A stretch of 55,010 nt of DNA from Candidatus Delongbacteria bacterium (GTDB lineage Bacteria; UBA4055). The stretch covers positions 1 to 55,010 of the forward strand of contig JAFGVM010000006.1 of assembly GCA_016937995.1 (NCBI GenBank), in the 5' to 3' direction. Under the pieces are notes generated by a model that had not been told where the DNA came from, made no database searches, and was given only the letters and a program-made list of their open reading frames with translations. Shown one piece after another: positions 1 to 55,010 of the stretch. Position 1 is the first letter of the stretch, and every line of letters begins with the position of its first letter. A program made the position numbers and the translations under genes.

Positions 1-103
1 AATCCGGAAGTGATAAAATGAAGAAATATTTACTACCGCGTAACACTTGGTTACTTCTCAGGGGACAAATGTCACTAATGTAAATAAAATCGTAAAAATA
101 AGA

Positions 104-122
104 CCCTGAATCGAGTTCAGGG
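104..122. repeat. Perfect 7-bp hairpin CCCTGAA/TTCAGGG
   Basis: CCCTGAA, a 5-nt loop (TCGAG) and TTCAGGG form a perfect stem. A weaker relative with a CCTG/CAGG stem at 5338-5356 is likewise followed by a GACGA sequence, so this may be a small dispersed hairpin family. No T-run follows, so it is not a canonical terminator. Confidence 0.55.
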
Positions 123-136
123 GGACGAATTGAGAA

Positions 137-156
137 CAAGGGGTTCCAACCCCTTG
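137..156. repeat. Perfect hairpin with GGTTCCAACC core
   Basis: The 20 bases form a perfect palindrome-like stem (CAAGGGGTT, CC, AACCCCTTG). The core GGTTYCAACC is shared with hairpins at 2505-2524 and 36262-36286, while the outer stem bases differ but remain complementary. Confidence 0.65.
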
Positions 157-189
157 CGATAAGGAATAAATAATCTACCTTTACAACCA

Positions 190-214
190 AGAGTCGCATT
201 TGCGGCTCTTTTTT
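190..214 (+). terminator. Rho-independent terminator
   Basis: An 8-bp stem (AGAGTCGC with GCGGCTCT, one G-U pair), a 4-nt loop and a run of six T. It must end a plus-strand transcript that enters from outside the window. Confidence 0.75.
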
Positions 215-259
215 ATGCTTAAGAAAATCACTCTAAAATCCCATTATTAATATTATTAC

Positions 260-289
260 TTGCTTTTTAGCCATATATATTTATATTTA
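260..289 (+). promoter_or_regulatory. Candidate promoter of pyrD-purM
   Basis: TTG at 260-262 and TATATTTA at 282-289, 19 nt apart, fit the Bacteroidota-type pattern (TTTG, about 20 nt, TAnnTTTG). The region is very AT-rich, so the match alone is weak; the same spacing recurs upstream of other genes in the window. Confidence 0.35.
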
Positions 290-375
290 GCATAAATTAA
301 TTATGGATATAGATATAAGTACATACACTCACGATCGTGAAAAAATAATCAAAAATATTTTATTTAGGACTTTTT

Positions 376-1293
376 ATGGCTAAAACTACCGTAAATATTG
401 GGAACAATATTAAATTGAAAAATCCCATTATGACTGCTTCAGGAACTTTTGGGTATGGAGACGAATATACTGAACTTTATGATATTGGTGACCTTGGAGG
501 TATTGTAACTAAAGCTATTACGCCGGAATTAAGGATCGGAAATCCTTTACCACGTATTGCTGAAACAGAATACGGTATGTTGAATTCAATCGGATTGGCT
601 AATCTTGGCCTTGATGATTTTATATCTAAAAAAATACCGGTCATTGAAAATTTTAAGACTATTGTATTCGTAAATGTTGCCGGTAAAGAACTGAAAGATT
701 ATATCATGGTAGCGGAAAAACTTAATGAAATTGACTGCATTGACGGGATAGAAGTAAATATTTCATGTCCAAACGTCAAAGAAGGTGGAGTTGCTTTTGG
801 AACTGATCCAAAAGTTGCTGCCGAAGTTACTAGAGAAGTCAGAAAGGTTTATAGTAAGCACATGATGGTAAAGTTGTCACCTAACGTTACTGACATTACC
901 ACTATTGCAAAGGTTGTTGAGGATGCCGGGGCAGACTCATTATCATTGATAAATACTCTTTTCGGTATGGCTATAGATACCAAAACCTTCAAACCTAAAG
1001 TAAGATCAATTGTAGCTGGATATAGTGGTCCGGGTATTAAACCGGTAGCATTGCAGGCTGTATACAAATGCTCAAAAGCAGTAAAGATCCCATTGATAGG
1101 AATGGGTGGAATAACTTCTGCCGATGATGTTATTGAATTCCTGCTGGCAGGAGCTACTGCTGTACAGGTAGGAACTGCTAATTTTACAAATCCTTTAGCC
1201 GCTTTGAATATAGTGAAGGATTTGAAAGAAATAATGAAAGACAGGAACATTTCAGATATAAAATCACTTATCGGAGGAATGAAACTTGACTAA
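376..1293 (+). CDS. pyrD: Dihydroorotate dehydrogenase, class 1B catalytic subunit
   Basis: This enzyme oxidises dihydroorotate to orotate in pyrimidine synthesis, using FMN in a TIM barrel in the cytosol. The 305 residues match the family length. The motif NISCPN carries the class-1 catalytic cysteine (Cys131), MVKLSPN follows near 164-170, and GMGGI near 242-246 is the phosphate/FMN-binding loop. Class 1B enzymes normally work with the iron-sulfur/FAD subunit PyrK, often encoded next door; PyrK is not seen here, so the electron acceptor is unclear. The gene overlaps purM by 8 bp, so the two are co-transcribed and probably translationally coupled. pyrF, the last pathway step, lies far away at 32712. 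Confidence 0.93.
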   Translation: MAKTTVNIGNNIKLKNPIMTASGTFGYGDEYTELYDIGDLGGIVTKAITPELRIGNPLPRIAETEYGMLNSIGLANLGLDDFISKKIPVIENFKTIVFVNVAGKELKDYIMVAEKLNEIDCIDGIEVNISCPNVKEGGVAFGTDPKVAAEVTREVRKVYSKHMMVKLSPNVTDITTIAKVVEDAGADSLSLINTLFGMAIDTKTFKPKVRSIVAGYSGPGIKPVALQAVYKCSKAVKIPLIGMGGITSADDVIEFLLAGATAVQVGTANFTNPLAALNIVKDLKEIMKDRNISDIKSLIGGMKLD

Positions 1294-2476
1294 CTACGAT
1301 GAAAAATATCTCAAACGTGGTGCCAGTGCTTCAAAAAGTGAAGTTCATACAGCTATAAAAAACACCGATAAGGGAATATTCCCCGGTGCTTTTTGTAAAA
1401 TAATTGAAGATAAACTGGGTAATGACCCTGACTATTGTAATATCATGCATGCTGACGGGGCGGGGACGAAATCATCTCTGGCATATATTTACTATAAAGA
1501 AACAGGTGATATCTCTGTTTTTCGAGGGATCGCTCAGGATTCGTTAATCATGAATATTGATGATGTTATCGCTGTAGGTGCTACTGATAATATGCTTTTT
1601 TCAAATACTATCGGAAGAAATAAACATCTTGTCTCAGGTGAGATAATTGGTGAAATAATAGATGGATACGAACAAGTTCTTTCAATGCTGAATAATAACG
1701 GTATAGGCATTTACAGCTGTGGTGGTGAAACTGCAGATGTGGGAGATCTTGTGAGAACAGTTATCGTTGATTCTACTTTATCAGCCAGAATGAAAAGATC
1801 AGATGTAATAGATAACGAAAATATCGTACCCGGAGATGTTATTATAGGATTGGCATCTTACGGTCAGGCAACCTATGAAGATCGATACAATTCCGGAATG
1901 GGATCAAATGGTCTAACTTCTGCAAGACATGATGTCTTCACTGATATATACATTGAAAAATATCCCGAATCTTATGCTGATGCTACCGACAAAGAATATA
2001 TTTATTGCGGAAAATATAAATTGACCGATGATTTCGGACATGGCGGCTTAACTGTTGGAGAGGCTGTATTATCTCCGACCAGAACTTATGCTCCGGTATT
2101 AAAAAAGATATTTGATAAAATTGGTAGAGATAAAATTCATGGTATAATTCATAACAGTGGTGGTGGGCAGGTCAAGTGCAGGTCATTTGGTAAAGGTGTT
2201 CACTACATAAAAGACTCAATGATCGAAATTCCGCCTTTGTTTGAACTGATAAAAGAATCTTCAGGTACTGATTATCCTGAGATGTATCAGGTTTTTAACA
2301 TGGGAAGCAGAATGGAATTTATCGTTCCGGAGGATCTTGTTGAAAAAATAATAGCGATTGCAGGATCATTTGCAATTGAAGCAAAAACTATTGGCAGAGT
2401 TGAGAAAAATCCGGACAGTGATACTTCTAACAAAGTTACTATTACAGCACCTGACGGAAGAGAGATCATATATTAA
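1286..2476 (+). CDS. purM: Phosphoribosylformylglycinamidine cyclo-ligase (AIR synthetase), long form
   Basis: PurM closes the imidazole ring of aminoimidazole ribotide in purine synthesis, using ATP. The nucleotide-binding motif HADGAGTKSS is at 55-64, and the whole protein has the 390-400 residue layout typical of Bacteroidota rather than the roughly 345 residues of E. coli PurM. The start is TTG at 1286, inside the end of pyrD: GGAGGA sits 7 nt upstream at 1273-1278, and no in-frame ATG occurs until residue 54. The 8-bp overlap with pyrD suggests coupled translation. I am confident of the function; the TTG start is inferred from the Shine-Dalgarno position. Confidence 0.92.
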   Translation: MTNYDEKYLKRGASASKSEVHTAIKNTDKGIFPGAFCKIIEDKLGNDPDYCNIMHADGAGTKSSLAYIYYKETGDISVFRGIAQDSLIMNIDDVIAVGATDNMLFSNTIGRNKHLVSGEIIGEIIDGYEQVLSMLNNNGIGIYSCGGETADVGDLVRTVIVDSTLSARMKRSDVIDNENIVPGDVIIGLASYGQATYEDRYNSGMGSNGLTSARHDVFTDIYIEKYPESYADATDKEYIYCGKYKLTDDFGHGGLTVGEAVLSPTRTYAPVLKKIFDKIGRDKIHGIIHNSGGGQVKCRSFGKGVHYIKDSMIEIPPLFELIKESSGTDYPEMYQVFNMGSRMEFIVPEDLVEKIIAIAGSFAIEAKTIGRVEKNPDSDTSNKVTITAPDGREIIY

Positions 2477-2477
2477 T

Positions 2478-2524
2478 TATCCCGACGGGATATAACAACC
2501 TTAACCGCAGGTTTCAACCTGCGG
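2478..2524. repeat. Paired small hairpins before maf
   Basis: Two perfect hairpins lie in the 57-bp gap. TATCCC-GAC-GGGATA is at 2478-2492, and a 9-bp stem with loop TC is at 2505-2524 (CCGCAGGTT with AACCTGCGG). The second one has the GGTTYCAACC core and its 3' arm runs directly into the Shine-Dalgarno of maf. The same two kinds of hairpin occur together, in reverse order, at 36262-36312. Confidence 0.7.
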
Positions 2525-2533
2525 AGACAAAAA

Positions 2534-3121
2534 ATGAAACTTAATGATAGAAATATAATATTAGCTTCAAAATCTCCGAGAAGAAAAGAACTTCTTGAAA
2601 ATATAGGATTAAAATTTTCTGTACGTCCTGCAGATATTGAAGAAGTTCACAGGGGAATCACGGGGTTTGGCGATATCGTTATAGATCTTGCAGAACAGAA
2701 AGCTGAGGCTATCAAAGAAAAAATGTTTCATGAAAGAATGATCATCGCTTCTGATACAATTGTTGTGATCGATGATAAAATACTGAATAAACCTGTTGAC
2801 AGGGATGATGCTTTTAACATGCTAAAACTTCTCAGCGGAAATATTCACAGTGTTTTCACTTCTCTATATGTTTTCGACGGCTACGTAAAAAAAGAGATCA
2901 AAGAATTCACCGAAACTAAAGTAGAATTTTATGAACTTTCAGATGAACAGATTCATGACTATCTTGATACTCATGAACCTTTTGATAAAGCAGGAGCTTA
3001 TGGTATTCAGGGATATGGATCAAAGTTCATAAAAAAGATAGATGGTTGCTTCTTCAGTGTAATGGGATTTCCGATACCGTTATTCTCGCAGAAAATGTAC
3101 AAATTAGGATACAAATTATAA
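2534..3121 (+). CDS. maf: Maf-family nucleoside triphosphate pyrophosphatase
   Basis: Maf proteins hydrolyse non-canonical or modified nucleoside triphosphates to monophosphates and are linked to cell-division control. The 195 residues fit. The signature SKSPRR (12-17) binds phosphate, SDTIV around Asp74 supplies the metal/catalytic acid, and FDKAGAYGIQG in the C-terminal half is diagnostic. The ATG is preceded by GGAG at 2523-2526 with 7 nt spacing, overlapping the end of a perfect hairpin. It follows purM by 57 bp on the same strand. Whether it prefers dTTP/UTP or CTP/UTP, as the YhdE and YceF types do, cannot be told from sequence alone. Confidence 0.92.
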   Translation: MKLNDRNIILASKSPRRKELLENIGLKFSVRPADIEEVHRGITGFGDIVIDLAEQKAEAIKEKMFHERMIIASDTIVVIDDKILNKPVDRDDAFNMLKLLSGNIHSVFTSLYVFDGYVKKEIKEFTETKVEFYELSDEQIHDYLDTHEPFDKAGAYGIQGYGSKFIKKIDGCFFSVMGFPIPLFSQKMYKLGYKL

Positions 3122-3122
3122 A

Positions 3123-3311
3123 TTGAAGATCTTCTTTAACATATTTGTTGTTCTGGCTTTAACGATTGTTCTATCCGGTCAGGACTGGAAAGGTCTTGGG
3201 GAACATTGTTTTGAAAACAACGAGTATTTGAAGCTGAATAAGAATAAAGATGGTGACGCACAGGAATTTAGAGAGCAGATCAAAACCTTAGGGTTCGAAC
3301 CAAAATATTAG
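3123..3311 (+). CDS. Small predicted exported protein
   Basis: I do not recognise this 62-residue product. It begins with TTG one base after the maf stop and has a short positive N-terminus, then a hydrophobic stretch (about residues 3-18) ending near SGQ. That suggests a cleaved signal peptide without a lipobox cysteine, followed by about 40 polar residues. There is no visible Shine-Dalgarno; termination-reinitiation from maf would be needed. It ends 13 bp before the next gene. It could be a genuine small secreted protein, a truncated remnant, or chance. The signal-like N-terminus and tight packing are the only support. Confidence 0.4.
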   Translation: MKIFFNIFVVLALTIVLSGQDWKGLGEHCFENNEYLKLNKNKDGDAQEFREQIKTLGFEPKY

Positions 3312-3324
3312 TGCGAGAAATGTT

Positions 3325-4692
3325 ATGAATAAAAAAATATTAGCTTTCATATTGATCCTAGTGATCTCATTGGTTGGTGACAACTCAATCTTGCTTGAAG
3401 ACCAAATAATTACTATCGAATGCATTGGAGTATCTTATATCGGTTCAGGAATAACTGTTGATGATGCTAAGAAATTTGCTGTAAATGATGCTAAAAGAAA
3501 CGCTCTTGAACAAGTTGGAACATACCTTGAATCCAACATAACAGTATTGGATCATATTGTGACTAAGGATGAGATCCAAACTTACACAGCTGGAATTTTA
3601 AAAACAGATATTATATCCACCAAGAAAAAAGTTGTTAACGATGTTTTTGCCATAGAAGTTCAGATCAAAGCACAAATTGACACGAAATTCCTTGATGAGC
3701 GGTTGAGTAATATTTCCAGTGATTCTCAGCTCAAGAAGACTCTTGAAGAGCAGAAAAAACTTAACGATGAACTCACCAGGCAGATCAAAGAACTTAAGAA
3801 GCATAATAAAGGTTTTGAGAAGAACAGTAAAAAAATTGCCCGATCACTTGAATCCGGTGATTGGTTCGAAATGGGGTATGAAGCGTATAAAAAAGAACAG
3901 TATGATGTTGCAGAAAAGTATTATACAAAGGCTATAAAGCTTGATCCTGATATAGCTGTAATATATAACAACAGAGGTCTTGTTTATTTCGCAATGAAAG
4001 AGCATGATAAAGCTATAAAGGACTTCAACAAAGGTATAAAGCTAAATCCTGACTTAGCTATGATCTATAACAACGCAAGTTTGGTATATTATGATCTGAA
4101 AAAGTATGATAATGTTGTCAAATACTTTACCAAAGCTCTAAAAATAGACCCCACACTCGAGGAGGTTTATTATAACAGAGGTTTTGCATACTACAAACTG
4201 AATGATTACCCTAGCTGTATACAGGATCTAAAACAATATTTGAAAATAAGTACCAATAAAAGCGGTGAAGATTATCGGGTAGAACGATTCATTAAAAAAC
4301 TTCAGTCTACTGTAAAGATGCCCGATCTGAAAAATATTAAAGTTGATGATTCCGTTTCAAAGCTCAATAACATTGGCATTACCAAGATAACAAAAGAGCA
4401 GGAATTCAGTGATAATGTTGAGAAAGACATTATAATCAATACGACACCCTCATTTGGAGATGATGCTAACAATGAGGATGGTGTAGTCCTGGTCATAAGT
4501 AAAGGACCTGAAGTGAAATATTCGATAATGCCGGATCTATATAACATGTCCCTTTCAAAGGCAAAACAACTGATAAATGATGCAGATCTAAAAGTCGGCA
4601 AGATCATTGAAGTCACTGATATAGATAAGGGATTCGACAGGATCATAGGGCAGTCAGTAAAAAAAGGTAAAGAAGTTGAACAAGGGACGTAA
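3325..4692 (+). CDS. Exported TPR protein with two C-terminal PASTA-like domains (probably frameshifted at the end)
   Basis: Predicted envelope protein. A signal peptide or anchor (about 1-20) is followed by a domain resembling the LPP20/FlgT-type fold (about 30-130), a charged coiled coil (about 135-180), about four TPR repeats (about 183-310), and two PASTA-like repeats (about 333-455). TPRs bind proteins; PASTA domains often bind cell-wall fragments, but no kinase is attached here. The reading frame ends at 4692 in EVEQGT. Restoring one base near 4689 would extend it to 4736 and add VIDITINVEAKNEKW, which closely matches the end of the paralogous PASTA protein at 11537-12376. So the last beta strand seems lost by a one-base deletion or a sequencing error. 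Confidence 0.75.
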   Translation: MNKKILAFILILVISLVGDNSILLEDQIITIECIGVSYIGSGITVDDAKKFAVNDAKRNALEQVGTYLESNITVLDHIVTKDEIQTYTAGILKTDIISTKKKVVNDVFAIEVQIKAQIDTKFLDERLSNISSDSQLKKTLEEQKKLNDELTRQIKELKKHNKGFEKNSKKIARSLESGDWFEMGYEAYKKEQYDVAEKYYTKAIKLDPDIAVIYNNRGLVYFAMKEHDKAIKDFNKGIKLNPDLAMIYNNASLVYYDLKKYDNVVKYFTKALKIDPTLEEVYYNRGFAYYKLNDYPSCIQDLKQYLKISTNKSGEDYRVERFIKKLQSTVKMPDLKNIKVDDSVSKLNNIGITKITKEQEFSDNVEKDIIINTTPSFGDDANNEDGVVLVISKGPEVKYSIMPDLYNMSLSKAKQLINDADLKVGKIIEVTDIDKGFDRIIGQSVKKGKEVEQGT

Positions 4693-4766
4693 TTGATATT
4701 ACAATAAACGTTGAAGCAAAAAATGAAAAATGGTAAGCTTAAGATAAACTATAAGGGAATTAAGCA

Positions 4767-5279
4767 ATGATCTATGAATTTAAAGGTGTAAAACCTGATA
4801 TTGCTGAAGATGTATTTGTTGCACCGTCTGCAGATATTATCGGAAGAGTAAAAATTGCAAAGGGTTCAAGTATTTGGTTCAATGTTACTATCAGGGCAGA
4901 TGTTGATGATGTGATCATTGGTGAAAATGTAAGTATTCAGGATAATTGTTGTCTTCACCAGACCGAGGGGTATCCTTTAGTCATCGGTAATAATGTTACT
5001 GTCGGACATGCAGTTACTTTACACGGGTGTAAAATAGCTGATAATACGTTGATCGGTATGGGAGCTACTGTACTTGATGATGCTAAGATAGGTAAAAATT
5101 CTATCGTTGCTGCGGGTGCTGTGGTGTTGGAACACAAGAAATTTCCGGATTATTCACTGATCGCAGGTGTACCTGCAACGGTTATCAGAAAATTACCTGA
5201 AGATACAGAGGATAAATTGTACAAACACGCATTAAGTTACGTGAATTATGCAAAGGAATATAAAGACAGTGATAAGTGA
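4767..5279 (+). CDS. Gamma-carbonic anhydrase-like left-handed beta-helix protein
   Basis: Member of the gamma-carbonic anhydrase / YrdA-PaaY family: hexapeptide repeats fold into a left-handed beta helix and trimerise around metal sites. The three metal-ligand histidines are present: His64 (CLHQ), His81 (GHA) and His86 (LHGC). The 170-residue length and the end motif GVPATVIRKL fit. The physiological reaction is unsettled in most such homologues; CO2 hydration or a hydrolase role are both possible. The gene stands after the TPR/PASTA gene and its stop codon lies inside a heptamer tandem repeat (5269-5303). Confidence 0.88.
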   Translation: MIYEFKGVKPDIAEDVFVAPSADIIGRVKIAKGSSIWFNVTIRADVDDVIIGENVSIQDNCCLHQTEGYPLVIGNNVTVGHAVTLHGCKIADNTLIGMGATVLDDAKIGKNSIVAAGAVVLEHKKFPDYSLIAGVPATVIRKLPEDTEDKLYKHALSYVNYAKEYKDSDK

Positions 5280-5303
5280 TAAGTGACAAGTTATCAGTTG
5301 TTA
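5269..5303. repeat. Heptamer tandem repeat array A
   Basis: Five 7-bp units: GTGATAA, GTGATAA, GTGACAA, GTTATCA, GTTGTTA. The array begins inside the gamma-carbonic anhydrase gene and contains its TGA stop. Arrays with the same period occur at 28912 and 41442. They resemble the short heptanucleotide repeats known from cyanobacterial genomes. Confidence 0.75.
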
Positions 5304-5337
5304 GTAGGGTAGTAGTTTACAACATCTGAAGTAAATA

Positions 5338-5356
5338 TCCTGTAATAAATTCAGGA
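5338..5356. repeat. Small hairpin TCCTG/CAGGA
   Basis: TCCTG, a 9-nt AT loop and CAGGA, followed by CGACAATG. It resembles the hairpin at 104-122 in the CCTG/CAGG stem and in the GACGA sequence that follows. No T-run. Confidence 0.4.
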
Positions 5357-5435
5357 CGACAATGTATGGTTGCATCCCTATGGTCGCCGAACATAAGAAA
5401 TGAAATAAAAAATTAAAAAATAAATAGGAGAAACA

Positions 5436-7532
5436 ATGTTTTTTTCAAAGAAAATGAAGCTGGGTGATAAGGAATTGGTCCTCGAATCCGGTAAAATGGC
5501 AAGACAGGCAAATGGTGCAGCAGTTGTAAAATATGGAGACAATATGCTGCTGGTAACAGTATGCGGGAACAAAGAACCTGCAGTAGGATATGATTTTTTC
5601 CCTTTGACTGTTGAATACAGAGAAAAAATGTACGCATCAGGGAAAATTCCAGGCGGATTTATAAAAAGAGAAGCGAGACCTTCAAATAATGAAATTTTAA
5701 GTGCCCGTATAATTGACAGGCCGATAAGACCTTTATTCCCTGAAGGTTTCAAAAATGAAGTTCAGGTGATCTGTAACGTACTCTCATCCGAAGGAAATAT
5801 GATGATGGATACTTTCGGTATTATCGGAACATCTCTTGCTGTTAATCTTTCAGATATTCCTTTTTCAGAACCTGTTGCAGGTATTAGGATCGGACGTTTG
5901 GATGGAGAGCTTATTGCAAATCCAACAACAGACCAGATGAAAAAGTGCGATATCGAACTGGTCCTCAGTGGTGGAAAAGGATTTATTTCTATGGTTGAAG
6001 GTGAATCAAAAGAAATTTCTGAAACTGAACTTTTGGAAGCTGTAGAATTCGGACAAAAGATAATAGACGACATCTGTGATTTTCAGGCAAAGATCATAAA
6101 GGAATTCGGGAAGAAAAAATTTGAATTCGATATCCCAGAAATACCTGATGATATTAAAAAGAAGGTCGTAAAATTATCAAAAAAACAGATCGAAAAATTT
6201 ACAAAAATAAAAATAAAGGAAGAACGTAATGAAGCGAGAAGAATCCTTTATGCAGAAGTTGACGAAGCACTGGCTGAAGAATTTCCTGATCAGAAAAAGA
6301 TCTTCCATGAGATAATGCATGACCTTGAGAAAGATATCGTCAGAGCTAGCATTATCAAGAGTAAAAAAAGAATTGACGGCAGAAAACCTGATGAAATAAG
6401 ACAGATCACTTGCGAACTGGACGTACTTCCAAGAGTACATGGTTCTGCCCTGTTTACCAGAGGTGAAACTCAGAGTCTTGGTGTTTGTACGCTGGGTGGA
6501 GATTCAGATTCTCAGATGGTTGAGAATATTTATCAGAAAGAAGATGAAAAATTCTATCTTCACTACAATTTTCCTCCATTCTCAGTTGGAGAAGTAAAAA
6601 GAATTATGGGTGTATCGAGAAGAGAGATCGGGCATGGACACCTTGCAGAGAGATCTTTTTATCCGGTAATTCCTAATGAAGAAGAATTCCCTTATACTAT
6701 CCGACTTGTATCTGAGATCCTGGAATCTAACGGTTCTTCATCAATGGCATCAGTCTGCTCAAATTCTCTGGCAATGATGGCTGCCGGTGTTCCGATCAAA
6801 AAGCAGGTATCCGGTATTGCAATGGGACTAATCAAAGAAGGTGATGACGTAGTGATCCTTTCTGATATTCTTGGAGATGAGGACCATCTTGGTGATATGG
6901 ATTTCAAAGTAACAGGTACTATGGATGGTATTTGTGCATATCAAATGGATATTAAGATCCAGGGTATTTCCATAGAGATCATGAAGTCTGCTCTTATACA
7001 GGCAAAAGCTGGTAGAGAGCACATTCTCGGTATTATGAATGATACAATTAAAGACTCAAGAGAGAACCTGTCAGAACATGCACCTCGAATACTTAACTAT
7101 AACGTACCAAAAGATGAAGTTGCTTTGTTAATAGGCCCCGGAGGAAAAACAATTAAAGGAATTATCGCTGAATTTGATGTTAAAGTAGATATCAATGATG
7201 ACGGTCTTGTTAAAATATTATCCGATGGAGAAAATGGGGAAAGAGCATTGGAGTATATTAAGAAAATGTTCGCAAAACCTGAAAAAGATATGATCTATGA
7301 TGCTGTAGTAAAATCAGTGAAACCTTTCGGTGCTTTCGTCGAGATATTGCCAAGACAGGAAGGTCTGGTACACGTTTCTGAGATCGCGATCGAAAGAGTC
7401 AATAATATTGATGACTACATAAAAGTAGGTGATGTTATAAGGGTAAAATACCTGGGTAAAGATAAAGAGGGCAGGATAAAACTTGCGAGAAAAGAGTTGC
7501 TGCTGGAAGAAAAGAAGAAAAATGAGAAATAA
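5436..7532 (+). CDS. pnp: Polyribonucleotide nucleotidyltransferase (PNPase)
   Basis: PNPase degrades RNA 3' to 5' by phosphorolysis as a trimer and is a core part of RNA turnover. The 698 residues show the full order: RNase PH domain 1 (about 1-240), alpha-helical linker, RNase PH domain 2 (about 320-545), a KH domain with GPGGKTIKGI (about 560-570) and an S1 domain (about 621-690, beginning near VVKSVKPFGAF). The ATG has AGGAG 7 nt upstream. A strong terminator follows, so it is probably a single transcription unit. Nothing looks unusual. Confidence 0.97.
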   Translation: MFFSKKMKLGDKELVLESGKMARQANGAAVVKYGDNMLLVTVCGNKEPAVGYDFFPLTVEYREKMYASGKIPGGFIKREARPSNNEILSARIIDRPIRPLFPEGFKNEVQVICNVLSSEGNMMMDTFGIIGTSLAVNLSDIPFSEPVAGIRIGRLDGELIANPTTDQMKKCDIELVLSGGKGFISMVEGESKEISETELLEAVEFGQKIIDDICDFQAKIIKEFGKKKFEFDIPEIPDDIKKKVVKLSKKQIEKFTKIKIKEERNEARRILYAEVDEALAEEFPDQKKIFHEIMHDLEKDIVRASIIKSKKRIDGRKPDEIRQITCELDVLPRVHGSALFTRGETQSLGVCTLGGDSDSQMVENIYQKEDEKFYLHYNFPPFSVGEVKRIMGVSRREIGHGHLAERSFYPVIPNEEEFPYTIRLVSEILESNGSSSMASVCSNSLAMMAAGVPIKKQVSGIAMGLIKEGDDVVILSDILGDEDHLGDMDFKVTGTMDGICAYQMDIKIQGISIEIMKSALIQAKAGREHILGIMNDTIKDSRENLSEHAPRILNYNVPKDEVALLIGPGGKTIKGIIAEFDVKVDINDDGLVKILSDGENGERALEYIKKMFAKPEKDMIYDAVVKSVKPFGAFVEILPRQEGLVHVSEIAIERVNNIDDYIKVGDVIRVKYLGKDKEGRIKLARKELLLEEKKKNEK

Positions 7533-7544
7533 TTAGATCTTTAG

Positions 7545-7581
7545 ATCGCACTTTAAATGAGTGCGATTTAATTTTCTTTTT
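7545..7581 (+). terminator. Rho-independent terminator of pnp
   Basis: Perfect 8-bp stem ATCGCACT/AGTGCGAT (7545-7552 and 7560-7567) with a 7-nt loop, then a T-rich tail. It sits 12 bp after the pnp stop. Confidence 0.85.
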
Positions 7582-7661
7582 GATTGCATTATTTAATTAA
7601 ATATTTATATTTTTCATTTAATTCGTAATACGTAGTTAAAAGTGTGAACATCTTAATTCGC

Positions 7662-7691
7662 TTGTACTCAAAAGCGACTAAGTTAATTATG
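7662..7691 (+). promoter_or_regulatory. Candidate promoter of the cyclase gene
   Basis: TTG at 7662-7664, a 19-nt spacer and TAATTATG at 7684-7691 fit the Bacteroidota-type promoter pattern and lie 26 bp upstream of the ATG, just after the pnp terminator. Support is by pattern only. Confidence 0.35.
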
Positions 7692-7717
7692 AAAATTATT
7701 TAAAATAAGATCGTAAT

Positions 7718-10700
7718 ATGGAAGACGGCAATACGAAAAGAAAGCTTCGAGCTATAATGTTCACGGACATTGTAGGGTACACTACCTTAATGCAGCATGA
7801 TGAAACAGAAGCATTAAAGTTGCTCCAAAAACATAAAGATCTCGTAAAAGATATCGTTGAAAAATTTGGAGGTAAGATCATAAAGCACATTGGAGACGAG
7901 ATCTTAATCGAATCCGAAAGTGCTGTGATGCTTGTATATTCTGCTCAGGAGCTTCAGAAAAGACTTGCTGAAAGAAATGCATCAGTTCCAAAAAGCAGAG
8001 AACTTTGGGTTAGGATCGGTATTCATCTTGGAGATGTGATATTTCAGGATAATGATATTTTTGGAGACGGAGTAAATATTGCCGCACGTTTAAGACCTTT
8101 GGCTGAACCGGGTGGTATCTGTATTTCACATGCTGTGCTTAGATTACTCGGCAATCAGAATGAAATAAAGACGAGTTTCCTTGGATTAAAGAAGCTTAAG
8201 AACATTGATGAAAAAATAAAGGTATATAATGTACATGTAGATACATCTTATCAACCAAGTTTGAGCTCTAACAAGGTTAGACTGGGTGAATCAGATTCTA
8301 ATTTTTTTAAATATTTAGGTATCGGGCTTATCCTGGTTTTTCTGGGAGTGATAATTTATTTTACATTCATTAAGAGCAAGTATTCAGACTATGAACTGGA
8401 TTACTTTAGAGGAGATCTATTATCTGCACATGATAAAACTTCTGAGGATAAAGATCTGGATGATATCAAAGAACATTATTTTTATATTTCATCTGCTACC
8501 GGACTTCAAAGTGAAAAAATAAAAGTTTCTTATAGAGATCTACTGAAAAATAATCCAAAGTCACCTGAAGCTATTTTTTATTTAGGATTGGCATATTCGC
8601 TGTTCCCAAGTTCGATAACTCAACTGGACAGCTCTATTTACCTATTCAATCTGGCCAAAAGAAGAGGCATGTCAAATATTTATCTTGACCTGTGCCTTTT
8701 GAATGTATACAGGGAAAATGGTTCTATTCCTCTGGAGGCGAAAACTGCTTATTATGCAGCTGAAAAGTATCCTGATGAAATACTTTCACTAACCCAGACC
8801 GCTGCAACATTTTACAATCTGACCAATGACAGTGAAAAAGCAATAGATATGCTGGACAGATCCCTGGAGGCTTATTCACAAAATTATCGAGCATATTTTG
8901 AAAAAACCAAGATATTCTCTGACATGGGCAACTTTTCCAAAGCTTATGAATCTATCGACAGTACTTTAAGCATCGTTGCAGAAAATAAGGAAGTCCTTTC
9001 CTTTGCTGTTGAACTTTATAAAAGGAACAATGATGTAAAAAAGGCTGCTTCAGTGCTGAATAAATGGCCGGATCAATCGGCTGAAAAATACCTGAAATTA
9101 GCTCATTTGAGTTTATTTGAAAGTAATCCTGAAGATGCATTAAAATATGTAACTCAGGGTCTTGAAAAATATTCAAACGATATTAAACTTCAGGATTCGT
9201 ACAGATCAATTCTAAAATATTTGAATTTATCTGACTCTCTCAAACTAAGATCGAGATCTGTTGAGAATACGGTTTCATGGACATCAACTATCGATGTTGC
9301 ACGGAAAATGGCCGAGAATGAAAATAAACCTTTACTACTTTATTTCTCTGATAAAGAAAATCTTCCGTCTGTTTTCTTTGATCTTGCTTTCACTGATCCG
9401 TCACTTGTAACACTTATGAATTCAGTTGTAGCTCTTAAACTTTACAGAAATATTGATGATAAACTTGCTGAAAAGTATAACATAAACCATTATCCGTCTC
9501 TGGTGATGCTGACTGATAAAGAAGACCTTATTGATTCGTTTGAAAATAAGATCGGCAATGTTCAGGATGTTAATGTTATTAGATCTTTCCTGTCAGACGG
9601 TATCGACAAATACCGCTCAATTGTATCTTTGAAAGAACACGGAGATGATGCTCAGTACAAAACAGCTAAAGATTTTACCGATGCTGAAGATCTTGCAATT
9701 GATTTTGAATATCCTATAATGGTCATAGGGTCAGACAGTAATTCTAAACTTTCTCAAAAATTCTTAAAAGAGACCATTTTTCATCCTAGTTTTTTGTCGA
9801 ATTTCAAAGAAATGATACTTCTTACACTGGATATAAACAAGAATAAGAATTTTTTCAAAAGTTTCAGAGTTGATAAATTCCCTGCTGTTCTATTCTTTAA
9901 TCAGGATGTAAGTTTTATATCATGGAAATACGGTGTACAGCCAAAACATGTTCTAGCTAAACTGATAGAACATATAAAACTTTTCCGGGCAGGAAAAGAC
10001 TACATAAGACCAGAGATCAACTGGGTCTACGATTTTGAAGAGGCGACCCGTTTTGCAAAAGAAGGTGATCTGAATATTCTTGCTTACATTACAAATTCAG
10101 AACAGCTTGAGCCAAAAATAAATATCTTTAACGATCAGAAGATAATAAAGAAGATCAATTCTGAATTCATACCGCTTTTAACAAAAGTCGATTCTTTATC
10201 CACTGATCCGATGAACGGCTACGAATATTATCCGATGGTCACTATTATGAACCCTCAGGGTCAGATACTTTACAGAACTTCTCTTTCAGACAACTATGAT
10301 GAAACTATTACGTTTTTAAATATGAAAGATCATGAAGACATCCTTATTTCACAAGGTGCACAGGAATTTGAAGACATATTTGAGAATTTTAGCTTAGCGA
10401 TTAATTTCTCGGAAAATAAATATTTTAATTCTTCCGAAAATATATATGTGGACATTGCTATGAGATTTCCTCAGCTGTCCCACATTTATGTTCATCTTGC
10501 AGAAAGTTTTTTAAACAGAAATAAGTTGAAAAAAGCGCTTCATTACTCGTCCCAGTTAAATAATGCTGAACTTGCTCCGGATATACATGATCTCAAGATC
10601 GTAGTAAGTTCATATCTTTTAGATAACAGATTCGCAGAGCTTGAGAAGTATATGATCAATGCTAAGCTCGCTAATTTCAGAGATCCCGTGATAGTAGGAA

Positions 10701-11485
10701 TGATTTATGCGGCTTTGAGCGAAATGGAGATGGCTTTATCCAATAATTCCATCGCTATTCAGTACGCTGAAAAAGCTATTGAAAACGAAAAAACAAATGC
10801 GGAACATTACTTTCATCTTGGTAAATTGTTCTATCTGAAGAAAATGAACACAGCCGCTGCTAAACAGTTCAAAATAGCTACAATACTTGATCCTGATATG
10901 GCAAATGCATACTTTTATCTGTATCTGCTTTCAGGAGATGAAAAAGCTCTTTCAAGAGCTAAACTATTGTACCATCAGGGAAAGTATAATGAGAATACTT
11001 TCAGGTTCATTGATGAAAAATTCACTTATTCTCAAAAAGGATTTACTGATGTAATTCAGGATGAATTGAAGAACAGATTAAAACTTTTCCCAGGAAAAAT
11101 AGAATTTGAGTATGATTATGCTAAATTTCTTTCTGAGAATGATGGAAATATGACTGAAGCTCTTAACCTGATCAATAATATCCTGCAATACGATCCTAAT
11201 GATCCTGCATATAATGATACGGCTGCATGGATCTTCTATAATTTAGGTGATTATCCTGTTGCGAATAAATTGAGTACCAAAGCTTTAAGAGAGATCCCGA
11301 AAGAAAGTTATTATCTATATCCTGACTTACTTTATCATGCCGGAATTATCAAAGCATCTATAGGGGATAAAAAATCTGCGGGTGTTTTCTTTGAATCGTT
11401 CCTGGCTATTGAGAACCTGGGTGGAAAGTTCTGGAAAAAAACTCAATACGCAAAAAAATATATTAAAAAAATGAGTAATAGTTAA
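7718..11485 (+). CDS. Adenylate cyclase fused to TPR and thioredoxin-like repeats
   Basis: A 1255-residue membrane protein. The N-terminus is a class III nucleotide cyclase domain (about 8-180): metal-binding Asp17 (FTDIVG) and Asp60 (HIGDE), substrate-selecting Lys56 and Asp113, and Asn120/Arg124 (VNIAAR). This Lys/Asp pair predicts ATP, so cAMP is the likely product. One membrane segment (about 198-218) follows. The rest, presumably periplasmic, has TPR-like helices (about 245-515), three tandem thioredoxin-like domains (about 525-625, 655-762, 768-870) that keep a cis-proline-like motif (YPSL, FPAV, YPMV) but have no CXXC, and a second TPR block (about 900-1250). It may relay an envelope protein-binding signal to cAMP; that role is inference. 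The next gene encodes a PASTA protein. Confidence 0.88.
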   Translation: MEDGNTKRKLRAIMFTDIVGYTTLMQHDETEALKLLQKHKDLVKDIVEKFGGKIIKHIGDEILIESESAVMLVYSAQELQKRLAERNASVPKSRELWVRIGIHLGDVIFQDNDIFGDGVNIAARLRPLAEPGGICISHAVLRLLGNQNEIKTSFLGLKKLKNIDEKIKVYNVHVDTSYQPSLSSNKVRLGESDSNFFKYLGIGLILVFLGVIIYFTFIKSKYSDYELDYFRGDLLSAHDKTSEDKDLDDIKEHYFYISSATGLQSEKIKVSYRDLLKNNPKSPEAIFYLGLAYSLFPSSITQLDSSIYLFNLAKRRGMSNIYLDLCLLNVYRENGSIPLEAKTAYYAAEKYPDEILSLTQTAATFYNLTNDSEKAIDMLDRSLEAYSQNYRAYFEKTKIFSDMGNFSKAYESIDSTLSIVAENKEVLSFAVELYKRNNDVKKAASVLNKWPDQSAEKYLKLAHLSLFESNPEDALKYVTQGLEKYSNDIKLQDSYRSILKYLNLSDSLKLRSRSVENTVSWTSTIDVARKMAENENKPLLLYFSDKENLPSVFFDLAFTDPSLVTLMNSVVALKLYRNIDDKLAEKYNINHYPSLVMLTDKEDLIDSFENKIGNVQDVNVIRSFLSDGIDKYRSIVSLKEHGDDAQYKTAKDFTDAEDLAIDFEYPIMVIGSDSNSKLSQKFLKETIFHPSFLSNFKEMILLTLDINKNKNFFKSFRVDKFPAVLFFNQDVSFISWKYGVQPKHVLAKLIEHIKLFRAGKDYIRPEINWVYDFEEATRFAKEGDLNILAYITNSEQLEPKINIFNDQKIIKKINSEFIPLLTKVDSLSTDPMNGYEYYPMVTIMNPQGQILYRTSLSDNYDETITFLNMKDHEDILISQGAQEFEDIFENFSLAINFSENKYFNSSENIYVDIAMRFPQLSHIYVHLAESFLNRNKLKKALHYSSQLNNAELAPDIHDLKIVVSSYLLDNRFAELEKYMINAKLANFRDPVIVGMIYAALSEMEMALSNNSIAIQYAEKAIENEKTNAEHYFHLGKLFYLKKMNTAAAKQFKIATILDPDMANAYFYLYLLSGDEKALSRAKLLYHQGKYNENTFRFIDEKFTYSQKGFTDVIQDELKNRLKLFPGKIEFEYDYAKFLSENDGNMTEALNLINNILQYDPNDPAYNDTAAWIFYNLGDYPVANKLSTKALREIPKESYYLYPDLLYHAGIIKASIGDKKSAGVFFESFLAIENLGGKFWKKTQYAKKYIKKMSNS

Positions 11486-11536
11486 ATAAATGAAAATTGA
11501 AAATAATATTAAATGTTTAAATAAAAGGTAACCGTT

Positions 11537-12376
11537 ATGAAGTCTTTTGTAATTTCATTTCTAACATCGATAGTAATCACTGCAGTAATGTTCGTTCTTT
11601 TTGCCACAAATACGATAAACATCTCTAAGATTTTCCCTGATAATGTATTTAATAAAGGAAATGAGGATAATATCGTTGTTTTGCCAAATATGCTAAATTT
11701 AACAGTGGATGAGGCACAGCAGGCTGTTGCCGAATTCGATGTTAAAATGATGCTTGAAGAGGAAATGACAGACAAAGTTCAGGCAGGAGTGATCATTAAA
11801 CAGTTTCCCCTTCCTGGTTTTAAAGTACTGAAAGGTGATGCTGTTAAACTTACCGTCTCCAAAAGGGATGAAGAAATAGCTGAAGAAGAGGGAGATGAAG
11901 GTGAAGATCTTTTTGATGAACCTGGAATGGATATCGTTATCGAAACAGCCATTACAATGCCTGATCTTGAAAAAATGGAATTAAATGAAGCTGTATTAAA
12001 ACTCAATGATATCGGTATTGATAACATTACTAAGGATTTTGAACCTAATGATAATATAAAAAAGGGTTTTGTGATCCAGTACTCTCCATCTTTTGGTCAG
12101 GAGATCGATAATGTGGACGGAGTCAGGTTATTGATAAGTGAAGGTCCATCAATAAAATATTCCACAGTCCCTAATCTGTACAACAAATCATTGGCTAAGG
12201 CAAAAGAAGAGATCGCCAATGCTAAATTAAAACTCGGAAAAGTTACCAAAGTAACAGACATCGATAAAGGATTTGACCGGATTATTGCCCAGTCAATTGT
12301 AAAAGGTAAAAAGGTTACCCAGGGAACTGTTATAGATATTACTTTAAATGCTGAAGCCGAAGGCGATGAATGGTAA
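11537..12376 (+). CDS. Membrane-anchored protein with three PASTA domains
   Basis: A 279-residue protein with an N-terminal membrane anchor (about 5-27) and three PASTA-like repeats: about 48-112, 142-205 and 207-272. An acidic linker lies between the first and second. PASTA domains usually sit outside Ser/Thr kinases or penicillin-binding proteins and sense cell-wall pieces; here no catalytic domain is attached. The last two repeats are close paralogs of the end of the protein at 3325-4692, with shared phrases such as VTDIDKGFDRII. The ATG has a modest AGGTAA 6 nt upstream. It lies 51 bp after the cyclase gene and a hairpin follows it, so the two probably form one unit. Confidence 0.85.
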   Translation: MKSFVISFLTSIVITAVMFVLFATNTINISKIFPDNVFNKGNEDNIVVLPNMLNLTVDEAQQAVAEFDVKMMLEEEMTDKVQAGVIIKQFPLPGFKVLKGDAVKLTVSKRDEEIAEEEGDEGEDLFDEPGMDIVIETAITMPDLEKMELNEAVLKLNDIGIDNITKDFEPNDNIKKGFVIQYSPSFGQEIDNVDGVRLLISEGPSIKYSTVPNLYNKSLAKAKEEIANAKLKLGKVTKVTDIDKGFDRIIAQSIVKGKKVTQGTVIDITLNAEAEGDEW

Positions 12377-12396
12377 CTTTTTAGAAATTATTCTGA

Positions 12397-12427
12397 CAGA
12401 ACAGGTTTCAAAAGAGAACCTGTTCTG
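12397..12427 (+). terminator. Strong 11-bp hairpin after the PASTA gene
   Basis: CAGAACAGGTT and AACCTGTTCTG pair perfectly around a 9-nt loop, 20 bp after the PASTA stop. The following tail is only weakly T-rich, so termination efficiency is uncertain. The GGTT/AACC inner stem resembles the dispersed GGTTYCAACC hairpins. Confidence 0.55.
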
Positions 12428-12451
12428 CCTTAACTTCTTACCTGAATTTTA

Positions 12452-14128
12452 ATGATAAACTATATTATAAAATACACCACTTTCTTTTTATTATTTTTCC
12501 ATCTCCTTGCATATTCAAAAAAATACCACTTTACCTCTTCTGATATCAAAAATATACCTGCAAGAGACATTTATGGTGTTCTGGATAAAATTGCAACACT
12601 TCATGGTCTAAGTTACGGTCACACGGGTCAGGTGTCTCAGATAAGATCATTGGGTAAAGACCTCCTGACAACTATTATTTATATAGATGATGTTCCAGTA
12701 TCTAATTTTAATTCCGGTTTAATAAATTTATCCTCTTTATCACTGGACAGGATCGATAATATCGTTATAGATGATTCCCCGGCAGGCAGTTCCTCACTTG
12801 CCATTTATATATGCACAAAAAAATATGATACAACTGTACCAGTAACAGAAATGGTTTACAGAGATGCTTTTTATAACCATAGAAATATATCAATGCACTT
12901 AGGTCAAAATTTTAATGAAGACACATCTTTTCTTCTTTATGCTGAGATAACAGATTACAGAGACCACAGAGAATCATCAGATAATTTTAAATACCCCTAT
13001 CAGAAGCAGAATTACAACTTACAGATCAATTTACCGTCCATATTCTTTTTTAAACCTGTTTTTGAAGCATCTTATTTAAAAGAGGATATTTTTGATCTTT
13101 CTTTGGACTCTGCGCAATATAAACCTGAAGAGACTAGATTTTTATTAAAACTGAATTCAGATTCAGGAGCAGATAATAAATATGTTAATACTCTTTCTTT
13201 TATTAACTCTCACAGAAATGATCATTTTGATCATGATAACAGGAATTTCAGGATCTATGACCGATTCTCTTATGATGATTCAAAGAACTCCTTCCTATTA
13301 AATTCACAGCTGGATCATTACAGCTATAGAGATCTCCGGGGTGAAACATCATTTTCATTAGAACCTTCATATCAAAGAACATTTAGTTCATTCAGTGCAT
13401 ATTTTAAAACTTTCTTTTTATACTCTGACTTTAGCAGGGAGTCCTTTTCCGCAGATATTGAGCTGGATCAAAATTTACCTTTAGGATTTGAAATTACTTC
13501 TGAACATTCCATATTCAAAGGTAATTACAGAATTCTTGATTCGGTCATAGAATCTGAATATTTCCAGAACGAAATATATCTTGGAAATAATTTTAACCTT
13601 CCCGGTATATCTGTTTCAATAAACTCAGGTATAGATATTATAGAGTATCAAAAAAATATATCTAAAACCTTTTCAGGATATCTTGCCAAAGGAGTGAACA
13701 GATTCTCAAAAAGCAAACTTGATCTTCAAATTTTCAGTGATCTTAAATTAAAAATATACTTTTCTCATAAATTCAACTCTGATATGATCCTGAATGATCC
13801 CAATTCCACAGTTGTAACATCATTGAATTTTACAAAAAAATACTTCAAGGATAATCTTGACATATCTACTACAGTTCTTCATAAATACTCTGATTTTTAC
13901 ATAGATTATAATAACAGGCAAATTATCAACAACCTCGGTTTTAATCTGCGAGTAAAGATAATTGATCTGGAGTTATTTTTCGGAATAGATAATATCATGA
14001 AGAACAAATATGATATTAATAACACAACCTACATCTTGAATGAGCATTATGGATATCAGACAATTCAAGGATACGATATGCAGAGGTTTGATGAAATCTG
14101 GGGTGTCCGTTGGATTTTTAGATATTAG
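12452..14128 (+). CDS. TonB-dependent receptor-like outer membrane protein
   Basis: A 558-residue predicted outer-membrane barrel. After a signal peptide (about 1-21), residues about 35-120 look like a TonB plug: GVLDKIATLHGLSYG, then IRSLGKDLLTTIIYIDDVP, near the plug consensus of a ligand-gated barrel. The remainder alternates polar and aromatic residues as in beta strands and ends in WGVRWIFRY, a typical aromatic C-terminus for barrel insertion. It is shorter than common TonB receptors (over 650 residues), so the barrel may have fewer strands. No TonB box or ligand is evident. The last 23 bases, including the stop, are duplicated 71 bp downstream. Confidence 0.7.
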   Translation: MINYIIKYTTFFLLFFHLLAYSKKYHFTSSDIKNIPARDIYGVLDKIATLHGLSYGHTGQVSQIRSLGKDLLTTIIYIDDVPVSNFNSGLINLSSLSLDRIDNIVIDDSPAGSSSLAIYICTKKYDTTVPVTEMVYRDAFYNHRNISMHLGQNFNEDTSFLLYAEITDYRDHRESSDNFKYPYQKQNYNLQINLPSIFFFKPVFEASYLKEDIFDLSLDSAQYKPEETRFLLKLNSDSGADNKYVNTLSFINSHRNDHFDHDNRNFRIYDRFSYDDSKNSFLLNSQLDHYSYRDLRGETSFSLEPSYQRTFSSFSAYFKTFFLYSDFSRESFSADIELDQNLPLGFEITSEHSIFKGNYRILDSVIESEYFQNEIYLGNNFNLPGISVSINSGIDIIEYQKNISKTFSGYLAKGVNRFSKSKLDLQIFSDLKLKIYFSHKFNSDMILNDPNSTVVTSLNFTKKYFKDNLDISTTVLHKYSDFYIDYNNRQIINNLGFNLRVKIIDLELFFGIDNIMKNKYDINNTTYILNEHYGYQTIQGYDMQRFDEIWGVRWIFRY

Positions 14129-14198
14129 AAGTCATATTGAGTTTATCGAAATATTGACTTTCTAAAAATACATTAGTCCGTTGGATTTTTAGATATTA
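14105..14198. repeat. 23-bp direct repeat over the gene end
   Basis: Positions 14105-14127 and 14176-14198 are identical 23-mers. The first copy holds the final codons of the TonB-plug gene and its TAG stop; the second is a non-coding duplicate just before the end of the convergent PorZ-like gene. A local tandem duplication of 71 bp with decay between the copies is the simplest reading. Confidence 0.85.
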
Positions 14199-14205
14199 AC
14201 CCCAA

Positions 14206-16467
14206 CTACTTCCGGACTATAGCTATTTTTCCGATTATCTTTTTAGTAGGATCTTCATCATTATATGCTACGATCTGATAAATACCGGAAGAAACGATCT
14301 CACCATTATTATCCCTGCCGTTCCAACCACCTGAAGTTGAAAATACACTGTTACCTGTTCCACCTTTTATCAGTTTTCCGTTAAGGCTGAATATTTTAGC
14401 GGAGTTGTATGTATTATCGGGAAAAATAAAATGAACCAATGAAGTACCGTCATTTAAAAATGGTGATGGTATTGTAGCTATTTCATCACTTTGCAGCTCT
14501 TCTTTATCCACAAGACTCTCATCTTCATAAAATGTTATCCCGTTGTAAGATGAAAATATTGCTGTCTCATTTTCTGAACTCAGTACAATATCAGTAACAG
14601 TATTATCAGGTAATGATCCGTAAACGATCTTTCCCTCCAATCTGCCGTCATCCTTATAGCTGGCCGGTACGAAATGTCTCCATTCTGTATTGTCTGAGGA
14701 TAAAACACTTACACCTTTATCTGTTGCAAACCATTTTTCATCCACATCACTAATTTCAATATCATAGATCATATTACCGACCGGTCCTTCTACGATACTA
14801 CTGATATTATATGATTCAAGGTCAGATGGTCTGTCAATATCAAGATAATTAAGATCAATGTATTTTATTCCTGCATTGGTTCCGATCCATACAAAATTAT
14901 TTTTATCCTGGTTGATTGAGATAATCCCGCCTAATCCTGTAAAATTTTTTATATCGAGTGAATCTCCCAAAATCCTTCCAACTGTTAGACCGTCCCTTTC
15001 ATTAAACTGCTCGGACGAGCTGCCTATCCATAGCCAGTTACGGTTATCCACAAAAATTTCGAACGGGCTTGGAGGTACACCATCTGTAATTGAGTACTTA
15101 TAAGGAGTTATTGTGCCATTTGTACTGATCTTAACGATAGTTGAATCCAGGTCTGTGTTATAATAATTTGTGAACCATAGATCTCCGTTATTATCTTTAC
15201 AAACCCCGGGATGTGTTGGATATTTGGCAAATAACGGACCGTTGAATATATATCTCTGATCAAAATCATATCCGTCCGTTTCTTTTGAAAATTTTGCTAC
15301 ACCTGTTGTCCAGGTACATATATATACATTTCCGTTGTTATCTTCAATAAAATTCTTTGCCTGCCAGATCCTTGATTCTGTATAATACTCGTCATTGAAT
15401 TCCTCATAAATCATATCAAAACTTCTAAATCCGAATGATGTAAGATACTGCAGTTTATTATCCTGAGTTACAATAATTTTTTTGATCCCTTTTTCTGCAG
15501 GTAAATTAAATTCTTGATCTGTTGGAATTCCGCCTGTAATTGCAGTAAATGAGAAACCTGATCTGGATGTATAGTATATTATGTCATTCTCTATATAAAA
15601 TCTCTCTGCGATCTGATCGGTGGTCCGGTAGATCTCATCCGGTGCCGAAAGTAGAGATATGTCAGATTTGTAAATTATCTGATCGGTTGAGTTCTGTAAA
15701 TAATAAAATTCATTGTTGTATATCTGCCCCCACATAATATCCAAACTATCAGCGAGTGTTTCTTTAACGACCGAACTTCCATCTATTGTGTAAATACCGT
15801 TTGTTGTTAGAGCTACAACGACATTGCCTATCTCTAAAAATTTATTAATATGAGTTGATGCATCAAACCCTGAGACAAGGCTCCAGTTATTCATATAACT
15901 AATGTTCGTACTTTCTTCCTGGATCATGTAAACTCCGGTATCAGTTGCAATATAAATATATTCATCCCCACCTGAACCGGATACGATCACATCAGATACA
16001 TTTCCAGTCATTAAATTGCTGTCAGTTACAATGTATTTTTCAAATGCATCATTATATGTATACCTTACAAGAAGCTTGTCACCTGCAACATATATATAAT
16101 TTTGTGAGGAATACAACCTGTTGAGAAAGTATGTTCCATATTCTTCTATATCACTAAGAGCCCCGATACCACGACCATTCTGATCGAACAGTGAAATAGT
16201 ACAGTCTGAATGTCCTGCCCATACCACGTTCTTAAAATCAACACAGACAGTTGTAGTATTTATTTTAAAAAGCCCATTGTCAGTATCATATATATTGCTC
16301 TCTGATCCATCATATTCTATAAGTCCTCCATCAGTTGCAACATAGATCATATTATTTGCGGATATAATATCATTTCCTCTTGATATTGAGCAATATGTAC
16401 TCCAGTCTCCGATCTTTGCCTGTAATAAAAATACTCCTACCAAAATTCCTATTATTGATGCTCTCAT
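14206..16467 (-). CDS. PorZ-like beta-propeller protein with FlgD/type IX-style C-terminal domain
   Basis: A 753-residue secreted protein. A signal peptide (about 1-17) precedes WSTY and VATDGGLIEYD, as at the start of PorZ-type and two-component-regulator propeller proteins. Many blade-like repeats (for example LWFTNYYN, LWIGSS, VWIGTNAGI, KWFATDKGVSVL) suggest one or two beta propellers. The last about 90 residues (IPSPF, then AKIFSLNGKLI, GGWNGRDNNGE, SGIYQIV) match the FlgD-Ig/type IX sorting-like fold of FCB bacteria. PorZ acts at the cell surface in type IX secretion; whether this protein does so is inference. It starts 4 bp after the CNNM gene ends, so the two are co-transcribed. Confidence 0.75.
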   Translation of the reverse strand: MRASIIGILVGVFLLQAKIGDWSTYCSISRGNDIISANNMIYVATDGGLIEYDGSESNIYDTDNGLFKINTTTVCVDFKNVVWAGHSDCTISLFDQNGRGIGALSDIEEYGTYFLNRLYSSQNYIYVAGDKLLVRYTYNDAFEKYIVTDSNLMTGNVSDVIVSGSGGDEYIYIATDTGVYMIQEESTNISYMNNWSLVSGFDASTHINKFLEIGNVVVALTTNGIYTIDGSSVVKETLADSLDIMWGQIYNNEFYYLQNSTDQIIYKSDISLLSAPDEIYRTTDQIAERFYIENDIIYYTSRSGFSFTAITGGIPTDQEFNLPAEKGIKKIIVTQDNKLQYLTSFGFRSFDMIYEEFNDEYYTESRIWQAKNFIEDNNGNVYICTWTTGVAKFSKETDGYDFDQRYIFNGPLFAKYPTHPGVCKDNNGDLWFTNYYNTDLDSTIVKISTNGTITPYKYSITDGVPPSPFEIFVDNRNWLWIGSSSEQFNERDGLTVGRILGDSLDIKNFTGLGGIISINQDKNNFVWIGTNAGIKYIDLNYLDIDRPSDLESYNISSIVEGPVGNMIYDIEISDVDEKWFATDKGVSVLSSDNTEWRHFVPASYKDDGRLEGKIVYGSLPDNTVTDIVLSSENETAIFSSYNGITFYEDESLVDKEELQSDEIATIPSPFLNDGTSLVHFIFPDNTYNSAKIFSLNGKLIKGGTGNSVFSTSGGWNGRDNNGEIVSSGIYQIVAYNDEDPTKKIIGKIAIVRK

Positions 16468-16471
16468 ATTA

Positions 16472-17728
16472 TTATAACTCCGGTAAATTTATTATTACGT
16501 TCTGTATCATGTTCTTTTTGGATCTGGCTATCTTGAATTTTAAATCATTAATTACAAATTCTTCACCTTCTTCAGGTATCCTCTGAAGGTAATTTATCAA
16601 ATATCCGTTGACAGTTTCATATTCTTCATCCACCAAATTCTCATCCAAATGCGTTAAGTTCTTAAACATGTTATTCAGGTCATCTGTTCCCGCATCCCCG
16701 TTAACGATCAAAATTTTTTGCTCTTCTCTATAGATTATTCCTCTGTTCGTGATCTCATTATCATGTATATCATCAACTTTACCGACAATAGATTCTAAAA
16801 TATCATGCATGGTTACGACTCCGGTACAGCCTCCGAATTCATCAATAGCTACTGCGATTGATGTTTTATCTTTTTTAAAGGTTTTAAACAAAGACAGTAC
16901 ACTGACATTTTCAGGTACAAATAAGATGGGTTTCATTTTTTCTTCTATGGAGTTTATCTTATTTAAGGTGTCATTTACAAAAATAACTCCTTTAATATCA
17001 TCTAGATCTTTGTCGAAAACGATTATCTTTGAAAGAGATGTGATCTTGATTAATTTATTTAATCTGTACACAGGACTGGATATGTCCACTCCGAATATAC
17101 TTTTCCTGTGTGTCATTATTTCTTTTATTTTAATCTCATTAAGTTCCATTATCCTTCTTATTATTATCACGTCCTTTCGATCAACGGTATCATGCTTTAT
17201 TGCATGCTCCATTATATTGCTGATATCCAGCTTGGTTACCAACAACATTTCATCATCAGTTATTTGCAGTTTCATTAATTTCATAATAAATCTGCTTAAC
17301 TTCCCTGTTAGGACATTAAGAGGTGATAAAATAAATCTGAAAAACAAAAAAGGTATTATTACAAAAAATACCATACTGTCAGCTGATTTTTTAGAAATTA
17401 TCTTAGGTATTACTTCCGCAAAAATCACTATTGCTATGGATTCGTAGAGAACTACTTCGAACTGAGAAAAAGATCTTATCTTAAACATCAATAATAAATA
17501 TGTTAATGAGGATGCAAAAGCCACACTTGCCAAATTAGTACCTACAAGTGTCGGCACTAAAAATTTATCAGGATCTATCATCAGGCTTTCTATTTTACTA
17601 GCGAACGGTTTCCCTGATCTTTTCCATAAACGTATCTTTACCCTATGGGCCGCTGAAAATGCAATCTCTGCCGCACAAAAAAAGGCGATCAATAAAAAAG
17701 AAGTGATCAAGACTATGATTAGTCCCAT
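16472..17728 (-). CDS. CNNM/CorC-HlyC family membrane protein with CBS domains
   Basis: A 418-residue protein of the hemolysin C/CorC/CNNM group, linked to magnesium or other divalent cation transport. It has an N-terminal DUF21 membrane domain (about 1-140, four hydrophobic segments, with CAAEIAFSAA near 18-27), a pair of CBS domains (about 200-320, with EFGGCTGVVTMHDILE at the end of the second) and a C-terminal CorC_HlyC domain (about 335-415, with VNGYLINYLQRIPEEGEEF). Order and length are standard. It starts one base after the yigZ stop and ends 4 bp before the PorZ-like gene. The transported ion cannot be decided from sequence. Confidence 0.88.
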   Translation of the reverse strand: MGLIIVLITSFLLIAFFCAAEIAFSAAHRVKIRLWKRSGKPFASKIESLMIDPDKFLVPTLVGTNLASVAFASSLTYLLLMFKIRSFSQFEVVLYESIAIVIFAEVIPKIISKKSADSMVFFVIIPFLFFRFILSPLNVLTGKLSRFIMKLMKLQITDDEMLLVTKLDISNIMEHAIKHDTVDRKDVIIIRRIMELNEIKIKEIMTHRKSIFGVDISSPVYRLNKLIKITSLSKIIVFDKDLDDIKGVIFVNDTLNKINSIEEKMKPILFVPENVSVLSLFKTFKKDKTSIAVAIDEFGGCTGVVTMHDILESIVGKVDDIHDNEITNRGIIYREEQKILIVNGDAGTDDLNNMFKNLTHLDENLVDEEYETVNGYLINYLQRIPEEGEEFVINDLKFKIARSKKNMIQNVIINLPEL

Positions 17729-17729
17729 T

Positions 17730-18341
17730 TTATATATCCCTGGTTTTTATTTTACCATTACTTTTATCAAATATCTCATCCGAAAAACTCTCCAGAAAAG
17801 CTTTGTTCAACATGATCCTCATACTGACTTGATCTCCATATTTCTCCTCAACTATTTCAGCTTCGTATTTGTTTATCAGGTTCATTATCATACTTGTACT
17901 GTCATAAACATAATCGAATTCAACAGATATCTTAATTTCAACATCAATTATTTTACTGTTTGAGATCACTTCCTTGGCAGCTTCAGAATATGCTTTCATC
18001 AGTCCGCCTGTTCCTAATTTCGTTCCTCCATAGTATCTTGTTACTACAAGAAGTACATTACTCAAACCACTTGATTCAAGAACATTCATCATCGGTCTTC
18101 CGGCAGTTCCTGATGGTTCACCATCATCGCTGAATCTTGTAACCGGCTGATCAATACCGACAGTATATGCAAAGCAATTGTGAGTAGCACTATAATTTTT
18201 CTTACGGATCATTTCGAGCTGTTCTTCAGCTTCTTCTTTGCTTTCAGTCTTGAATATGGATCCTATAAAACGGGAACCTTTGATCTTCTCTATCTCGTAA
18301 AGATTGTTTCTTTCTATAGTTTTATATGCTATCTTTTCCAA
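17730..18341 (-). CDS. yigZ: YigZ/IMPACT family protein
   Basis: A 203-residue member of the IMPACT/YigZ family. The N-terminal UPF0029 domain carries the signature SDDGEPSGTAGRPM and RYYGGTKLGTGGL; the C-terminal part resembles an EF-G domain IV-like fold. Proteins of this family bind nucleotides or RNA and the bacterial role is unsettled. The gene leads directly into the CNNM gene with a 1-bp gap, so it is co-transcribed. It follows the purine nucleoside phosphorylase gene by 75 bp. Confidence 0.9.
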   Translation of the reverse strand: MEKIAYKTIERNNLYEIEKIKGSRFIGSIFKTESKEEAEEQLEMIRKKNYSATHNCFAYTVGIDQPVTRFSDDGEPSGTAGRPMMNVLESSGLSNVLLVVTRYYGGTKLGTGGLMKAYSEAAKEVISNSKIIDVEIKISVEFDYVYDSTSMIMNLINKYEAEIVEEKYGDQVSMRIMLNKAFLESFSDEIFDKSNGKIKTRDI

Positions 18342-18416
18342 AGTATCATTTCTGAGCGTTAATTTAAGCTATTTAAATATATGATTTTTCAAGTGAATTG
18401 TAAATATGTATATGAT

Positions 18417-19205
18417 TCATAGTTTAGTGATATTACGTAACAGGTTAACAAAATTAGTCTGAGCCTTTTTTGCAGTATCAAAAACATCCTGATGAGATAA
18501 CTTTATATCAGATATTCCCGCCGCATAATTGGTGACCAGAGAGATGGCGGAGGTTTCAATATTCAGTTCTAATGATCTTATCAATTCCGGAACAGTTGAC
18601 ATACCAACAAGATCTATCCCTAATTTTTTTAACAGTCTTATCTCTGAAGGCGTTTCAAAAGTTGGTCCTGTCATGAACCCGTAAACACCTTTCTGTATTT
18701 TTAGATCAGATCTTTCAAATGCTTTTATGATATCGTAGTTCAAATTTTGAGAAGTTCTTATTTTGACCGATTTCTCGACTGAAAGTTTGTACAATGGATC
18801 TTCCGCTTCCGAAATAATTATAAGATCCCCCGGGTGAAAATTATCATTGATACATCCTGCCGCATTGGTTAGTATGAGCTTGGGTATATTCAATCCGGAC
18901 ACTGTTTCCACAGGGAATACCACTTCATTATAAGTGTAACCTTCGTATAAATGTATCCGTCCTGAGAACACCAGCAATTTTATACCGTTAAGCTTTCCTA
19001 CGACTATTGATCCTTCATGACCCAATACCGTAGAAACTGGATAATTTGGAATTTCTGAAGTTTTTAGAATTTGCTTCTCATCCATACTATCGGTAAAAGC
19101 TCCCAATCCGCTTCCTAACACGATCGCATATTCAATATCTTCTGTATCGATCGTTCTTCTAATAAATTCCAGTGCATCTGTAATTTTCAATTTTCCGTTT
19201 TCCAT
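18417..19205 (-). CDS. punA: Purine nucleoside phosphorylase I
   Basis: This enzyme splits purine nucleosides with phosphate to free base and ribose-1-phosphate for salvage. The 262 residues match the trimeric PNP-I/MTAP group: VLGSGLGAF (phosphate loop), GHEGS, SGRIHLYEGY (phosphate-binding Arg and His), TNAAGCIN (base pocket), VGMSTVPE, and TNYAAG near the end. Usual inosine/guanosine enzymes have a Glu and Asn in the purine site, consistent with what is seen. It is transcribed away from the 5-formyl-THF cyclo-ligase gene; the 85-bp gap between them should hold two divergent promoters. Confidence 0.9.
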   Translation of the reverse strand: MENGKLKITDALEFIRRTIDTEDIEYAIVLGSGLGAFTDSMDEKQILKTSEIPNYPVSTVLGHEGSIVVGKLNGIKLLVFSGRIHLYEGYTYNEVVFPVETVSGLNIPKLILTNAAGCINDNFHPGDLIIISEAEDPLYKLSVEKSVKIRTSQNLNYDIIKAFERSDLKIQKGVYGFMTGPTFETPSEIRLLKKLGIDLVGMSTVPELIRSLELNIETSAISLVTNYAAGISDIKLSHQDVFDTAKKAQTNFVNLLRNITKL

Positions 19206-19228
19206 TCTAAATTGTCAATTAATTTATC

Positions 19229-19259
19229 TTGTGAATAAAATACAATATTTATAACTTAG
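19229..19259 (+). promoter_or_regulatory. Candidate promoter of the folate gene
   Basis: TTG at 19229-19231 is followed after 20 nt by TAACTTAG (19252-19259), again the Bacteroidota-like spacing. It lies 31 bp before the ATG at 19291. The following bases make a 13-mer that also occurs at 47873-47885, where no plus-strand gene follows. Confidence 0.35.
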
Positions 19260-19290
19260 AGTAAAGGAATTAATAATTCACGGTATTTCA

Positions 19291-19845
19291 ATGATCAACG
19301 ATATTTACTTAAAAAAGAAAGCACTAAGAAAACTTATCCGGAAATTAAAAAAAGAATTAACTCCGGAACTCAGAAAGATCAAATCCGATTCTATAATGAA
19401 CAAGATCGAAGATGATGTACATTTTCAGAATGCTGAAACTGTGTTTATCTGTTGGGCCATGGATGACGAGGTGGACACAAGAGATCTCATCATCAGATGG
19501 AGTGATCGCAAAATATTTATTTTACCTTCAATAGACGGAGATGACCTGATCTTAAAAAGATTTACCGGAATAAATTGTTTGAAAAATGGCGATCTTTACG
19601 ATATCCCGGAACCTTCCGGTGAACCTTTTGAAGATATCAGTGGTATTGAACTTGCTATAATACCTGGAGTTGCTTTCGATAAAAATAACAACAGAATGGG
19701 CAGAGGCAAAGCATACTACGACAAAATACTCTTACAGATGAAAAACAAAACTTTTCTTCTTGGAATATGCTATGATTTTCAGTTTATTGATTCTGTTCCA
19801 GTGGAAACTCACGACATGTTAATGGATAAGGTGGTATACTCATGA
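19291..19845 (+). CDS. 5-formyltetrahydrofolate cyclo-ligase
   Basis: Converts 5-formyl-THF with ATP to 5,10-methenyl-THF, returning a stored folate to one-carbon metabolism. The 184 residues begin with the helical KKALRKLIRKL start and show the hallmark IPGVAFDKNNNRMGRGKAYYD (about 130-150), the ATP/Mg site. Length and order are normal. The stop overlaps the next gene by 4 bp (ATGA), so translation is coupled. There is no clear Shine-Dalgarno ahead of the ATG. Confidence 0.92.
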   Translation: MINDIYLKKKALRKLIRKLKKELTPELRKIKSDSIMNKIEDDVHFQNAETVFICWAMDDEVDTRDLIIRWSDRKIFILPSIDGDDLILKRFTGINCLKNGDLYDIPEPSGEPFEDISGIELAIIPGVAFDKNNNRMGRGKAYYDKILLQMKNKTFLLGICYDFQFIDSVPVETHDMLMDKVVYS

Positions 19846-20561
19846 TCGATGGAAAATTTTTAAATATTTCTTCAGGTAAACTGGATATTATCGCTGAAAA
19901 GATCTATCAGAATGAATGTGCAGGTAAAAGAGAATTTTTGGTATGGTGGAGTGAAAATGAAGAATTCCCTTCACTTGGTATAGGGCACTTTCTATGGCTC
20001 CCTAAAGGTATTACTGTTCCATTTGAAGCAACTTTTACCAAGTTTCTGGATAATTGTATTTATGAGGATATTGAAATCCCTGAATTCCTGAACGATTATA
20101 AGGATGGATGTATATGGAATAGCAGAGATGAATTTTTAGATCCTATAAATTCCGGCCAGGTAGAAGAACTTCGAACCTGGCTTGAGGGTTCAAAGGATAT
20201 CCAGACCACTTTTCTCTACAACAGGGCTTTAAATATGCTCGAAGATATTATTGAGTACGATCCTGCTACAAAAATTATCATTGAAAAACTTCTTTACAGT
20301 GATCTTGGTAAATTTGTTGTTATTGACTACATCAATTTCAAAGGTTCCGGGCTTATTCTTTCTGAAAGGTATAAAAATCAGGGATGGGGATTACTTCAGG
20401 TTATACAGAATCTGAAATTCAACCCAAACATAATCGATGCCTTCATCAGATCTGCTGTTGAAGTTCTTGAACTTAGAATTTATAATTCTCCATCGAAGAG
20501 AAATGAGAAAATATTTCTTAAAAGCTGGATAAAAAGATTTGAGTCTTACCGGGAATTTTAA
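19842..20561 (+). CDS. Conserved protein of unknown function
   Basis: A 239-residue soluble protein; I believe it belongs to a conserved family with no assigned reaction, but I recall no established name. Motifs that look conserved are QNECAGK (about 23-29), SLGIGHFLWLP (about 44-54), and a C-terminal stretch with DYINFKGSGL, ERYKNQGWGLLQV and near-terminal RNEKIFLKSWIKR. A catalytic Glu (in NEC), the GIGH pattern and WGLLQ faintly recall lysozyme-like folds, but that is speculation. No signal peptide is seen. It overlaps the folate cyclo-ligase gene by 4 bp and so shares its transcript and probably coupled translation. Confidence 0.8.
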   Translation: MIDGKFLNISSGKLDIIAEKIYQNECAGKREFLVWWSENEEFPSLGIGHFLWLPKGITVPFEATFTKFLDNCIYEDIEIPEFLNDYKDGCIWNSRDEFLDPINSGQVEELRTWLEGSKDIQTTFLYNRALNMLEDIIEYDPATKIIIEKLLYSDLGKFVVIDYINFKGSGLILSERYKNQGWGLLQVIQNLKFNPNIIDAFIRSAVEVLELRIYNSPSKRNEKIFLKSWIKRFESYREF

Positions 20562-20582
20562 CTATTTTAAACTGAGGTAATA

Positions 20583-21653
20583 ATGAAAATATCCATTCTG
20601 TCATTATTTGTTATTTTAAGTTTTTCTTCACTTTTCGCAGACTATTATTCCGGAGGGTTTGCAGAAACATTATTGTTAGGTCGACGACCTAATGCAAGGT
20701 ATGAAGCTATGGGTAAAACTGGTGTTGCTGAAGATGGTTATTTATATACAGGATTATTGAATCCTGCTTGTATTGGCGGGCTGGAAGGTTTAAGTATTAA
20801 TTATTCTTATGATCCTGCTTCATTTTATTTCATTGATGATGATGCATGGTATTCTGATTATTATGGTTTCGGATTGAACTATAAGGATTTTTCTTTTTAT
20901 ATAGATTATTACAGGCAATGTTGGGGAGAAATGACTCATACTGATGAATTTGGGAATCTTATAGATACTTACCAACAAGTACATTCTTTGTTGAATTTTA
21001 ACAGTTCCTATAAAATTAGCAATACTTTTTACTTAGGTTTTGGATTAAGATATGCAAATTGGGATTTCTATCCAGTTTATAATGACGACTGGTCATGCTA
21101 TTTATTTGACCTTGGATTACTAAAGAAGTTTGAAGTTTATTCTAATTCGAATTCAAAATACATCATGAACATTGGAGCAAGTTTATCCAATATCTTAAAT
21201 TCGAAAGTATCTGATGATCCAGAAGAACATGCTCCCAGAAACTTAAGATTTGGGGTTAGTAATAATTTCATTTTTAAAGATCCGAATTTAAGTAAAATAA
21301 CTATTAGTTCAGAATTTTATAAGATACTCAATTCTTACCATTCGGGAGAAGATGACTTTTCATTTAATAATGGTTTAGAAGTTACTATGGTGCAATATTT
21401 TATTCTTAGGTGCGGATATTATTATCAATTGAATTACGATTATGACAATTCTTACAATAAAGATCACTTATCTGAATTTACATATGGCCTGGGACTGATT
21501 TTGCCAATAAATGAAATATTTAACAATAACTTGATACCTCTTTCATTTAGTTTTGATCTCACTATGCTGGATCAACCTTCATACACTAAAGACAGTAATT
21601 GGGATGATTTTTATAATCTCAGCTTTACTCTAAATTGGAAGTTTGAGGAGTAA
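20583..21653 (+). CDS. PorV/PorQ-like outer membrane barrel protein
   Basis: A 356-residue outer-membrane protein with a clean signal peptide (about 1-19, ending LFADYYS). The start of the mature part (ARYEAMGKTGVAEDG, then GLLNPACIGGLEG) resembles the PorV/PorQ and UPF0164 style barrels of FCB bacteria, in which an AMG..GVA..D motif opens the first strands. The rest alternates aromatic and polar residues with turns. PorV is a shuttle of type IX secretion, so it could pair with the PorZ-like protein at 14206; no other type IX gene is in the window. The ATG follows GAGGTAA. It ends one base before the next lipoprotein gene. Confidence 0.7.
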   Translation: MKISILSLFVILSFSSLFADYYSGGFAETLLLGRRPNARYEAMGKTGVAEDGYLYTGLLNPACIGGLEGLSINYSYDPASFYFIDDDAWYSDYYGFGLNYKDFSFYIDYYRQCWGEMTHTDEFGNLIDTYQQVHSLLNFNSSYKISNTFYLGFGLRYANWDFYPVYNDDWSCYLFDLGLLKKFEVYSNSNSKYIMNIGASLSNILNSKVSDDPEEHAPRNLRFGVSNNFIFKDPNLSKITISSEFYKILNSYHSGEDDFSFNNGLEVTMVQYFILRCGYYYQLNYDYDNSYNKDHLSEFTYGLGLILPINEIFNNNLIPLSFSFDLTMLDQPSYTKDSNWDDFYNLSFTLNWKFEE

Positions 21654-22043
21654 ATGAAAAATTTATTTGAATTTTTAATCTTTTTTTATGTAGCAATATT
21701 CATACAAGGTTGTGATTTTAGTATTGATATAGAGCCTACAAGCGGTAATACTGTTATTAGAGGCAAAGTTATTGAAACTTCCTCAAAGGAACCTGTCTCT
21801 AATGTTGAAATAGTACTAACTTATGCAGCTTTTATGGGGCTGACAATGCCGGCCCATACATATGAATATACAGATGCTAACGGTAATTTTAATTTTGAAT
21901 ACTACTGTGAAAAAGACTATACATATACACTTCACTGCGAAAAAGATAGATATACCGGGACTCCTCCTTATTACTATTCAATTGATAAAGCAGAAGATAA
22001 TTATTTTCTTATTGAAATCACTAGTAGAGATTCTGTTAGATAA
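21654..22043 (+). CDS. Small lipoprotein with carboxypeptidase-regulatory-like fold
   Basis: A 129-residue predicted lipoprotein: the hydrophobic N-terminus ends in a lipobox FIQGC (Cys20). Residues about 33-85 (VIRGKVIETSSKEPVSNVEI, then DANGNFNF) match the carboxypeptidase regulatory-like / CNA-B type beta sandwich that is common on FCB surface proteins. No enzyme motif is present. The start codon immediately follows the PorV-like gene's TAA, with its GAGGAG ribosome binding site inside that gene's end, so the two are translated together and may work together at the outer membrane. Confidence 0.75.
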   Translation: MKNLFEFLIFFYVAIFIQGCDFSIDIEPTSGNTVIRGKVIETSSKEPVSNVEIVLTYAAFMGLTMPAHTYEYTDANGNFNFEYYCEKDYTYTLHCEKDRYTGTPPYYYSIDKAEDNYFLIEITSRDSVR

Positions 22044-22160
22044 CCGAATAATAAAACTTTGTTTTTTTTTTGTAAAAGTTATTTTTATTCCCTATTCTCT
22101 TGAATTTTGTATGACATGTTTATATATTGAATTATCTGAAATGATTATATTGGAGTTTAT

Positions 22161-22919
22161 ATGATAAATATTGCATTATGTGGTGGATATGGAAAAATGG
22201 GACGTACCATTGCGGGACTGTGCGAATCAGGAAAAGAATACCATATTTCATACATTATCGAGACAAATGATAAATGCCTTCTTACCAATCTTGGTATCGG
22301 AATCAAACTCAGTGATGTGATAGATCATGATGATATTGATGTTGTTGTAGATTTTACATCAAAAGATTCATGCCTTGAGCATATGAAGATCAGTATTGAT
22401 AATGGAAAACCGTTTGTTACAGGTACTACAGGATTCAATGAAAATGATTTGATCGGGATAAATAAGTTGGCTGAGAATGGAAAAGTTTTCTACTCGCCGA
22501 ATTTCTCGCCCGGTATATATATACTCGGAAAAGCACTTAATAAAATATCTGAACTTGCTCAGGATGACTATGATATAGAAATGCTTGAGATGCATCATAA
22601 TCAGAAAACAGATGCACCGAGTGGAACTGCACTTAAACTTAGAGATATTCTTTTAAGCAGCTATCCTGACCATAATGTCATTTACGGAAGAAAAGGTGAT
22701 TATAAACCGAGAAGCAGGAATGAAATAGCTATTCATACTCTCAGAGGAGGTGATGTAGTGGGCGATCATAAAGTGATCTTTGCTGGAAATGGTGAGAGAA
22801 TTGAGTTGACACATAAGGCTATTTCCAGAGATACTTTTGCTTTCGGTGTTTTAAAAGCCGTTGAATATATAACTAAACAGAAAGAAAAAAGACTATATGG
22901 AATGGATGATCTATTTTAA
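22161..22919 (+). CDS. dapB: 4-hydroxy-tetrahydrodipicolinate reductase
   Basis: Reduces the DapA product with NAD(P)H in the lysine/diaminopimelate pathway. The 252 residues hold the Rossmann motif GGYGKMGRTI (8-17), a VDFTSKD segment, GTTGF, and the catalytic/substrate motif EMHHNQKTDAPSGTA near 143-157. The ATG has GGAG 6 nt upstream. Its last 23 bases overlap the next gene. Aspartokinase, the first pathway step, is encoded at 47978. No neighbouring dap genes are seen. Confidence 0.95.
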   Translation: MINIALCGGYGKMGRTIAGLCESGKEYHISYIIETNDKCLLTNLGIGIKLSDVIDHDDIDVVVDFTSKDSCLEHMKISIDNGKPFVTGTTGFNENDLIGINKLAENGKVFYSPNFSPGIYILGKALNKISELAQDDYDIEMLEMHHNQKTDAPSGTALKLRDILLSSYPDHNVIYGRKGDYKPRSRNEIAIHTLRGGDVVGDHKVIFAGNGERIELTHKAISRDTFAFGVLKAVEYITKQKEKRLYGMDDLF

Positions 22920-23448
22920 AATATTCTTAATATTTTTGATACTGACGATCTCGGCATGTACAGTAAAAATTCCTGATATTAAGATAACCGGAGAAAAAAC
23001 AGCTTTGGAAAATCAGGTACTCGGGGAATATTCCAAGATCAAGGAAGATGCATGGATGGTCACTTCTGAAAGAGGAGACGGCCAGATCAGGATAACTGCT
23101 GACCGTAAAGAAGTGGTCGAAGCTGTCAGGGACAGAGAATTCTTGAAGGATGATATCAGCGAACTTAAGATCAAGGGATATCTGGGAGAATTAAACAACG
23201 GTCAAATAGATGTTGTGGATGCTGGTGAAGTGGCAAAACTTAATAAAAAAGAGAAAGACCTTATCAAACTTCTGATGGAAAAAGAAAATAAAGCCCGAAA
23301 ATTGATCATGGAAAGAATAATAGAGACCGATGCTAAATTTAAATCTTCACCTGAAGAGGTCTATCAGGCATTTTTTGTTATGAATCTGGAAGATTCACCA
23401 GAAAATACATTCTATAAAAATAAAAAAGACAAATGGGTTAAGAAGTAG
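22897..23448 (+). CDS. DUF1318 (YdbL-like) lipoprotein
   Basis: A 183-residue predicted lipoprotein: a hydrophobic N-terminus ends in ISAC (lipobox, Cys21), then VTGEKTALE-like sequence (here ITGEKTALENQVLGEY) that marks the DUF1318/YdbL family. The C-terminal half is a highly charged helix with KENKARKLIMERI. The function of the family is unknown; it often accompanies large AsmA/YdbH-type envelope proteins, which are not present here. The start lies inside dapB (ATG at 22897, alternative ATG 22906), so coupling is likely. Its end overlaps the end of the convergent kinase gene by 11 bp. Confidence 0.8.
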   Translation: MEWMIYFKIFLIFLILTISACTVKIPDIKITGEKTALENQVLGEYSKIKEDAWMVTSERGDGQIRITADRKEVVEAVRDREFLKDDISELKIKGYLGELNNGQIDVVDAGEVAKLNKKEKDLIKLLMEKENKARKLIMERIIETDAKFKSSPEEVYQAFFVMNLEDSPENTFYKNKKDKWVKK

Positions 23449-26400
23449 TATTAAAATGCTCAATGATCTTCTGTCCCCTTCTAAAGAAATATGTTGTTTT
23501 AAAGAGTTCTTCCTGAACATTATCCATATTAGCCAGTAAATATTCTTTAATTTCCTCGTAGAAACCTACAAAAGGAGCTATTTTTTCCTTTTCAACTTTA
23601 GCCATCAGAGCAAATTCCATAAATGGAATTATTGAATAAACATTTATCATGGTAAAACCGGCAATATGAAGCTTTTTAGAAAGCTCTAATATGGTGTTTA
23701 TAAGATTTTCATTTTTTGTAAGCATGAACCTTGTGATATTATAGACAAGAAAATCACCTGTGATCTCAGGATTCAAAAATCTCTTCTCTATTTTTCCCAT
23801 TACCTTGTCCATTGGAGGCAGCTTTTTATATTTTTTTGTATAGTGCAAAAGCATCATAGGTGTCTCTAGCTGCAGATTGCCATTCAATATATCATCCATC
23901 TGAGATGGAGACCACCTGTAACAAATATTATGCTCATAGAATACATCCAGACTTTCCTTGTATACCCTATATATCTCATCTGTGAGAACATTATCATCAT
24001 ACAGAGCTTTGATATCTGTCAAAGCTTCTTCTTTGGTAAATATTTCGGGATAATATTTTGCTATCCTGTCAAAATTTGTAAGCAATTTCGCTTCTGTTGA
24101 ATGCCTGAAATATAAATATGCTTTCCTTATAATTTTTTTTGCCGATTTGAAATCCCCTGTTCTGTGATAGAGAATGAATTCGTTAGTTAAAAGTTCGATG
24201 TAAAGTTCCAGTCTGTTTGTTTCTTTTGCCTGCCTTCTGATCTCTCTAAGCAAGCTTATTATTTCTCCCAAAGGATAGTAGAGATTTATCTTTGTAGATA
24301 CAACATCTCCCAGATCATCAAGACTGAGAGATCTTTTTAATTTGTCAGAAAGGTATATTTTCTTATTTTCAAAGTATAGTGCTTTTTCATAATCAGAGGT
24401 ATAGTAATAGTAATTTGCAAGGGTCCTTAATATGAGAAACATATTTTCAGTATCCTTCTCTTTGTAGGCAACCTCTAATCCGTATGTCAACCTCTCGCTA
24501 TAGTCCTGCTCGATACATTCTCTTTCTGCAAATTTTGCCAAAGTACTCAGAAGATAAAAATAGTTGTCGTTGAATATCTTTTTCGATACAAATACATCTA
24601 TGTATTCTGATATTCTTTCCTCCAGATGATCATTCCATGGAATAACTCCATAAACTATCTTCATAGTATCCAGGATTATCTGATACTCTACCAGTTCATC
24701 TTTATCCTTATTGAAATCCTCTTCAAGTATTTTGGTCAACTCAACTCCATTATCATAATATTTCCTGCTCGATAATAAATTATGCAAAACTTCGAACATA
24801 TCATGATAAAATTCTTCAGCAGATAAATTGGCCTTATAGATCTCGAGGTTCTTCCTGACAAAAGAAATGATATTGTAATCATAGTAAAATTCATTATGAA
24901 GATAAAGCTTTATTCTGATGTACTTCAATTTACTTTCAATACTGGTTATCTCTTCCTGGAAAGTTTTTTCAACCGATTTAATGATCTTAACAGCTTTTTC
25001 TATATCAACACCTTCCAGGAAGAAAGCAAAATTCAACTCTAACCGGAATTTTACTTCCTGATCTTCACAAAGCTTAATGCAATTCAGTAGTAAATAATAC
25101 AAATTATCGTTTGTATCACGTTTACGCATGATCTCAACATATTTATTTAAATTCGCAAGTTGAGATATATCAATTCCGTTCAAAATATATTTTAATATCC
25201 TTACTGCTGCTCTTGAGAATTTATCATCTTGATCCAGCTTGATAATTCTCGAATAATACTTTTTTAAAGGTTCTTTTTTGATAGAGCTAAAGATATAGTC
25301 CTTAATTTCACTCTTTACAACTTTATAGAGGTTTTTATAACCTGATATTAATCCAAGATTTACCAGTCTTGACAGAATTTTTTTCAGATCAAAATCACTC
25401 AAAGGTATGAATTTTTTTATTTCTTCAACCGTTAGCTTATTGAATGTTACTGTTAACAATATCAAAATATTTATGTCGTTTTCATCAAGTCCTTTTATAA
25501 GACTTTTCACCGACTTCTTACTGCCTCTTTTCAGAACCTTTATGAAATTGTCCTTGTTTTTGAAGAACAAGACTCCTCCAACATAAGTGATCACATTTTT
25601 CTGAATCAATCCGTCAAAAAATGTCATAAGTGTCCTAAAATTTCCCGCACTGTAATCAAATATAAGTTTATTGAAATTCGATGGCACATTACCGATATCA
25701 CCAAGGAAATATGAAATTACTTTCTCAGTTTCTTCAAATGATAAAGTAGGAACTTCAATGCTCTCTATCTCTGGGTCATATTCAATGAGTTTATAGCTCT
25801 GTTCTATATTCTGTGGCATCTTATCCGTTGTAAGAGAAATAATGAGATATAGACAACCCTCTTTATTTTGACCTATCAATCTGTTGATGAACCTTACCGA
25901 TTCCTGATCATATCTTTCAAAATTATCAAAAATTATCGTGAGCTTATTTTTCCTATCATTTGAACATAAGCACAAAAAATTGATCACATCATCATAAATA
26001 TAAAAATAATCCTGCTCTTTCTCTGCAATGGAATTGATCTCGTTGTTGATTCTTTGATATTCATCCTCGATGTCTACTATTCCCTTGAAGTTGTTATATG
26101 CTTTTTTAAGAAGCAGCTTACCTATTAAAAAATCCTCACTTGTATTATCTTCAAGATACATACGTATGATCTTCTCTAGAGATAATGTGATATTGTAAAA
26201 TATCTGATCCAGTATTTTTGTCTTACCGGATCCTGATACTCCATATAAAAATACGGTTTTACCACTTTTCTTCTGGTCTGTAAGCTTATGGATCTTAAGA
26301 AGATTACTGAAAATATTTTCTCTAAGGATAAACTTGGTATTATTCAAAAAAGATGTTGTGTGAAAGATATTCGGTATAGGATATTTTGTGCCAAATGTAC

Positions 26401-27235
26401 TGTTCAGAACACTTATTGCCTCAATTGCGGACGATATTCTTGTTCCTGGATCTTTCTGGATCAGGTGGGAAATGAAATATTTTATCTTTTTACTCTTAAT
26501 TTCATTAAGTAACTGCCTGTTGTTATCATACATTTCATTTAATGCCTGAAGCAACCTTTCCCCGCTGATCTTCTTTGACAATGATGAATAATAACTTTCC
26601 CCTGCAGTTGCATGGATTACAGCTATTCCAAGAGAGTAAAGATCTATTTTTGGAGATACTTTTGTGGGATCCAGAAAAAACTCAGGTGCGATATATTCTA
26701 TAGTTCCTCTGACCGCTCCCTGCTCTGACAGTGTATTTTTTATCTCAGACAATCCGAAATCTATTAATTTTACGATAAGATCTCCATCATTATCAATTAT
26801 AATGATGTTCTCAGGCTTTATATCAAAATGGATCACCTCATTAGAATGAAGATAATTCAGACCGTCTAAGACCTGATAAACAACATTTGCAAATACATCC
26901 TCACCTAAAGAGTCATTGTAGAATTCTTTTAAATTCAATCCGTTTAGATAGTCCATTGTGTAATAATACTTACCCAGCTTAGTATCATAGCCAAAATCGT
27001 AAACGTTTATAATATTTTTATGATTCAAGGATTTTATGATCGAAAATTCAGATTTTACAGATTCCAGTATGTCTTTTATATGATCTTTCTCTTCTGATGA
27101 AACTTTTATTAATTTTAATGCCAGTTCGATCTTTGATGTGATCGTTTTCACCTGAACTATCATTCCCTGTGAACCGCTTCCCAAGATCTTTTCAACGGTA
27201 TACATAGAATCTATTACTGTACCTATCTCTACCAA
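23438..27235 (-). CDS. Giant Ser/Thr protein kinase with AAA-type ATPase and helical repeat region
   Basis: A predicted cytosolic signalling protein of about 1265 residues. Numbered from the start chosen here, it has a eukaryotic-like kinase domain (about 8-290) with glycine loop LGSGSQG, Lys41 (ALKLIK), catalytic loop HFDIKPEN (Asp138), DFG (Asp159) and GTIEYIAPE. An AAA/NACHT-like ATPase follows, with Walker A GVSGSGKT near 330 and Walker B TIIFDNFE near 430. Then come about 700 residues of TPR-like helices. The catalytic loop has HFD instead of HRD. The start is TTG at 27235, because GGAG lies 6 nt upstream; a longer version from GTG at 27268 lacks such a site. Similar kinase-ATPase-TPR proteins act as regulatory hubs; targets are unknown. 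Confidence 0.88.
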   Translation of the reverse strand: MVEIGTVIDSMYTVEKILGSGSQGMIVQVKTITSKIELALKLIKVSSEEKDHIKDILESVKSEFSIIKSLNHKNIINVYDFGYDTKLGKYYYTMDYLNGLNLKEFYNDSLGEDVFANVVYQVLDGLNYLHSNEVIHFDIKPENIIIIDNDGDLIVKLIDFGLSEIKNTLSEQGAVRGTIEYIAPEFFLDPTKVSPKIDLYSLGIAVIHATAGESYYSSLSKKISGERLLQALNEMYDNNRQLLNEIKSKKIKYFISHLIQKDPGTRISSAIEAISVLNSTFGTKYPIPNIFHTTSFLNNTKFILRENIFSNLLKIHKLTDQKKSGKTVFLYGVSGSGKTKILDQIFYNITLSLEKIIRMYLEDNTSEDFLIGKLLLKKAYNNFKGIVDIEDEYQRINNEINSIAEKEQDYFYIYDDVINFLCLCSNDRKNKLTIIFDNFERYDQESVRFINRLIGQNKEGCLYLIISLTTDKMPQNIEQSYKLIEYDPEIESIEVPTLSFEETEKVISYFLGDIGNVPSNFNKLIFDYSAGNFRTLMTFFDGLIQKNVITYVGGVLFFKNKDNFIKVLKRGSKKSVKSLIKGLDENDINILILLTVTFNKLTVEEIKKFIPLSDFDLKKILSRLVNLGLISGYKNLYKVVKSEIKDYIFSSIKKEPLKKYYSRIIKLDQDDKFSRAAVRILKYILNGIDISQLANLNKYVEIMRKRDTNDNLYYLLLNCIKLCEDQEVKFRLELNFAFFLEGVDIEKAVKIIKSVEKTFQEEITSIESKLKYIRIKLYLHNEFYYDYNIISFVRKNLEIYKANLSAEEFYHDMFEVLHNLLSSRKYYDNGVELTKILEEDFNKDKDELVEYQIILDTMKIVYGVIPWNDHLEERISEYIDVFVSKKIFNDNYFYLLSTLAKFAERECIEQDYSERLTYGLEVAYKEKDTENMFLILRTLANYYYYTSDYEKALYFENKKIYLSDKLKRSLSLDDLGDVVSTKINLYYPLGEIISLLREIRRQAKETNRLELYIELLTNEFILYHRTGDFKSAKKIIRKAYLYFRHSTEAKLLTNFDRIAKYYPEIFTKEEALTDIKALYDDNVLTDEIYRVYKESLDVFYEHNICYRWSPSQMDDILNGNLQLETPMMLLHYTKKYKKLPPMDKVMGKIEKRFLNPEITGDFLVYNITRFMLTKNENLINTILELSKKLHIAGFTMINVYSIIPFMEFALMAKVEKEKIAPFVGFYEEIKEYLLANMDNVQEELFKTTYFFRRGQKIIEHFNTTS

Positions 27236-27410
27236 TTCATACTCCGAACAAAATGTAATTTTTATCACAGACCCGATGTTTAAATTAATTTTACCATTAT
27301 TTAAACCCGTCGATATGCTGTTAATAGCTTATACTGTAATAATAAGTAATAGTTTTTCCTTACACAAACACTAATATATTAATTATCGACCATCATTTGC
27401 AACATATCAC

Positions 27411-27442
27411 TTTGACATTTAAAAGCAAATTCATTACCTTGC
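27411..27442 (+). promoter_or_regulatory. Candidate promoter of the moa leader
   Basis: TTTG (27411-27414, part of a perfect TTGACA) and TACCTTGC (27435-27442), separated by 20 nt, fit the Bacteroidota-type promoter. A start a few bases later would begin the transcript just ahead of the riboswitch-like leader. Confidence 0.45.
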
Positions 27443-27454
27443 TATCCTGTTTAA

Positions 27455-27552
27455 TAACCTCTGAAGTCATTAAGTCTAAGGCCTGCTACGATTAAATGAC
27501 CATTGGGCCGGATGTGAAAACTACCGACCTCCCGGAATAGGAAAGGAGTATC
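27455..27552 (+). ncRNA. Moco-riboswitch-like leader of moaA
   Basis: The untranslated leader of moaA is compact and structured. GTCATT (27466-27471) pairs with AATGAC (27495-27500), GGCC (27480-27483) with GGCC (27506-27509), and CCGG/CCGG brackets the segment containing GACCTCCCGG. CTCC can also pair with the moaA Shine-Dalgarno (AAAGGAG), which suggests control of translation. From memory, the GGCCGGATGTG and ACCGACCTCCC elements look like the conserved part of the Moco RNA motif (Rfam MOCO_RNA_motif). Combined with its place in front of moaA, this makes a molybdenum/tungsten cofactor riboswitch the best call. I could not run a covariance model. Confidence 0.6.
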
Positions 27553-28353
27553 ATGAAGGATAATTACAATCGAGATATAACCTACTTAAGGATTTCTGTT
27601 ACCGACAGATGTAATCTAAGATGCACATATTGTATGCCTGAAGAAGGTATTGATCTTATCCCGCACAATGACCTGTTAAGCTTTGAAGATATCGTCGAAT
27701 TTACAAGAACTGCTGTATCAATGGGAATAAACAAAGTTAGATTGACCGGTGGAGAACCACTGGTAAGAAAAGGAATCGTTGATCTTGTCAGAATGCTCTG
27801 GAATATTGAAGGGATCAAAGACCTTTCTTTAACAACCAATGCTGTCCTTCTGAAAGAATTTGCAAAGCCACTGAAAAATGCCGGCCTTCAGCGGATCAAT
27901 ATCAGCCTGGACAGCTTAGATAAAGAACGGTTTGCACAGATCACAAGGAGAGATAAATTAACTGAAGTTCTTGAAGGTATAGAAGAAGCTATAAGAGTAG
28001 GTTTCAAACAGATCAAATTAAATTGTGTCATTGAAAAAAGTAAGAACGAACCGGATGCGGTGGCAGTTTCAAAATATGCTGAAGAGAAAGGTCTGCAGGT
28101 CCGTTTCATTAGAACTATGAACCTGGAAAAAGGTGAGTTCTGGATCGTGGATGGTGGAGAAGGTGGAAATTGCTCAATTTGTAACCGCATAAGACTTTCA
28201 AGCTGTGGAAAAGTCTTACCGTGCCTTTTCAGTGATCTGGGATACAGTATCAGGGAATTTGGAAATGAAAAAGCAATTCTTCTTGCCCTTGAAAATAAAC
28301 CAAAATCAGGTACTGTAAGCTCAAACAACCAGTTCTATACAGTTGGAGGTTAA
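27553..28353 (+). CDS. moaA: GTP 3',8-cyclase (MoaA), short form
   Basis: Radical SAM enzyme that starts molybdopterin synthesis by rearranging GTP. The first cluster motif is CNLRCTYC (CX3CX2C, about residues 17-24) and LTGGEPL follows. The C-terminal GTP-side cluster is CSICNRIRL with the third cysteine in PCLF (CX2CX13C), and the protein ends in the expected GG. At 266 residues it is about 60 shorter than E. coli MoaA: the segment normally lying between RFI.. and the second cluster is reduced to about 20 residues (NLEKGEFWIVDGGEGGN). Both clusters are intact, so it should be active. GGAG lies 7 nt before the ATG. moaC starts 1 bp after its stop. Confidence 0.9.
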   Translation: MKDNYNRDITYLRISVTDRCNLRCTYCMPEEGIDLIPHNDLLSFEDIVEFTRTAVSMGINKVRLTGGEPLVRKGIVDLVRMLWNIEGIKDLSLTTNAVLLKEFAKPLKNAGLQRINISLDSLDKERFAQITRRDKLTEVLEGIEEAIRVGFKQIKLNCVIEKSKNEPDAVAVSKYAEEKGLQVRFIRTMNLEKGEFWIVDGGEGGNCSICNRIRLSSCGKVLPCLFSDLGYSIREFGNEKAILLALENKPKSGTVSSNNQFYTVGG

Positions 28354-28354
28354 T

Positions 28355-28813
28355 ATGTCAGATAAGTTTTCACATGTTGATGAAAATGGAAAAGCTAACA
28401 TGGTCGATGTCGGTCAGAAACCTGATGTTATCAGAACTGCTTCGGCTGAAGGTAAGATATATCTTAACTCAACAGCCATGGATCTTATTAAAGTTAATAA
28501 AAATAAAAAAGGTGATGTTCTTACAACTGCACAGATCGCCGGTATTCAGGGTGGAAAAAGAACTTCAGATCTGATCCCGCTCTGCCATCCGTTAATGATC
28601 ACTAAACTTGACGTTAACACAGAACTGATGTCAGATCACATTAAAGTTACAAGTTTTGCAAAGTGTATTGGTAAAACCGGTATTGAAATGGAGGCTTTAA
28701 CTGCTGTAAATATCGCCCTTTTAACGATTTATGATATGTGTAAAGCAGTGGATAAGACAATGGTAATCTCTGATGTAAAATTAATTTCTAAGACAAAGGA
28801 AAATTTAACATAA
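28355..28813 (+). CDS. moaC: Cyclic pyranopterin monophosphate synthase (MoaC)
   Basis: MoaC turns the MoaA product into cyclic pyranopterin monophosphate. The 152 residues show GIQGGKRTSDLIPLCHPL and GKTGIEMEALTAVNIALLTIYDM, the active-site regions of the family. The start is ATG at 28355, preceded by GGAGGT inside the end of moaA; a TTG 12 bases earlier only extends the frame. The 1-bp gap to moaA implies coupling. The window encodes no MoaD, MoaE or MoeA, so the later steps must be elsewhere or absent. Confidence 0.95.
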   Translation: MSDKFSHVDENGKANMVDVGQKPDVIRTASAEGKIYLNSTAMDLIKVNKNKKGDVLTTAQIAGIQGGKRTSDLIPLCHPLMITKLDVNTELMSDHIKVTSFAKCIGKTGIEMEALTAVNIALLTIYDMCKAVDKTMVISDVKLISKTKENLT

Positions 28814-28865
28814 AAGTCACATTGAGTTAGTTTACTCCGATTAATCGAAGAAATGTAAGACTTTT
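28812..28865. repeat. Dispersed imperfect inverted repeat with ATTGAG start
   Basis: Outer arms 28812-28823 and 28852-28865 are complementary apart from a 2-nt bulge. An inner CGATTAATCG palindrome lies between. A shorter relative with the same AGTCAYATTGAGTT start and GACTTT end is at 14128-14162. Such elements look like tiny non-autonomous mobile or hairpin repeats. Confidence 0.5.
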
Positions 28866-28911
28866 TAAGGTATGAGTAGCTCATGGTTTCGCAGTGTATG
28901 TTATATTTCAC

Positions 28912-28946
28912 CTCTGACTTCTAATTTCTAACTTCTGACTTCTGAC
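28912..28946. repeat. Heptamer tandem repeat array B
   Basis: Five 7-bp units: CTCTGAC, TTCTAAT, TTCTAAC, TTCTGAC, TTCTGAC. The array lies 18 bp before the MOSC gene start. Units TTCTGAC and TTCTAAC recur at 41442-41462. Confidence 0.75.
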
Positions 28947-28963
28947 TTAACATAGGAAACTGT

Positions 28964-29413
28964 ATGATACAGACCGGTAAGATCAAGGCAATATGTATCT
29001 CAGAGAAAAAAGGAACTGAGAAATTTACTATAAAAGAAGCTATTGTTAATGAACTTGGTATCATTGATGATGCTCACGCAGGTGATTGGCATAGACAGAT
29101 CAGCTTACTTTCTGCAGAAGAAGTAGATAAGTTTACGACTAATAATCCAAAGGTCACTATTGTTGATGGAGCTTTCGGGGAGAATATCCTGCTTGAAGGG
29201 ATCGATCTTTGTAAGTCCAGGATCGGTGATAAAATCATTATCGGTGATGTTGAACTTGAAGTTACTCAGATCGGTAAAGAATGTCATGGTGACGGTTGTA
29301 CCATTTTTCAGGCAGTTGGCAAGTGTATTATGCCTAAAGTAGGTATTTTTTCTAAAGTACTAAAGGCAGGTAGAATTAAAACTGGTGACAAAGTTATATA
29401 TAAATCTATATAA
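28964..29413 (+). CDS. MOSC domain protein
   Basis: A 149-residue single MOSC domain protein. MOSC domains are related to the C-terminal domain of molybdenum cofactor sulfurases and bind or hand over cofactor or sulfur. Motifs DAHAGDWHRQISLL, FGENILLEGI and IGKECHGDGC with later KVGIF, GDKV fit the small stand-alone type, and the cysteines in ECHGDGC are the usual conserved ones. It is followed 9 bp later by a second MOSC gene, fused to MogA. Both are paralogs and probably arose by tandem duplication. Confidence 0.88.
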   Translation: MIQTGKIKAICISEKKGTEKFTIKEAIVNELGIIDDAHAGDWHRQISLLSAEEVDKFTTNNPKVTIVDGAFGENILLEGIDLCKSRIGDKIIIGDVELEVTQIGKECHGDGCTIFQAVGKCIMPKVGIFSKVLKAGRIKTGDKVIYKSI

Positions 29414-29422
29414 GGTGTCACA

Positions 29423-30340
29423 ATGATAACGATTAAGCAGATAAATATTTCAACAGAACGCGGAACTGCTAAATTTCCTGTTGAATCCGCAGTCATAAAT
29501 GAAAATGGTATCGAAGACGATGCTCACTCGGGTGACTGGCATAGACAGATCACTATTTTAGCCGAGGAAAGTGTTATAAAATTTGAGAAAGAGACTGGTA
29601 GAAGGACTAAATCAGGAGAATTCGCAACTAATATTATGATCAACGGATTAGATACTTCTAAAGTTAAGATCGGTGACAGAATTATTCTCAACGATGCAGA
29701 AGTGGAAGTTACTCAGATCGGAAAAGAACCACATTTTTACGATAGTCCTGTGTTGAAGGATACGGGCAGAAATATCATGTTCGATGAAGGATTGTTCGCA
29801 AAGGTTCTTAAAACGGGAAAAATTAAGATCGGAGATAAAATGGACTATATCAAGAGACCTTTAAGATTATGTATAATCACATTGAGTGACAGAGTTTCTC
29901 AGGGTATTTACGAGGATAGAAGCGGCCCAAAGATAAAAGAAAGGTTGCTTGAACACTATAGTAAAATCTCGACCGATATTACTGTTGAAGTAATTCCTGA
30001 TGATAAGAATAAGCTTGATACTTTGCTGAAAAGATATACCGATGATAAAGTTGATGCGATATTCACAACAGGTGGAACAGGAGTCGGTCCTAGAGATATT
30101 ACTCCAGATGCTGTTACGATCTTTGCCGATAAGCTGATACCCGGGATCATGGACCATATCCGGATGAAATACGGGAAAACTATTCCAAATGCACTTTTAA
30201 GCAGGTCTGTTGCTGCAGTAAAAGATAAAACTTTAATTTATACACTCCCCGGCAGTGTGAAAGCTGTGACAGAATATATGGATGAGATCTTAAAAACGAT
30301 CGATCATCTATTTAAAATGCTGAATGGAGAAGGGCATTAG
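29423..30340 (+). CDS. MOSC-MogA/MoaB fusion protein
   Basis: A 305-residue two-domain protein. Residues about 1-140 are a MOSC domain close to its upstream neighbour (DAHSGDWHRQITIL, IGKEPHF). Residues about 147-305 are a MogA/MoaB domain (ITLSDRVSQGIYEDRSGP, TTGGTGVGPRDITPDA, LPGSVKAV) that adenylylates molybdopterin before metal insertion. The MOSC half has lost the cysteines of its neighbour (IGKEPHFYDS instead of IGKECHGDGC), so it may have become a binding or structural part. The gene is last in the moaA-moaC-MOSC run and completes a set for early and adenylylation steps; MPT synthase and MoeA are not seen nearby. Confidence 0.9.
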   Translation: MITIKQINISTERGTAKFPVESAVINENGIEDDAHSGDWHRQITILAEESVIKFEKETGRRTKSGEFATNIMINGLDTSKVKIGDRIILNDAEVEVTQIGKEPHFYDSPVLKDTGRNIMFDEGLFAKVLKTGKIKIGDKMDYIKRPLRLCIITLSDRVSQGIYEDRSGPKIKERLLEHYSKISTDITVEVIPDDKNKLDTLLKRYTDDKVDAIFTTGGTGVGPRDITPDAVTIFADKLIPGIMDHIRMKYGKTIPNALLSRSVAAVKDKTLIYTLPGSVKAVTEYMDEILKTIDHLFKMLNGEGH

Positions 30341-30359
30341 AAGATCCAATATCCAACTC

Positions 30360-30377
30360 GTCCCGATTGATCGGGAC
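30360..30377. repeat. Perfect palindrome GTCCCGAT-TG-ATCGGGAC
   Basis: Perfect 8-bp stem in the space between convergent genes. A mismatched relative with ATCCCGAT/ATCGTGAT lies at 43627-43644. It has no T-run, so a terminator role is doubtful. Confidence 0.6.
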
Positions 30378-30548
30378 AATGAATTTTTACTTTCTTCTCT
30401 TGGAAAAGTTAGAAATTTTCAAGGTTTACTTACCGGTAGAATGAGGTGAGTTGGTTTCAATTTACAATTGACAAATGAACCGTAGGAGACACCTATAAGC
30501 CGTCCTCTGGGGTATTCATTGTCACATATATTTTATGGTGATTATTAT

Positions 30549-32708
30549 TTAATCTTTATTTGATTTCTTTAAAAATTCTTCCGTTGCAGCAAATAGATCC
30601 GGCTGGATCGTATCGATCTTATCCTTCTTTCCCTTTTTTGCAGTAGTTTTCTTAGGTTTTGGTTCGTCTTTTGGCTTTTCTTCTATAGCTTCAGGTTTGG
30701 ATTCAACGGCCTTAGCTTCCTCTAAAACAACTTCAGCTTCTTCGACAACCGTTTCATCATCACCATTACTATCATCATTATCAACAACACCGTCAATAGG
30801 GTAAACATCACTCTTTCGAGCTTTGATCTTGATTATATTTTTATTGGTCAGTCTATTGCCGGATGCTCCTATTCCTTTAACATGATAATCCTCAAGTTCA
30901 ACTTCTACAACAGTGGTCCTCATTCTTGGAGTGACTTCAAGATCGCAGTCAAAATGTAAATTCTTACGCGTCGTAAAATATTCAAGTTTACATTTATTCG
31001 GGTAAAAACGATACTCTTTATCTAAAATATATTTTATTTCATCAAATCTTTTTATATAGCAATGATTTGTTGCCTTGTTCCTGTAGATCACAGAGAATGT
31101 TAGATCATCAGTTGCACTTATTTTTTCAAAATACTGCAGACCGTTACCGATAAATTCTTTCTGTCCTACTCTGACAACTTTATAAACTCCATTACGGAAC
31201 ATCAGCAGAACATGGCTAAACTCACTTACCATGATATATTCTTCAGACTTTAAGTTCGTTCCCAGATAACCGTTAGCTCTGTCATAATACAATCTAATAT
31301 TCTCAATTGCGGCTTCTTTTGCAGTAATGGTCTCAAGATTATCGATCTTTGATCTTCTTTTATAGTTCTTGCCGTATTTTTTTATCAGGTCTTTTATATA
31401 GTCTATCGTAAAATCAATTATCCTGCCCAGATTATGTTTTGTCTCATCGATCTCAAGCTGGATCTGATCCAGTTCTTCCTGATTCTTATTTATGTCAAAT
31501 CTTGAAATTCTCTTTATTTGCAGCTGAAGCAATTTTTCAACATCTTCGTAACTAACTTCTCTGATAAACTTCTTTTCAAAAGGAATGAAAGCATCTTTGA
31601 TAGTATTCAATATCATGTTATAGTCCGTCAGCTCTTCTATCTTTTTATAGATCCTGTTCTCGATGAATATCTGAGCTAAAGTTTTTGCATGGAATTTTTC
31701 AAGGAGATAGTCCAGCTGGATCTTTAATTCCCTTTCCAGATTTTTAACCAGAAGATCTGTAGTAAAATGAATTATTTCTGTTACTGACTTGATAACAGGA
31801 ACTCTGTCATGAATGCTGAGCAAAGAAGTGGATATCGGTTTTTCACACTCGGTAAAAGCAAAAAGTGCATCCATAACATCATCAGTATTATAACCTCTGG
31901 CAAGATTAATTTCTATCTCAACTTCATCTGTAGTATAGTCATTGATGGAAGCTATTTTTATCTTCCCTCTCTTCGATTGTTTTTCAACTGAGGCAATGAT
32001 CGATTCTGTCGTTGCTCCAAAAGGTAATTCCCTGATGATGAGCTTCTTATCAGAAACCTGCTCAATTACCGCTCTGACCTTGATCTTCCCGTTTCCGTCA
32101 TTGTATTCACTTACATCTATGATCCCGCCCTGCTGAAAATCCGGATAAAGCTGAAATTCTTTTCCCTGAAGATAGCTGATCTGAGCCTTTAACACTTCAT
32201 TAAAGTTATGCGGCAGGATCTTAGTTGACATCCCGACTGCAATACCTTCAACACCTATAAGTAAAAGAACAGGTATCTTCGCCGGAAAAACAACCGGCTC
32301 AAGGTTTCTTCTGTCGTAAGAATCTATATAATCTGTAATATCTTTATTAAATAGAACTTCTTTGGCCAGTGGTGTCAGTCTTGCTTCAATATATCTGGCT
32401 GCAGCAGCATTATCTCCGGTGTAGATATTTCCGAAATTTCCCTGTCTCTCTATGAACATTTCTTTATTTGCAATACCTACAAGAGCATCCGAAATAGCCT
32501 TATCACCATGTGGATGGAACTGCATTGTATGACCAACGATATTTGCAACTTTATTGAATCTGCCGTCATCCATTCTGAACATAGAGTATAAAACCCTTCT
32601 CTGAACAGGTTTGAAACCATCCATTATATCAGGTATCGCCCTGTCTTTTACAACATAGTTGGCGAATTCTAAAAAATTCTGATTTATAAGATTTTTTAAA
32701 TTACCCAT
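30549..32708 (-). CDS. parC: Type II DNA topoisomerase subunit A (ParC-like), short
   Basis: A DNA cleavage subunit that relaxes or decatenates DNA together with a GyrB/ParE subunit. The start region (DRAIPDIMDGFKPVQRRVL) and GDNAAAARYIEARLTPLA, with the active-site Tyr in ARYIEA, are clear. The breakage-reunion core and coiled coil run to about residue 450. At 719 residues it is shorter than most GyrA/ParC proteins: the C-terminal domain is only about 170 residues, lacks a GyrA box (QRRGGKG), and ends in a long acidic then lysine-rich tail. This favours topoisomerase IV over gyrase. No partner is adjacent; gyrB is at 41565. pyrF precedes it with a 3-bp gap. Confidence 0.85.
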   Translation of the reverse strand: MGNLKNLINQNFLEFANYVVKDRAIPDIMDGFKPVQRRVLYSMFRMDDGRFNKVANIVGHTMQFHPHGDKAISDALVGIANKEMFIERQGNFGNIYTGDNAAAARYIEARLTPLAKEVLFNKDITDYIDSYDRRNLEPVVFPAKIPVLLLIGVEGIAVGMSTKILPHNFNEVLKAQISYLQGKEFQLYPDFQQGGIIDVSEYNDGNGKIKVRAVIEQVSDKKLIIRELPFGATTESIIASVEKQSKRGKIKIASINDYTTDEVEIEINLARGYNTDDVMDALFAFTECEKPISTSLLSIHDRVPVIKSVTEIIHFTTDLLVKNLERELKIQLDYLLEKFHAKTLAQIFIENRIYKKIEELTDYNMILNTIKDAFIPFEKKFIREVSYEDVEKLLQLQIKRISRFDINKNQEELDQIQLEIDETKHNLGRIIDFTIDYIKDLIKKYGKNYKRRSKIDNLETITAKEAAIENIRLYYDRANGYLGTNLKSEEYIMVSEFSHVLLMFRNGVYKVVRVGQKEFIGNGLQYFEKISATDDLTFSVIYRNKATNHCYIKRFDEIKYILDKEYRFYPNKCKLEYFTTRKNLHFDCDLEVTPRMRTTVVEVELEDYHVKGIGASGNRLTNKNIIKIKARKSDVYPIDGVVDNDDSNGDDETVVEEAEVVLEEAKAVESKPEAIEEKPKDEPKPKKTTAKKGKKDKIDTIQPDLFAATEEFLKKSNKD

Positions 32709-32711
32709 TTA

Positions 32712-33527
32712 TCATAGACCTATTAATTCGTTAATTTGATCTCTAAGCTTCTTTGCCTCTTCAGCAGCTCTTTCAGCAAAATCCGGTCCATTTGAGGCAT
32801 AAATTATACCTCTTGATGAATTTACTAAAGCTAATACTCTATCTTTATCGAATCCGTACTTGACAGTATTTTCAAGATCTCCGCCCTGAGCACCTATTCC
32901 TGGTATCAAATACGGCATATCAGGTGTCAATTTTCTGATGTTTTCGAACATCTGAGGATGTGTTGCACCTACGACAATACCGCAGTTCTTCTTTACATTC
33001 CATTTATTAACTGTTTCTATCACATGTTCATAAAGATACTTTCCATTCTCCATCTTCATCATCTGAAAATCATTTGATCCTTTGTTTGATGTCAGAGCCA
33101 GAATAAATACACCTTTGTCTTCCCTGTCAAGGAATGGACCGATCGAATCTTCTCCCATATACGGACTTACAGTGACAGCATCGCAGTTGAACTGATCGAA
33201 AAATGCGGTAGCATACTTTTTTGAAGTATTACCGATATCACCCCTCTTTGCATCTGCGATAACGAACACATCATCATCGATATATGAAAGAGTTCTCTCA
33301 AAATCGCTGATTCCGGATGTTCCGAACTGTTCGTAAAATGCAAGATTAGGCTTGAACGATGCAACATATTCCTGAGTTGCTGCGATGATCTCTTTATTAA
33401 ATTTTGCTACAGGATCTTGTTCGTTTTTCAGTATCTCAGGAAACTTTGAAAGATCAACATCAAGACCGACACAAAGTGCTGATCTTCTTGTCTTTATCGT
33501 AGATATTATTTTATCTGTAAAATTCAT
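32712..33527 (-). CDS. pyrF: Orotidine 5'-phosphate decarboxylase, type 2
   Basis: Makes UMP from OMP, the last step of pyrimidine synthesis. At 271 residues with ADAKRGDIGNTSKKY (the catalytic Asp-Lys-Asp network), CVGLDVD near the N-terminus and VNSSRGIIYAS near the C-terminus, it is the longer type 2 form. It lies 3 bp upstream of the topoisomerase gene, so they form one unit. pyrD is at 376, far away. Confidence 0.94.
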   Translation of the reverse strand: MNFTDKIISTIKTRRSALCVGLDVDLSKFPEILKNEQDPVAKFNKEIIAATQEYVASFKPNLAFYEQFGTSGISDFERTLSYIDDDVFVIADAKRGDIGNTSKKYATAFFDQFNCDAVTVSPYMGEDSIGPFLDREDKGVFILALTSNKGSNDFQMMKMENGKYLYEHVIETVNKWNVKKNCGIVVGATHPQMFENIRKLTPDMPYLIPGIGAQGGDLENTVKYGFDKDRVLALVNSSRGIIYASNGPDFAERAAEEAKKLRDQINELIGL

Positions 33528-33676
33528 TGTATCTCTCTATTTTATGCTTAAAAATTAACGAAAATAATATAGAGGATTTTCAAGAAAATATCTAATAATA
33601 TTTTTTAAAATTTTGATATTTTTTTGATCGTTTAATTTCAGTGGTGATTTCAGAAAAAAAATGCATTAAACAAAGT

Positions 33677-33700
33677 AGGGGCTTAATGTCTTAAGCCCCT
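33677..33700 (-). terminator. Hairpin terminator of the S9 peptidase
   Basis: Perfect 10-bp stem (AGGGGCTTAA/TTAAGCCCCT) with a 4-nt loop, 40 bp downstream of the peptidase stop and upstream of pyrF. The tail on the minus strand is T-rich only after two bases, so strength is moderate. Confidence 0.65.
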
Positions 33701-33720
33701 TTTAAAGGAAATCATTTATT

Positions 33721-33742
33721 CGACGCAGAAATACGAAGTTTA
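33721..33742 (-). repeat. Stop-codon-anchored 22-bp repeat, copy 1
   Basis: The 22 bases here differ at two positions from 41546-41567. In both places the repeat's last three plus-strand bases (TTA) are the TAA stop of a minus-strand gene, here the S9 peptidase, and the rest lies directly downstream of the stop (CTTCGTATTTCTGCGTCG on the coding strand). Confidence 0.75.
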
Positions 33743-36118
33743 ATCATTTTTTAAATACTTATCCAGCCATTCGCATATCTCATACAATACATGCAAATTA
33801 GACTCTCTTGCCTGATATCCGTGACCCTCATACGGCAACATGACAAGTTTTACATCCCCTCCATTTCCTTTTACAGCCGCATACATTCTTTCGGACTGCA
33901 TCGGATAGGTTCCGGCATTATCATCATCAGCACCATGGATCAAAAGAAGTGGTGTCTTAATTTTCTCTGCGTTCATAAAAGGTGAGGCTTTCTGATAGAA
34001 TTCCTTTGCTTCCCAGTAAGGTCTTTCCTCACTTTGAAAACCGAAAGGTGTCAGTGTTCTGTTATACGCTCCACTTTTTGCTATTCCCGCCTTAAAATAG
34101 TCAGTATATGCTAAAAGGTTCGCTGTCATAAATGCTCCATAGCTGTGACCACCCACTGCAACCCTTTCTCTATCGATCATACCTCTCATGTCAAGATAAT
34201 CTATTGCCGCTTTAGCATTCATCCCGATCTGCTTTACAAATGTATCATTCCGTGTGTCTACGTCACCTATTACAGGCATTGCTGCTCCATTCAAAACCAC
34301 ATATCCGTGCAAAGTAAGATAAATTATAGATGCTCCCCAAAACCTTGTATAAGTATATTGAGATCCTGAAACCTGAGATGCTGTTGAAACATCTGTAAAC
34401 TCTCTGGGGTAAGCGTTAATATATAGCGGATAACGTTTATCTGGATCATAATCAGGTGGTAGATAGAGTTTTCCGGACAGTTGAATAGAATCTTCTCTGA
34501 AATATGTGACTAGCTCTGTCTTAATATCTCTGATCTGCGGTGCGTGATCGATGTTCTTTGTTATTTGTTCTCTATTTCCACTACCAATATCAAGAATGAA
34601 ATAATTTCTGGGTTCTGTTGGTGTTTCATGTCTGATAATTATTCTCTTTTCATCGTTACCTGTCATGGATGAAAAAGTTTCATAAGTCTCCGGAGGGGAT
34701 CTAAACAGCTGTTCCAATTTTCCTGATCCAAGATCGAATTTATTCAGGAACGGAAAATTACCTTCAGGAGAATATCCCTGTCCGTATAGGAATACATTAT
34801 TGTTTCTGACTTTTATTACTTCGAATCCGTTTGTAAGCTTTTCCGTTACAAATTCACCCGGGTCTTCATATTTCTCATTGTCACTTCTTGAAAAAAGAAG
34901 TTTATCATCAATACTGCCATCATAAGATCCGTAATATGTGCTCAACCATTCTTTATCTCTGTCATAATCAAGATAAATTAATGCTCCTTTGTCCTTTGTG
35001 AATCCTGAGACATAACCTCTGTTCTTTGTTTTTAGGAAAAGCTCTGCTTTTTTATTGAAAGGTGCCGGATATTTGTAGAATTTATCTCTGAAAGCTACCT
35101 GTTTTTTAGGATCGCCCTCATCCTGAGCTTCGGTCCACCATATAGTAGCATTCTCTGATGGTATCCACTGAGGTTGTCTGATACCTGTCTCTACTCCGCC
35201 AATCGGTATCTGGTCCTGAATAGGTTTTGAGACCAGTTCTTTAAATTGCCTGCCCTCTTTATCAAGAATGTTAAATGTATAGGCGAATCTGTAGTAAGGA
35301 ACTGTGAATGAATAAGGGTTGTTAACTTTTTTTACAAGATAATATTTCCCGTCAGGTGATTCGTCGAACGATCTGTAAATTCCCGGTTCTCCTATTGGTA
35401 ATTCCTTGCCTGTAAACGGGTCAAGTATTACAAATATACTGGTAAAAAAATGATCAAATAATCTTACGTCAAATGCTGTTTCCAATAGGTTTGAATAGGT
35501 TCTGACCTGAGAAACTTTTCCATAGCTCTCCTGGATCCTAGGAGCTATCTCTGAAGGGGAGATCTGAGGAACAGGATTTCCCTCGTAGTATATCCTTGGT
35601 ATTATCAGATGTTTGCTGTCAACACTCCATTGTAAAGCAAGGTAAGCAAGAGACATATTTACTTTTCGGGTATCTTTGAATATCATTTTACCATCATTCA
35701 GATCAACTATTCTGATAAATACACCATCATTTTTTTCTGCTGTATATGCCAGTAAATTTCTGTCCGGAGAGATCTTAAAGCCTACTATCTTATTATCTTC
35801 TTCCGGATTCAGCATAACAGAAAAATCTGAATTCAGGTCTCTAAGTTTCAAATATTTATATGGATAGCTGTTCTTCTCTGAGTGTAAGGCTATATATATG
35901 ATCTTCCCGGCCAATGATAGCTTTTCTTGAGATAACTGCTCAAGTGATTCATATCTTGAATAAGTATATTCTATTACTTTGTCTGTTCCTGTAACTGCTG
36001 TAATAAACTGATCATCAGGAGCATCGAAAACGTCCAGAATTGCTTTCGGGGGAAGTTTGTAACCATCTGCAAAGATCAAAGATGCGAGTAGTAATAATAA
36101 AGTGACATATCTTTTCAT
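33740..36118 (-). CDS. Secreted S9-family serine peptidase (prolyl oligopeptidase fold)
   Basis: A 792-residue exported peptidase. A signal peptide (about 1-18, MKRYVTLLLLLASLIFADG) is followed by a long beta-propeller-like region (about 30-530), then an alpha/beta hydrolase domain. The catalytic serine is in GGHSYGAFM, the aspartate in HGADDDNAG, and the histidine in YEGHGYQ near the C-terminus. Length and the opening PPKAILDVFDAP recall the glutamyl-endopeptidase/acylaminoacyl-peptidase-like branch of S9. It probably breaks down peptides in the periplasm. The gene stands alone, with a terminator downstream and a divergent GntR module upstream. Confidence 0.9.
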   Translation of the reverse strand: MKRYVTLLLLLASLIFADGYKLPPKAILDVFDAPDDQFITAVTGTDKVIEYTYSRYESLEQLSQEKLSLAGKIIYIALHSEKNSYPYKYLKLRDLNSDFSVMLNPEEDNKIVGFKISPDRNLLAYTAEKNDGVFIRIVDLNDGKMIFKDTRKVNMSLAYLALQWSVDSKHLIIPRIYYEGNPVPQISPSEIAPRIQESYGKVSQVRTYSNLLETAFDVRLFDHFFTSIFVILDPFTGKELPIGEPGIYRSFDESPDGKYYLVKKVNNPYSFTVPYYRFAYTFNILDKEGRQFKELVSKPIQDQIPIGGVETGIRQPQWIPSENATIWWTEAQDEGDPKKQVAFRDKFYKYPAPFNKKAELFLKTKNRGYVSGFTKDKGALIYLDYDRDKEWLSTYYGSYDGSIDDKLLFSRSDNEKYEDPGEFVTEKLTNGFEVIKVRNNNVFLYGQGYSPEGNFPFLNKFDLGSGKLEQLFRSPPETYETFSSMTGNDEKRIIIRHETPTEPRNYFILDIGSGNREQITKNIDHAPQIRDIKTELVTYFREDSIQLSGKLYLPPDYDPDKRYPLYINAYPREFTDVSTASQVSGSQYTYTRFWGASIIYLTLHGYVVLNGAAMPVIGDVDTRNDTFVKQIGMNAKAAIDYLDMRGMIDRERVAVGGHSYGAFMTANLLAYTDYFKAGIAKSGAYNRTLTPFGFQSEERPYWEAKEFYQKASPFMNAEKIKTPLLLIHGADDDNAGTYPMQSERMYAAVKGNGGDVKLVMLPYEGHGYQARESNLHVLYEICEWLDKYLKND

Positions 36119-36261
36119 AAGATTCCTCTAAGGATTTTATTAGAAAGTAAAAATATAAAAAAAGATGATGTTTTGCTATGATAAAAGATTTTAAGATTCT
36201 TTTCATACGGTCATAATATGACCTTTTTATAGTTGTATATTGGTTTATGGGTGTGCTTTCT

Positions 36262-36312
36262 TGCACCGCAGGTTTCAACCTGTGCAGTAAAAAACATATC
36301 CCTTTGGGATAT
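36262..36312. repeat. Paired small hairpins (GGTTTCAACC and ATATCCC types)
   Basis: The first hairpin has the core CAGGTT-TC-AACCTG with a partly mismatched outer stem. The second is a perfect 7-bp stem ATATCCC-TTT-GGGATAT at 36296-36312. The same two types occur together at 2478-2524. Confidence 0.65.
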
Positions 36313-36336
36313 ACCCACCGACTAAGAAAAATTCAC

Positions 36337-36365
36337 TTGACATATCTTCAACAGTGTATTAGCTT
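36337..36365 (+). promoter_or_regulatory. Candidate promoter of the GntR-ABC operon
   Basis: Perfect TTGACA at 36337-36342, a 17-nt spacer, then TAGCTT at 36360-36365. The same geometry (TTGACA, 17 nt, TACCTT) precedes the moa leader. Confidence 0.45.
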
Positions 36366-36384
36366 ACCAATATGCCAATACAGT
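36353..36384 (+). promoter_or_regulatory. Candidate GntR operator (dyad)
   Basis: AGTGTATT (36353-36360) and AATACAGT (36377-36384) form an inverted repeat with one mismatch and a 16-nt spacer, overlapping the promoter-like box. GntR proteins of the YtrA group usually repress their own operon through such a dyad, so autoregulation is a reasonable inference. Confidence 0.4.
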
Positions 36385-36400
36385 AATTGAGGACGATGTT

Positions 36401-36808
36401 ATGAGCGATAATAAAGAAATATATTTTCAGATCCAGCCGAGCTCCGGCATTCCTATATATAAACAGATAGTCGATCAGGTGGAAAGGCTTGTTGCGAGCG
36501 GTTCTTTATCTCCTGGAGATGAGATGCCGTCTGTCAGGAAAGTCGCTGTTCATTTTGAAGTGAACCCTATGACCGTATCAAAAGCGTACAGTATGCTTGA
36601 AACATCAAATATACTTGAGCGCAGGAGAGGTATGGGAATGTTCGTGGCATCGAATTCTGAAAATGCGAAATCGGTCAAAGAAAGGATCGAATTGATCAAA
36701 CCCGTTCTTGAAGATGTAGCTGAACAGGCAAAGCAGCTCGGGTTACCGAATTATAAGGTAATTGAATTATTAAATAAAATCTTGGAGGATAATGATGGAA
36801 AACAATGA
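36401..36808 (+). CDS. GntR-family regulator, YtrA type
   Basis: A 135-residue DNA-binding protein with one winged helix-turn-helix (about 16-85: IPIYKQIVDQVERLVASG, LPSVRKVA-like MPSVRKVA, NPMTVSKAYSMLE, GMGMFV) and a short C-terminal helix for dimerisation, the layout of the YtrA subfamily. These regulators usually repress an adjacent ABC transporter operon that responds to cell-wall or antibiotic stress. The gene overlaps the ABC ATPase gene. A dyad just upstream could be its operator. The ligand is unknown. Confidence 0.92.
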   Translation: MSDNKEIYFQIQPSSGIPIYKQIVDQVERLVASGSLSPGDEMPSVRKVAVHFEVNPMTVSKAYSMLETSNILERRRGMGMFVASNSENAKSVKERIELIKPVLEDVAEQAKQLGLPNYKVIELLNKILEDNDGKQ

Positions 36809-37520
36809 AATAGTATTAAAATTAGAAAACGTAAGTAAGAGTTATGGTGATAAAACTGTTCTGAAGAATATTGATCTTTCCATAAAGAAAGGAACTATCA
36901 TGGGTTTGGTCGGAAAGAACGGTTCCGGTAAAACTACTATGATAAAAGGATTATTGGGATTATTAAAACTGGATTCTGGTAAAGCCAGTCTTTTTGATCA
37001 AAACTCTTGGGATCTACCTTCTGAAGTTAAGCAAAAACTCGGGTATGTCCCTCAAGCTATAAATATGTTCGATGGTTGGATGACAGTTGAAGGTATTATT
37101 GAATACGTGAGTGTTTTTTATGATCATTGGAATAGTAAAAAAGTTGATAAATTATTAAATGACTGGCATATCGATCCTAAGTCAAGATTCCGAAATTTGT
37201 CGGAAGGAGAGAAGCAGAAAGTCGCTATAATCCTAGCAATGGGTCACGAACCTGAACTATATATTTTTGATGAACCTGTTGCAAGTCTTGATCCAGTAGC
37301 TCGTAGGTCATTCATCAAAGAACTAATTGACCTTAATTTAGACTCAGGTAGTACGATGTTGTTTTCAACTCATATAACATCAGACCTTGAAAGGATTGCT
37401 GCTGATGTTGCCTTACTCAAAGACAATGAGATCCATTATGTTGGTGATCTTGCAGAATTAAAAGAGAAATTCGGTGAAAACATGAACCTTGAAGATATTT
37501 TCGTGGAGTTAAACAAATAA
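36795..37520 (+). CDS. ABC transporter ATP-binding protein
   Basis: About 241 residues with all ATPase motifs: Walker A GKNGSGKT (about 40-47), Q-loop VPQAINMFD, signature LSEGEKQKV, Walker B LYIFDEPVASLD and the switch histidine in FSTH. I prefer the ATG at 36795, because GGAGG at 36784-36788 is then 6 nt away; an ATG 3 bases upstream is too close. It overlaps the GntR gene by 14 bp and is followed by the membrane gene after 11 bp. By position it should energise that membrane partner. Confidence 0.93.
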   Translation: MENNEIVLKLENVSKSYGDKTVLKNIDLSIKKGTIMGLVGKNGSGKTTMIKGLLGLLKLDSGKASLFDQNSWDLPSEVKQKLGYVPQAINMFDGWMTVEGIIEYVSVFYDHWNSKKVDKLLNDWHIDPKSRFRNLSEGEKQKVAIILAMGHEPELYIFDEPVASLDPVARRSFIKELIDLNLDSGSTMLFSTHITSDLERIAADVALLKDNEIHYVGDLAELKEKFGENMNLEDIFVELNK

Positions 37521-37531
37521 ATGGAGCTAAG

Positions 37532-38410
37532 ATGAAGTCATTTCTTCAAATGTATAAATACATATTTAGATCTACACCAAAAGTAACAATTAGTTTCTTA
37601 ATTATGATCGTTTCAACAACTATTTACAAAATATTCTTTTTAAAACATGGTGGTTTATATTCTTTAGAAAGCATCACTATAGCTAATATTATATTCAGAA
37701 TCGTTTTTACATTATTTATCATAGGTTCTTATGGTATGTTTTTTGGGTTGATGAGAGGTGTGATAACTACTTCTAACTTCCTGCTCATACCAAAAATAAG
37801 AAAAAAAGCATTATCCTTCACTTTTGTAAATCTTCTTGGAATTTATACTTGTGGAATCTTAATTTCAAGTTTCGATGATCCCAGAAGTGTACTGTTTTTT
37901 ACAATGCTAAATCTATGGTTTTTATCTTTTTGTATGTCTCTATATTTTATTGATATTACCTCTGTGTATAGATCCAATAAATATTTGATATTAAAAATTT
38001 TCTTTTTTCTTTTTAGCATTGCTGGTCCATTAGTAGTTGTAAAAGATCCATTTAAAAGACCTGTACTTTTTATTACAATCGTTTCAATATTTTTAATTGT
38101 TGTATTTTATCAGATCATTAATTTCTTAAATCATTATATCAGATTGGACTTAAATGATGACAAAACAAAGCATAAATTAGCCAAAAATTTAGATTCTTTT
38201 AATGATTTTATAGCGGATTTAACTACAGGAAGTTATACTTCTACTGTTCATCAGATAAAACACATCAAATTAGAAAAACGTTATTTCAAATTATTTAATA
38301 TCACACTAATGGGACCAATAGGTATCTACCCATGGCTTGCGATCGGTGCTTTATCTTCTACTGCTTATATTCATTTTATTAGAGAATGGTCTCTGAATAC
38401 ATTTCTCTAA
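37532..38410 (+). CDS. ABC-associated membrane protein, N-terminal part (interrupted)
   Basis: A 292-residue hydrophobic protein with about seven membrane segments (about 18-38, 48-72, 94-113, 118-143, 150-172, 178-202 and 255-280). It is the presumed permease of the adjacent ATPase, but I recognise no named family. It stops at TAA 38408-38410. Reading continues in the same frame through 8 open codons into a second reading frame ending at 38770, which would make a 412-residue protein with more membrane segments. The stop lies within what would otherwise be a hydrophobic segment, so this looks like a nonsense mutation, a split gene or a sequence error. Confidence 0.75.
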   Translation: MKSFLQMYKYIFRSTPKVTISFLIMIVSTTIYKIFFLKHGGLYSLESITIANIIFRIVFTLFIIGSYGMFFGLMRGVITTSNFLLIPKIRKKALSFTFVNLLGIYTCGILISSFDDPRSVLFFTMLNLWFLSFCMSLYFIDITSVYRSNKYLILKIFFFLFSIAGPLVVVKDPFKRPVLFITIVSIFLIVVFYQIINFLNHYIRLDLNDDKTKHKLAKNLDSFNDFIADLTTGSYTSTVHQIKHIKLEKRYFKLFNITLMGPIGIYPWLAIGALSSTAYIHFIREWSLNTFL

Positions 38411-38434
38411 TCAATTATTATTTATTTTGGAATA

Positions 38435-38770
38435 ATGTGTATTATAAATACACCCAGATATTTTAAACAGAAGGATAAGGTCAGGTTTTTATTTCTTGCT
38501 TCAGGATTAAAAAGATCGATATTTGAATCTCAGATCCTCAAGGTTGTAACTTTTAGGTATTTATCAAGATTTGTTAAAACCATACCTACTGCAATATTGA
38601 TCATTTTAGGCAATAATTTAATATTTGATCCTGTAAATATCTTTCCATTGATCTTCTTGGGAGTAACAATACCTACAATAAATCTAGTTGTTATTTATTT
38701 ATCTTGGAAATCGATTATAAAAAACAAAGATTATGATACGATCAAAAGAGCAAAAGTAATGCAGACCTAA
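38435..38770 (+). CDS. ABC-associated membrane protein, C-terminal part (same frame)
   Basis: A 111-residue frame with two hydrophobic segments (about 48-65 and 68-92) and basic termini. It lies in the same frame as 37532-38410, 8 codons after the TAA. Its own ATG at 38435 has only a weak GGA upstream. Either it is a separately translated small membrane subunit or the remaining C-terminal part of a broken permease. The last 4 bp overlap the end of the convergent MFS gene. Confidence 0.5.
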   Translation: MCIINTPRYFKQKDKVRFLFLASGLKRSIFESQILKVVTFRYLSRFVKTIPTAILIILGNNLIFDPVNIFPLIFLGVTIPTINLVVIYLSWKSIIKNKDYDTIKRAKVMQT

Positions 38771-40023
38771 CTCTCCTTATTCACAAGAGGAAGTAAAAAG
38801 AATAACGGGATCGAACCAACTGCATAAACGCCGGCGGTTACAAGGAAGCAGAGCCTGAAATTATTTTCACCGATCAAAAATCCGCCGATCATAGCTGAAG
38901 CGTTCCAGAAAAGCCCCCATGATATCACACTTGCTGAATTCCATTTACCTCTGTGCTTTTTGGGTACTGCATCCATAAGAATCGAACGACTCAGAGGTTG
39001 AACAGAATTCATCAAAGCTCCTCTGACAATATAAAGAACTATAAGAACCCAGAACGTAGGATATAAGGCTAAAATGAACAGAATAACTGTTGCAATAATT
39101 TTTGAACCCAGCATGATCTCTACTCGTCCCTTTTTCAGTGAATACTTCTGAGCTAAAACTGCAAATGTACCTGTGAAAATGAATGTTGCACCCATTATTA
39201 GCTGAACAGTTATAGGCTTCATGTCATAGATAGCCCTGAAAAAGACCGGAAAGAACTTAACGGTCATTCCTGCACCCATACCGATCACAAGATTTGAAGA
39301 AGTTAATAACAGAGGTATCCACTTCCTTCTTCTTAATATTTTATCAGATACATCTTCCTTACTCTCTTCAAAATGAGTTATCGATTCACTTTCATCACCA
39401 AGAGATCTTGCATCCTTAAAAAAGAATAAGAGAAGTGCTGACACCAAAGAAAATACAATTCCAACGAGCATAACAGAACGGAGAATGGAAATATCCCATT
39501 TATCTCCGAGATAAAGGAAAAGAACTATATTTAAAAATGGACCGAAAGCCATTCCTCCCTGCCTGACAAGATGCATTCTTGCATAAACTTTAGATCTTTT
39601 CCCTGTGACAAGAGAATCTGCTAAAATTGACTGAAATGCCGGTCTGTTGAGTCCCTGAAATGCTCCCCAGAGGAACAGAGCAACAAGTATACCGGCCATA
39701 CTGCTTGAAAAAGCCATTGTGATCATTGCAGCTATACCGAAAAATGCTGCAGTTTTAAGCAGTTTGTCCCTGCCGAATTTATCAGCAAGAGCACCCGAAG
39801 GAAAAACAAGAGCCGTCATGGAAATCCCTGTTATTCCGGAAGCTACACCAAGCAACTCATTTGGAGTAAGTCCGAAAAGACCATTCGATCTCTCTGCAAA
39901 GACAACGATATAAAGACTGAGAATATTACCCATCCAGATACCGCGACCGAAAGACTGTAATGCTGTGTACAAATATGAAAGTTTTACATTATCTGTAATA
40001 ATATTTCTAAAATGTTTTTTCAA
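38767..40023 (-). CDS. MFS transporter, copy 1
   Basis: A 418-residue major facilitator with about 12 membrane segments. Motif A is GALADKFGRD in the loop between helices 2 and 3; a charged loop near 205-235 (ARSLGDESES) divides the halves. A close paralog of equal length precedes it (40027-41280), about two thirds identical by eye. The start is TTG at 40023, 3 bp after the paralog's stop, with AAAGAGA upstream; no ATG occurs near. The substrate is not predictable; drug, sugar-phosphate or metabolite efflux are all possible. Confidence 0.88.
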   Translation of the reverse strand: MKKHFRNIITDNVKLSYLYTALQSFGRGIWMGNILSLYIVVFAERSNGLFGLTPNELLGVASGITGISMTALVFPSGALADKFGRDKLLKTAAFFGIAAMITMAFSSSMAGILVALFLWGAFQGLNRPAFQSILADSLVTGKRSKVYARMHLVRQGGMAFGPFLNIVLFLYLGDKWDISILRSVMLVGIVFSLVSALLLFFFKDARSLGDESESITHFEESKEDVSDKILRRRKWIPLLLTSSNLVIGMGAGMTVKFFPVFFRAIYDMKPITVQLIMGATFIFTGTFAVLAQKYSLKKGRVEIMLGSKIIATVILFILALYPTFWVLIVLYIVRGALMNSVQPLSRSILMDAVPKKHRGKWNSASVISWGLFWNASAMIGGFLIGENNFRLCFLVTAGVYAVGSIPLFFLLPLVNKES

Positions 40024-40026
40024 AAT

Positions 40027-41280
40027 TTAAATCTCTTTATTCACCAGAGGTATAAGCAGTATTACCGGTAATGCACCTACAGTGTAAACAATTGCTGTTA
40101 CAATAAAACATAGCTGAAAATTATTATCCCCGATGAGAAATCCTCCTAGAACAGCCGATGCATTCCAGAATAGCCCCCAGGAGATAGTTTCAGCCGAATT
40201 CCACTTGCCTCTATTCTTCTTTGGAACTGCATCCATAAGAATTGATCTACTTAAAGGTTGAGCGGCATTCATTAACGAACCCCTCAGAACAAAAAGCGGC
40301 AACAATATTATCAGTGGCGGATAGAAAGCAATTACGACAAGACATATGATTGCTAAAACTTTAAAAGCTAGCATTATCTCAACTCGGCCTTTGGACATAG
40401 AAAATCTTTGAGCTATAATTCCAAACACACCTGTAACTATAAAAGTTACGGCCATCACATATTGAACTGAGATGGGTTTCATATCATATATCGCTCTGAA
40501 GAACACCGGAAAGAATTTAACCGTCATTCCTGCCCCCATACCGATTATAAGGTTAGACGACACGAGTAATATCGGGATCTTCTTTCTTCTCTCTGAAAGC
40601 TTAGTATCTACATCATCGCTTTCCGGGATTTCTACAACAGATTCACTTTCCTCACCGAGAGATCTGTCATCTTTAAAAAAGAAGAGAAGTACGGCTGACA
40701 GCAGAGAAAATACAACACCGACAAGCATTACAGATCTTAATATATCTATATCCCACTCATCTCCGAGATAAATGAATAAAGCAACATTCATTAGCGGACC
40801 GATTGACATTGCTCCTTGATCCAACAAGTGTAAATTAGCATAAGTTCGTGACCTCTTACCGGATGGTAATGAATCTGCAAAAATAGATTCAAATGCAGGT
40901 CTGCTAAGACCCTGAAAAGCACCCCAGAGGAACATTGCAATGAATATTAATATAATACTATTTGAAAATGCAAGAGATACCATAGCAATGATACCCACAA
41001 ATGCAGAAATTTTAAGCATAATGTCCCTGCCAAATTTATCTGCCATAGCTCCTGATGGAAATACCAACGCGGTCATCGCAATACCGGTGATTCCTGAAGT
41101 TACTCCAAGTAACTCGTTGGAAGTCAGACCGAAAATACCGTTAGCTTTTTCAGAGAAAAGAACTATATAAAGACTGAGAATATTCCCCATCCAGACACCA
41201 CGTCCAAATGACTGTACTCCAGTGAATAAGAATGCAAGTTTTACATTGTTCGTAACTATACTTTTTAATTTCTTTTTCAT
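40027..41280 (-). CDS. MFS transporter, copy 2
   Basis: A 417-residue major facilitator that is the tandem paralog of 38767-40023. Shared phrases include QSFGRG, WMGNILSLYIV, GMGAGMTVKFFPVFFRAIYDMKPI and SRSILMDAVPKK. Motif A is GAMADKFGRD. The start is taken as ATG 41280; a TTG one codon earlier only extends it. It is the promoter-proximal gene of the pair, separated from copy 1 by 3 bp, so both are made from one message and could act on related substrates. Confidence 0.88.
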   Translation of the reverse strand: MKKKLKSIVTNNVKLAFLFTGVQSFGRGVWMGNILSLYIVLFSEKANGIFGLTSNELLGVTSGITGIAMTALVFPSGAMADKFGRDIMLKISAFVGIIAMVSLAFSNSIILIFIAMFLWGAFQGLSRPAFESIFADSLPSGKRSRTYANLHLLDQGAMSIGPLMNVALFIYLGDEWDIDILRSVMLVGVVFSLLSAVLLFFFKDDRSLGEESESVVEIPESDDVDTKLSERRKKIPILLVSSNLIIGMGAGMTVKFFPVFFRAIYDMKPISVQYVMAVTFIVTGVFGIIAQRFSMSKGRVEIMLAFKVLAIICLVVIAFYPPLIILLPLFVLRGSLMNAAQPLSRSILMDAVPKKNRGKWNSAETISWGLFWNASAVLGGFLIGDNNFQLCFIVTAIVYTVGALPVILLIPLVNKEI

Positions 41281-41375
41281 CAAACACTCTTTGTTTAAAA
41301 AAAACTAATGTAAGATAAAAAGTGAGAAATCGCTAAGATTATATATAGATATGATCACCCGTTCTCACCATATTA

Positions 41376-41398
41376 AAAAAAGGGAACAAGTCCCTTTT
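41376..41398 (-). terminator. Rho-independent terminator after gyrB
   Basis: On the minus strand an 8-bp stem (AAAAGGGA/TCCCTTTT) with a 5-nt loop ends in seven T. It lies about 170 bp beyond the gyrB stop and just before the MFS pair. Confidence 0.75.
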
Positions 41399-41441
41399 CT
41401 ATATCAAATTTTAAATTTTAGAATACAGATTTACGACTAAC

Positions 41442-41462
41442 TTCTGACTTCTAACTTCTAAC
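41442..41462. repeat. Heptamer tandem repeat array C
   Basis: Three clean 7-bp units, TTCTGAC, TTCTAAC, TTCTAAC, with a partial copy before them. The unit is the same as in array B at 28912-28946. Confidence 0.7.
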
Positions 41463-41485
41463 TTTATAAGCAAGTAGTTCAAGGA

Positions 41486-41546
41486 GTAATTTTTATTTTG
41501 AAAAGGAGCCTAGGCTTACCAGGTGACTTGAACAAAATAAAATTAC
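41486..41546. repeat. Near-perfect 14-bp inverted repeat around a GC-richer core
   Basis: Arms 41486-41500 and 41533-41546 are complementary except for one extra T (GTAAT..ATTTTG with CAAAAT..ATTAC). The 32-nt core contains the palindrome AGCCTAGGCT. The right arm abuts the stop-anchored repeat at 41546-41567. It is an MITE-like or large hairpin structure without a gene. Confidence 0.65.
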
Positions 41547-41567
41547 GACACAGAAATACGAAGCTTA
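41546..41567 (-). repeat. Stop-codon-anchored 22-bp repeat, copy 2
   Basis: Matches 33721-33742 at 20 of 22 positions, with the TAA of gyrB at the same place in the repeat as the TAA of the S9 peptidase. Confidence 0.75.
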
Positions 41568-43571
41568 CGCATCTATGTTTTCTGCGAATTTACACTTTTC
41601 AATGATAAACTCTTTACGAGGCGGAACATCATCACCCATCAGCATGGTAAATATCCTGTCTGCCTCTACAGCATCCTCTATGCTGATCCTCTTTATCCTT
41701 CTTTGACTTGGATCCAGTGTTGTATCTTTTAACTGATCCGGATTCATCTCTCCCAGACCTTTATATCTCTGGATCTCAACTTTTTTTCCATCTTCTCCGG
41801 CAAGATGAGCAATAGCTTCTTCTTTTTTCTGTTCAGCATCTGCCCCAGGTGAAATATATATAAAATTCTTACCTCTTGAAACCTTATATAGAGGTGGCAT
41901 CGCTAAGAAAACATGTCCTCTTCTGATCAATTCTGGCATATATCTAAAGAAAAACGTTAACAATAAAGTACTAATATGTGCACCATCAACATCGGCATCC
42001 GTCATAATAATGATCTTACCGTATCTTAGTTTTTCTATTTTGAAGCCTTCATTGTCATTTCCGTTATCTTCACCAATTCCATCAATATCACTTTCACCAA
42101 TTCCGGCACCGATAGCATTTATAAGACTTTTAACCTCTTCATTACCAAGCATTTTATCCAGTCGAGCTTTTTCAACATTAAGTATCTTACCTCTTAGCGG
42201 CAATATGGCCTGATATTTAATATCTCTACCATCCACAGCTGAACCACCTGCAGAGTCACCCTCAACAATGAACAGCTCACATTCCATAGCATCAGTACCT
42301 TTTGAACAATCATAAAGTTTTGCCGGCATGGACCCGCCGTCAAATGCCGATTTTCTTCTGATCATATCTTTTGCTTTTCTTGCAGCTTCTCTTGCTCTTA
42401 AAGCTTCTGTACATTTATCTACCACTTCTCTTGCAACTTTTGGATTTTCATCAAAATATTCAAGTAATTTTTCATATAGAACTGACTGTACAATACCTGT
42501 AACCTCTCCGTTTCCAAGTTTCGTTTTTGTCTGACCTTCGAACTGAGGCTCCATAACTTTTATTGAGATAACAGCTGTTAAACCTTCTCTTACGTCTGAA
42601 CCACTCAGTTTCATTTTGTCATTTTTAAATATTTTTTTATCCAGAGCATATTTATTAATAACCCTTGTCAAAGCTGATTTAAATCCCTCTTCATGTGTAC
42701 CACCCTCGATGGTGTGAATGTTGTTCACGTAGGATTCAATATTCTCTCTATAGGTATCATTCCAGGAAAGAGCTATCTCGATAGGATAACCATCTCTTTC
42801 TCTGTCAATGTATATTGGTTCACAAATGCTTTTTTTATTTTCATCAATATATTTAACAAATTCAACAAGACCGCCTTCATACTGGAATTCAAGATAAGGA
42901 TGATCGCCATTTTCCTTTCTCTTTTCCTCTCTAAGATCTTTAAGAGTAATTAAAATCCCTTTATTCAAAAATGCCAAAACTCTTAGCCTGTGAGAAATAA
43001 TATCGAATTGATATAAAGTGTTCTCAAATATTTCTGGATCAGGAAAATATGTCTGCTTTGTACCTTTTTTATCTGATTTTCCAATTATCTCCAGAGGTTT
43101 TTTTACAATACCTCTTTCAAATTCTATTGAATAATGATTCCCGTTTTTAAAAACTTCCGTTATCATTTTTACAGATAAAGCGTTCACACAGGAAACACCT
43201 ACTCCGTGCAGACCACCTGAAACTTTATAATTTTCCTTATCGAACTTACCACCCGCATGAAGCTGGGTCATTACAACTTCAACAGCAGGTTTATTTTCCT
43301 CAGTATGCATATCTACCGGAATACCCCTGCCGTTATCAATAACAGAAATTCCACCCTCCGGTGTTATCTCGACATCAATTTTTGAACAATGTCCACCCAA
43401 GGCTTCATCGATAGAATTATCCACAACTTCATTTACAAGGTGATGAAGTCCCCTGGTCCCAACATCCCCAATATACATCGCAGGTCTCATTCTAACAGCT
43501 TCCAAACCTTTTAACACTGTTATTGTATCTGCTGAATAGCTTTCTTTGTCAAATTTTTCTTCGTTACTCAT
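41565..43571 (-). CDS. gyrB: DNA gyrase subunit B
   Basis: ATPase subunit of gyrase. About 668 residues from the start chosen here: GHKL ATPase domain (EVVDNSIDEALGG, DNGRGIPVD, GGLHGVGVSCVNALS), transducer, then the TOPRIM domain (EGDSAGGSA and DADVDGAHI) and the C-terminal RYKGLGEMN motif. I chose ATG 43571 (GGGG 7 nt upstream), where the protein opens with the usual short acidic start; ATG 43622 would add 17 atypical residues and lies at a repeat. It is the last of the dnaA-dnaN-recF-dciA-gyrB run, so it should be gyrase B rather than ParE. Confidence 0.93.
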   Translation of the reverse strand: MSNEEKFDKESYSADTITVLKGLEAVRMRPAMYIGDVGTRGLHHLVNEVVDNSIDEALGGHCSKIDVEITPEGGISVIDNGRGIPVDMHTEENKPAVEVVMTQLHAGGKFDKENYKVSGGLHGVGVSCVNALSVKMITEVFKNGNHYSIEFERGIVKKPLEIIGKSDKKGTKQTYFPDPEIFENTLYQFDIISHRLRVLAFLNKGILITLKDLREEKRKENGDHPYLEFQYEGGLVEFVKYIDENKKSICEPIYIDRERDGYPIEIALSWNDTYRENIESYVNNIHTIEGGTHEEGFKSALTRVINKYALDKKIFKNDKMKLSGSDVREGLTAVISIKVMEPQFEGQTKTKLGNGEVTGIVQSVLYEKLLEYFDENPKVAREVVDKCTEALRAREAARKAKDMIRRKSAFDGGSMPAKLYDCSKGTDAMECELFIVEGDSAGGSAVDGRDIKYQAILPLRGKILNVEKARLDKMLGNEEVKSLINAIGAGIGESDIDGIGEDNGNDNEGFKIEKLRYGKIIIMTDADVDGAHISTLLLTFFFRYMPELIRRGHVFLAMPPLYKVSRGKNFIYISPGADAEQKKEEAIAHLAGEDGKKVEIQRYKGLGEMNPDQLKDTTLDPSQRRIKRISIEDAVEADRIFTMLMGDDVPPRKEFIIEKCKFAENIDA

Positions 43572-43626
43572 TTGAAAACCCCGTTTATTTGCAATTTTAT
43601 AATTTCCCTTTTTACCTGTCATGCTG

Positions 43627-43644
43627 ATCCCGATTTATCGTGAT
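43627..43644. repeat. Imperfect ATCCCGAT/ATCGTGAT palindrome
   Basis: An 8-bp stem with one mismatch around a TT loop, related to the perfect palindrome at 30360-30377. It sits between dciA and gyrB, only 5 bp from the upstream alternative gyrB ATG at 43622. Confidence 0.45.
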
Positions 43645-43655
43645 CAGGGTGACGA

Positions 43656-43976
43656 TCAATAGAATAAAATTTTACTTATTTTATGATATCCCAGTTTTGC
43701 ATTGTACTTATTTTTTATTTCATCCTCAATATGGTAGAACTCATTTCTCCAGATCGAACTGTTTACTTTTATCATCAATACTGATGACTCAAATTTTATT
43801 ACTCTGCTTATTTTCGCCAGTTTTTTTCCAACCACCTTAGGCCACAAGCTCAATAATTCTGTTATTTCCCCCAATTTTTTATATTCCGGATTATCTTTAA
43901 CAAAACTATCCAGTATTTTGTCAAGCTGTGGAATTCTTCTGGGTGAATTATATATTTTTGCTCGTCTTGTCTTCAT
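43656..43976 (-). CDS. dciA: DUF721 protein, DciA-like helicase loader
   Basis: A 106-residue small protein of the DUF721 family, whose members include DciA, the ancestral helper that loads the DnaB helicase. The core LSLWPKVVGKKLAKISRVIKF and VKVNSSIWRNEF-like IKVNSSIWRNEF are typical. The position between recF and gyrB is the usual one for this family. It starts 5 bp after recF ends. Confidence 0.85.
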   Translation of the reverse strand: MKTRRAKIYNSPRRIPQLDKILDSFVKDNPEYKKLGEITELLSLWPKVVGKKLAKISRVIKFESSVLMIKVNSSIWRNEFYHIEDEIKNKYNAKLGYHKISKILFY

Positions 43977-43981
43977 AATCG

Positions 43982-45082
43982 CTATACTAAGTTTACAGCC
44001 CCGTTTATCACATTAAATATTTTTGTATTATTCTGATCGAACTGTTTAATAATTCCACTATTGCTGGTGGTAATGAATGTTTGAATATCCTCATCAAGTA
44101 TCTTAGCTATTTTTGCGCTCTTTTTCTCATCGATCTCACTATAAAGATCGTCCAGCAAAAATACAGGATATTCATCAGTAATGGATTTTATATACTTTAT
44201 CTCAGACAGTTTCAATGCCACAAGGAAAAGTTTATGCTGACCTTTTGATCCGTATTTTCTCAGATCATTTCCGTTTATATCAAATATCAGATCGTCTTTA
44301 TGCGGACCTATGATCGATAATCCCCTATAGACTTCTGTTCTTTTATTCACAGATAATTTTTCTCTAAGGTCTGATGAATAACTTTTTTGGTCCATTTCTG
44401 AAGAGTAAGATATGCTTCCGCCGAAAAGTCCGTCTGAAATAAATATTAATATATCTTTGAAGAATTTTTCAAAACCTTTCAAAAATTCTACTCTCTTTTC
44501 AAACAATTTACTTCCATATAAAACTATCTGATCGTTATAAACATCTATCATTTCAGTTTGAAAGCTGTTTTCCTTTTTAAGATCGAACAGGATTTTATTC
44601 TTCTGTTTAATGATCTTTGAGTAATTCTTTAGCAATGAAAAATATTCCCTGTCTATCATCGATAACAGTTTATCAACGAACTTTCTTCTTTCGAGAGGCG
44701 GTCCAGTTGTAATAACACTTTCATCCGGTATAAGGTAGACAATTGGTATATTGCCCCAAAAATCAGAGAATTTTAAGATCTTTTTATCCTGAAAAGTCAC
44801 TTTTTTCTTCTTGTCGCTATAACTTATTTTGATACTTAACCTATTGTCGTTCTTATCTGTGAATTCACCTGAAATAAAGAAATATTCTTCTCCAAACTTC
44901 TTCATCTCATCATAATTATTCGTTCTAAAGCTGTTTAACAAACCCAGAACACTGATCGCTTCAATTAAATTTGTTTTTCCCTGTCCGTTCAAACCTGTAA
45001 AACAAACAACATCTTTATCGAAAGTAATATCTAGATCATTGTAATTTCTAAAATTATCCAATATTAACTTATTTAATTTCAT
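43982..45082 (-). CDS. recF: DNA replication and repair protein RecF
   Basis: An SMC-like ATPase that helps load RecA at gaps. The 366 residues start MKLNKLILDNFRNY with Walker A FTGLNGQGKTNLIEAI (about 28-43), show ERRKFVDKLLS and the signature KYGSKGQHKL, and end with Walker B VFLLDDLYSEID. Length is normal. dnaN ends 3 bp upstream and dciA follows 5 bp downstream, an operon. Confidence 0.94.
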   Translation of the reverse strand: MKLNKLILDNFRNYNDLDITFDKDVVCFTGLNGQGKTNLIEAISVLGLLNSFRTNNYDEMKKFGEEYFFISGEFTDKNDNRLSIKISYSDKKKKVTFQDKKILKFSDFWGNIPIVYLIPDESVITTGPPLERRKFVDKLLSMIDREYFSLLKNYSKIIKQKNKILFDLKKENSFQTEMIDVYNDQIVLYGSKLFEKRVEFLKGFEKFFKDILIFISDGLFGGSISYSSEMDQKSYSSDLREKLSVNKRTEVYRGLSIIGPHKDDLIFDINGNDLRKYGSKGQHKLFLVALKLSEIKYIKSITDEYPVFLLDDLYSEIDEKKSAKIAKILDEDIQTFITTSNSGIIKQFDQNNTKIFNVINGAVNLV

Positions 45083-45085
45083 CAG

Positions 45086-46201
45086 CTAGTTATCAACTGA
45101 AGCAGGCATTAATAACATTAAAACTTCAAAATTATCTGTACTTTCGAAAGGTTTAATGATTACCGGCTTTTTACCTGTACTTATACTAAGTTCTATCACT
45201 TCTGTATCAATGTTTTTTAACAATTCAATGATCTTTGTTGAGTTGAAACCGATAAAAATATCATCACCATCATAATCAACGCTCATATTTTCTTCTGCTT
45301 TTGATGATGAATTACTATCCTCTGTATTGATCAGAAGATTATCTTTGCTTAAATTGAATTTTATCAGTTTAGTAACAGGATTACATGCCAGAGAAACTCT
45401 TGATAATGCTGAAATTACTGATAATTTATCCATTTTTACTTTCAGGTTATTATTCACAGGTATAATTGCCTGATAAGCAGGATATTTACCATTTATCAAT
45501 CTTGTAAATATCACAATATTATTGATCCTGAACTCTACATAATTCTCTTCAAAATAAATGTAACATTCCTCGTTCTGATCAATTGCATTTGCCACGATAT
45601 TTAAAGATTTCGCCGGCAGGATTATATCCGCTTCTCCACCTTCATACTTAATATCCTTATCCTCAAGTTTTACAAGTCTTACACTGTCAGTTGCAACCAT
45701 TGTCAATTCATTTGACTTTATCGAGAATAATACTCCAGTCAATACAGCTCTTAACTGATCAGGTGATACAGTAAAGACCGTTTTATTGATGTATTTTTTG
45801 AGTTTTAATGAGTCTATTGCCAGATGATTACCTGATAAGCTCTTTGGAGTTGAAGGAAAATCATTATAATCTTCAGTGATTACAACTTCGAATTTAATGT
45901 TGTTTGAAATTATCTTAACAACACTTCCTTCCTTTTTAATTGTAATGTTCGAGTCCGGTAAACTCTTTATTATACTTATGAATTTCTTACCATGAACTAC
46001 AACAACACCATCTTCAGCACCGTTAACTTCTAAATTATTGACCAGAGTAACAGAAAGGTCTGTTGCAGTGATCGTTAAATTGTTCTCTTTCAGATCTAGT
46101 ATTATACATTCCGTTATAGGTTTTGTACTGTGTAACGGTAAAATAGGACTGATCAATGATAATTGTCCCATGAGGTTTGATTTTAGAACGGAAAAGATCA
46201 T
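45086..46201 (-). CDS. dnaN: DNA polymerase III sliding clamp (beta subunit)
   Basis: The processivity clamp, a dimer of three-fold repeats around DNA. The 371 residues start MIFSVLKSNLMGQLSLISP, have TDLSVTL and ATDSVRLVKLE, and end in the typical LMPASVDN variant of the LMPMR end. Length is standard. It lies between the putative origin region and recF. Confidence 0.94.
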   Translation of the reverse strand: MIFSVLKSNLMGQLSLISPILPLHSTKPITECIILDLKENNLTITATDLSVTLVNNLEVNGAEDGVVVVHGKKFISIIKSLPDSNITIKKEGSVVKIISNNIKFEVVITEDYNDFPSTPKSLSGNHLAIDSLKLKKYINKTVFTVSPDQLRAVLTGVLFSIKSNELTMVATDSVRLVKLEDKDIKYEGGEADIILPAKSLNIVANAIDQNEECYIYFEENYVEFRINNIVIFTRLINGKYPAYQAIIPVNNNLKVKMDKLSVISALSRVSLACNPVTKLIKFNLSKDNLLINTEDSNSSSKAEENMSVDYDGDDIFIGFNSTKIIELLKNIDTEVIELSISTGKKPVIIKPFESTDNFEVLMLLMPASVDN

Positions 46202-46401
46202 TTTTTATCTCCTTTGTTTTTAATAAGAAACCTTAATTAATTTAAAACCTTATTGTTATTAGGGGTGTTCATTTGTGAACAAATCTCCAAGTGTGATAAT
46301 ATACATGATATGTTGAATACGGATCTTTGAATTGTCATGGACTAACCTATGTGATGATTGTTTATAACTATTGTTTATATTCATTGTTCGCAACCGCTGT
46401 G
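46202..46401. other. dnaA-dnaN intergenic region, candidate origin
   Basis: A 200-bp AT-rich gap between dnaN and dnaA, a frequent site of oriC. DnaA-box-like nonamers with one mismatch to TTATNCACA are TTGTTCACA (46274-46282) and TTGTCCACA (46408-46416, minus strand; the latter falls in the last codons of dnaA). TTGTTTATA occurs twice near 46370. There are too few boxes to be sure, and the gap upstream of dnaA (47791-47977) has none that I can see. Confidence 0.35.
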
Positions 46402-47790
46402 TTAATATGTGGACAAGTTTATTACATTAAGGATATCATTGATAATATTCGTCATATCAGGATCTTGAGCATTTAATTTTTGCTGTATTTTTTTAGTGGC
46501 ATGAGAAACAGTACTATGTTCTCTATTTCCGAAATGCGCACCTATACTTGTTGTTGTCGATTTTAGTTGAGTTGTACAGAAATACATTGCAACAGCTCTT
46601 GCCTGGGCAACTTCCTGTGTCCTGGTCTTTTTCATTAACAGGTCTTTCGGGATATTAAAATATTCTGAAACAATATCCTGGATCTTGTCTATATTAAGAG
46701 TGGATTTTTTGGATACCATCAACTCTTTTAACAGTTCTTTGGCTTTTGTGACAGTGATCTCCTTGTTGAAATTGGAGTAATAAAAGTATAATTTTACTAT
46801 AGCCCCCTCCAGATCACGAACATTTGTATTTATATTATTTGCAATGAACATTATAACATCATTACTTAACTTAAAATCCTTTTCCTCGGCCTTCAGACGG
46901 ATAATTGCAGCACGAGTTTCAAGGTCAGGAGGTCTTACATCTGTGATCAATCCCATTTTAAATCTTGATTTCAATCTCTCATCCAGTTGGTGAATATCAT
47001 TCGGGTGATAATCGGATGTCAGTACGATCTGACCGTCATTGTTGTATATGTAATTAAAAATATGGAACAGCTCTTCCATACTTTTTTCTTTCTTTGCAAA
47101 GAACTGGATATCGTCAATAATGATCAGGTCTTTTGTGATGAGATATTCTTTATACTCATCGATCTTGCCGTTCTTAATATTATTTACGATCTGTTTTACA
47201 AAAATATCTGAGGTTAGGTAAAGGATATTTTCAGCAGTATTATTCTCAAATACATAATTTCCTATTGCTGATACCAGATGTGTTTTACCTAAACCTACTC
47301 CACCAAATATCAATAATGGATTGTATGGAGAATTTTTTACACTTTGTGCAACATTCATAGCGGAAACAACAGCTGTTTCATTGCCGTTTCCCTGAATAAA
47401 ATTATCAAAAGTGTATTTAGGGTTCAGAGAAGTTTCTTTGTATTCGGATATATTGTTTCTTTTTTTCCCTTTGCCTTTCAGCTTCGGGATCTTTTCAGAT
47501 ATCTCATCGGTATCAGAAAAGGAAAAATCTGTATCAGCATCAATTAAAAATTTTATGGTAATATCATTGGTGCCTAGAACATCTTTCAAACTTTCGTCAA
47601 GTGCGTTTTTATACTGACCTTTTATATAGTCGATATGAACTTTAGATGGTACCTGAAAAGTTATTTTATCATCATCGATCTGAACTATCTTTAATGGTTT
47701 TATCCAGGTGTTAAAGGAATTCTGATTTAAAAACTCTTTAATTTTTTCTTTAAATCCTTCCTCTACCTTAAGCGCTTTTTTATCTACCAT
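46402..47790 (-). CDS. dnaA: Chromosomal replication initiator DnaA
   Basis: Binds origin boxes and melts DNA. The 462 residues contain the N-terminal DnaB-interacting domain, a short charged linker, the AAA+ domain (IFGGVGLGKTHL, LIIDDIQFFAKK, TSDYHPNDI, RLKSRFKMG) and domain IV with the DNA signature GAHFGNREHSTVSHATKKI. The 187-bp upstream gap is very AT-rich and holds its promoter. It is the first gene of the replication cluster. Confidence 0.97.
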   Translation of the reverse strand: MVDKKALKVEEGFKEKIKEFLNQNSFNTWIKPLKIVQIDDDKITFQVPSKVHIDYIKGQYKNALDESLKDVLGTNDITIKFLIDADTDFSFSDTDEISEKIPKLKGKGKKRNNISEYKETSLNPKYTFDNFIQGNGNETAVVSAMNVAQSVKNSPYNPLLIFGGVGLGKTHLVSAIGNYVFENNTAENILYLTSDIFVKQIVNNIKNGKIDEYKEYLITKDLIIIDDIQFFAKKEKSMEELFHIFNYIYNNDGQIVLTSDYHPNDIHQLDERLKSRFKMGLITDVRPPDLETRAAIIRLKAEEKDFKLSNDVIMFIANNINTNVRDLEGAIVKLYFYYSNFNKEITVTKAKELLKELMVSKKSTLNIDKIQDIVSEYFNIPKDLLMKKTRTQEVAQARAVAMYFCTTQLKSTTTSIGAHFGNREHSTVSHATKKIQQKLNAQDPDMTNIINDILNVINLSTY

Positions 47791-47977
47791 AAATTAATTT
47801 TTCCAAATGAAATTTATTATGACCGGGTACATTAATTACTTAACTAAATCTTCTTGTTTATGCCTTAATTATTAACTTAGAGTAATATATAATATTAATT
47901 AAATCTTGCAACGATAAAATTATAAAAATAAAGGCAAAAAAAAGTGTCTTAAAAAACTTATTCAAACCGATTTAATG

Positions 47978-49069
47978 TTAAAAAAAAAGAGAATGAATTT
48001 TATTTATCATTTTTTGATCAATAATATTTTCAAAATAAACCGCAAATTTAATATCAGAGATCTCGACCGCAATTATATTTGAGACCTCTTTAATAAAGTT
48101 GTGCATTTTATCAAGTGCCACTTTATCCGATCTTGTACCGCTTCCTACAACCGTCAGGGAGTAGCATCTTTCAAAAGTCGAATTTTCATCTTCGAAAATA
48201 ATTATTTTCGAGTCCCCGAAAGTCTGGAATAATTTAACTTTATCCAAACAGGAAAAGTCTGTGTCCTCTGATGCCGTGTTGAGCTTATACACAAGTTTAT
48301 CATTGTAAACAAGAGCAGTGTACTTGTTCTTATTGAGAACATCTTTGGAAATAATAGTTCCCATGTATCCGTTTGAACTTAGACCTGTAAAGATCTTAAT
48401 TCCAAGTCTTTTTGCATATTCAACAGCTGAATCCTTTAGAACTTTCGCACCTGATGAAGATATTTCCAGCATTGTATCATAATCCAGTTCTTTTATCAAA
48501 TTAGCATCAGGAATTACCTTTGGATCAGAAGAATATACACCTATTACATCACTGTAAATTTCGCAATGATCAGCATTTAAAGCTGCTGTAACTGCCACTG
48601 CGGTCGTATCAGATCCCCCTCTTCCAAGAGTAGTGATCTCTTTATTTATGCTTACACCCTGAAATCCTGCGATCACCGGGATCCTTCCTTCTTCAAGAGC
48701 CTGTTTCAAACGATCACCCTTAATCTCCAAAATACGGGCATTACGGTGATTACAATCTGTAATAAGTCCGATCTGAGAACCTGTGAAAGATCTTGCAAGA
48801 CCGGGTTTTATTGAATTTATGGCAATGCTCATAAGAGAAATTGATTCTCTCTCTCCGATAGAAACAAGCATATCCAGCTCTCTTGGGTCAGGAACGGTTG
48901 AAAGTTCAAAAGCTTTATCCTGCAGTTTATTTGTGGTATTCCCTGCTGCAGAAACAACAAGTACAAGCTTGTCACCATTTAAGTATCTAGCGACAACCCT
49001 TTCAGCAATAGCCTTGATCTTATCAGGAGAATCAAGGCTTGAACCACCATATTTTTGGACTACTAACAT
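47978..49069 (-). CDS. Aspartate kinase with short regulatory domain
   Basis: Phosphorylates aspartate, the entry to lysine, threonine and methionine synthesis. The kinase domain is intact: QKYGGSSL (about 5-12), VVSAAGNTTNKL, SIGERES, TLGRGGSDTTAVA, YSDVIGVYSSDP. At 363 residues it is shorter than typical (about 400-460): after residue about 250 only one weak ACT-like segment remains instead of the usual two, so feedback control by lysine or threonine may be altered. dapB is at 22161; no other pathway gene is adjacent. Confidence 0.9.
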   Translation of the reverse strand: MLVVQKYGGSSLDSPDKIKAIAERVVARYLNGDKLVLVVSAAGNTTNKLQDKAFELSTVPDPRELDMLVSIGERESISLMSIAINSIKPGLARSFTGSQIGLITDCNHRNARILEIKGDRLKQALEEGRIPVIAGFQGVSINKEITTLGRGGSDTTAVAVTAALNADHCEIYSDVIGVYSSDPKVIPDANLIKELDYDTMLEISSSGAKVLKDSAVEYAKRLGIKIFTGLSSNGYMGTIISKDVLNKNKYTALVYNDKLVYKLNTASEDTDFSCLDKVKLFQTFGDSKIIIFEDENSTFERCYSLTVVGSGTRSDKVALDKMHNFIKEVSNIIAVEISDIKFAVYFENIIDQKMINKIHSLFF

Positions 49070-49119
49070 ATTTTACCCTGTAAAGATGAGAACATTCCGT
49101 GTTGAAAGTTGAATATTGG

Positions 49120-50151
49120 TTATTCCCAGTCAAGGATCACCTTTCCGCAATTGCCTGATTCCATTATATCAAAGCCTTTCTGGAAATCATCGACCTTGAA
49201 GTGATGAGTGATTATAGGTGATAGGTCAAGACCTGCGATCAACATCTGTTCCATTTTATACCATGTCTCAAACATCTCTCTTCCGTATATACCTTTTAAT
49301 GTTATTGCTTTAAAAATAATGTCACTCCAGGCAACTTTAGTATCTGAAGGTAAAATACCGAGAAGAGAAATACTAGAACCGTTATACATATTCTCGATCA
49401 TATCATTGAAGGCAATAGGTGAACCTGACATTTCAAGTCCCACATCGAATCCCACCATTCCAAGCTCATGCATAACATCTTTTATTTTTGTATTCATAGG
49501 ATTAATAGCCCTAGTCGCACCCATTTTTCTTGCGATCTCAAGTCTGTATTCACTAATATCAGTTACTACGATATGTCTAGCACCTGCAAATCTTGCGATC
49601 GCGACAGCCATACTACCGATCAAACCGGCTCCGGTAATAAGAACATCCTCACCGATCAATGGGAACGAAAGAGCAGTATGGGCAGCATTACCGAATGGGT
49701 CCATTATTGCAAGATAATCATCAGGGATACTTTTATTTATTTTCATTACATTTTCAGCAGGTACTTTTACATATTCAGCAAAACAACCGTTTATATTCAC
49801 ACCGATTCCAACAGTGTTCTCACAGACATGTTTTTTCCCTCTCCTGCAATTTCTGCAATGTCCACAGGCAATATGACCTTCTCCGGTTACTCTTTCTCCG
49901 ATCTTGAAATTTGTCACACCTGCTCCCATTTTCGCTACGGTACCTACATATTCATGACCGATAGTCATTGGAACAGGGATAGTTCTCTGAGACCATTCAT
50001 CCCATTTATAGATATGAAGATCAGTTCCGCATATCGCGGTCTTCTTAATTTTAATAAGGATATCATTTATTCCGATCTCAGGAATGTCAACTTCCTGCAT
50101 CCATAGACCTTTTTCAGGTTTTGCCTTCACCAATGCTTTCATTTTAGCCAT
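49120..50151 (-). CDS. tdh: L-threonine 3-dehydrogenase
   Basis: Oxidises threonine to 2-amino-3-ketobutyrate with NAD+. This 343-residue zinc-dependent medium-chain dehydrogenase has catalytic zinc ligands Cys41 and His66/Glu67 (TICGTDLH-like [16 protein letters not shown]), four structural-zinc cysteines 96, 99, 102 and 110, and the Rossmann GAGLIGSMA. The pattern [13 protein letters not shown] and [13 protein letters not shown] is diagnostic of Tdh. The Kbl ligase that follows in the pathway is not adjacent. GAGG precedes the ATG. Confidence 0.95.
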
Positions 50152-50354
50152 TATTTCCTCTGTGTAGATTTGTTATTAAAGAATAGACAATATATTTTCT
50201 ATATATAACAAAATCAATGAAATATTTATCAAATAAAACTAAAAATAAATTACTGGCATTTGAGCAAAAGGTCACTATTTGACCGGGTAAGAGTGTTATC
50301 TTGGTAGTGATCACTGACCACTAAATCATTATACTAAGAAGGAGAAGTAAAATC
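50152..50354. other. Divergent region between tdh and comM
   Basis: AT-rich space with promoters for two divergent genes. A TATCTTGG box (50297-50304) could be the downstream part of a comM promoter. GGTCA-CTATT-TGACC is a small hairpin (50270-50284) whose right arm opens the decamer TGACCGGGTA that is also found upstream of dnaA at 47820. No gene is supported. Confidence 0.4.
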
Positions 50355-51884
50355 ATGATATCAAAGATAAGATCAGCTGCAGTGCTTGGGTTGGATGCTT
50401 TTGAGATAGAGGTGGAGACGCATCTTGAAAGAGGATTGCCGGGTCTGTCAATAGTCGGGCTGCCCGATACTGCAGTAAAAGAGAGCAAGGATAGAATTAA
50501 TGCAGCAATTAAAAATTCGGCTTATGATTTTCCTGTGAAAAGGATAATAATTAATTTGGCCCCGGCAGATATAAAAAAGGAGGGGTCGTCATACGATCTT
50601 CCGATCGCGATAGCTATTCTTACGGCTTCAGATCAGATAGAGAATAAAAACATAAACGATTATATATTTCTCGGAGAATTGGCACTGGACGGTGTTCTCA
50701 GACCGATCAAAGGAGCTTTACCAATTGCAATTCTGGGGGAATTAAAAAATTACAAAGGGATCATTCTGCCAAAGGAAAATGCTTATGAAGCAGCAGTAAT
50801 AGGTGGTGTGGATATTTTGCCTGCAGAGAGTTTAAAACAGGTCGTAAATTTCATCAATGGTGATGAGAAGATAGAGCCTTTAAAGATCAATATCGAAGAT
50901 ATGTTCGAGGAATTTAACAAGTGGGATATAGATTTTTATGAGGTTAAAGGTCAGTATCATGTGAAAAGAGCTTTGGAAATAGCTGCGGCCGGAGGTCACA
51001 ATCTGATCATGATCGGACCACCCGGAAGCGGGAAATCCATGCTTTCGAAAAGATTTGCAACGATACTGCCAAATATGACCTTACCGGAAGCTCTGGAAAC
51101 AACAAAAATATACTCTGTTGCAGGTTTATTACCTCATAATAAAGCTCTCATGGCTACAAGGCCGTTCAGGTCTCCCCATCATTCCATTTCTGATGCAGCG
51201 CTGGTCGGAGGAGGCAGAATACCAAAACCCGGAGAAATAAGTCTTGCCCATCACGGGGTTCTGTTCCTGGATGAATTACCAGAATTTAAGAAAAATGTGC
51301 TTGAAGTGATGAGACAGCCGTTGGAAGATAGAGAAGTTACGATAGCAAGAGCGGCATCAACTCTAAAATTTCCCGCAAGCTTTGTTATGGTCGCTGCTAT
51401 GAATCCCTGCCCATGTGGATATTACGGTGATCCGAGCAGAGATTGTACTTGCGGAGCATCCAAGATCAAAAGTTATTTGAGTAAAATTTCCGGACCTTTG
51501 TTAGACAGGATAGATATTCATATTGAAGTCCCTGCGGTAAAATATGATGAACTTGCACAGAAAGAGGATGGTGAAAAAAGTGAAGATATCAGAAAACGGG
51601 TGATCTTTGCCAGAGAGATCCAATTGAAAAGATATGCTGACCTGGATATTTTTTCCAATGCTTCAATGAATCAAAAACATATTAAAAAATATTGTCAGCT
51701 GGATACTGCATCAGAGAAGATCCTGAAAAGAGCGATCGAGTCATTGTCTTTATCAGCAAGGGCATACAACAGGATTCTAAAAGTGTCACGAACGATAGCT
51801 GATCTTGATGGAAAGACCGATATTGAGATCACTCATGTAAGCGAGGCTATTCAATATCGCAGTCTGGACCGTAAATATATTTAA
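50355..51884 (+). CDS. comM: YifB/ComM family AAA+ protein (Mg-chelatase-like)
   Basis: A hexameric AAA+ helicase family in which ComM acts on branch migration during natural transformation. The 509 residues have the N-terminal ChlI-type domain (GLPGLSIVGLPDTAVKES), Walker A IGPPGSGKSML (about 219-229), Walker B LFLDELPEF, a zinc-like cluster (PCPCGYYGDPSRDCTCG), and the C-terminal domain. AAGGAG lies before the ATG. Involvement in DNA uptake here is by family inference only. Confidence 0.94.
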   Translation: MISKIRSAAVLGLDAFEIEVETHLERGLPGLSIVGLPDTAVKESKDRINAAIKNSAYDFPVKRIIINLAPADIKKEGSSYDLPIAIAILTASDQIENKNINDYIFLGELALDGVLRPIKGALPIAILGELKNYKGIILPKENAYEAAVIGGVDILPAESLKQVVNFINGDEKIEPLKINIEDMFEEFNKWDIDFYEVKGQYHVKRALEIAAAGGHNLIMIGPPGSGKSMLSKRFATILPNMTLPEALETTKIYSVAGLLPHNKALMATRPFRSPHHSISDAALVGGGRIPKPGEISLAHHGVLFLDELPEFKKNVLEVMRQPLEDREVTIARAASTLKFPASFVMVAAMNPCPCGYYGDPSRDCTCGASKIKSYLSKISGPLLDRIDIHIEVPAVKYDELAQKEDGEKSEDIRKRVIFAREIQLKRYADLDIFSNASMNQKHIKKYCQLDTASEKILKRAIESLSLSARAYNRILKVSRTIADLDGKTDIEITHVSEAIQYRSLDRKYI

Positions 51885-51957
51885 TTGTGGAATATGCTTC
51901 ATAATTCTATTATATTATGCGTAATAGTCTAATGTTGTCAAAATACAGGGGATGAAT

Positions 51958-53034
51958 ATGAAGAGTTTTAGAATGAATGATGGATTTTTTTTAATACTGC
52001 TGCTGCTGCTATCCATTGCATTTTTAAAATTAATAGGAATATTTATTATTGATATTTTTCTGGCAGTAGTGCTTTTCATTATATTCAGAAAACCTTATGC
52101 ATATTTCTTAAAAAAGACAAAAAGCAAGAAAAAAGCATCTCTTATAACTGTTCTGATCGTTTTTTTAATTGTTACTATTCCTCTGTTCTTTGTGGGTACG
52201 ATGGTTTCCATTGAAGCTACAGATAACTACCAGAAACTGAAAGCCAATCTTCCTGAATTTCAGCAAATGCTCTCTGTTGAGTCAGTTAAAGGATATGCTC
52301 TAAAAATTCCATATGTCGGAGAAAAATTAGCCGAGCAGGTCCAGGCCATTGATTTTGAGCAGATAAGGAAAATGAGCTCAGACACAATAATGTCCGTAAG
52401 TACTTACATTTTCAAATTGATACAGGCGGTTTTCTTTAATTTGACGTCATTTTTCATGCATTTATTTATTACTCCGTTCCTGTTATTCTATTTGTTCTAT
52501 GATGGTAAAAAACTTGTGACCAAGATAAGAAGTGTATCACCTTTTGATAGAAATGATGAGAAAAAAGGGATGGATGAACTGGTAAAGATAACGGATACGA
52601 TCGTTATTTATACATTTTTAATTGGAGTTCTTGAAGGTATTTACGGTGGATTTCTCTTTGCTCTTTGTGGTATTGGTTCACCTTTCTTTTGGGGAATACT
52701 TATGGTGATCTTATCCATGATACCGGTAGTAGGAGCGAACACAATTATTATTCCCGCAGCGGTTATTCAGCTGATCATGGGGAATTATATCAGTGGTTTC
52801 GTTCTGCTATTTTTGGGAGCAGGATTGATCGTCATTAATCAGAATATTTTAAAACCTAAATTAACAGGTGACAGAACAGGACTGCATCCGGTACTGATGT
52901 TCATTTCAAGCTTAGGTGGTATTGCTTGGCTTGGAATAGTTGGTTTTCTTGTAGGACCACTGATAGCGGCATTGTTCATTGTAGCATGGAGTCAATATGC
53001 AATTAAGTTCAAATCAGAGACTATAACATACTAG
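51958..53034 (+). CDS. AI-2E/PerM family membrane protein
   Basis: About 358 residues with some eight membrane segments and the typical long amphipathic region in the first third (about 85-135). The conserved GIGSPFFWGILM-to-IPVVGANTI stretch and GIAWLGIVGFLVGPLIAAL are hallmarks of the AI-2E/PerM family, which has been linked to autoinducer export and cation/proton exchange; the substrate is unknown. ATG 51958 is preferred because AGGGG lies 6 nt before it; an ATG 6 bases earlier touches that site. It is followed 10 bp later by the sulfatase-like gene. Confidence 0.9.
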   Translation: MKSFRMNDGFFLILLLLLSIAFLKLIGIFIIDIFLAVVLFIIFRKPYAYFLKKTKSKKKASLITVLIVFLIVTIPLFFVGTMVSIEATDNYQKLKANLPEFQQMLSVESVKGYALKIPYVGEKLAEQVQAIDFEQIRKMSSDTIMSVSTYIFKLIQAVFFNLTSFFMHLFITPFLLFYLFYDGKKLVTKIRSVSPFDRNDEKKGMDELVKITDTIVIYTFLIGVLEGIYGGFLFALCGIGSPFFWGILMVILSMIPVVGANTIIIPAAVIQLIMGNYISGFVLLFLGAGLIVINQNILKPKLTGDRTGLHPVLMFISSLGGIAWLGIVGFLVGPLIAALFIVAWSQYAIKFKSETITY

Positions 53035-53044
53035 AATATAAAAA

Positions 53045-54805
53045 TTGAAAGCTGTTATAAAAAACATATTACCTTCATTGCTGATAGTCTGGCTGATATT
53101 TGTAATAGAACTGTTAATTTCAGATCTGGATTTTGGAGTTTATTCAGAAGCATACTGGTCGAATCAGCTGAAGATATTTATTGCTTACACTATTCTCGGA
53201 GCGCTGGTCGGAGGAATAAGTGCAGGTATTATTACGACAAAGAAGAAAAAATATGTCAGCTATTTAGAAAATAATTTAAATAAACAGATAATCTCGGTAT
53301 TAAAAAATGTAGCGTATTCTCTTTTGATGTTTTTCATTTTGGTAAGCAGGGAAGTGATCAATCAGCCGGCATTTTACAAATCAACTTTATTGAATGAAAA
53401 TTTCTGGTTCAGCTCATTGTTCAGATTTTTAGTGAATAATTTCTCTCCACTGTACTTTACTATATTTTTGACGGTCATACTTGGTATGTTCATCCATAAT
53501 ATTTACAGAAAACTATCAGTTCATGACGGGATCTCCAGATTTGCAGGATATATATTATCTATAGGTGGTATCCTGCTCATTATGTTCAACTACGGTTGGG
53601 CGAATGCGGATGAATATGTTCATAAAAACGTTCTATTCATAGGAATAAAGAACCTTAAGAACGGACAGCTCAGCAGAACTTCTTTAAAAGATCTTAACGG
53701 GTTCAATGAAATTATTTCAACAAGTTATAACTTTGAGAACTGTTTTGCTCTGTCAAATCATCCTCAGGCAGCAGTAATATCACTTTTAAGTTCACACCAT
53801 CCTGAAAAGTATGGATTTTTAGACGGGATCGCACCTTACGGTCTTGAAGATAATACGATCTTATCTTATTTAAATAAAAATTATGATTTTAACACATCTT
53901 TCATTTCTGATAAAGAGTTTGCGTTTACGGATCATAAAAGCTTAAATAATCTGTTATTCCATAAACCTGACAACGAGGAAATTATCAGGGCAATGACAGT
54001 TAATGAGCACAGCATGTTACCTGTTACTATTAATAATAAACTGTTCATTAATTTTTTTAATGAGATATTTTATCTTAGCGGTTATCAGGATAGAACATAT
54101 ATTGAAAACAAGTTCATAAGCAGGATAAAAAAGAAAGGAAAACCGTTCGGTTCAGTTTATATCCTGTCAGACAATAATAAAAATTTACCATATCCATATT
54201 ATAAAATGATCCAAAATGAGAGTTTTGAAAAAGCTTACTTGACTTATCTGGACGATGAATTACAAAATATAATTTCAATTTTGAAAAGCACAAAAAAATA
54301 CGATAATACAATAATAGTACTTTTCGGTATTCCGGATAGTAAAAAAGGCCTAAAGAACCTGTCATACAAAATACCTCTGTTCATCAGTAATCCTGAATTT
54401 AAAAATGAAAGTATAGTGCATAATAATTATACTGTAAATGACATTGTCCCTTCAATTCTAGATCTTATGAAAAATCCGAAATCTTCAAAATTTGAAGGTG
54501 TATCATTGTTTGAACCTGAGTTTAAGATACAGGATATTATATTGACCGACTGGCAGAATTCAGACCAAAATCTCAACTCACCTCTTATCCCTAGAGCTTT
54601 GATCAGAGGTGATTATAAGTTAAATATTAAACCATTGAGCAGTAGTATCAATTACGAGCTTTACGACATTAAGCTAGATCCTTTTGAGAAAACAGAATTG
54701 AGTTTTTCGAAGAAAAGAATATTGAACCGAATGATTCAGATCTACGAAGATAAACTCGAAGATGAATTCGGGTGTAAGGTCATCAACGGTTATGCGTTTA
54801 GGTAG
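53045..54805 (+). CDS. Membrane sulfatase-family homologue with lost active site
   Basis: A 586-residue inner-membrane protein: about five hydrophobic segments (about 5-25, 44-66, 87-104, 135-155, 168-188), then an extracytoplasmic alkaline-phosphatase/sulfatase-like domain. The fold is recognisable from VLFIGIKNLKNGQLS (usual VLFITIDTLR), ALSNHPQAAVISLLSSHHPEKYG (usual CxPSRxSLLTG..P..HG) and the end SYKIPLFISNPEF..IVPSILDLM..GDYKLNI..ELYDIKLDPFE. Expected catalytic and metal residues are missing: Lys replaces the first metal Asp, the Cys/Ser-X-Pro-X-Arg nucleophile motif is gone, and the DHG motif reads IPDSKKG. It may be a binding or scaffold protein. The TTG start has no Shine-Dalgarno. 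Confidence 0.78.
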   Translation: MKAVIKNILPSLLIVWLIFVIELLISDLDFGVYSEAYWSNQLKIFIAYTILGALVGGISAGIITTKKKKYVSYLENNLNKQIISVLKNVAYSLLMFFILVSREVINQPAFYKSTLLNENFWFSSLFRFLVNNFSPLYFTIFLTVILGMFIHNIYRKLSVHDGISRFAGYILSIGGILLIMFNYGWANADEYVHKNVLFIGIKNLKNGQLSRTSLKDLNGFNEIISTSYNFENCFALSNHPQAAVISLLSSHHPEKYGFLDGIAPYGLEDNTILSYLNKNYDFNTSFISDKEFAFTDHKSLNNLLFHKPDNEEIIRAMTVNEHSMLPVTINNKLFINFFNEIFYLSGYQDRTYIENKFISRIKKKGKPFGSVYILSDNNKNLPYPYYKMIQNESFEKAYLTYLDDELQNIISILKSTKKYDNTIIVLFGIPDSKKGLKNLSYKIPLFISNPEFKNESIVHNNYTVNDIVPSILDLMKNPKSSKFEGVSLFEPEFKIQDIILTDWQNSDQNLNSPLIPRALIRGDYKLNIKPLSSSINYELYDIKLDPFEKTELSFSKKRILNRMIQIYEDKLEDEFGCKVINGYAFR

Positions 54806-54901
54806 TCTAAAATGCTATATATTTGCTATATGTCAAAGCATTCGGACCCATAGATGATAAAGTCGGTGCTTTTTGCCAATGTTGTTGGTTAGTGCACTAT
54901 T
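54806..54901. other. Short gap between convergent genes
   Basis: Ninety-six bases with a direct repeat (GCTATAT twice near 54813-54829) and no gene or tRNA that I can support. Confidence 0.4.
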
Positions 54902-55010
54902 TTACCCGTGACTATTGATATACTCCATTGCTGCATGAACAAGAAAACCCGAACGAGTCTCACCTTCTTTTTTAGCAAAACTGTCAAACTTTGATAACAG
55001 ACGTTCAGGG
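54902..55010 (-). CDS. HicB-like antitoxin, C-terminal part only
   Basis: The window cuts this gene; only its last 35 codons and TAA stop (54902-54904) are present. The residues PERLLSKFDSFAKKEGETRS, followed by GFLVHAAMEYINSHG, fit the C-terminal ribbon-helix-helix DNA-binding part of HicB antitoxins. In HicAB systems the toxin gene hicA is usually next to and upstream of hicB, which would put it beyond the right edge. The N-terminal partial RNase H-like domain is not seen, so other ribbon-helix-helix antitoxins are possible. Confidence 0.65.
   Translation of the reverse strand, partial: PERLLSKFDSFAKKEGETRSGFLVHAAMEYINSHG

Follow-up and report, generated by a model that had tools for sequence, protein, structure and literature searches.

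We report here a Candidatus Delongbacteria protein in which a class III cyclase domain is followed, in order, by one membrane helix, a block of TPRs, three thioredoxin folds and a second block of TPRs, and whose middle thioredoxin-like domain is, as newly observed here, almost as constrained within its genus as the cyclase itself, with the loops of its groove kept. It is encoded by an open reading frame of 1255 residues (7718..11485, + strand; ATG start, 0 internal stops) in the window, the 55,010-nucleotide stretch of DNA analysed here, which is one contig of a draft genome (2.75 Mb, 97% completeness). We propose, with confidence a little better than even, that the protein acts as an adenylate cyclase of receptor type, in which a protein or peptide bound by the periplasmic arm would set cAMP output. 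The domain order had been put forward in an earlier sequence-only reading of the same DNA, and Pfam, hydropathy, AlphaFold2 and Foldseek all bear it out. Copies in other genera repeat the whole architecture at 37-38% full-length identity, and this recurrence, together with low pN/pS, argues that the architecture is not a product of chance. Coding on the reverse strand of the same interval was considered and rejected, as the one frame translated is crowded with stops, and a mis-assembled fusion was likewise rejected, as independent assemblies share the architecture.

The cyclase domain occupies residues 1-175 (7718..8242, +). Pfam PF00211 (Guanylate_cyc) matches residues 12-170 with E=4.6e-17 and 62.6 bits against a curated cut-off of 21.9, and the closest solved structure is 3mr7 (E=5.9e-34). 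The full residue set is present, with two metal Asp, an ATP-selecting Lys/Asp and a transition-state Asn/Arg: D17, K56, D60, D113, N120 and R124 are identical in 9/9 rows spanning the domain. Catalytic Asp17 and Asp60 and the Lys56/Asp113 pair had already been singled out from the letters of the sequence, and Asn120 and Arg124 can now be added to them. As all six catalytic residues are identical in all covering rows the cyclase domain should be catalytically competent, and the candidate of an inactive cyclase was dropped given their retention. The Lys56/Asp113 pair of class III cyclases presumably favours ATP, and the product would by that token be cAMP rather than cGMP. Five genes with cNMP-binding domains are found in the genome, two of them with a CRP-like C-terminal part (assigned by eye), so that cAMP could be read out. 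At loci L008 (G000:C9), L003 (G000:C6), L004 (G000:C15) and L005 (G000:C93), the same genome also encodes four more proteins of 1226-1334 aa, each matching the cyclase domain twice, as well as one of 723 aa.

A single membrane helix follows at residues about 200-218 (8315..8371, +). It is the sole hydrophobic helix, with hydropathy windows starting at residues 194-205 and a peak of 2.7, and it is the fastest-evolving part of the protein, at 47-53% amino acid identity within the genus. Its flanks are positive on the N-side and acidic on the C-side in most homologues; those of the window protein are nearly even (3+/2- on the N-side vs 3+/4- on the C-side). With an N-terminal domain that uses ATP and one membrane helix after it, the arm is expected to lie outside the cytoplasm, presumably in the periplasm. 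An N-terminal cyclase, a membrane helix and C-terminal TPRs together make up the layout of cyclase-TM-TPR receptors, and the protein has all three. Rhizobial class III cyclase-TPR fusions (L082, L090, L084, L093), annotated as 'adenylate/guanylate cyclase domain-containing protein', have the same type of N-terminal cyclase with 44-49% identity in the best matches, and carry TPRs after the cyclase in each of these four loci; in L082 and L090 the cyclase is also followed by a hydrophobic helix. The readable frames of the 20 nearest cyclases outside the phylum run to 300-1079 aa, compared with 1255 aa in the Delongbacteria protein, and a thioredoxin-like domain was detectable in 0/20 of them.

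The arm begins with a first TPR solenoid of 17 helices at residues about 225-515 (8390..9262, +), identified from the AlphaFold2 arm model and TPR matches, and ends with a second at residues 881-1250 (10358..11467, +), identified from AlphaFold2 and a match to PF14559 (1.1e-11). The arm model, computed from seven rows (the AlphaFold2 alignments hold just 7-8), places three alpha-beta domains between two TPR solenoids with a pLDDT of 76 and a pTM of 0.42, at which the relative placement of the domains is unreliable. The three central domains lie at residues 520-640 (9275..9637, +), 648-756 (9659..9985, +) and 769-869 (10022..10324, +). Domain 1 matches PF13899 above the cut-off (E=8.9e-8), domain 2 matches PF13098 weakly (1.2e-4), and domain 3 has no Pfam match; by hhalign, domain 1 is related to domains 2 and 3 at 92-94% probability (93.5% for domain 3), and domains 2 and 3 are related to each other weakly. 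A separate AlphaFold2 model of residues 500-885, the better one for the triplet, repeats the thioredoxin alpha-beta pattern three times (pLDDT 77, pTM 0.57), in line with three predicted folds over the interval 520-875 for which they had been anticipated. Searched against the PDB with Foldseek, the triplet model retrieves multi-domain PDI, ERp44, ERdj5 and calsequestrin (best E 1.5e-11); the whole-triplet TM-scores are low (0.2-0.3), as is to be expected if the domain arrangement differs, and the search supports the individual folds.

These folds have kept one hallmark of thioredoxins and lost another. A cis-Pro-like proline, assigned by its position in the sequence as one per domain (P593, P722 and P839), is invariant in every covering homologue row. 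The only cysteines of the window protein are residues 135 and 326, with none in residues 505-885 and thus none in the triplet, and a CXXC is absent from the triplet in all homologue rows; neither the CXXC nor the CXXS of a redox-active thioredoxin or disulfide oxidoreductase is found. The genome also encodes two ordinary Thioredoxin_7 proteins, which retain WCGWC and WCGNC, and in an alignment to them, approximate at these identities, the CXXC positions are occupied by non-cysteine residues in 3/3 domains. AlphaFold2, Foldseek and the alignment therefore agree with the original description of three tandem thioredoxin-like domains with the cis-proline kept and the redox cysteines gone.

Among solved proteins, calsequestrin likewise consists of three tandem thioredoxin folds (Foldseek E 6.8e-10) and lacks a CXXC; at 10-13% identity the likeness is in fold only, and calsequestrin is a eukaryotic Ca2+ store without cyclase or TPR. 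ERp44 and the b-type domains of PDI, which bind protein clients, have tandem thioredoxin folds in common with the triplet, some of them non-catalytic; ERp44 and PDI differ in containing at least one catalytic-type domain, in their compartment and in their fusion partners. Conceivably, then, the arm could serve as an envelope chaperone or assembly scaffold that holds unfolded or outer-membrane proteins in the manner of CnoX and ERp44, with the cyclase reporting its occupancy. The Foldseek matches are ER chaperones, a barrel gene adjoins (see below), and a thioredoxin fold joined to TPRs is the layout of the chaperedoxin CnoX/YbbN (PMC7084401). CnoX/YbbN is a soluble cytosolic protein of 284 aa whose one thioredoxin domain is N-terminal and precedes the TPRs, and it has no cyclase, compared with three internal domains in a membrane-anchored cyclase here. 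The high constraint on domain 2 described next points more to one dedicated partner than to the holding of clients in general, and we regard the chaperone reading as unlikely.

Constraint is distributed unevenly along the protein. Compared with a congener, the cyclase has an amino acid identity of 0.92 and domain 2 one of 0.90, with domain 3 at 0.71 and domain 1 at 0.64; the two TPR regions stand at 0.65 and 0.80, and the linker with the helix at 0.47. Ratios of pN/pS, rough values given synonymous sites near saturation, are 0.06-0.24 across the cyclase and thioredoxin regions, with 0.07 in both the cyclase and domain 2, and rates are low across the TPRs. Domain 2 is thus the most constrained part of the arm. 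Between genera its identity is 0.41-0.46 vs 0.25-0.39 for domains 1 and 3, except in the partial copy L017 where domains 2 and 3 are equal (0.33), and it has the most invariant columns of the triplet, including F721-P722 and Y738-G739, which from the alignment we take to be the cis-Pro loop and the glycine loop lining the thioredoxin substrate groove. This pattern suggests that domain 2 keeps a putative binding site without the chemistry. It also bears on whether the thioredoxin-like domains are mere structural spacers between two TPR solenoids that themselves do the sensing, as could be argued from their missing catalytic residues and from domain 1 being as variable as the first TPR region; with domain 2 conserved above any TPR region, and every row keeping FP722 and YG739, we consider such a passive role improbable.

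The proposed receptor function is also informed by the genes around the cyclase. On contigs that reach far enough, pnp is followed in turn by the genes for the cyclase, a triple-PASTA membrane protein and a plug-bearing barrel, and then, in the window and in L034, L038 and L039, by one for a propeller protein on the opposite strand. The PASTA protein (11537..12376, +; 279 aa) has an N-terminal membrane helix and three stretches matching PF03793 (7e-33), and its gene adjoins the cyclase in every homologous locus with a contig extending that far; in the window the cyclase-PASTA and PASTA-barrel gaps are 51 and 75 bases. The next gene (12452..14128, +; 558 aa) encodes a probable outer-membrane barrel with an N-terminal TonB-plug-like domain, a designation drawn from PF07715, 8blw and synteny: the PF07715 plug is matched by 4/7 barrel homologues (best 9.7e-6), with the window copy at 20.7 bits vs a cut-off of 23.9, the plug region of BtuB1 (8blw) matches the barrel N-terminus weakly (0.001), and the last residue of the protein is aromatic. 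A terminator-like hairpin after pnp (7541..7571, +; 13-bp stem and T-rich tail, a consensus match only) would set pnp apart from the cyclase operon in the window genome. The barrel occurs alone, away from any cyclase, in G001 and G002, in which the cyclase gene was not found, so that the barrel-cyclase link is conserved and not obligate. G008 was considered as a further cyclase-less genome and rejected, its locus having a run of N upstream of the barrel end (L071 1-8001, G008:C5).

Several features of these loci merit separate mention. In L035 (9134-10598, G005) the barrel gene lies in two open pieces with in-frame stops, alongside intact cyclase and PASTA genes. The propeller protein of the window (14206-16467, -) is syntenic in several relatives; its match to the N-terminal propeller of PorZ, from type IX secretion, falls below threshold, as does that of its C-terminus to FlgD-Ig. 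Upstream, a TPR-PASTA gene (3325-4692) stops early at ...EVEQGT where its homologues end in ...VIDITVNVEA..GW, and a neighbouring frame carries on with a similar ending, which looks like a frameshift within the final PASTA repeat but could also be an assembly error. Its PASTA stretch is 57% identical to the L033 and L034 homologues of the 11537-12376 gene 7 kb away, which suggests duplication or exchange between the PASTA parts of the two genes. Further downstream, the window encodes a protein kinase of 1276 aa (23438-27268, -) with a sub-threshold AAA-type region.

The architecture appears confined to this lineage. The phylum is represented in the genome set searched by 13 genomes of one family, and the architecture is found, full-length or fragmentary, in 5/7 Delongbacteria genera (g1, g4, g5, g6 and g7), the g4 copy consisting of the N-terminal part only at a contig end and the g5 copy of the C-terminal half only. 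Outside the phylum, the cyclase domain is accompanied by TPRs, kinases or propellers, and a triplet profile at E<=1e-8 recovered the architecture from 0/373 sampled genomes. None of 459 plasmid records with matches spans 80% of the query, and when about 85,000 species genomes were scanned with a peptide pattern, all loci recovered were of Delongbacteria type. Two of the seven loci from a scan of genome contigs, L036 and L037, are counted here as Delongbacteria. We found no description of a fusion of cyclase, TPR and thioredoxin-like domains in the literature. The cyclase-triplet combination was thus met only in Delongbacteria-type loci, and the sequence-only reading's impression that it was not a known one holds across the 373 genomes, the 20 nearest cyclases, the roughly 85,000-species scan and the literature searched.

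A mechanism consistent with these observations can be outlined for the receptor-type cyclase that we favour. Two cytosolic catalytic domains would have to pair to form active sites, and the single membrane helix would bear a periplasmic arm of roughly 1030 residues in which three redox-dead thioredoxin folds are set between TPRs. The thioredoxin domains, the middle one above all, may bind a protein or peptide non-covalently through the old substrate groove, as PDI b-type domains do, with the cis-Pro loop FP722 and the KYG739 loop as candidate groove elements; the likely partners would be the PASTA protein encoded alongside and the outer-membrane barrel's plug. Ligand binding would then alter the pairing of the two chains and with it the rate of cAMP synthesis, and the cAMP could be read by the CRP-type regulators. 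The notion of an envelope-state sensor that makes cAMP thereby gains support from the conserved PASTA and barrel neighbours; the sensing itself, like the dimer control, the ligand binding and the partners, we continue to infer.

In a narrower form of this explanation, the barrel would take up a surface signal, the PASTA protein would link across the wall and the cyclase would make cAMP. In Sinorhizobium meliloti an outer-membrane receptor, NsrA, works together with CyaK and CyaD1/D2, which are cyclases of the inner membrane, and with Clr as the regulator (PMC7529298, PMC5498481). An outer-membrane receptor, receptor-like inner-membrane cyclases and a CRP-type regulator would be common to both cases, a likeness in logic; the passages on that pathway mention no thioredoxin-like arm, and the PASTA protein between barrel and cyclase sets the Delongbacteria locus apart. 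The conserved cyclase-PASTA-barrel gene order speaks for an NsrA/CyaK-like relay and the two genomes with a barrel and no cyclase speak against it, and we entertain it tentatively, as possible rather than probable. Held just as tentatively is the proposal of a dedicated Delongbacteria trans-envelope relay, in which an outer-membrane plug-barrel, a wall-binding PASTA protein and a cyclase with its redox-dead triplet serving as the periplasmic binding module might convert surface or envelope events into cAMP.

Bacterial receptor cyclases are numerous, but a ligand or a mechanism of sensing is known for few of them. The sensing arm described here has a recognisable putative binding module and two conserved candidate partner genes, which makes the question of what it senses directly testable. 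If our reading is true, it would be an example from bacteria of tandem thioredoxin folds that, though redox-dead, serve as a receptor domain.

Follow-up and report, generated by a model that had tools for sequence, protein, structure and literature searches.

A predicted P3-less Moco RNA ahead of moaA in Candidatus Delongbacteria and its sister RNAs ahead of TonB receptor and ECF transporter genes

For RNAs of the Moco class (RF01055), the main point of comparison is the study by Regulski et al. (2008, PMC2408646). The Escherichia coli moaABCDE leader is described there as a translational platform in which the ribosome-binding site before moaA lies in helix P1; this RNA carries P3 and responds to the molybdenum cofactor (Moco). 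RNAs without P3 form a putative subclass for the tungsten cofactor (Tuco), with Tuco genes present in 17 of the 19 organisms concerned; the rule is correlative, deletion of P3 from the E. coli RNA having abolished control with no change of specificity, and some P3-less RNAs precede putative Mo enzymes (PMC2408646). In Caldithrix abyssi, an anaerobe of another phylum, a Moco RNA is likewise located in a locus with moaA, moaC, moeA and MOSC genes; its reported distance to the gene downstream for an MFS-type molybdate transporter is 1130 nt, and the TonB receptors are assigned to nickel, cobalamin and thiamine in the accessible part of that report (PMC5317091). TonB receptors controlled by cobalamin and TPP riboswitches (PMC5317091, same part) provide the precedent for a cofactor riboswitch before a TonB receptor gene, whereas the cofactor in the systems described below would be Moco/Tuco, or W. 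An outer-membrane step in molybdate uptake is also described for Pseudomonas aeruginosa, with secreted ModA and outer-membrane IcmP; there, however, IcmP is described as a metalloproteinase and ModA as T6SS-secreted, and the accessible text of PMC8602904 names no riboswitch, TonB receptor or ECF transporter. A literature search with subscription papers mostly outside its reach, and hence weak as evidence, found no report of a Moco/Tuco riboswitch before a TonB receptor; the terms 'Moco RNA motif' and 'TonB' occurred together only in PMC5317091, where, in the part available, the RNA is near the MFS transporter.

The window, a stretch of 55,010 nucleotides from the Candidatus Delongbacteria genome G000, contains a single Rfam match above cut-off, a full-length hit to the Moco RNA model (model positions 1-135) that scores 50.8 bits, where the gathering threshold is 36 bits, with an E-value of 2.8e-09 computed for the whole 55-kb window (Table 1). 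An earlier note, made from the sequence alone, had remarked that the leader resembles the Moco RNA motif and had suggested running the Rfam covariance model and looking for conservation in related genomes; the clear match and the recurrence of the RNA before moaA in G001, G002, G005, G008 and G011 confirm that claim. The interval that it gave, 27455-27552, captures a real element but ends slightly short of the model match on both sides, and its designation as a molybdenum-cofactor riboswitch holds for the class, whereas the lack of P3 makes the tungsten cofactor a better candidate than Moco. Judged by the covariance match, the element is a genuine Moco RNA, another member of a known riboswitch class, with which it shares the GAAA loop, the receptor-like bulge, the Shine-Dalgarno sequence (SD) in P1 and moaA downstream. 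It lacks P3, as the corresponding model positions are deleted in the alignment, leaving just 4 nt between P2 and P4, and thus resembles the putative Tuco subclass; the UBP11/UBA4055 family to which the window belongs is not among the groups that the abstract of PMC2408646 names.

Table 1. Components of the Moco RNA locus, in window coordinates, and genomes that combine the 245-aa protein with a TonB receptor
Feature	Position	Strand	Basis or remark
Moco/Tuco riboswitch aptamer, RF01055, P3-less	27447..27564	+	covariance model
P1, 5' strand	27457..27462	+	CUCU 27459-27462 pairs with SD; model alignment and fold
P2 hairpin, tetraloop-receptor-like bulge CUAAG..CUACG	27466..27500	+	model alignment
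P4 hairpin, GAAA tetraloop 27516-27519	27505..27530	+	model alignment
P5	27531..27541	+	model alignment
P1, 3' strand, including moaA SD GGAG 27545-27548	27545..27550	+	model alignment
moaA, 266 aa	27553..28353	+	TIGR02666, 291.6 bits against a cut-off of 284.05
moaC	28355..28813	+	profile match
MOSC-domain protein	28964..29413	+	profile match
MOSC - MoaB/MogA fusion	29423..30340	+	profile match
245-aa protein with TonB receptor in run			G000, G010, G011, G036, G054, G130, G273, G326

P1 consists of four good pairs that engage the SD of moaA (ATG at 27553), followed by two model pairs that are non-standard. The earlier note had instead assigned the SD to a CTCC (CUCC in the RNA) within GACCUCCCGG; this pairing was rejected, both the family structure and the free fold of the 118-nt RNA using the CUCU of P1. 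By eye, the P2 bulge is close to the consensus CUAAG..UAUGG; GGCCGGATGTG lies within the 5' strand of P4, and GACCTCCCGG comprises the 3' strand of P4 together with P5. With its 50.8 bits, the window copy is one of the weaker members, and seven of its pairs in the alignment to the model are non-standard. Although the free fold contains P1, P2, P4 and P5, its energy is no better than that of shuffled sequences (z +0.77; 156 of 200 shuffles fold as well), the centroid structure lacks P1, and the minimum free energy structure with 20 extra downstream bases forms neither P1 nor P5. Fold energy was rejected as support for the element on account of this z value and the loss of P1 in the longer fold, so that the evidence for the element comes from the covariance model and from conservation.

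RF01055 sites were detected in 10 of the 13 genomes of the family, with two in G000 and none found in G003, G004 and G012. All 21 family copies lack P3 (alignment, by eye), and the GAAA loop and the 3' strand GGAAAGGAG are invariant across them. When the structure of the window copy was laid on the alignment of all 21 sites, 75.5% of the structure cells could pair, compared with 67.3% in shuffled and at most 57.2% in slid controls; 94 cells were changed on both sides (46.9 in shuffles, none of 500 as high), and such changes affected 23 of the 36 pairs (18.5 in shuffles). The helices are thus kept by covariation in relatives, beyond both types of control. The number of further pair types did not exceed that of shuffles (143 of 500 as high), and pairing was retained in 68.3% of the family cells of P1 and 46.0% of those of the outer helix.

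The run behind the RNA, moaA-moaC-MOSC-MOSC/MogA, differs from E. coli moaABCDE in having no moaD or moaE. The moaA product retains CX3CX2C, CX2CX13C and a GG C-terminus (by eye), which we take to be the MoaA motifs. The moaC and MOSC genes are separated by a 150-base gap; co-transcription of the MOSC gene and of the MOSC-MoaB/MogA fusion gene is therefore something that we only infer, as is co-regulation of moaC, MOSC and the fusion with moaA. The MoaA protein itself is short, PF06463 covering just positions 57-103 of 128 at a score below cut-off; its C-terminal Cys motif is intact, and both G011 copies are likewise 266 aa long. On the minus strand, a divergent gene at 23438-27268 encodes a Ser/Thr kinase (PF00069) of 1276 aa that also gives a weak AAA/STAND-like match, and similar frames adjoin the RNA in G001 and G002.

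We consider it highly likely that this P3-less Moco RNA represses translation of moaA and that the ligand would most likely be Tuco; direction of control and ligand are what we infer, from a sequence, a family structure, a conservation pattern, a position of the SD in P1 and a gene order that are all observed. Given that the moaA SD is part of P1, ligand binding should block moaA translation, as in the platform described for E. coli moaA (PMC2408646). Under this scheme, a plentiful cytoplasmic molybdopterin cofactor, most likely in its tungsten form, would bind the P1-P2-P4-P5 aptamer and stabilise P1, which holds the SD, so that moaA, and probably also the genes that follow it, would not be translated; without ligand, P1 would open and molybdopterin (MPT) synthesis would resume. 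That the element acts mainly by terminating transcription or by RNA decay, and not by masking the SD, appears quite improbable. TonB-type sister leaders (see below) do have a U-tract behind a long-range helix, but no terminator-like site was found at 27250-27600, and there would be no room for one since moaA starts within the aptamer match. Against the main reading itself stands that no promoter-like site was found on the plus strand before the aptamer. The modest score, the weak outer P1 and the unremarkable fold energy could in turn be taken to indicate a decayed or chance look-alike without function, which is hard to believe in view of the E-value, the compensatory changes and the same position before moaA in five relatives.

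A more serious alternative, if still an unlikely one, retains the riboswitch and the platform and changes the ligand to Moco or to either cofactor. Absence of P3 is merely correlated with Tuco, and the putative Mo enzymes mentioned above lie behind some P3-less RNAs in PMC2408646. Signs of tungsten use are set against this: aldehyde ferredoxin oxidoreductase (AOR) matches were obtained in 11 of the 14 searched genomes, including G000, which has one AOR-type gene with an AOR N-domain (G000:C97) near a ThiF/HesA-like ORF (by eye), and sister RNAs precede TupA-type tungstate transporter genes in G005, G006, G009, G010 and G011 and WtpA genes in G001 and G008. The TupA profile matched 5 of the 14 genomes, at scores below the curated cut-off of the model, and WtpA 4 of 14, with no TupA- or WtpA-type transporter detected by these profiles in G000. 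G002 and G007, both with the RNA, gave no AOR match (G002 is 79% complete), which favours Moco, as does the possibility that the formate dehydrogenase-like ORFs of relatives, with an in-frame TGA, use Mo or W; the sole PF00384 match of G000 is a large NuoG/Fdh-like fusion ORF. Collectively, the absence of P3, the AOR gene and the tup/wtp genes behind sister RNAs suggest that Tuco is likelier than Moco as the ligand.

Two features of the tungsten- and formate-related genes deserve mention in their own right. In G006:C17, G011:C7, G003:C130, G005:C43 and G002:C166, among others, PF00384 frames of formate dehydrogenase type each contain a single in-frame TGA, which probably encodes selenocysteine. 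The TupA/WtpA leaders (L036, L039, L042, L043, L045, L048) share an element downstream of the RNA, CUCAUUCC in most and CUGUUCC in L039, that can pair either with GGAAAGGAG of the aptamer, as in several free folds, or with the AAGGAG of the gene (by eye), making a two-state OFF platform plausible.

The second Moco RNA of G000 (L003 5808-5926, 58.3 bits), also P3-less, precedes genes for a lipoprotein, a TonB-dependent receptor (PF00593, PF07715) and a 245-aa protein; as it heads a TonB operon, an uptake step at the outer membrane of this organism is probably under the same cofactor signal, too. Six of the 21 family RNAs head such lipoprotein and TonB receptor operons, of which those of G000, G010 (with the receptor frame broken in the assembly) and G011 include the 245-aa protein, and those of G005, G006 and G009 (cut by the contig end) encode a different receptor type. 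A structure model of the G000 lipoprotein was unusable (pLDDT 64.5, three sequences). In the TonB-type leaders (e.g., L003 5900-6060), the aptamer core segment CCGUGCUU(GG) could pair with an element further downstream that a U-tract follows, in a helix register that differs in G000 from the others. This helix beats most of 300 mononucleotide shuffles in four of the six leaders (fractions of 0.007-0.023), is weaker in G011 (0.087), and is not better than the shuffles in G010 (0.51). A terminator at this position would constitute an ON switch, unsuited to an uptake gene, and we therefore claim no direction of control for these leaders.

A sample of 386 genomes yielded 101 RNAs over cut-off outside the family of the window, and 92 of these, from 70 genomes, were examined; the stretch read contained at least three same-strand genes for 67 RNAs, two for 19, one for five and none for one. 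In 83 of the 92 cases no TonB gene lies downstream in the stretch read, and most of these 83 RNAs are followed by tup, wtp, mod, moa, moe or AOR genes. A TonB receptor gene is the first gene in four cases (G117, G146, G147 and G273) and the second in two (G158 and G294), behind a lipoprotein 29-30% identical to that of the family, and three further RNAs reach one later in the run: tandem RNAs of G326 (L125 1957-2082 and 2236-2360) head the run tupA-TonB-EcfA-EcfT-DDT-S, and one RNA of G054 heads a long same-strand run with TonB-EcfA-EcfT-DDT-S about 7.7 kb on. The L155 RNA of G226 precedes tupA-tupB, with a receptor-like frame upstream of the RNA. The RNA is present in six of the seven genomes examined from the phylum of G117. 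A TonB receptor gene lies no more than about 40 bases from five of these six RNAs, and the remaining one (Candidatus Mcinerneyibacteriota) precedes genes for an ECF S component, EcfA, EcfT and a MobB-like protein.

A link to ECF transporters is most elaborate in the RNA-headed operons of G005 and G006, which encode, in order, a lipoprotein, the TonB receptor, a lipoprotein with the molybdopterin domain PF00174, an ECF S component (PF09819), a phosphodiesterase/nucleotide pyrophosphatase (PF01663), a second PF00174-like protein, two EcfA, EcfT, MobB with an FeS domain and, last, a protein that weakly resembles kinases (APH, below cut-off). A scan for this cluster returned five loci, four of them with an RNA over cut-off; in the cultured Geosporobacter ferrireducens IRF9, the same gene set, minus the lipoprotein and the TonB receptor, has a P3-less Moco RNA on either side and is extended by additional PF00174 proteins, of which one is carried on an S-layer anchor and another has an FMN-binding domain. 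No convincing solved relative was found for one of these Geosporobacter proteins (best E 0.33). Sulphite-oxidase-type enzymes need a Cys in the PF00174 stretch. Four of the five proteins checked have no Cys at all in the matched stretch, and the single Cys of the fifth is absent from its G005 counterpart; ligand binding therefore fits these sequences better than catalysis, and we regard it as their putative role. The ECF S profile matched 11 of the 386 genomes, four of them weakly. The RNA heads the run of the ECF cluster in G005, G006, Geosporobacter, G149, G054 and G326; none was found in the 20.5 kb of L100 or in the G115 genome, and G158, G294, G117 and G147 have RNAs elsewhere in the genome and none at the cluster, so that an ECF cluster can occur without the RNA beside it. 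A weak match in G304 was discarded, its 4.6-kb contig containing no such cluster.

The 245-aa protein, present in 9 of the 386 genomes, matches TiaS and methanogenesis marker 11 weakly, far below cut-offs. Its structure model (pLDDT 90, eight sequences) gave archaeal TiaS structures as best hits (Foldseek E 3e-09, probability 1.0), with about 160 aligned columns and a TM-score of 0.47 of the query. TiaS has a kinase domain, and from the TiaS fold of the model a kinase-type role on an imported compound can be suggested. In eight of the nine genomes, a TonB receptor gene is in the same run with at most two genes between (Table 1), and none was seen in that of G153. No RNA was found at the locus for the TonB-DDT modules of G036 and G130 or for the DDT gene of G153. 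In each of the six genomes from outside the family that have the 245-aa protein, a gene beside it encodes what by eye is an S-like membrane protein, and the ECF S profile supports three of these six.

The receptors might nevertheless import an unrelated substrate such as iron or a vitamin, with the neighbouring RNA incidental. Substrates of TonB receptors are unreadable from sequence, only general receptor models match here, and for 83 of the 92 examined RNAs outside the family no TonB gene lies downstream in the stretch read. The 16 searched genomes, however, contain only 3-8 plug domains each, so that chance adjacency should be below 1% per RNA if a genome is roughly taken to have a few thousand genes, and yet a TonB gene is first or second behind the RNA in four families of genomes (f1, f106, f142 and f207). 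Several RNA-headed runs also include tupA, ECF, MobB or PF00174 genes, and we consider an incidental neighbourhood rather improbable.

A further set of Moco RNAs lies directly upstream of an aldehyde dehydrogenase-like ORF (541-556 aa in the strong, complete cases): L099 15547-15667, L136 8081-8199, L137 9242-9360, L189 16-137 and L144 1501-1640, with L066 and L173 as weaker cases. The aldehyde dehydrogenase label was given by eye and by similarity only. The arrangement is seen in Geosporobacter and, within the 92 RNAs examined, clearly in four genomes and less clearly in two; P3 seems to be present in the L144 RNA. By analogy, the arrangement may represent an isozyme switch that provides a tungsten-free aldehyde enzyme when Tuco for AOR is short, comparable to B12 riboswitches before metE.

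For the sister RNAs, we propose that P3-less Moco RNAs control a likely TonB/ECF-dependent route by which cells would acquire tungsten or the pyranopterin cofactor itself. In its strongest form, which we put forward tentatively as possible rather than probable, these RNAs would control an unrecognised acquisition route, the salvage of Tuco/Moco or its pterin, analogous to the scavenging of vitamin B12 or haem. The TonB receptor and the lipoprotein would act at the outer membrane, the non-catalytic PF00174 domains would bind the pyranopterin, the phosphodiesterase would cut a dinucleotide form, the ECF transporter would carry the compound over the inner membrane, and a kinase (DDT/TiaS-like or APH-like) together with MobB would re-activate it. 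A milder version would involve TonB/ECF uptake of tungstate or a tungsten chelate.

With the element of the window, a known riboswitch class gains a member from a little-studied phylum. The sister RNAs offer a handle on how scarce tungsten or a labile cofactor may pass the outer membrane of Gram-negative bacteria, a subject on which the literature search brought up little: a cofactor-sensing RNA before a TonB receptor gene would suggest a testable substrate class for both the receptor and the ECF transporter, the cluster for the latter being also present in the cultured G. ferrireducens.
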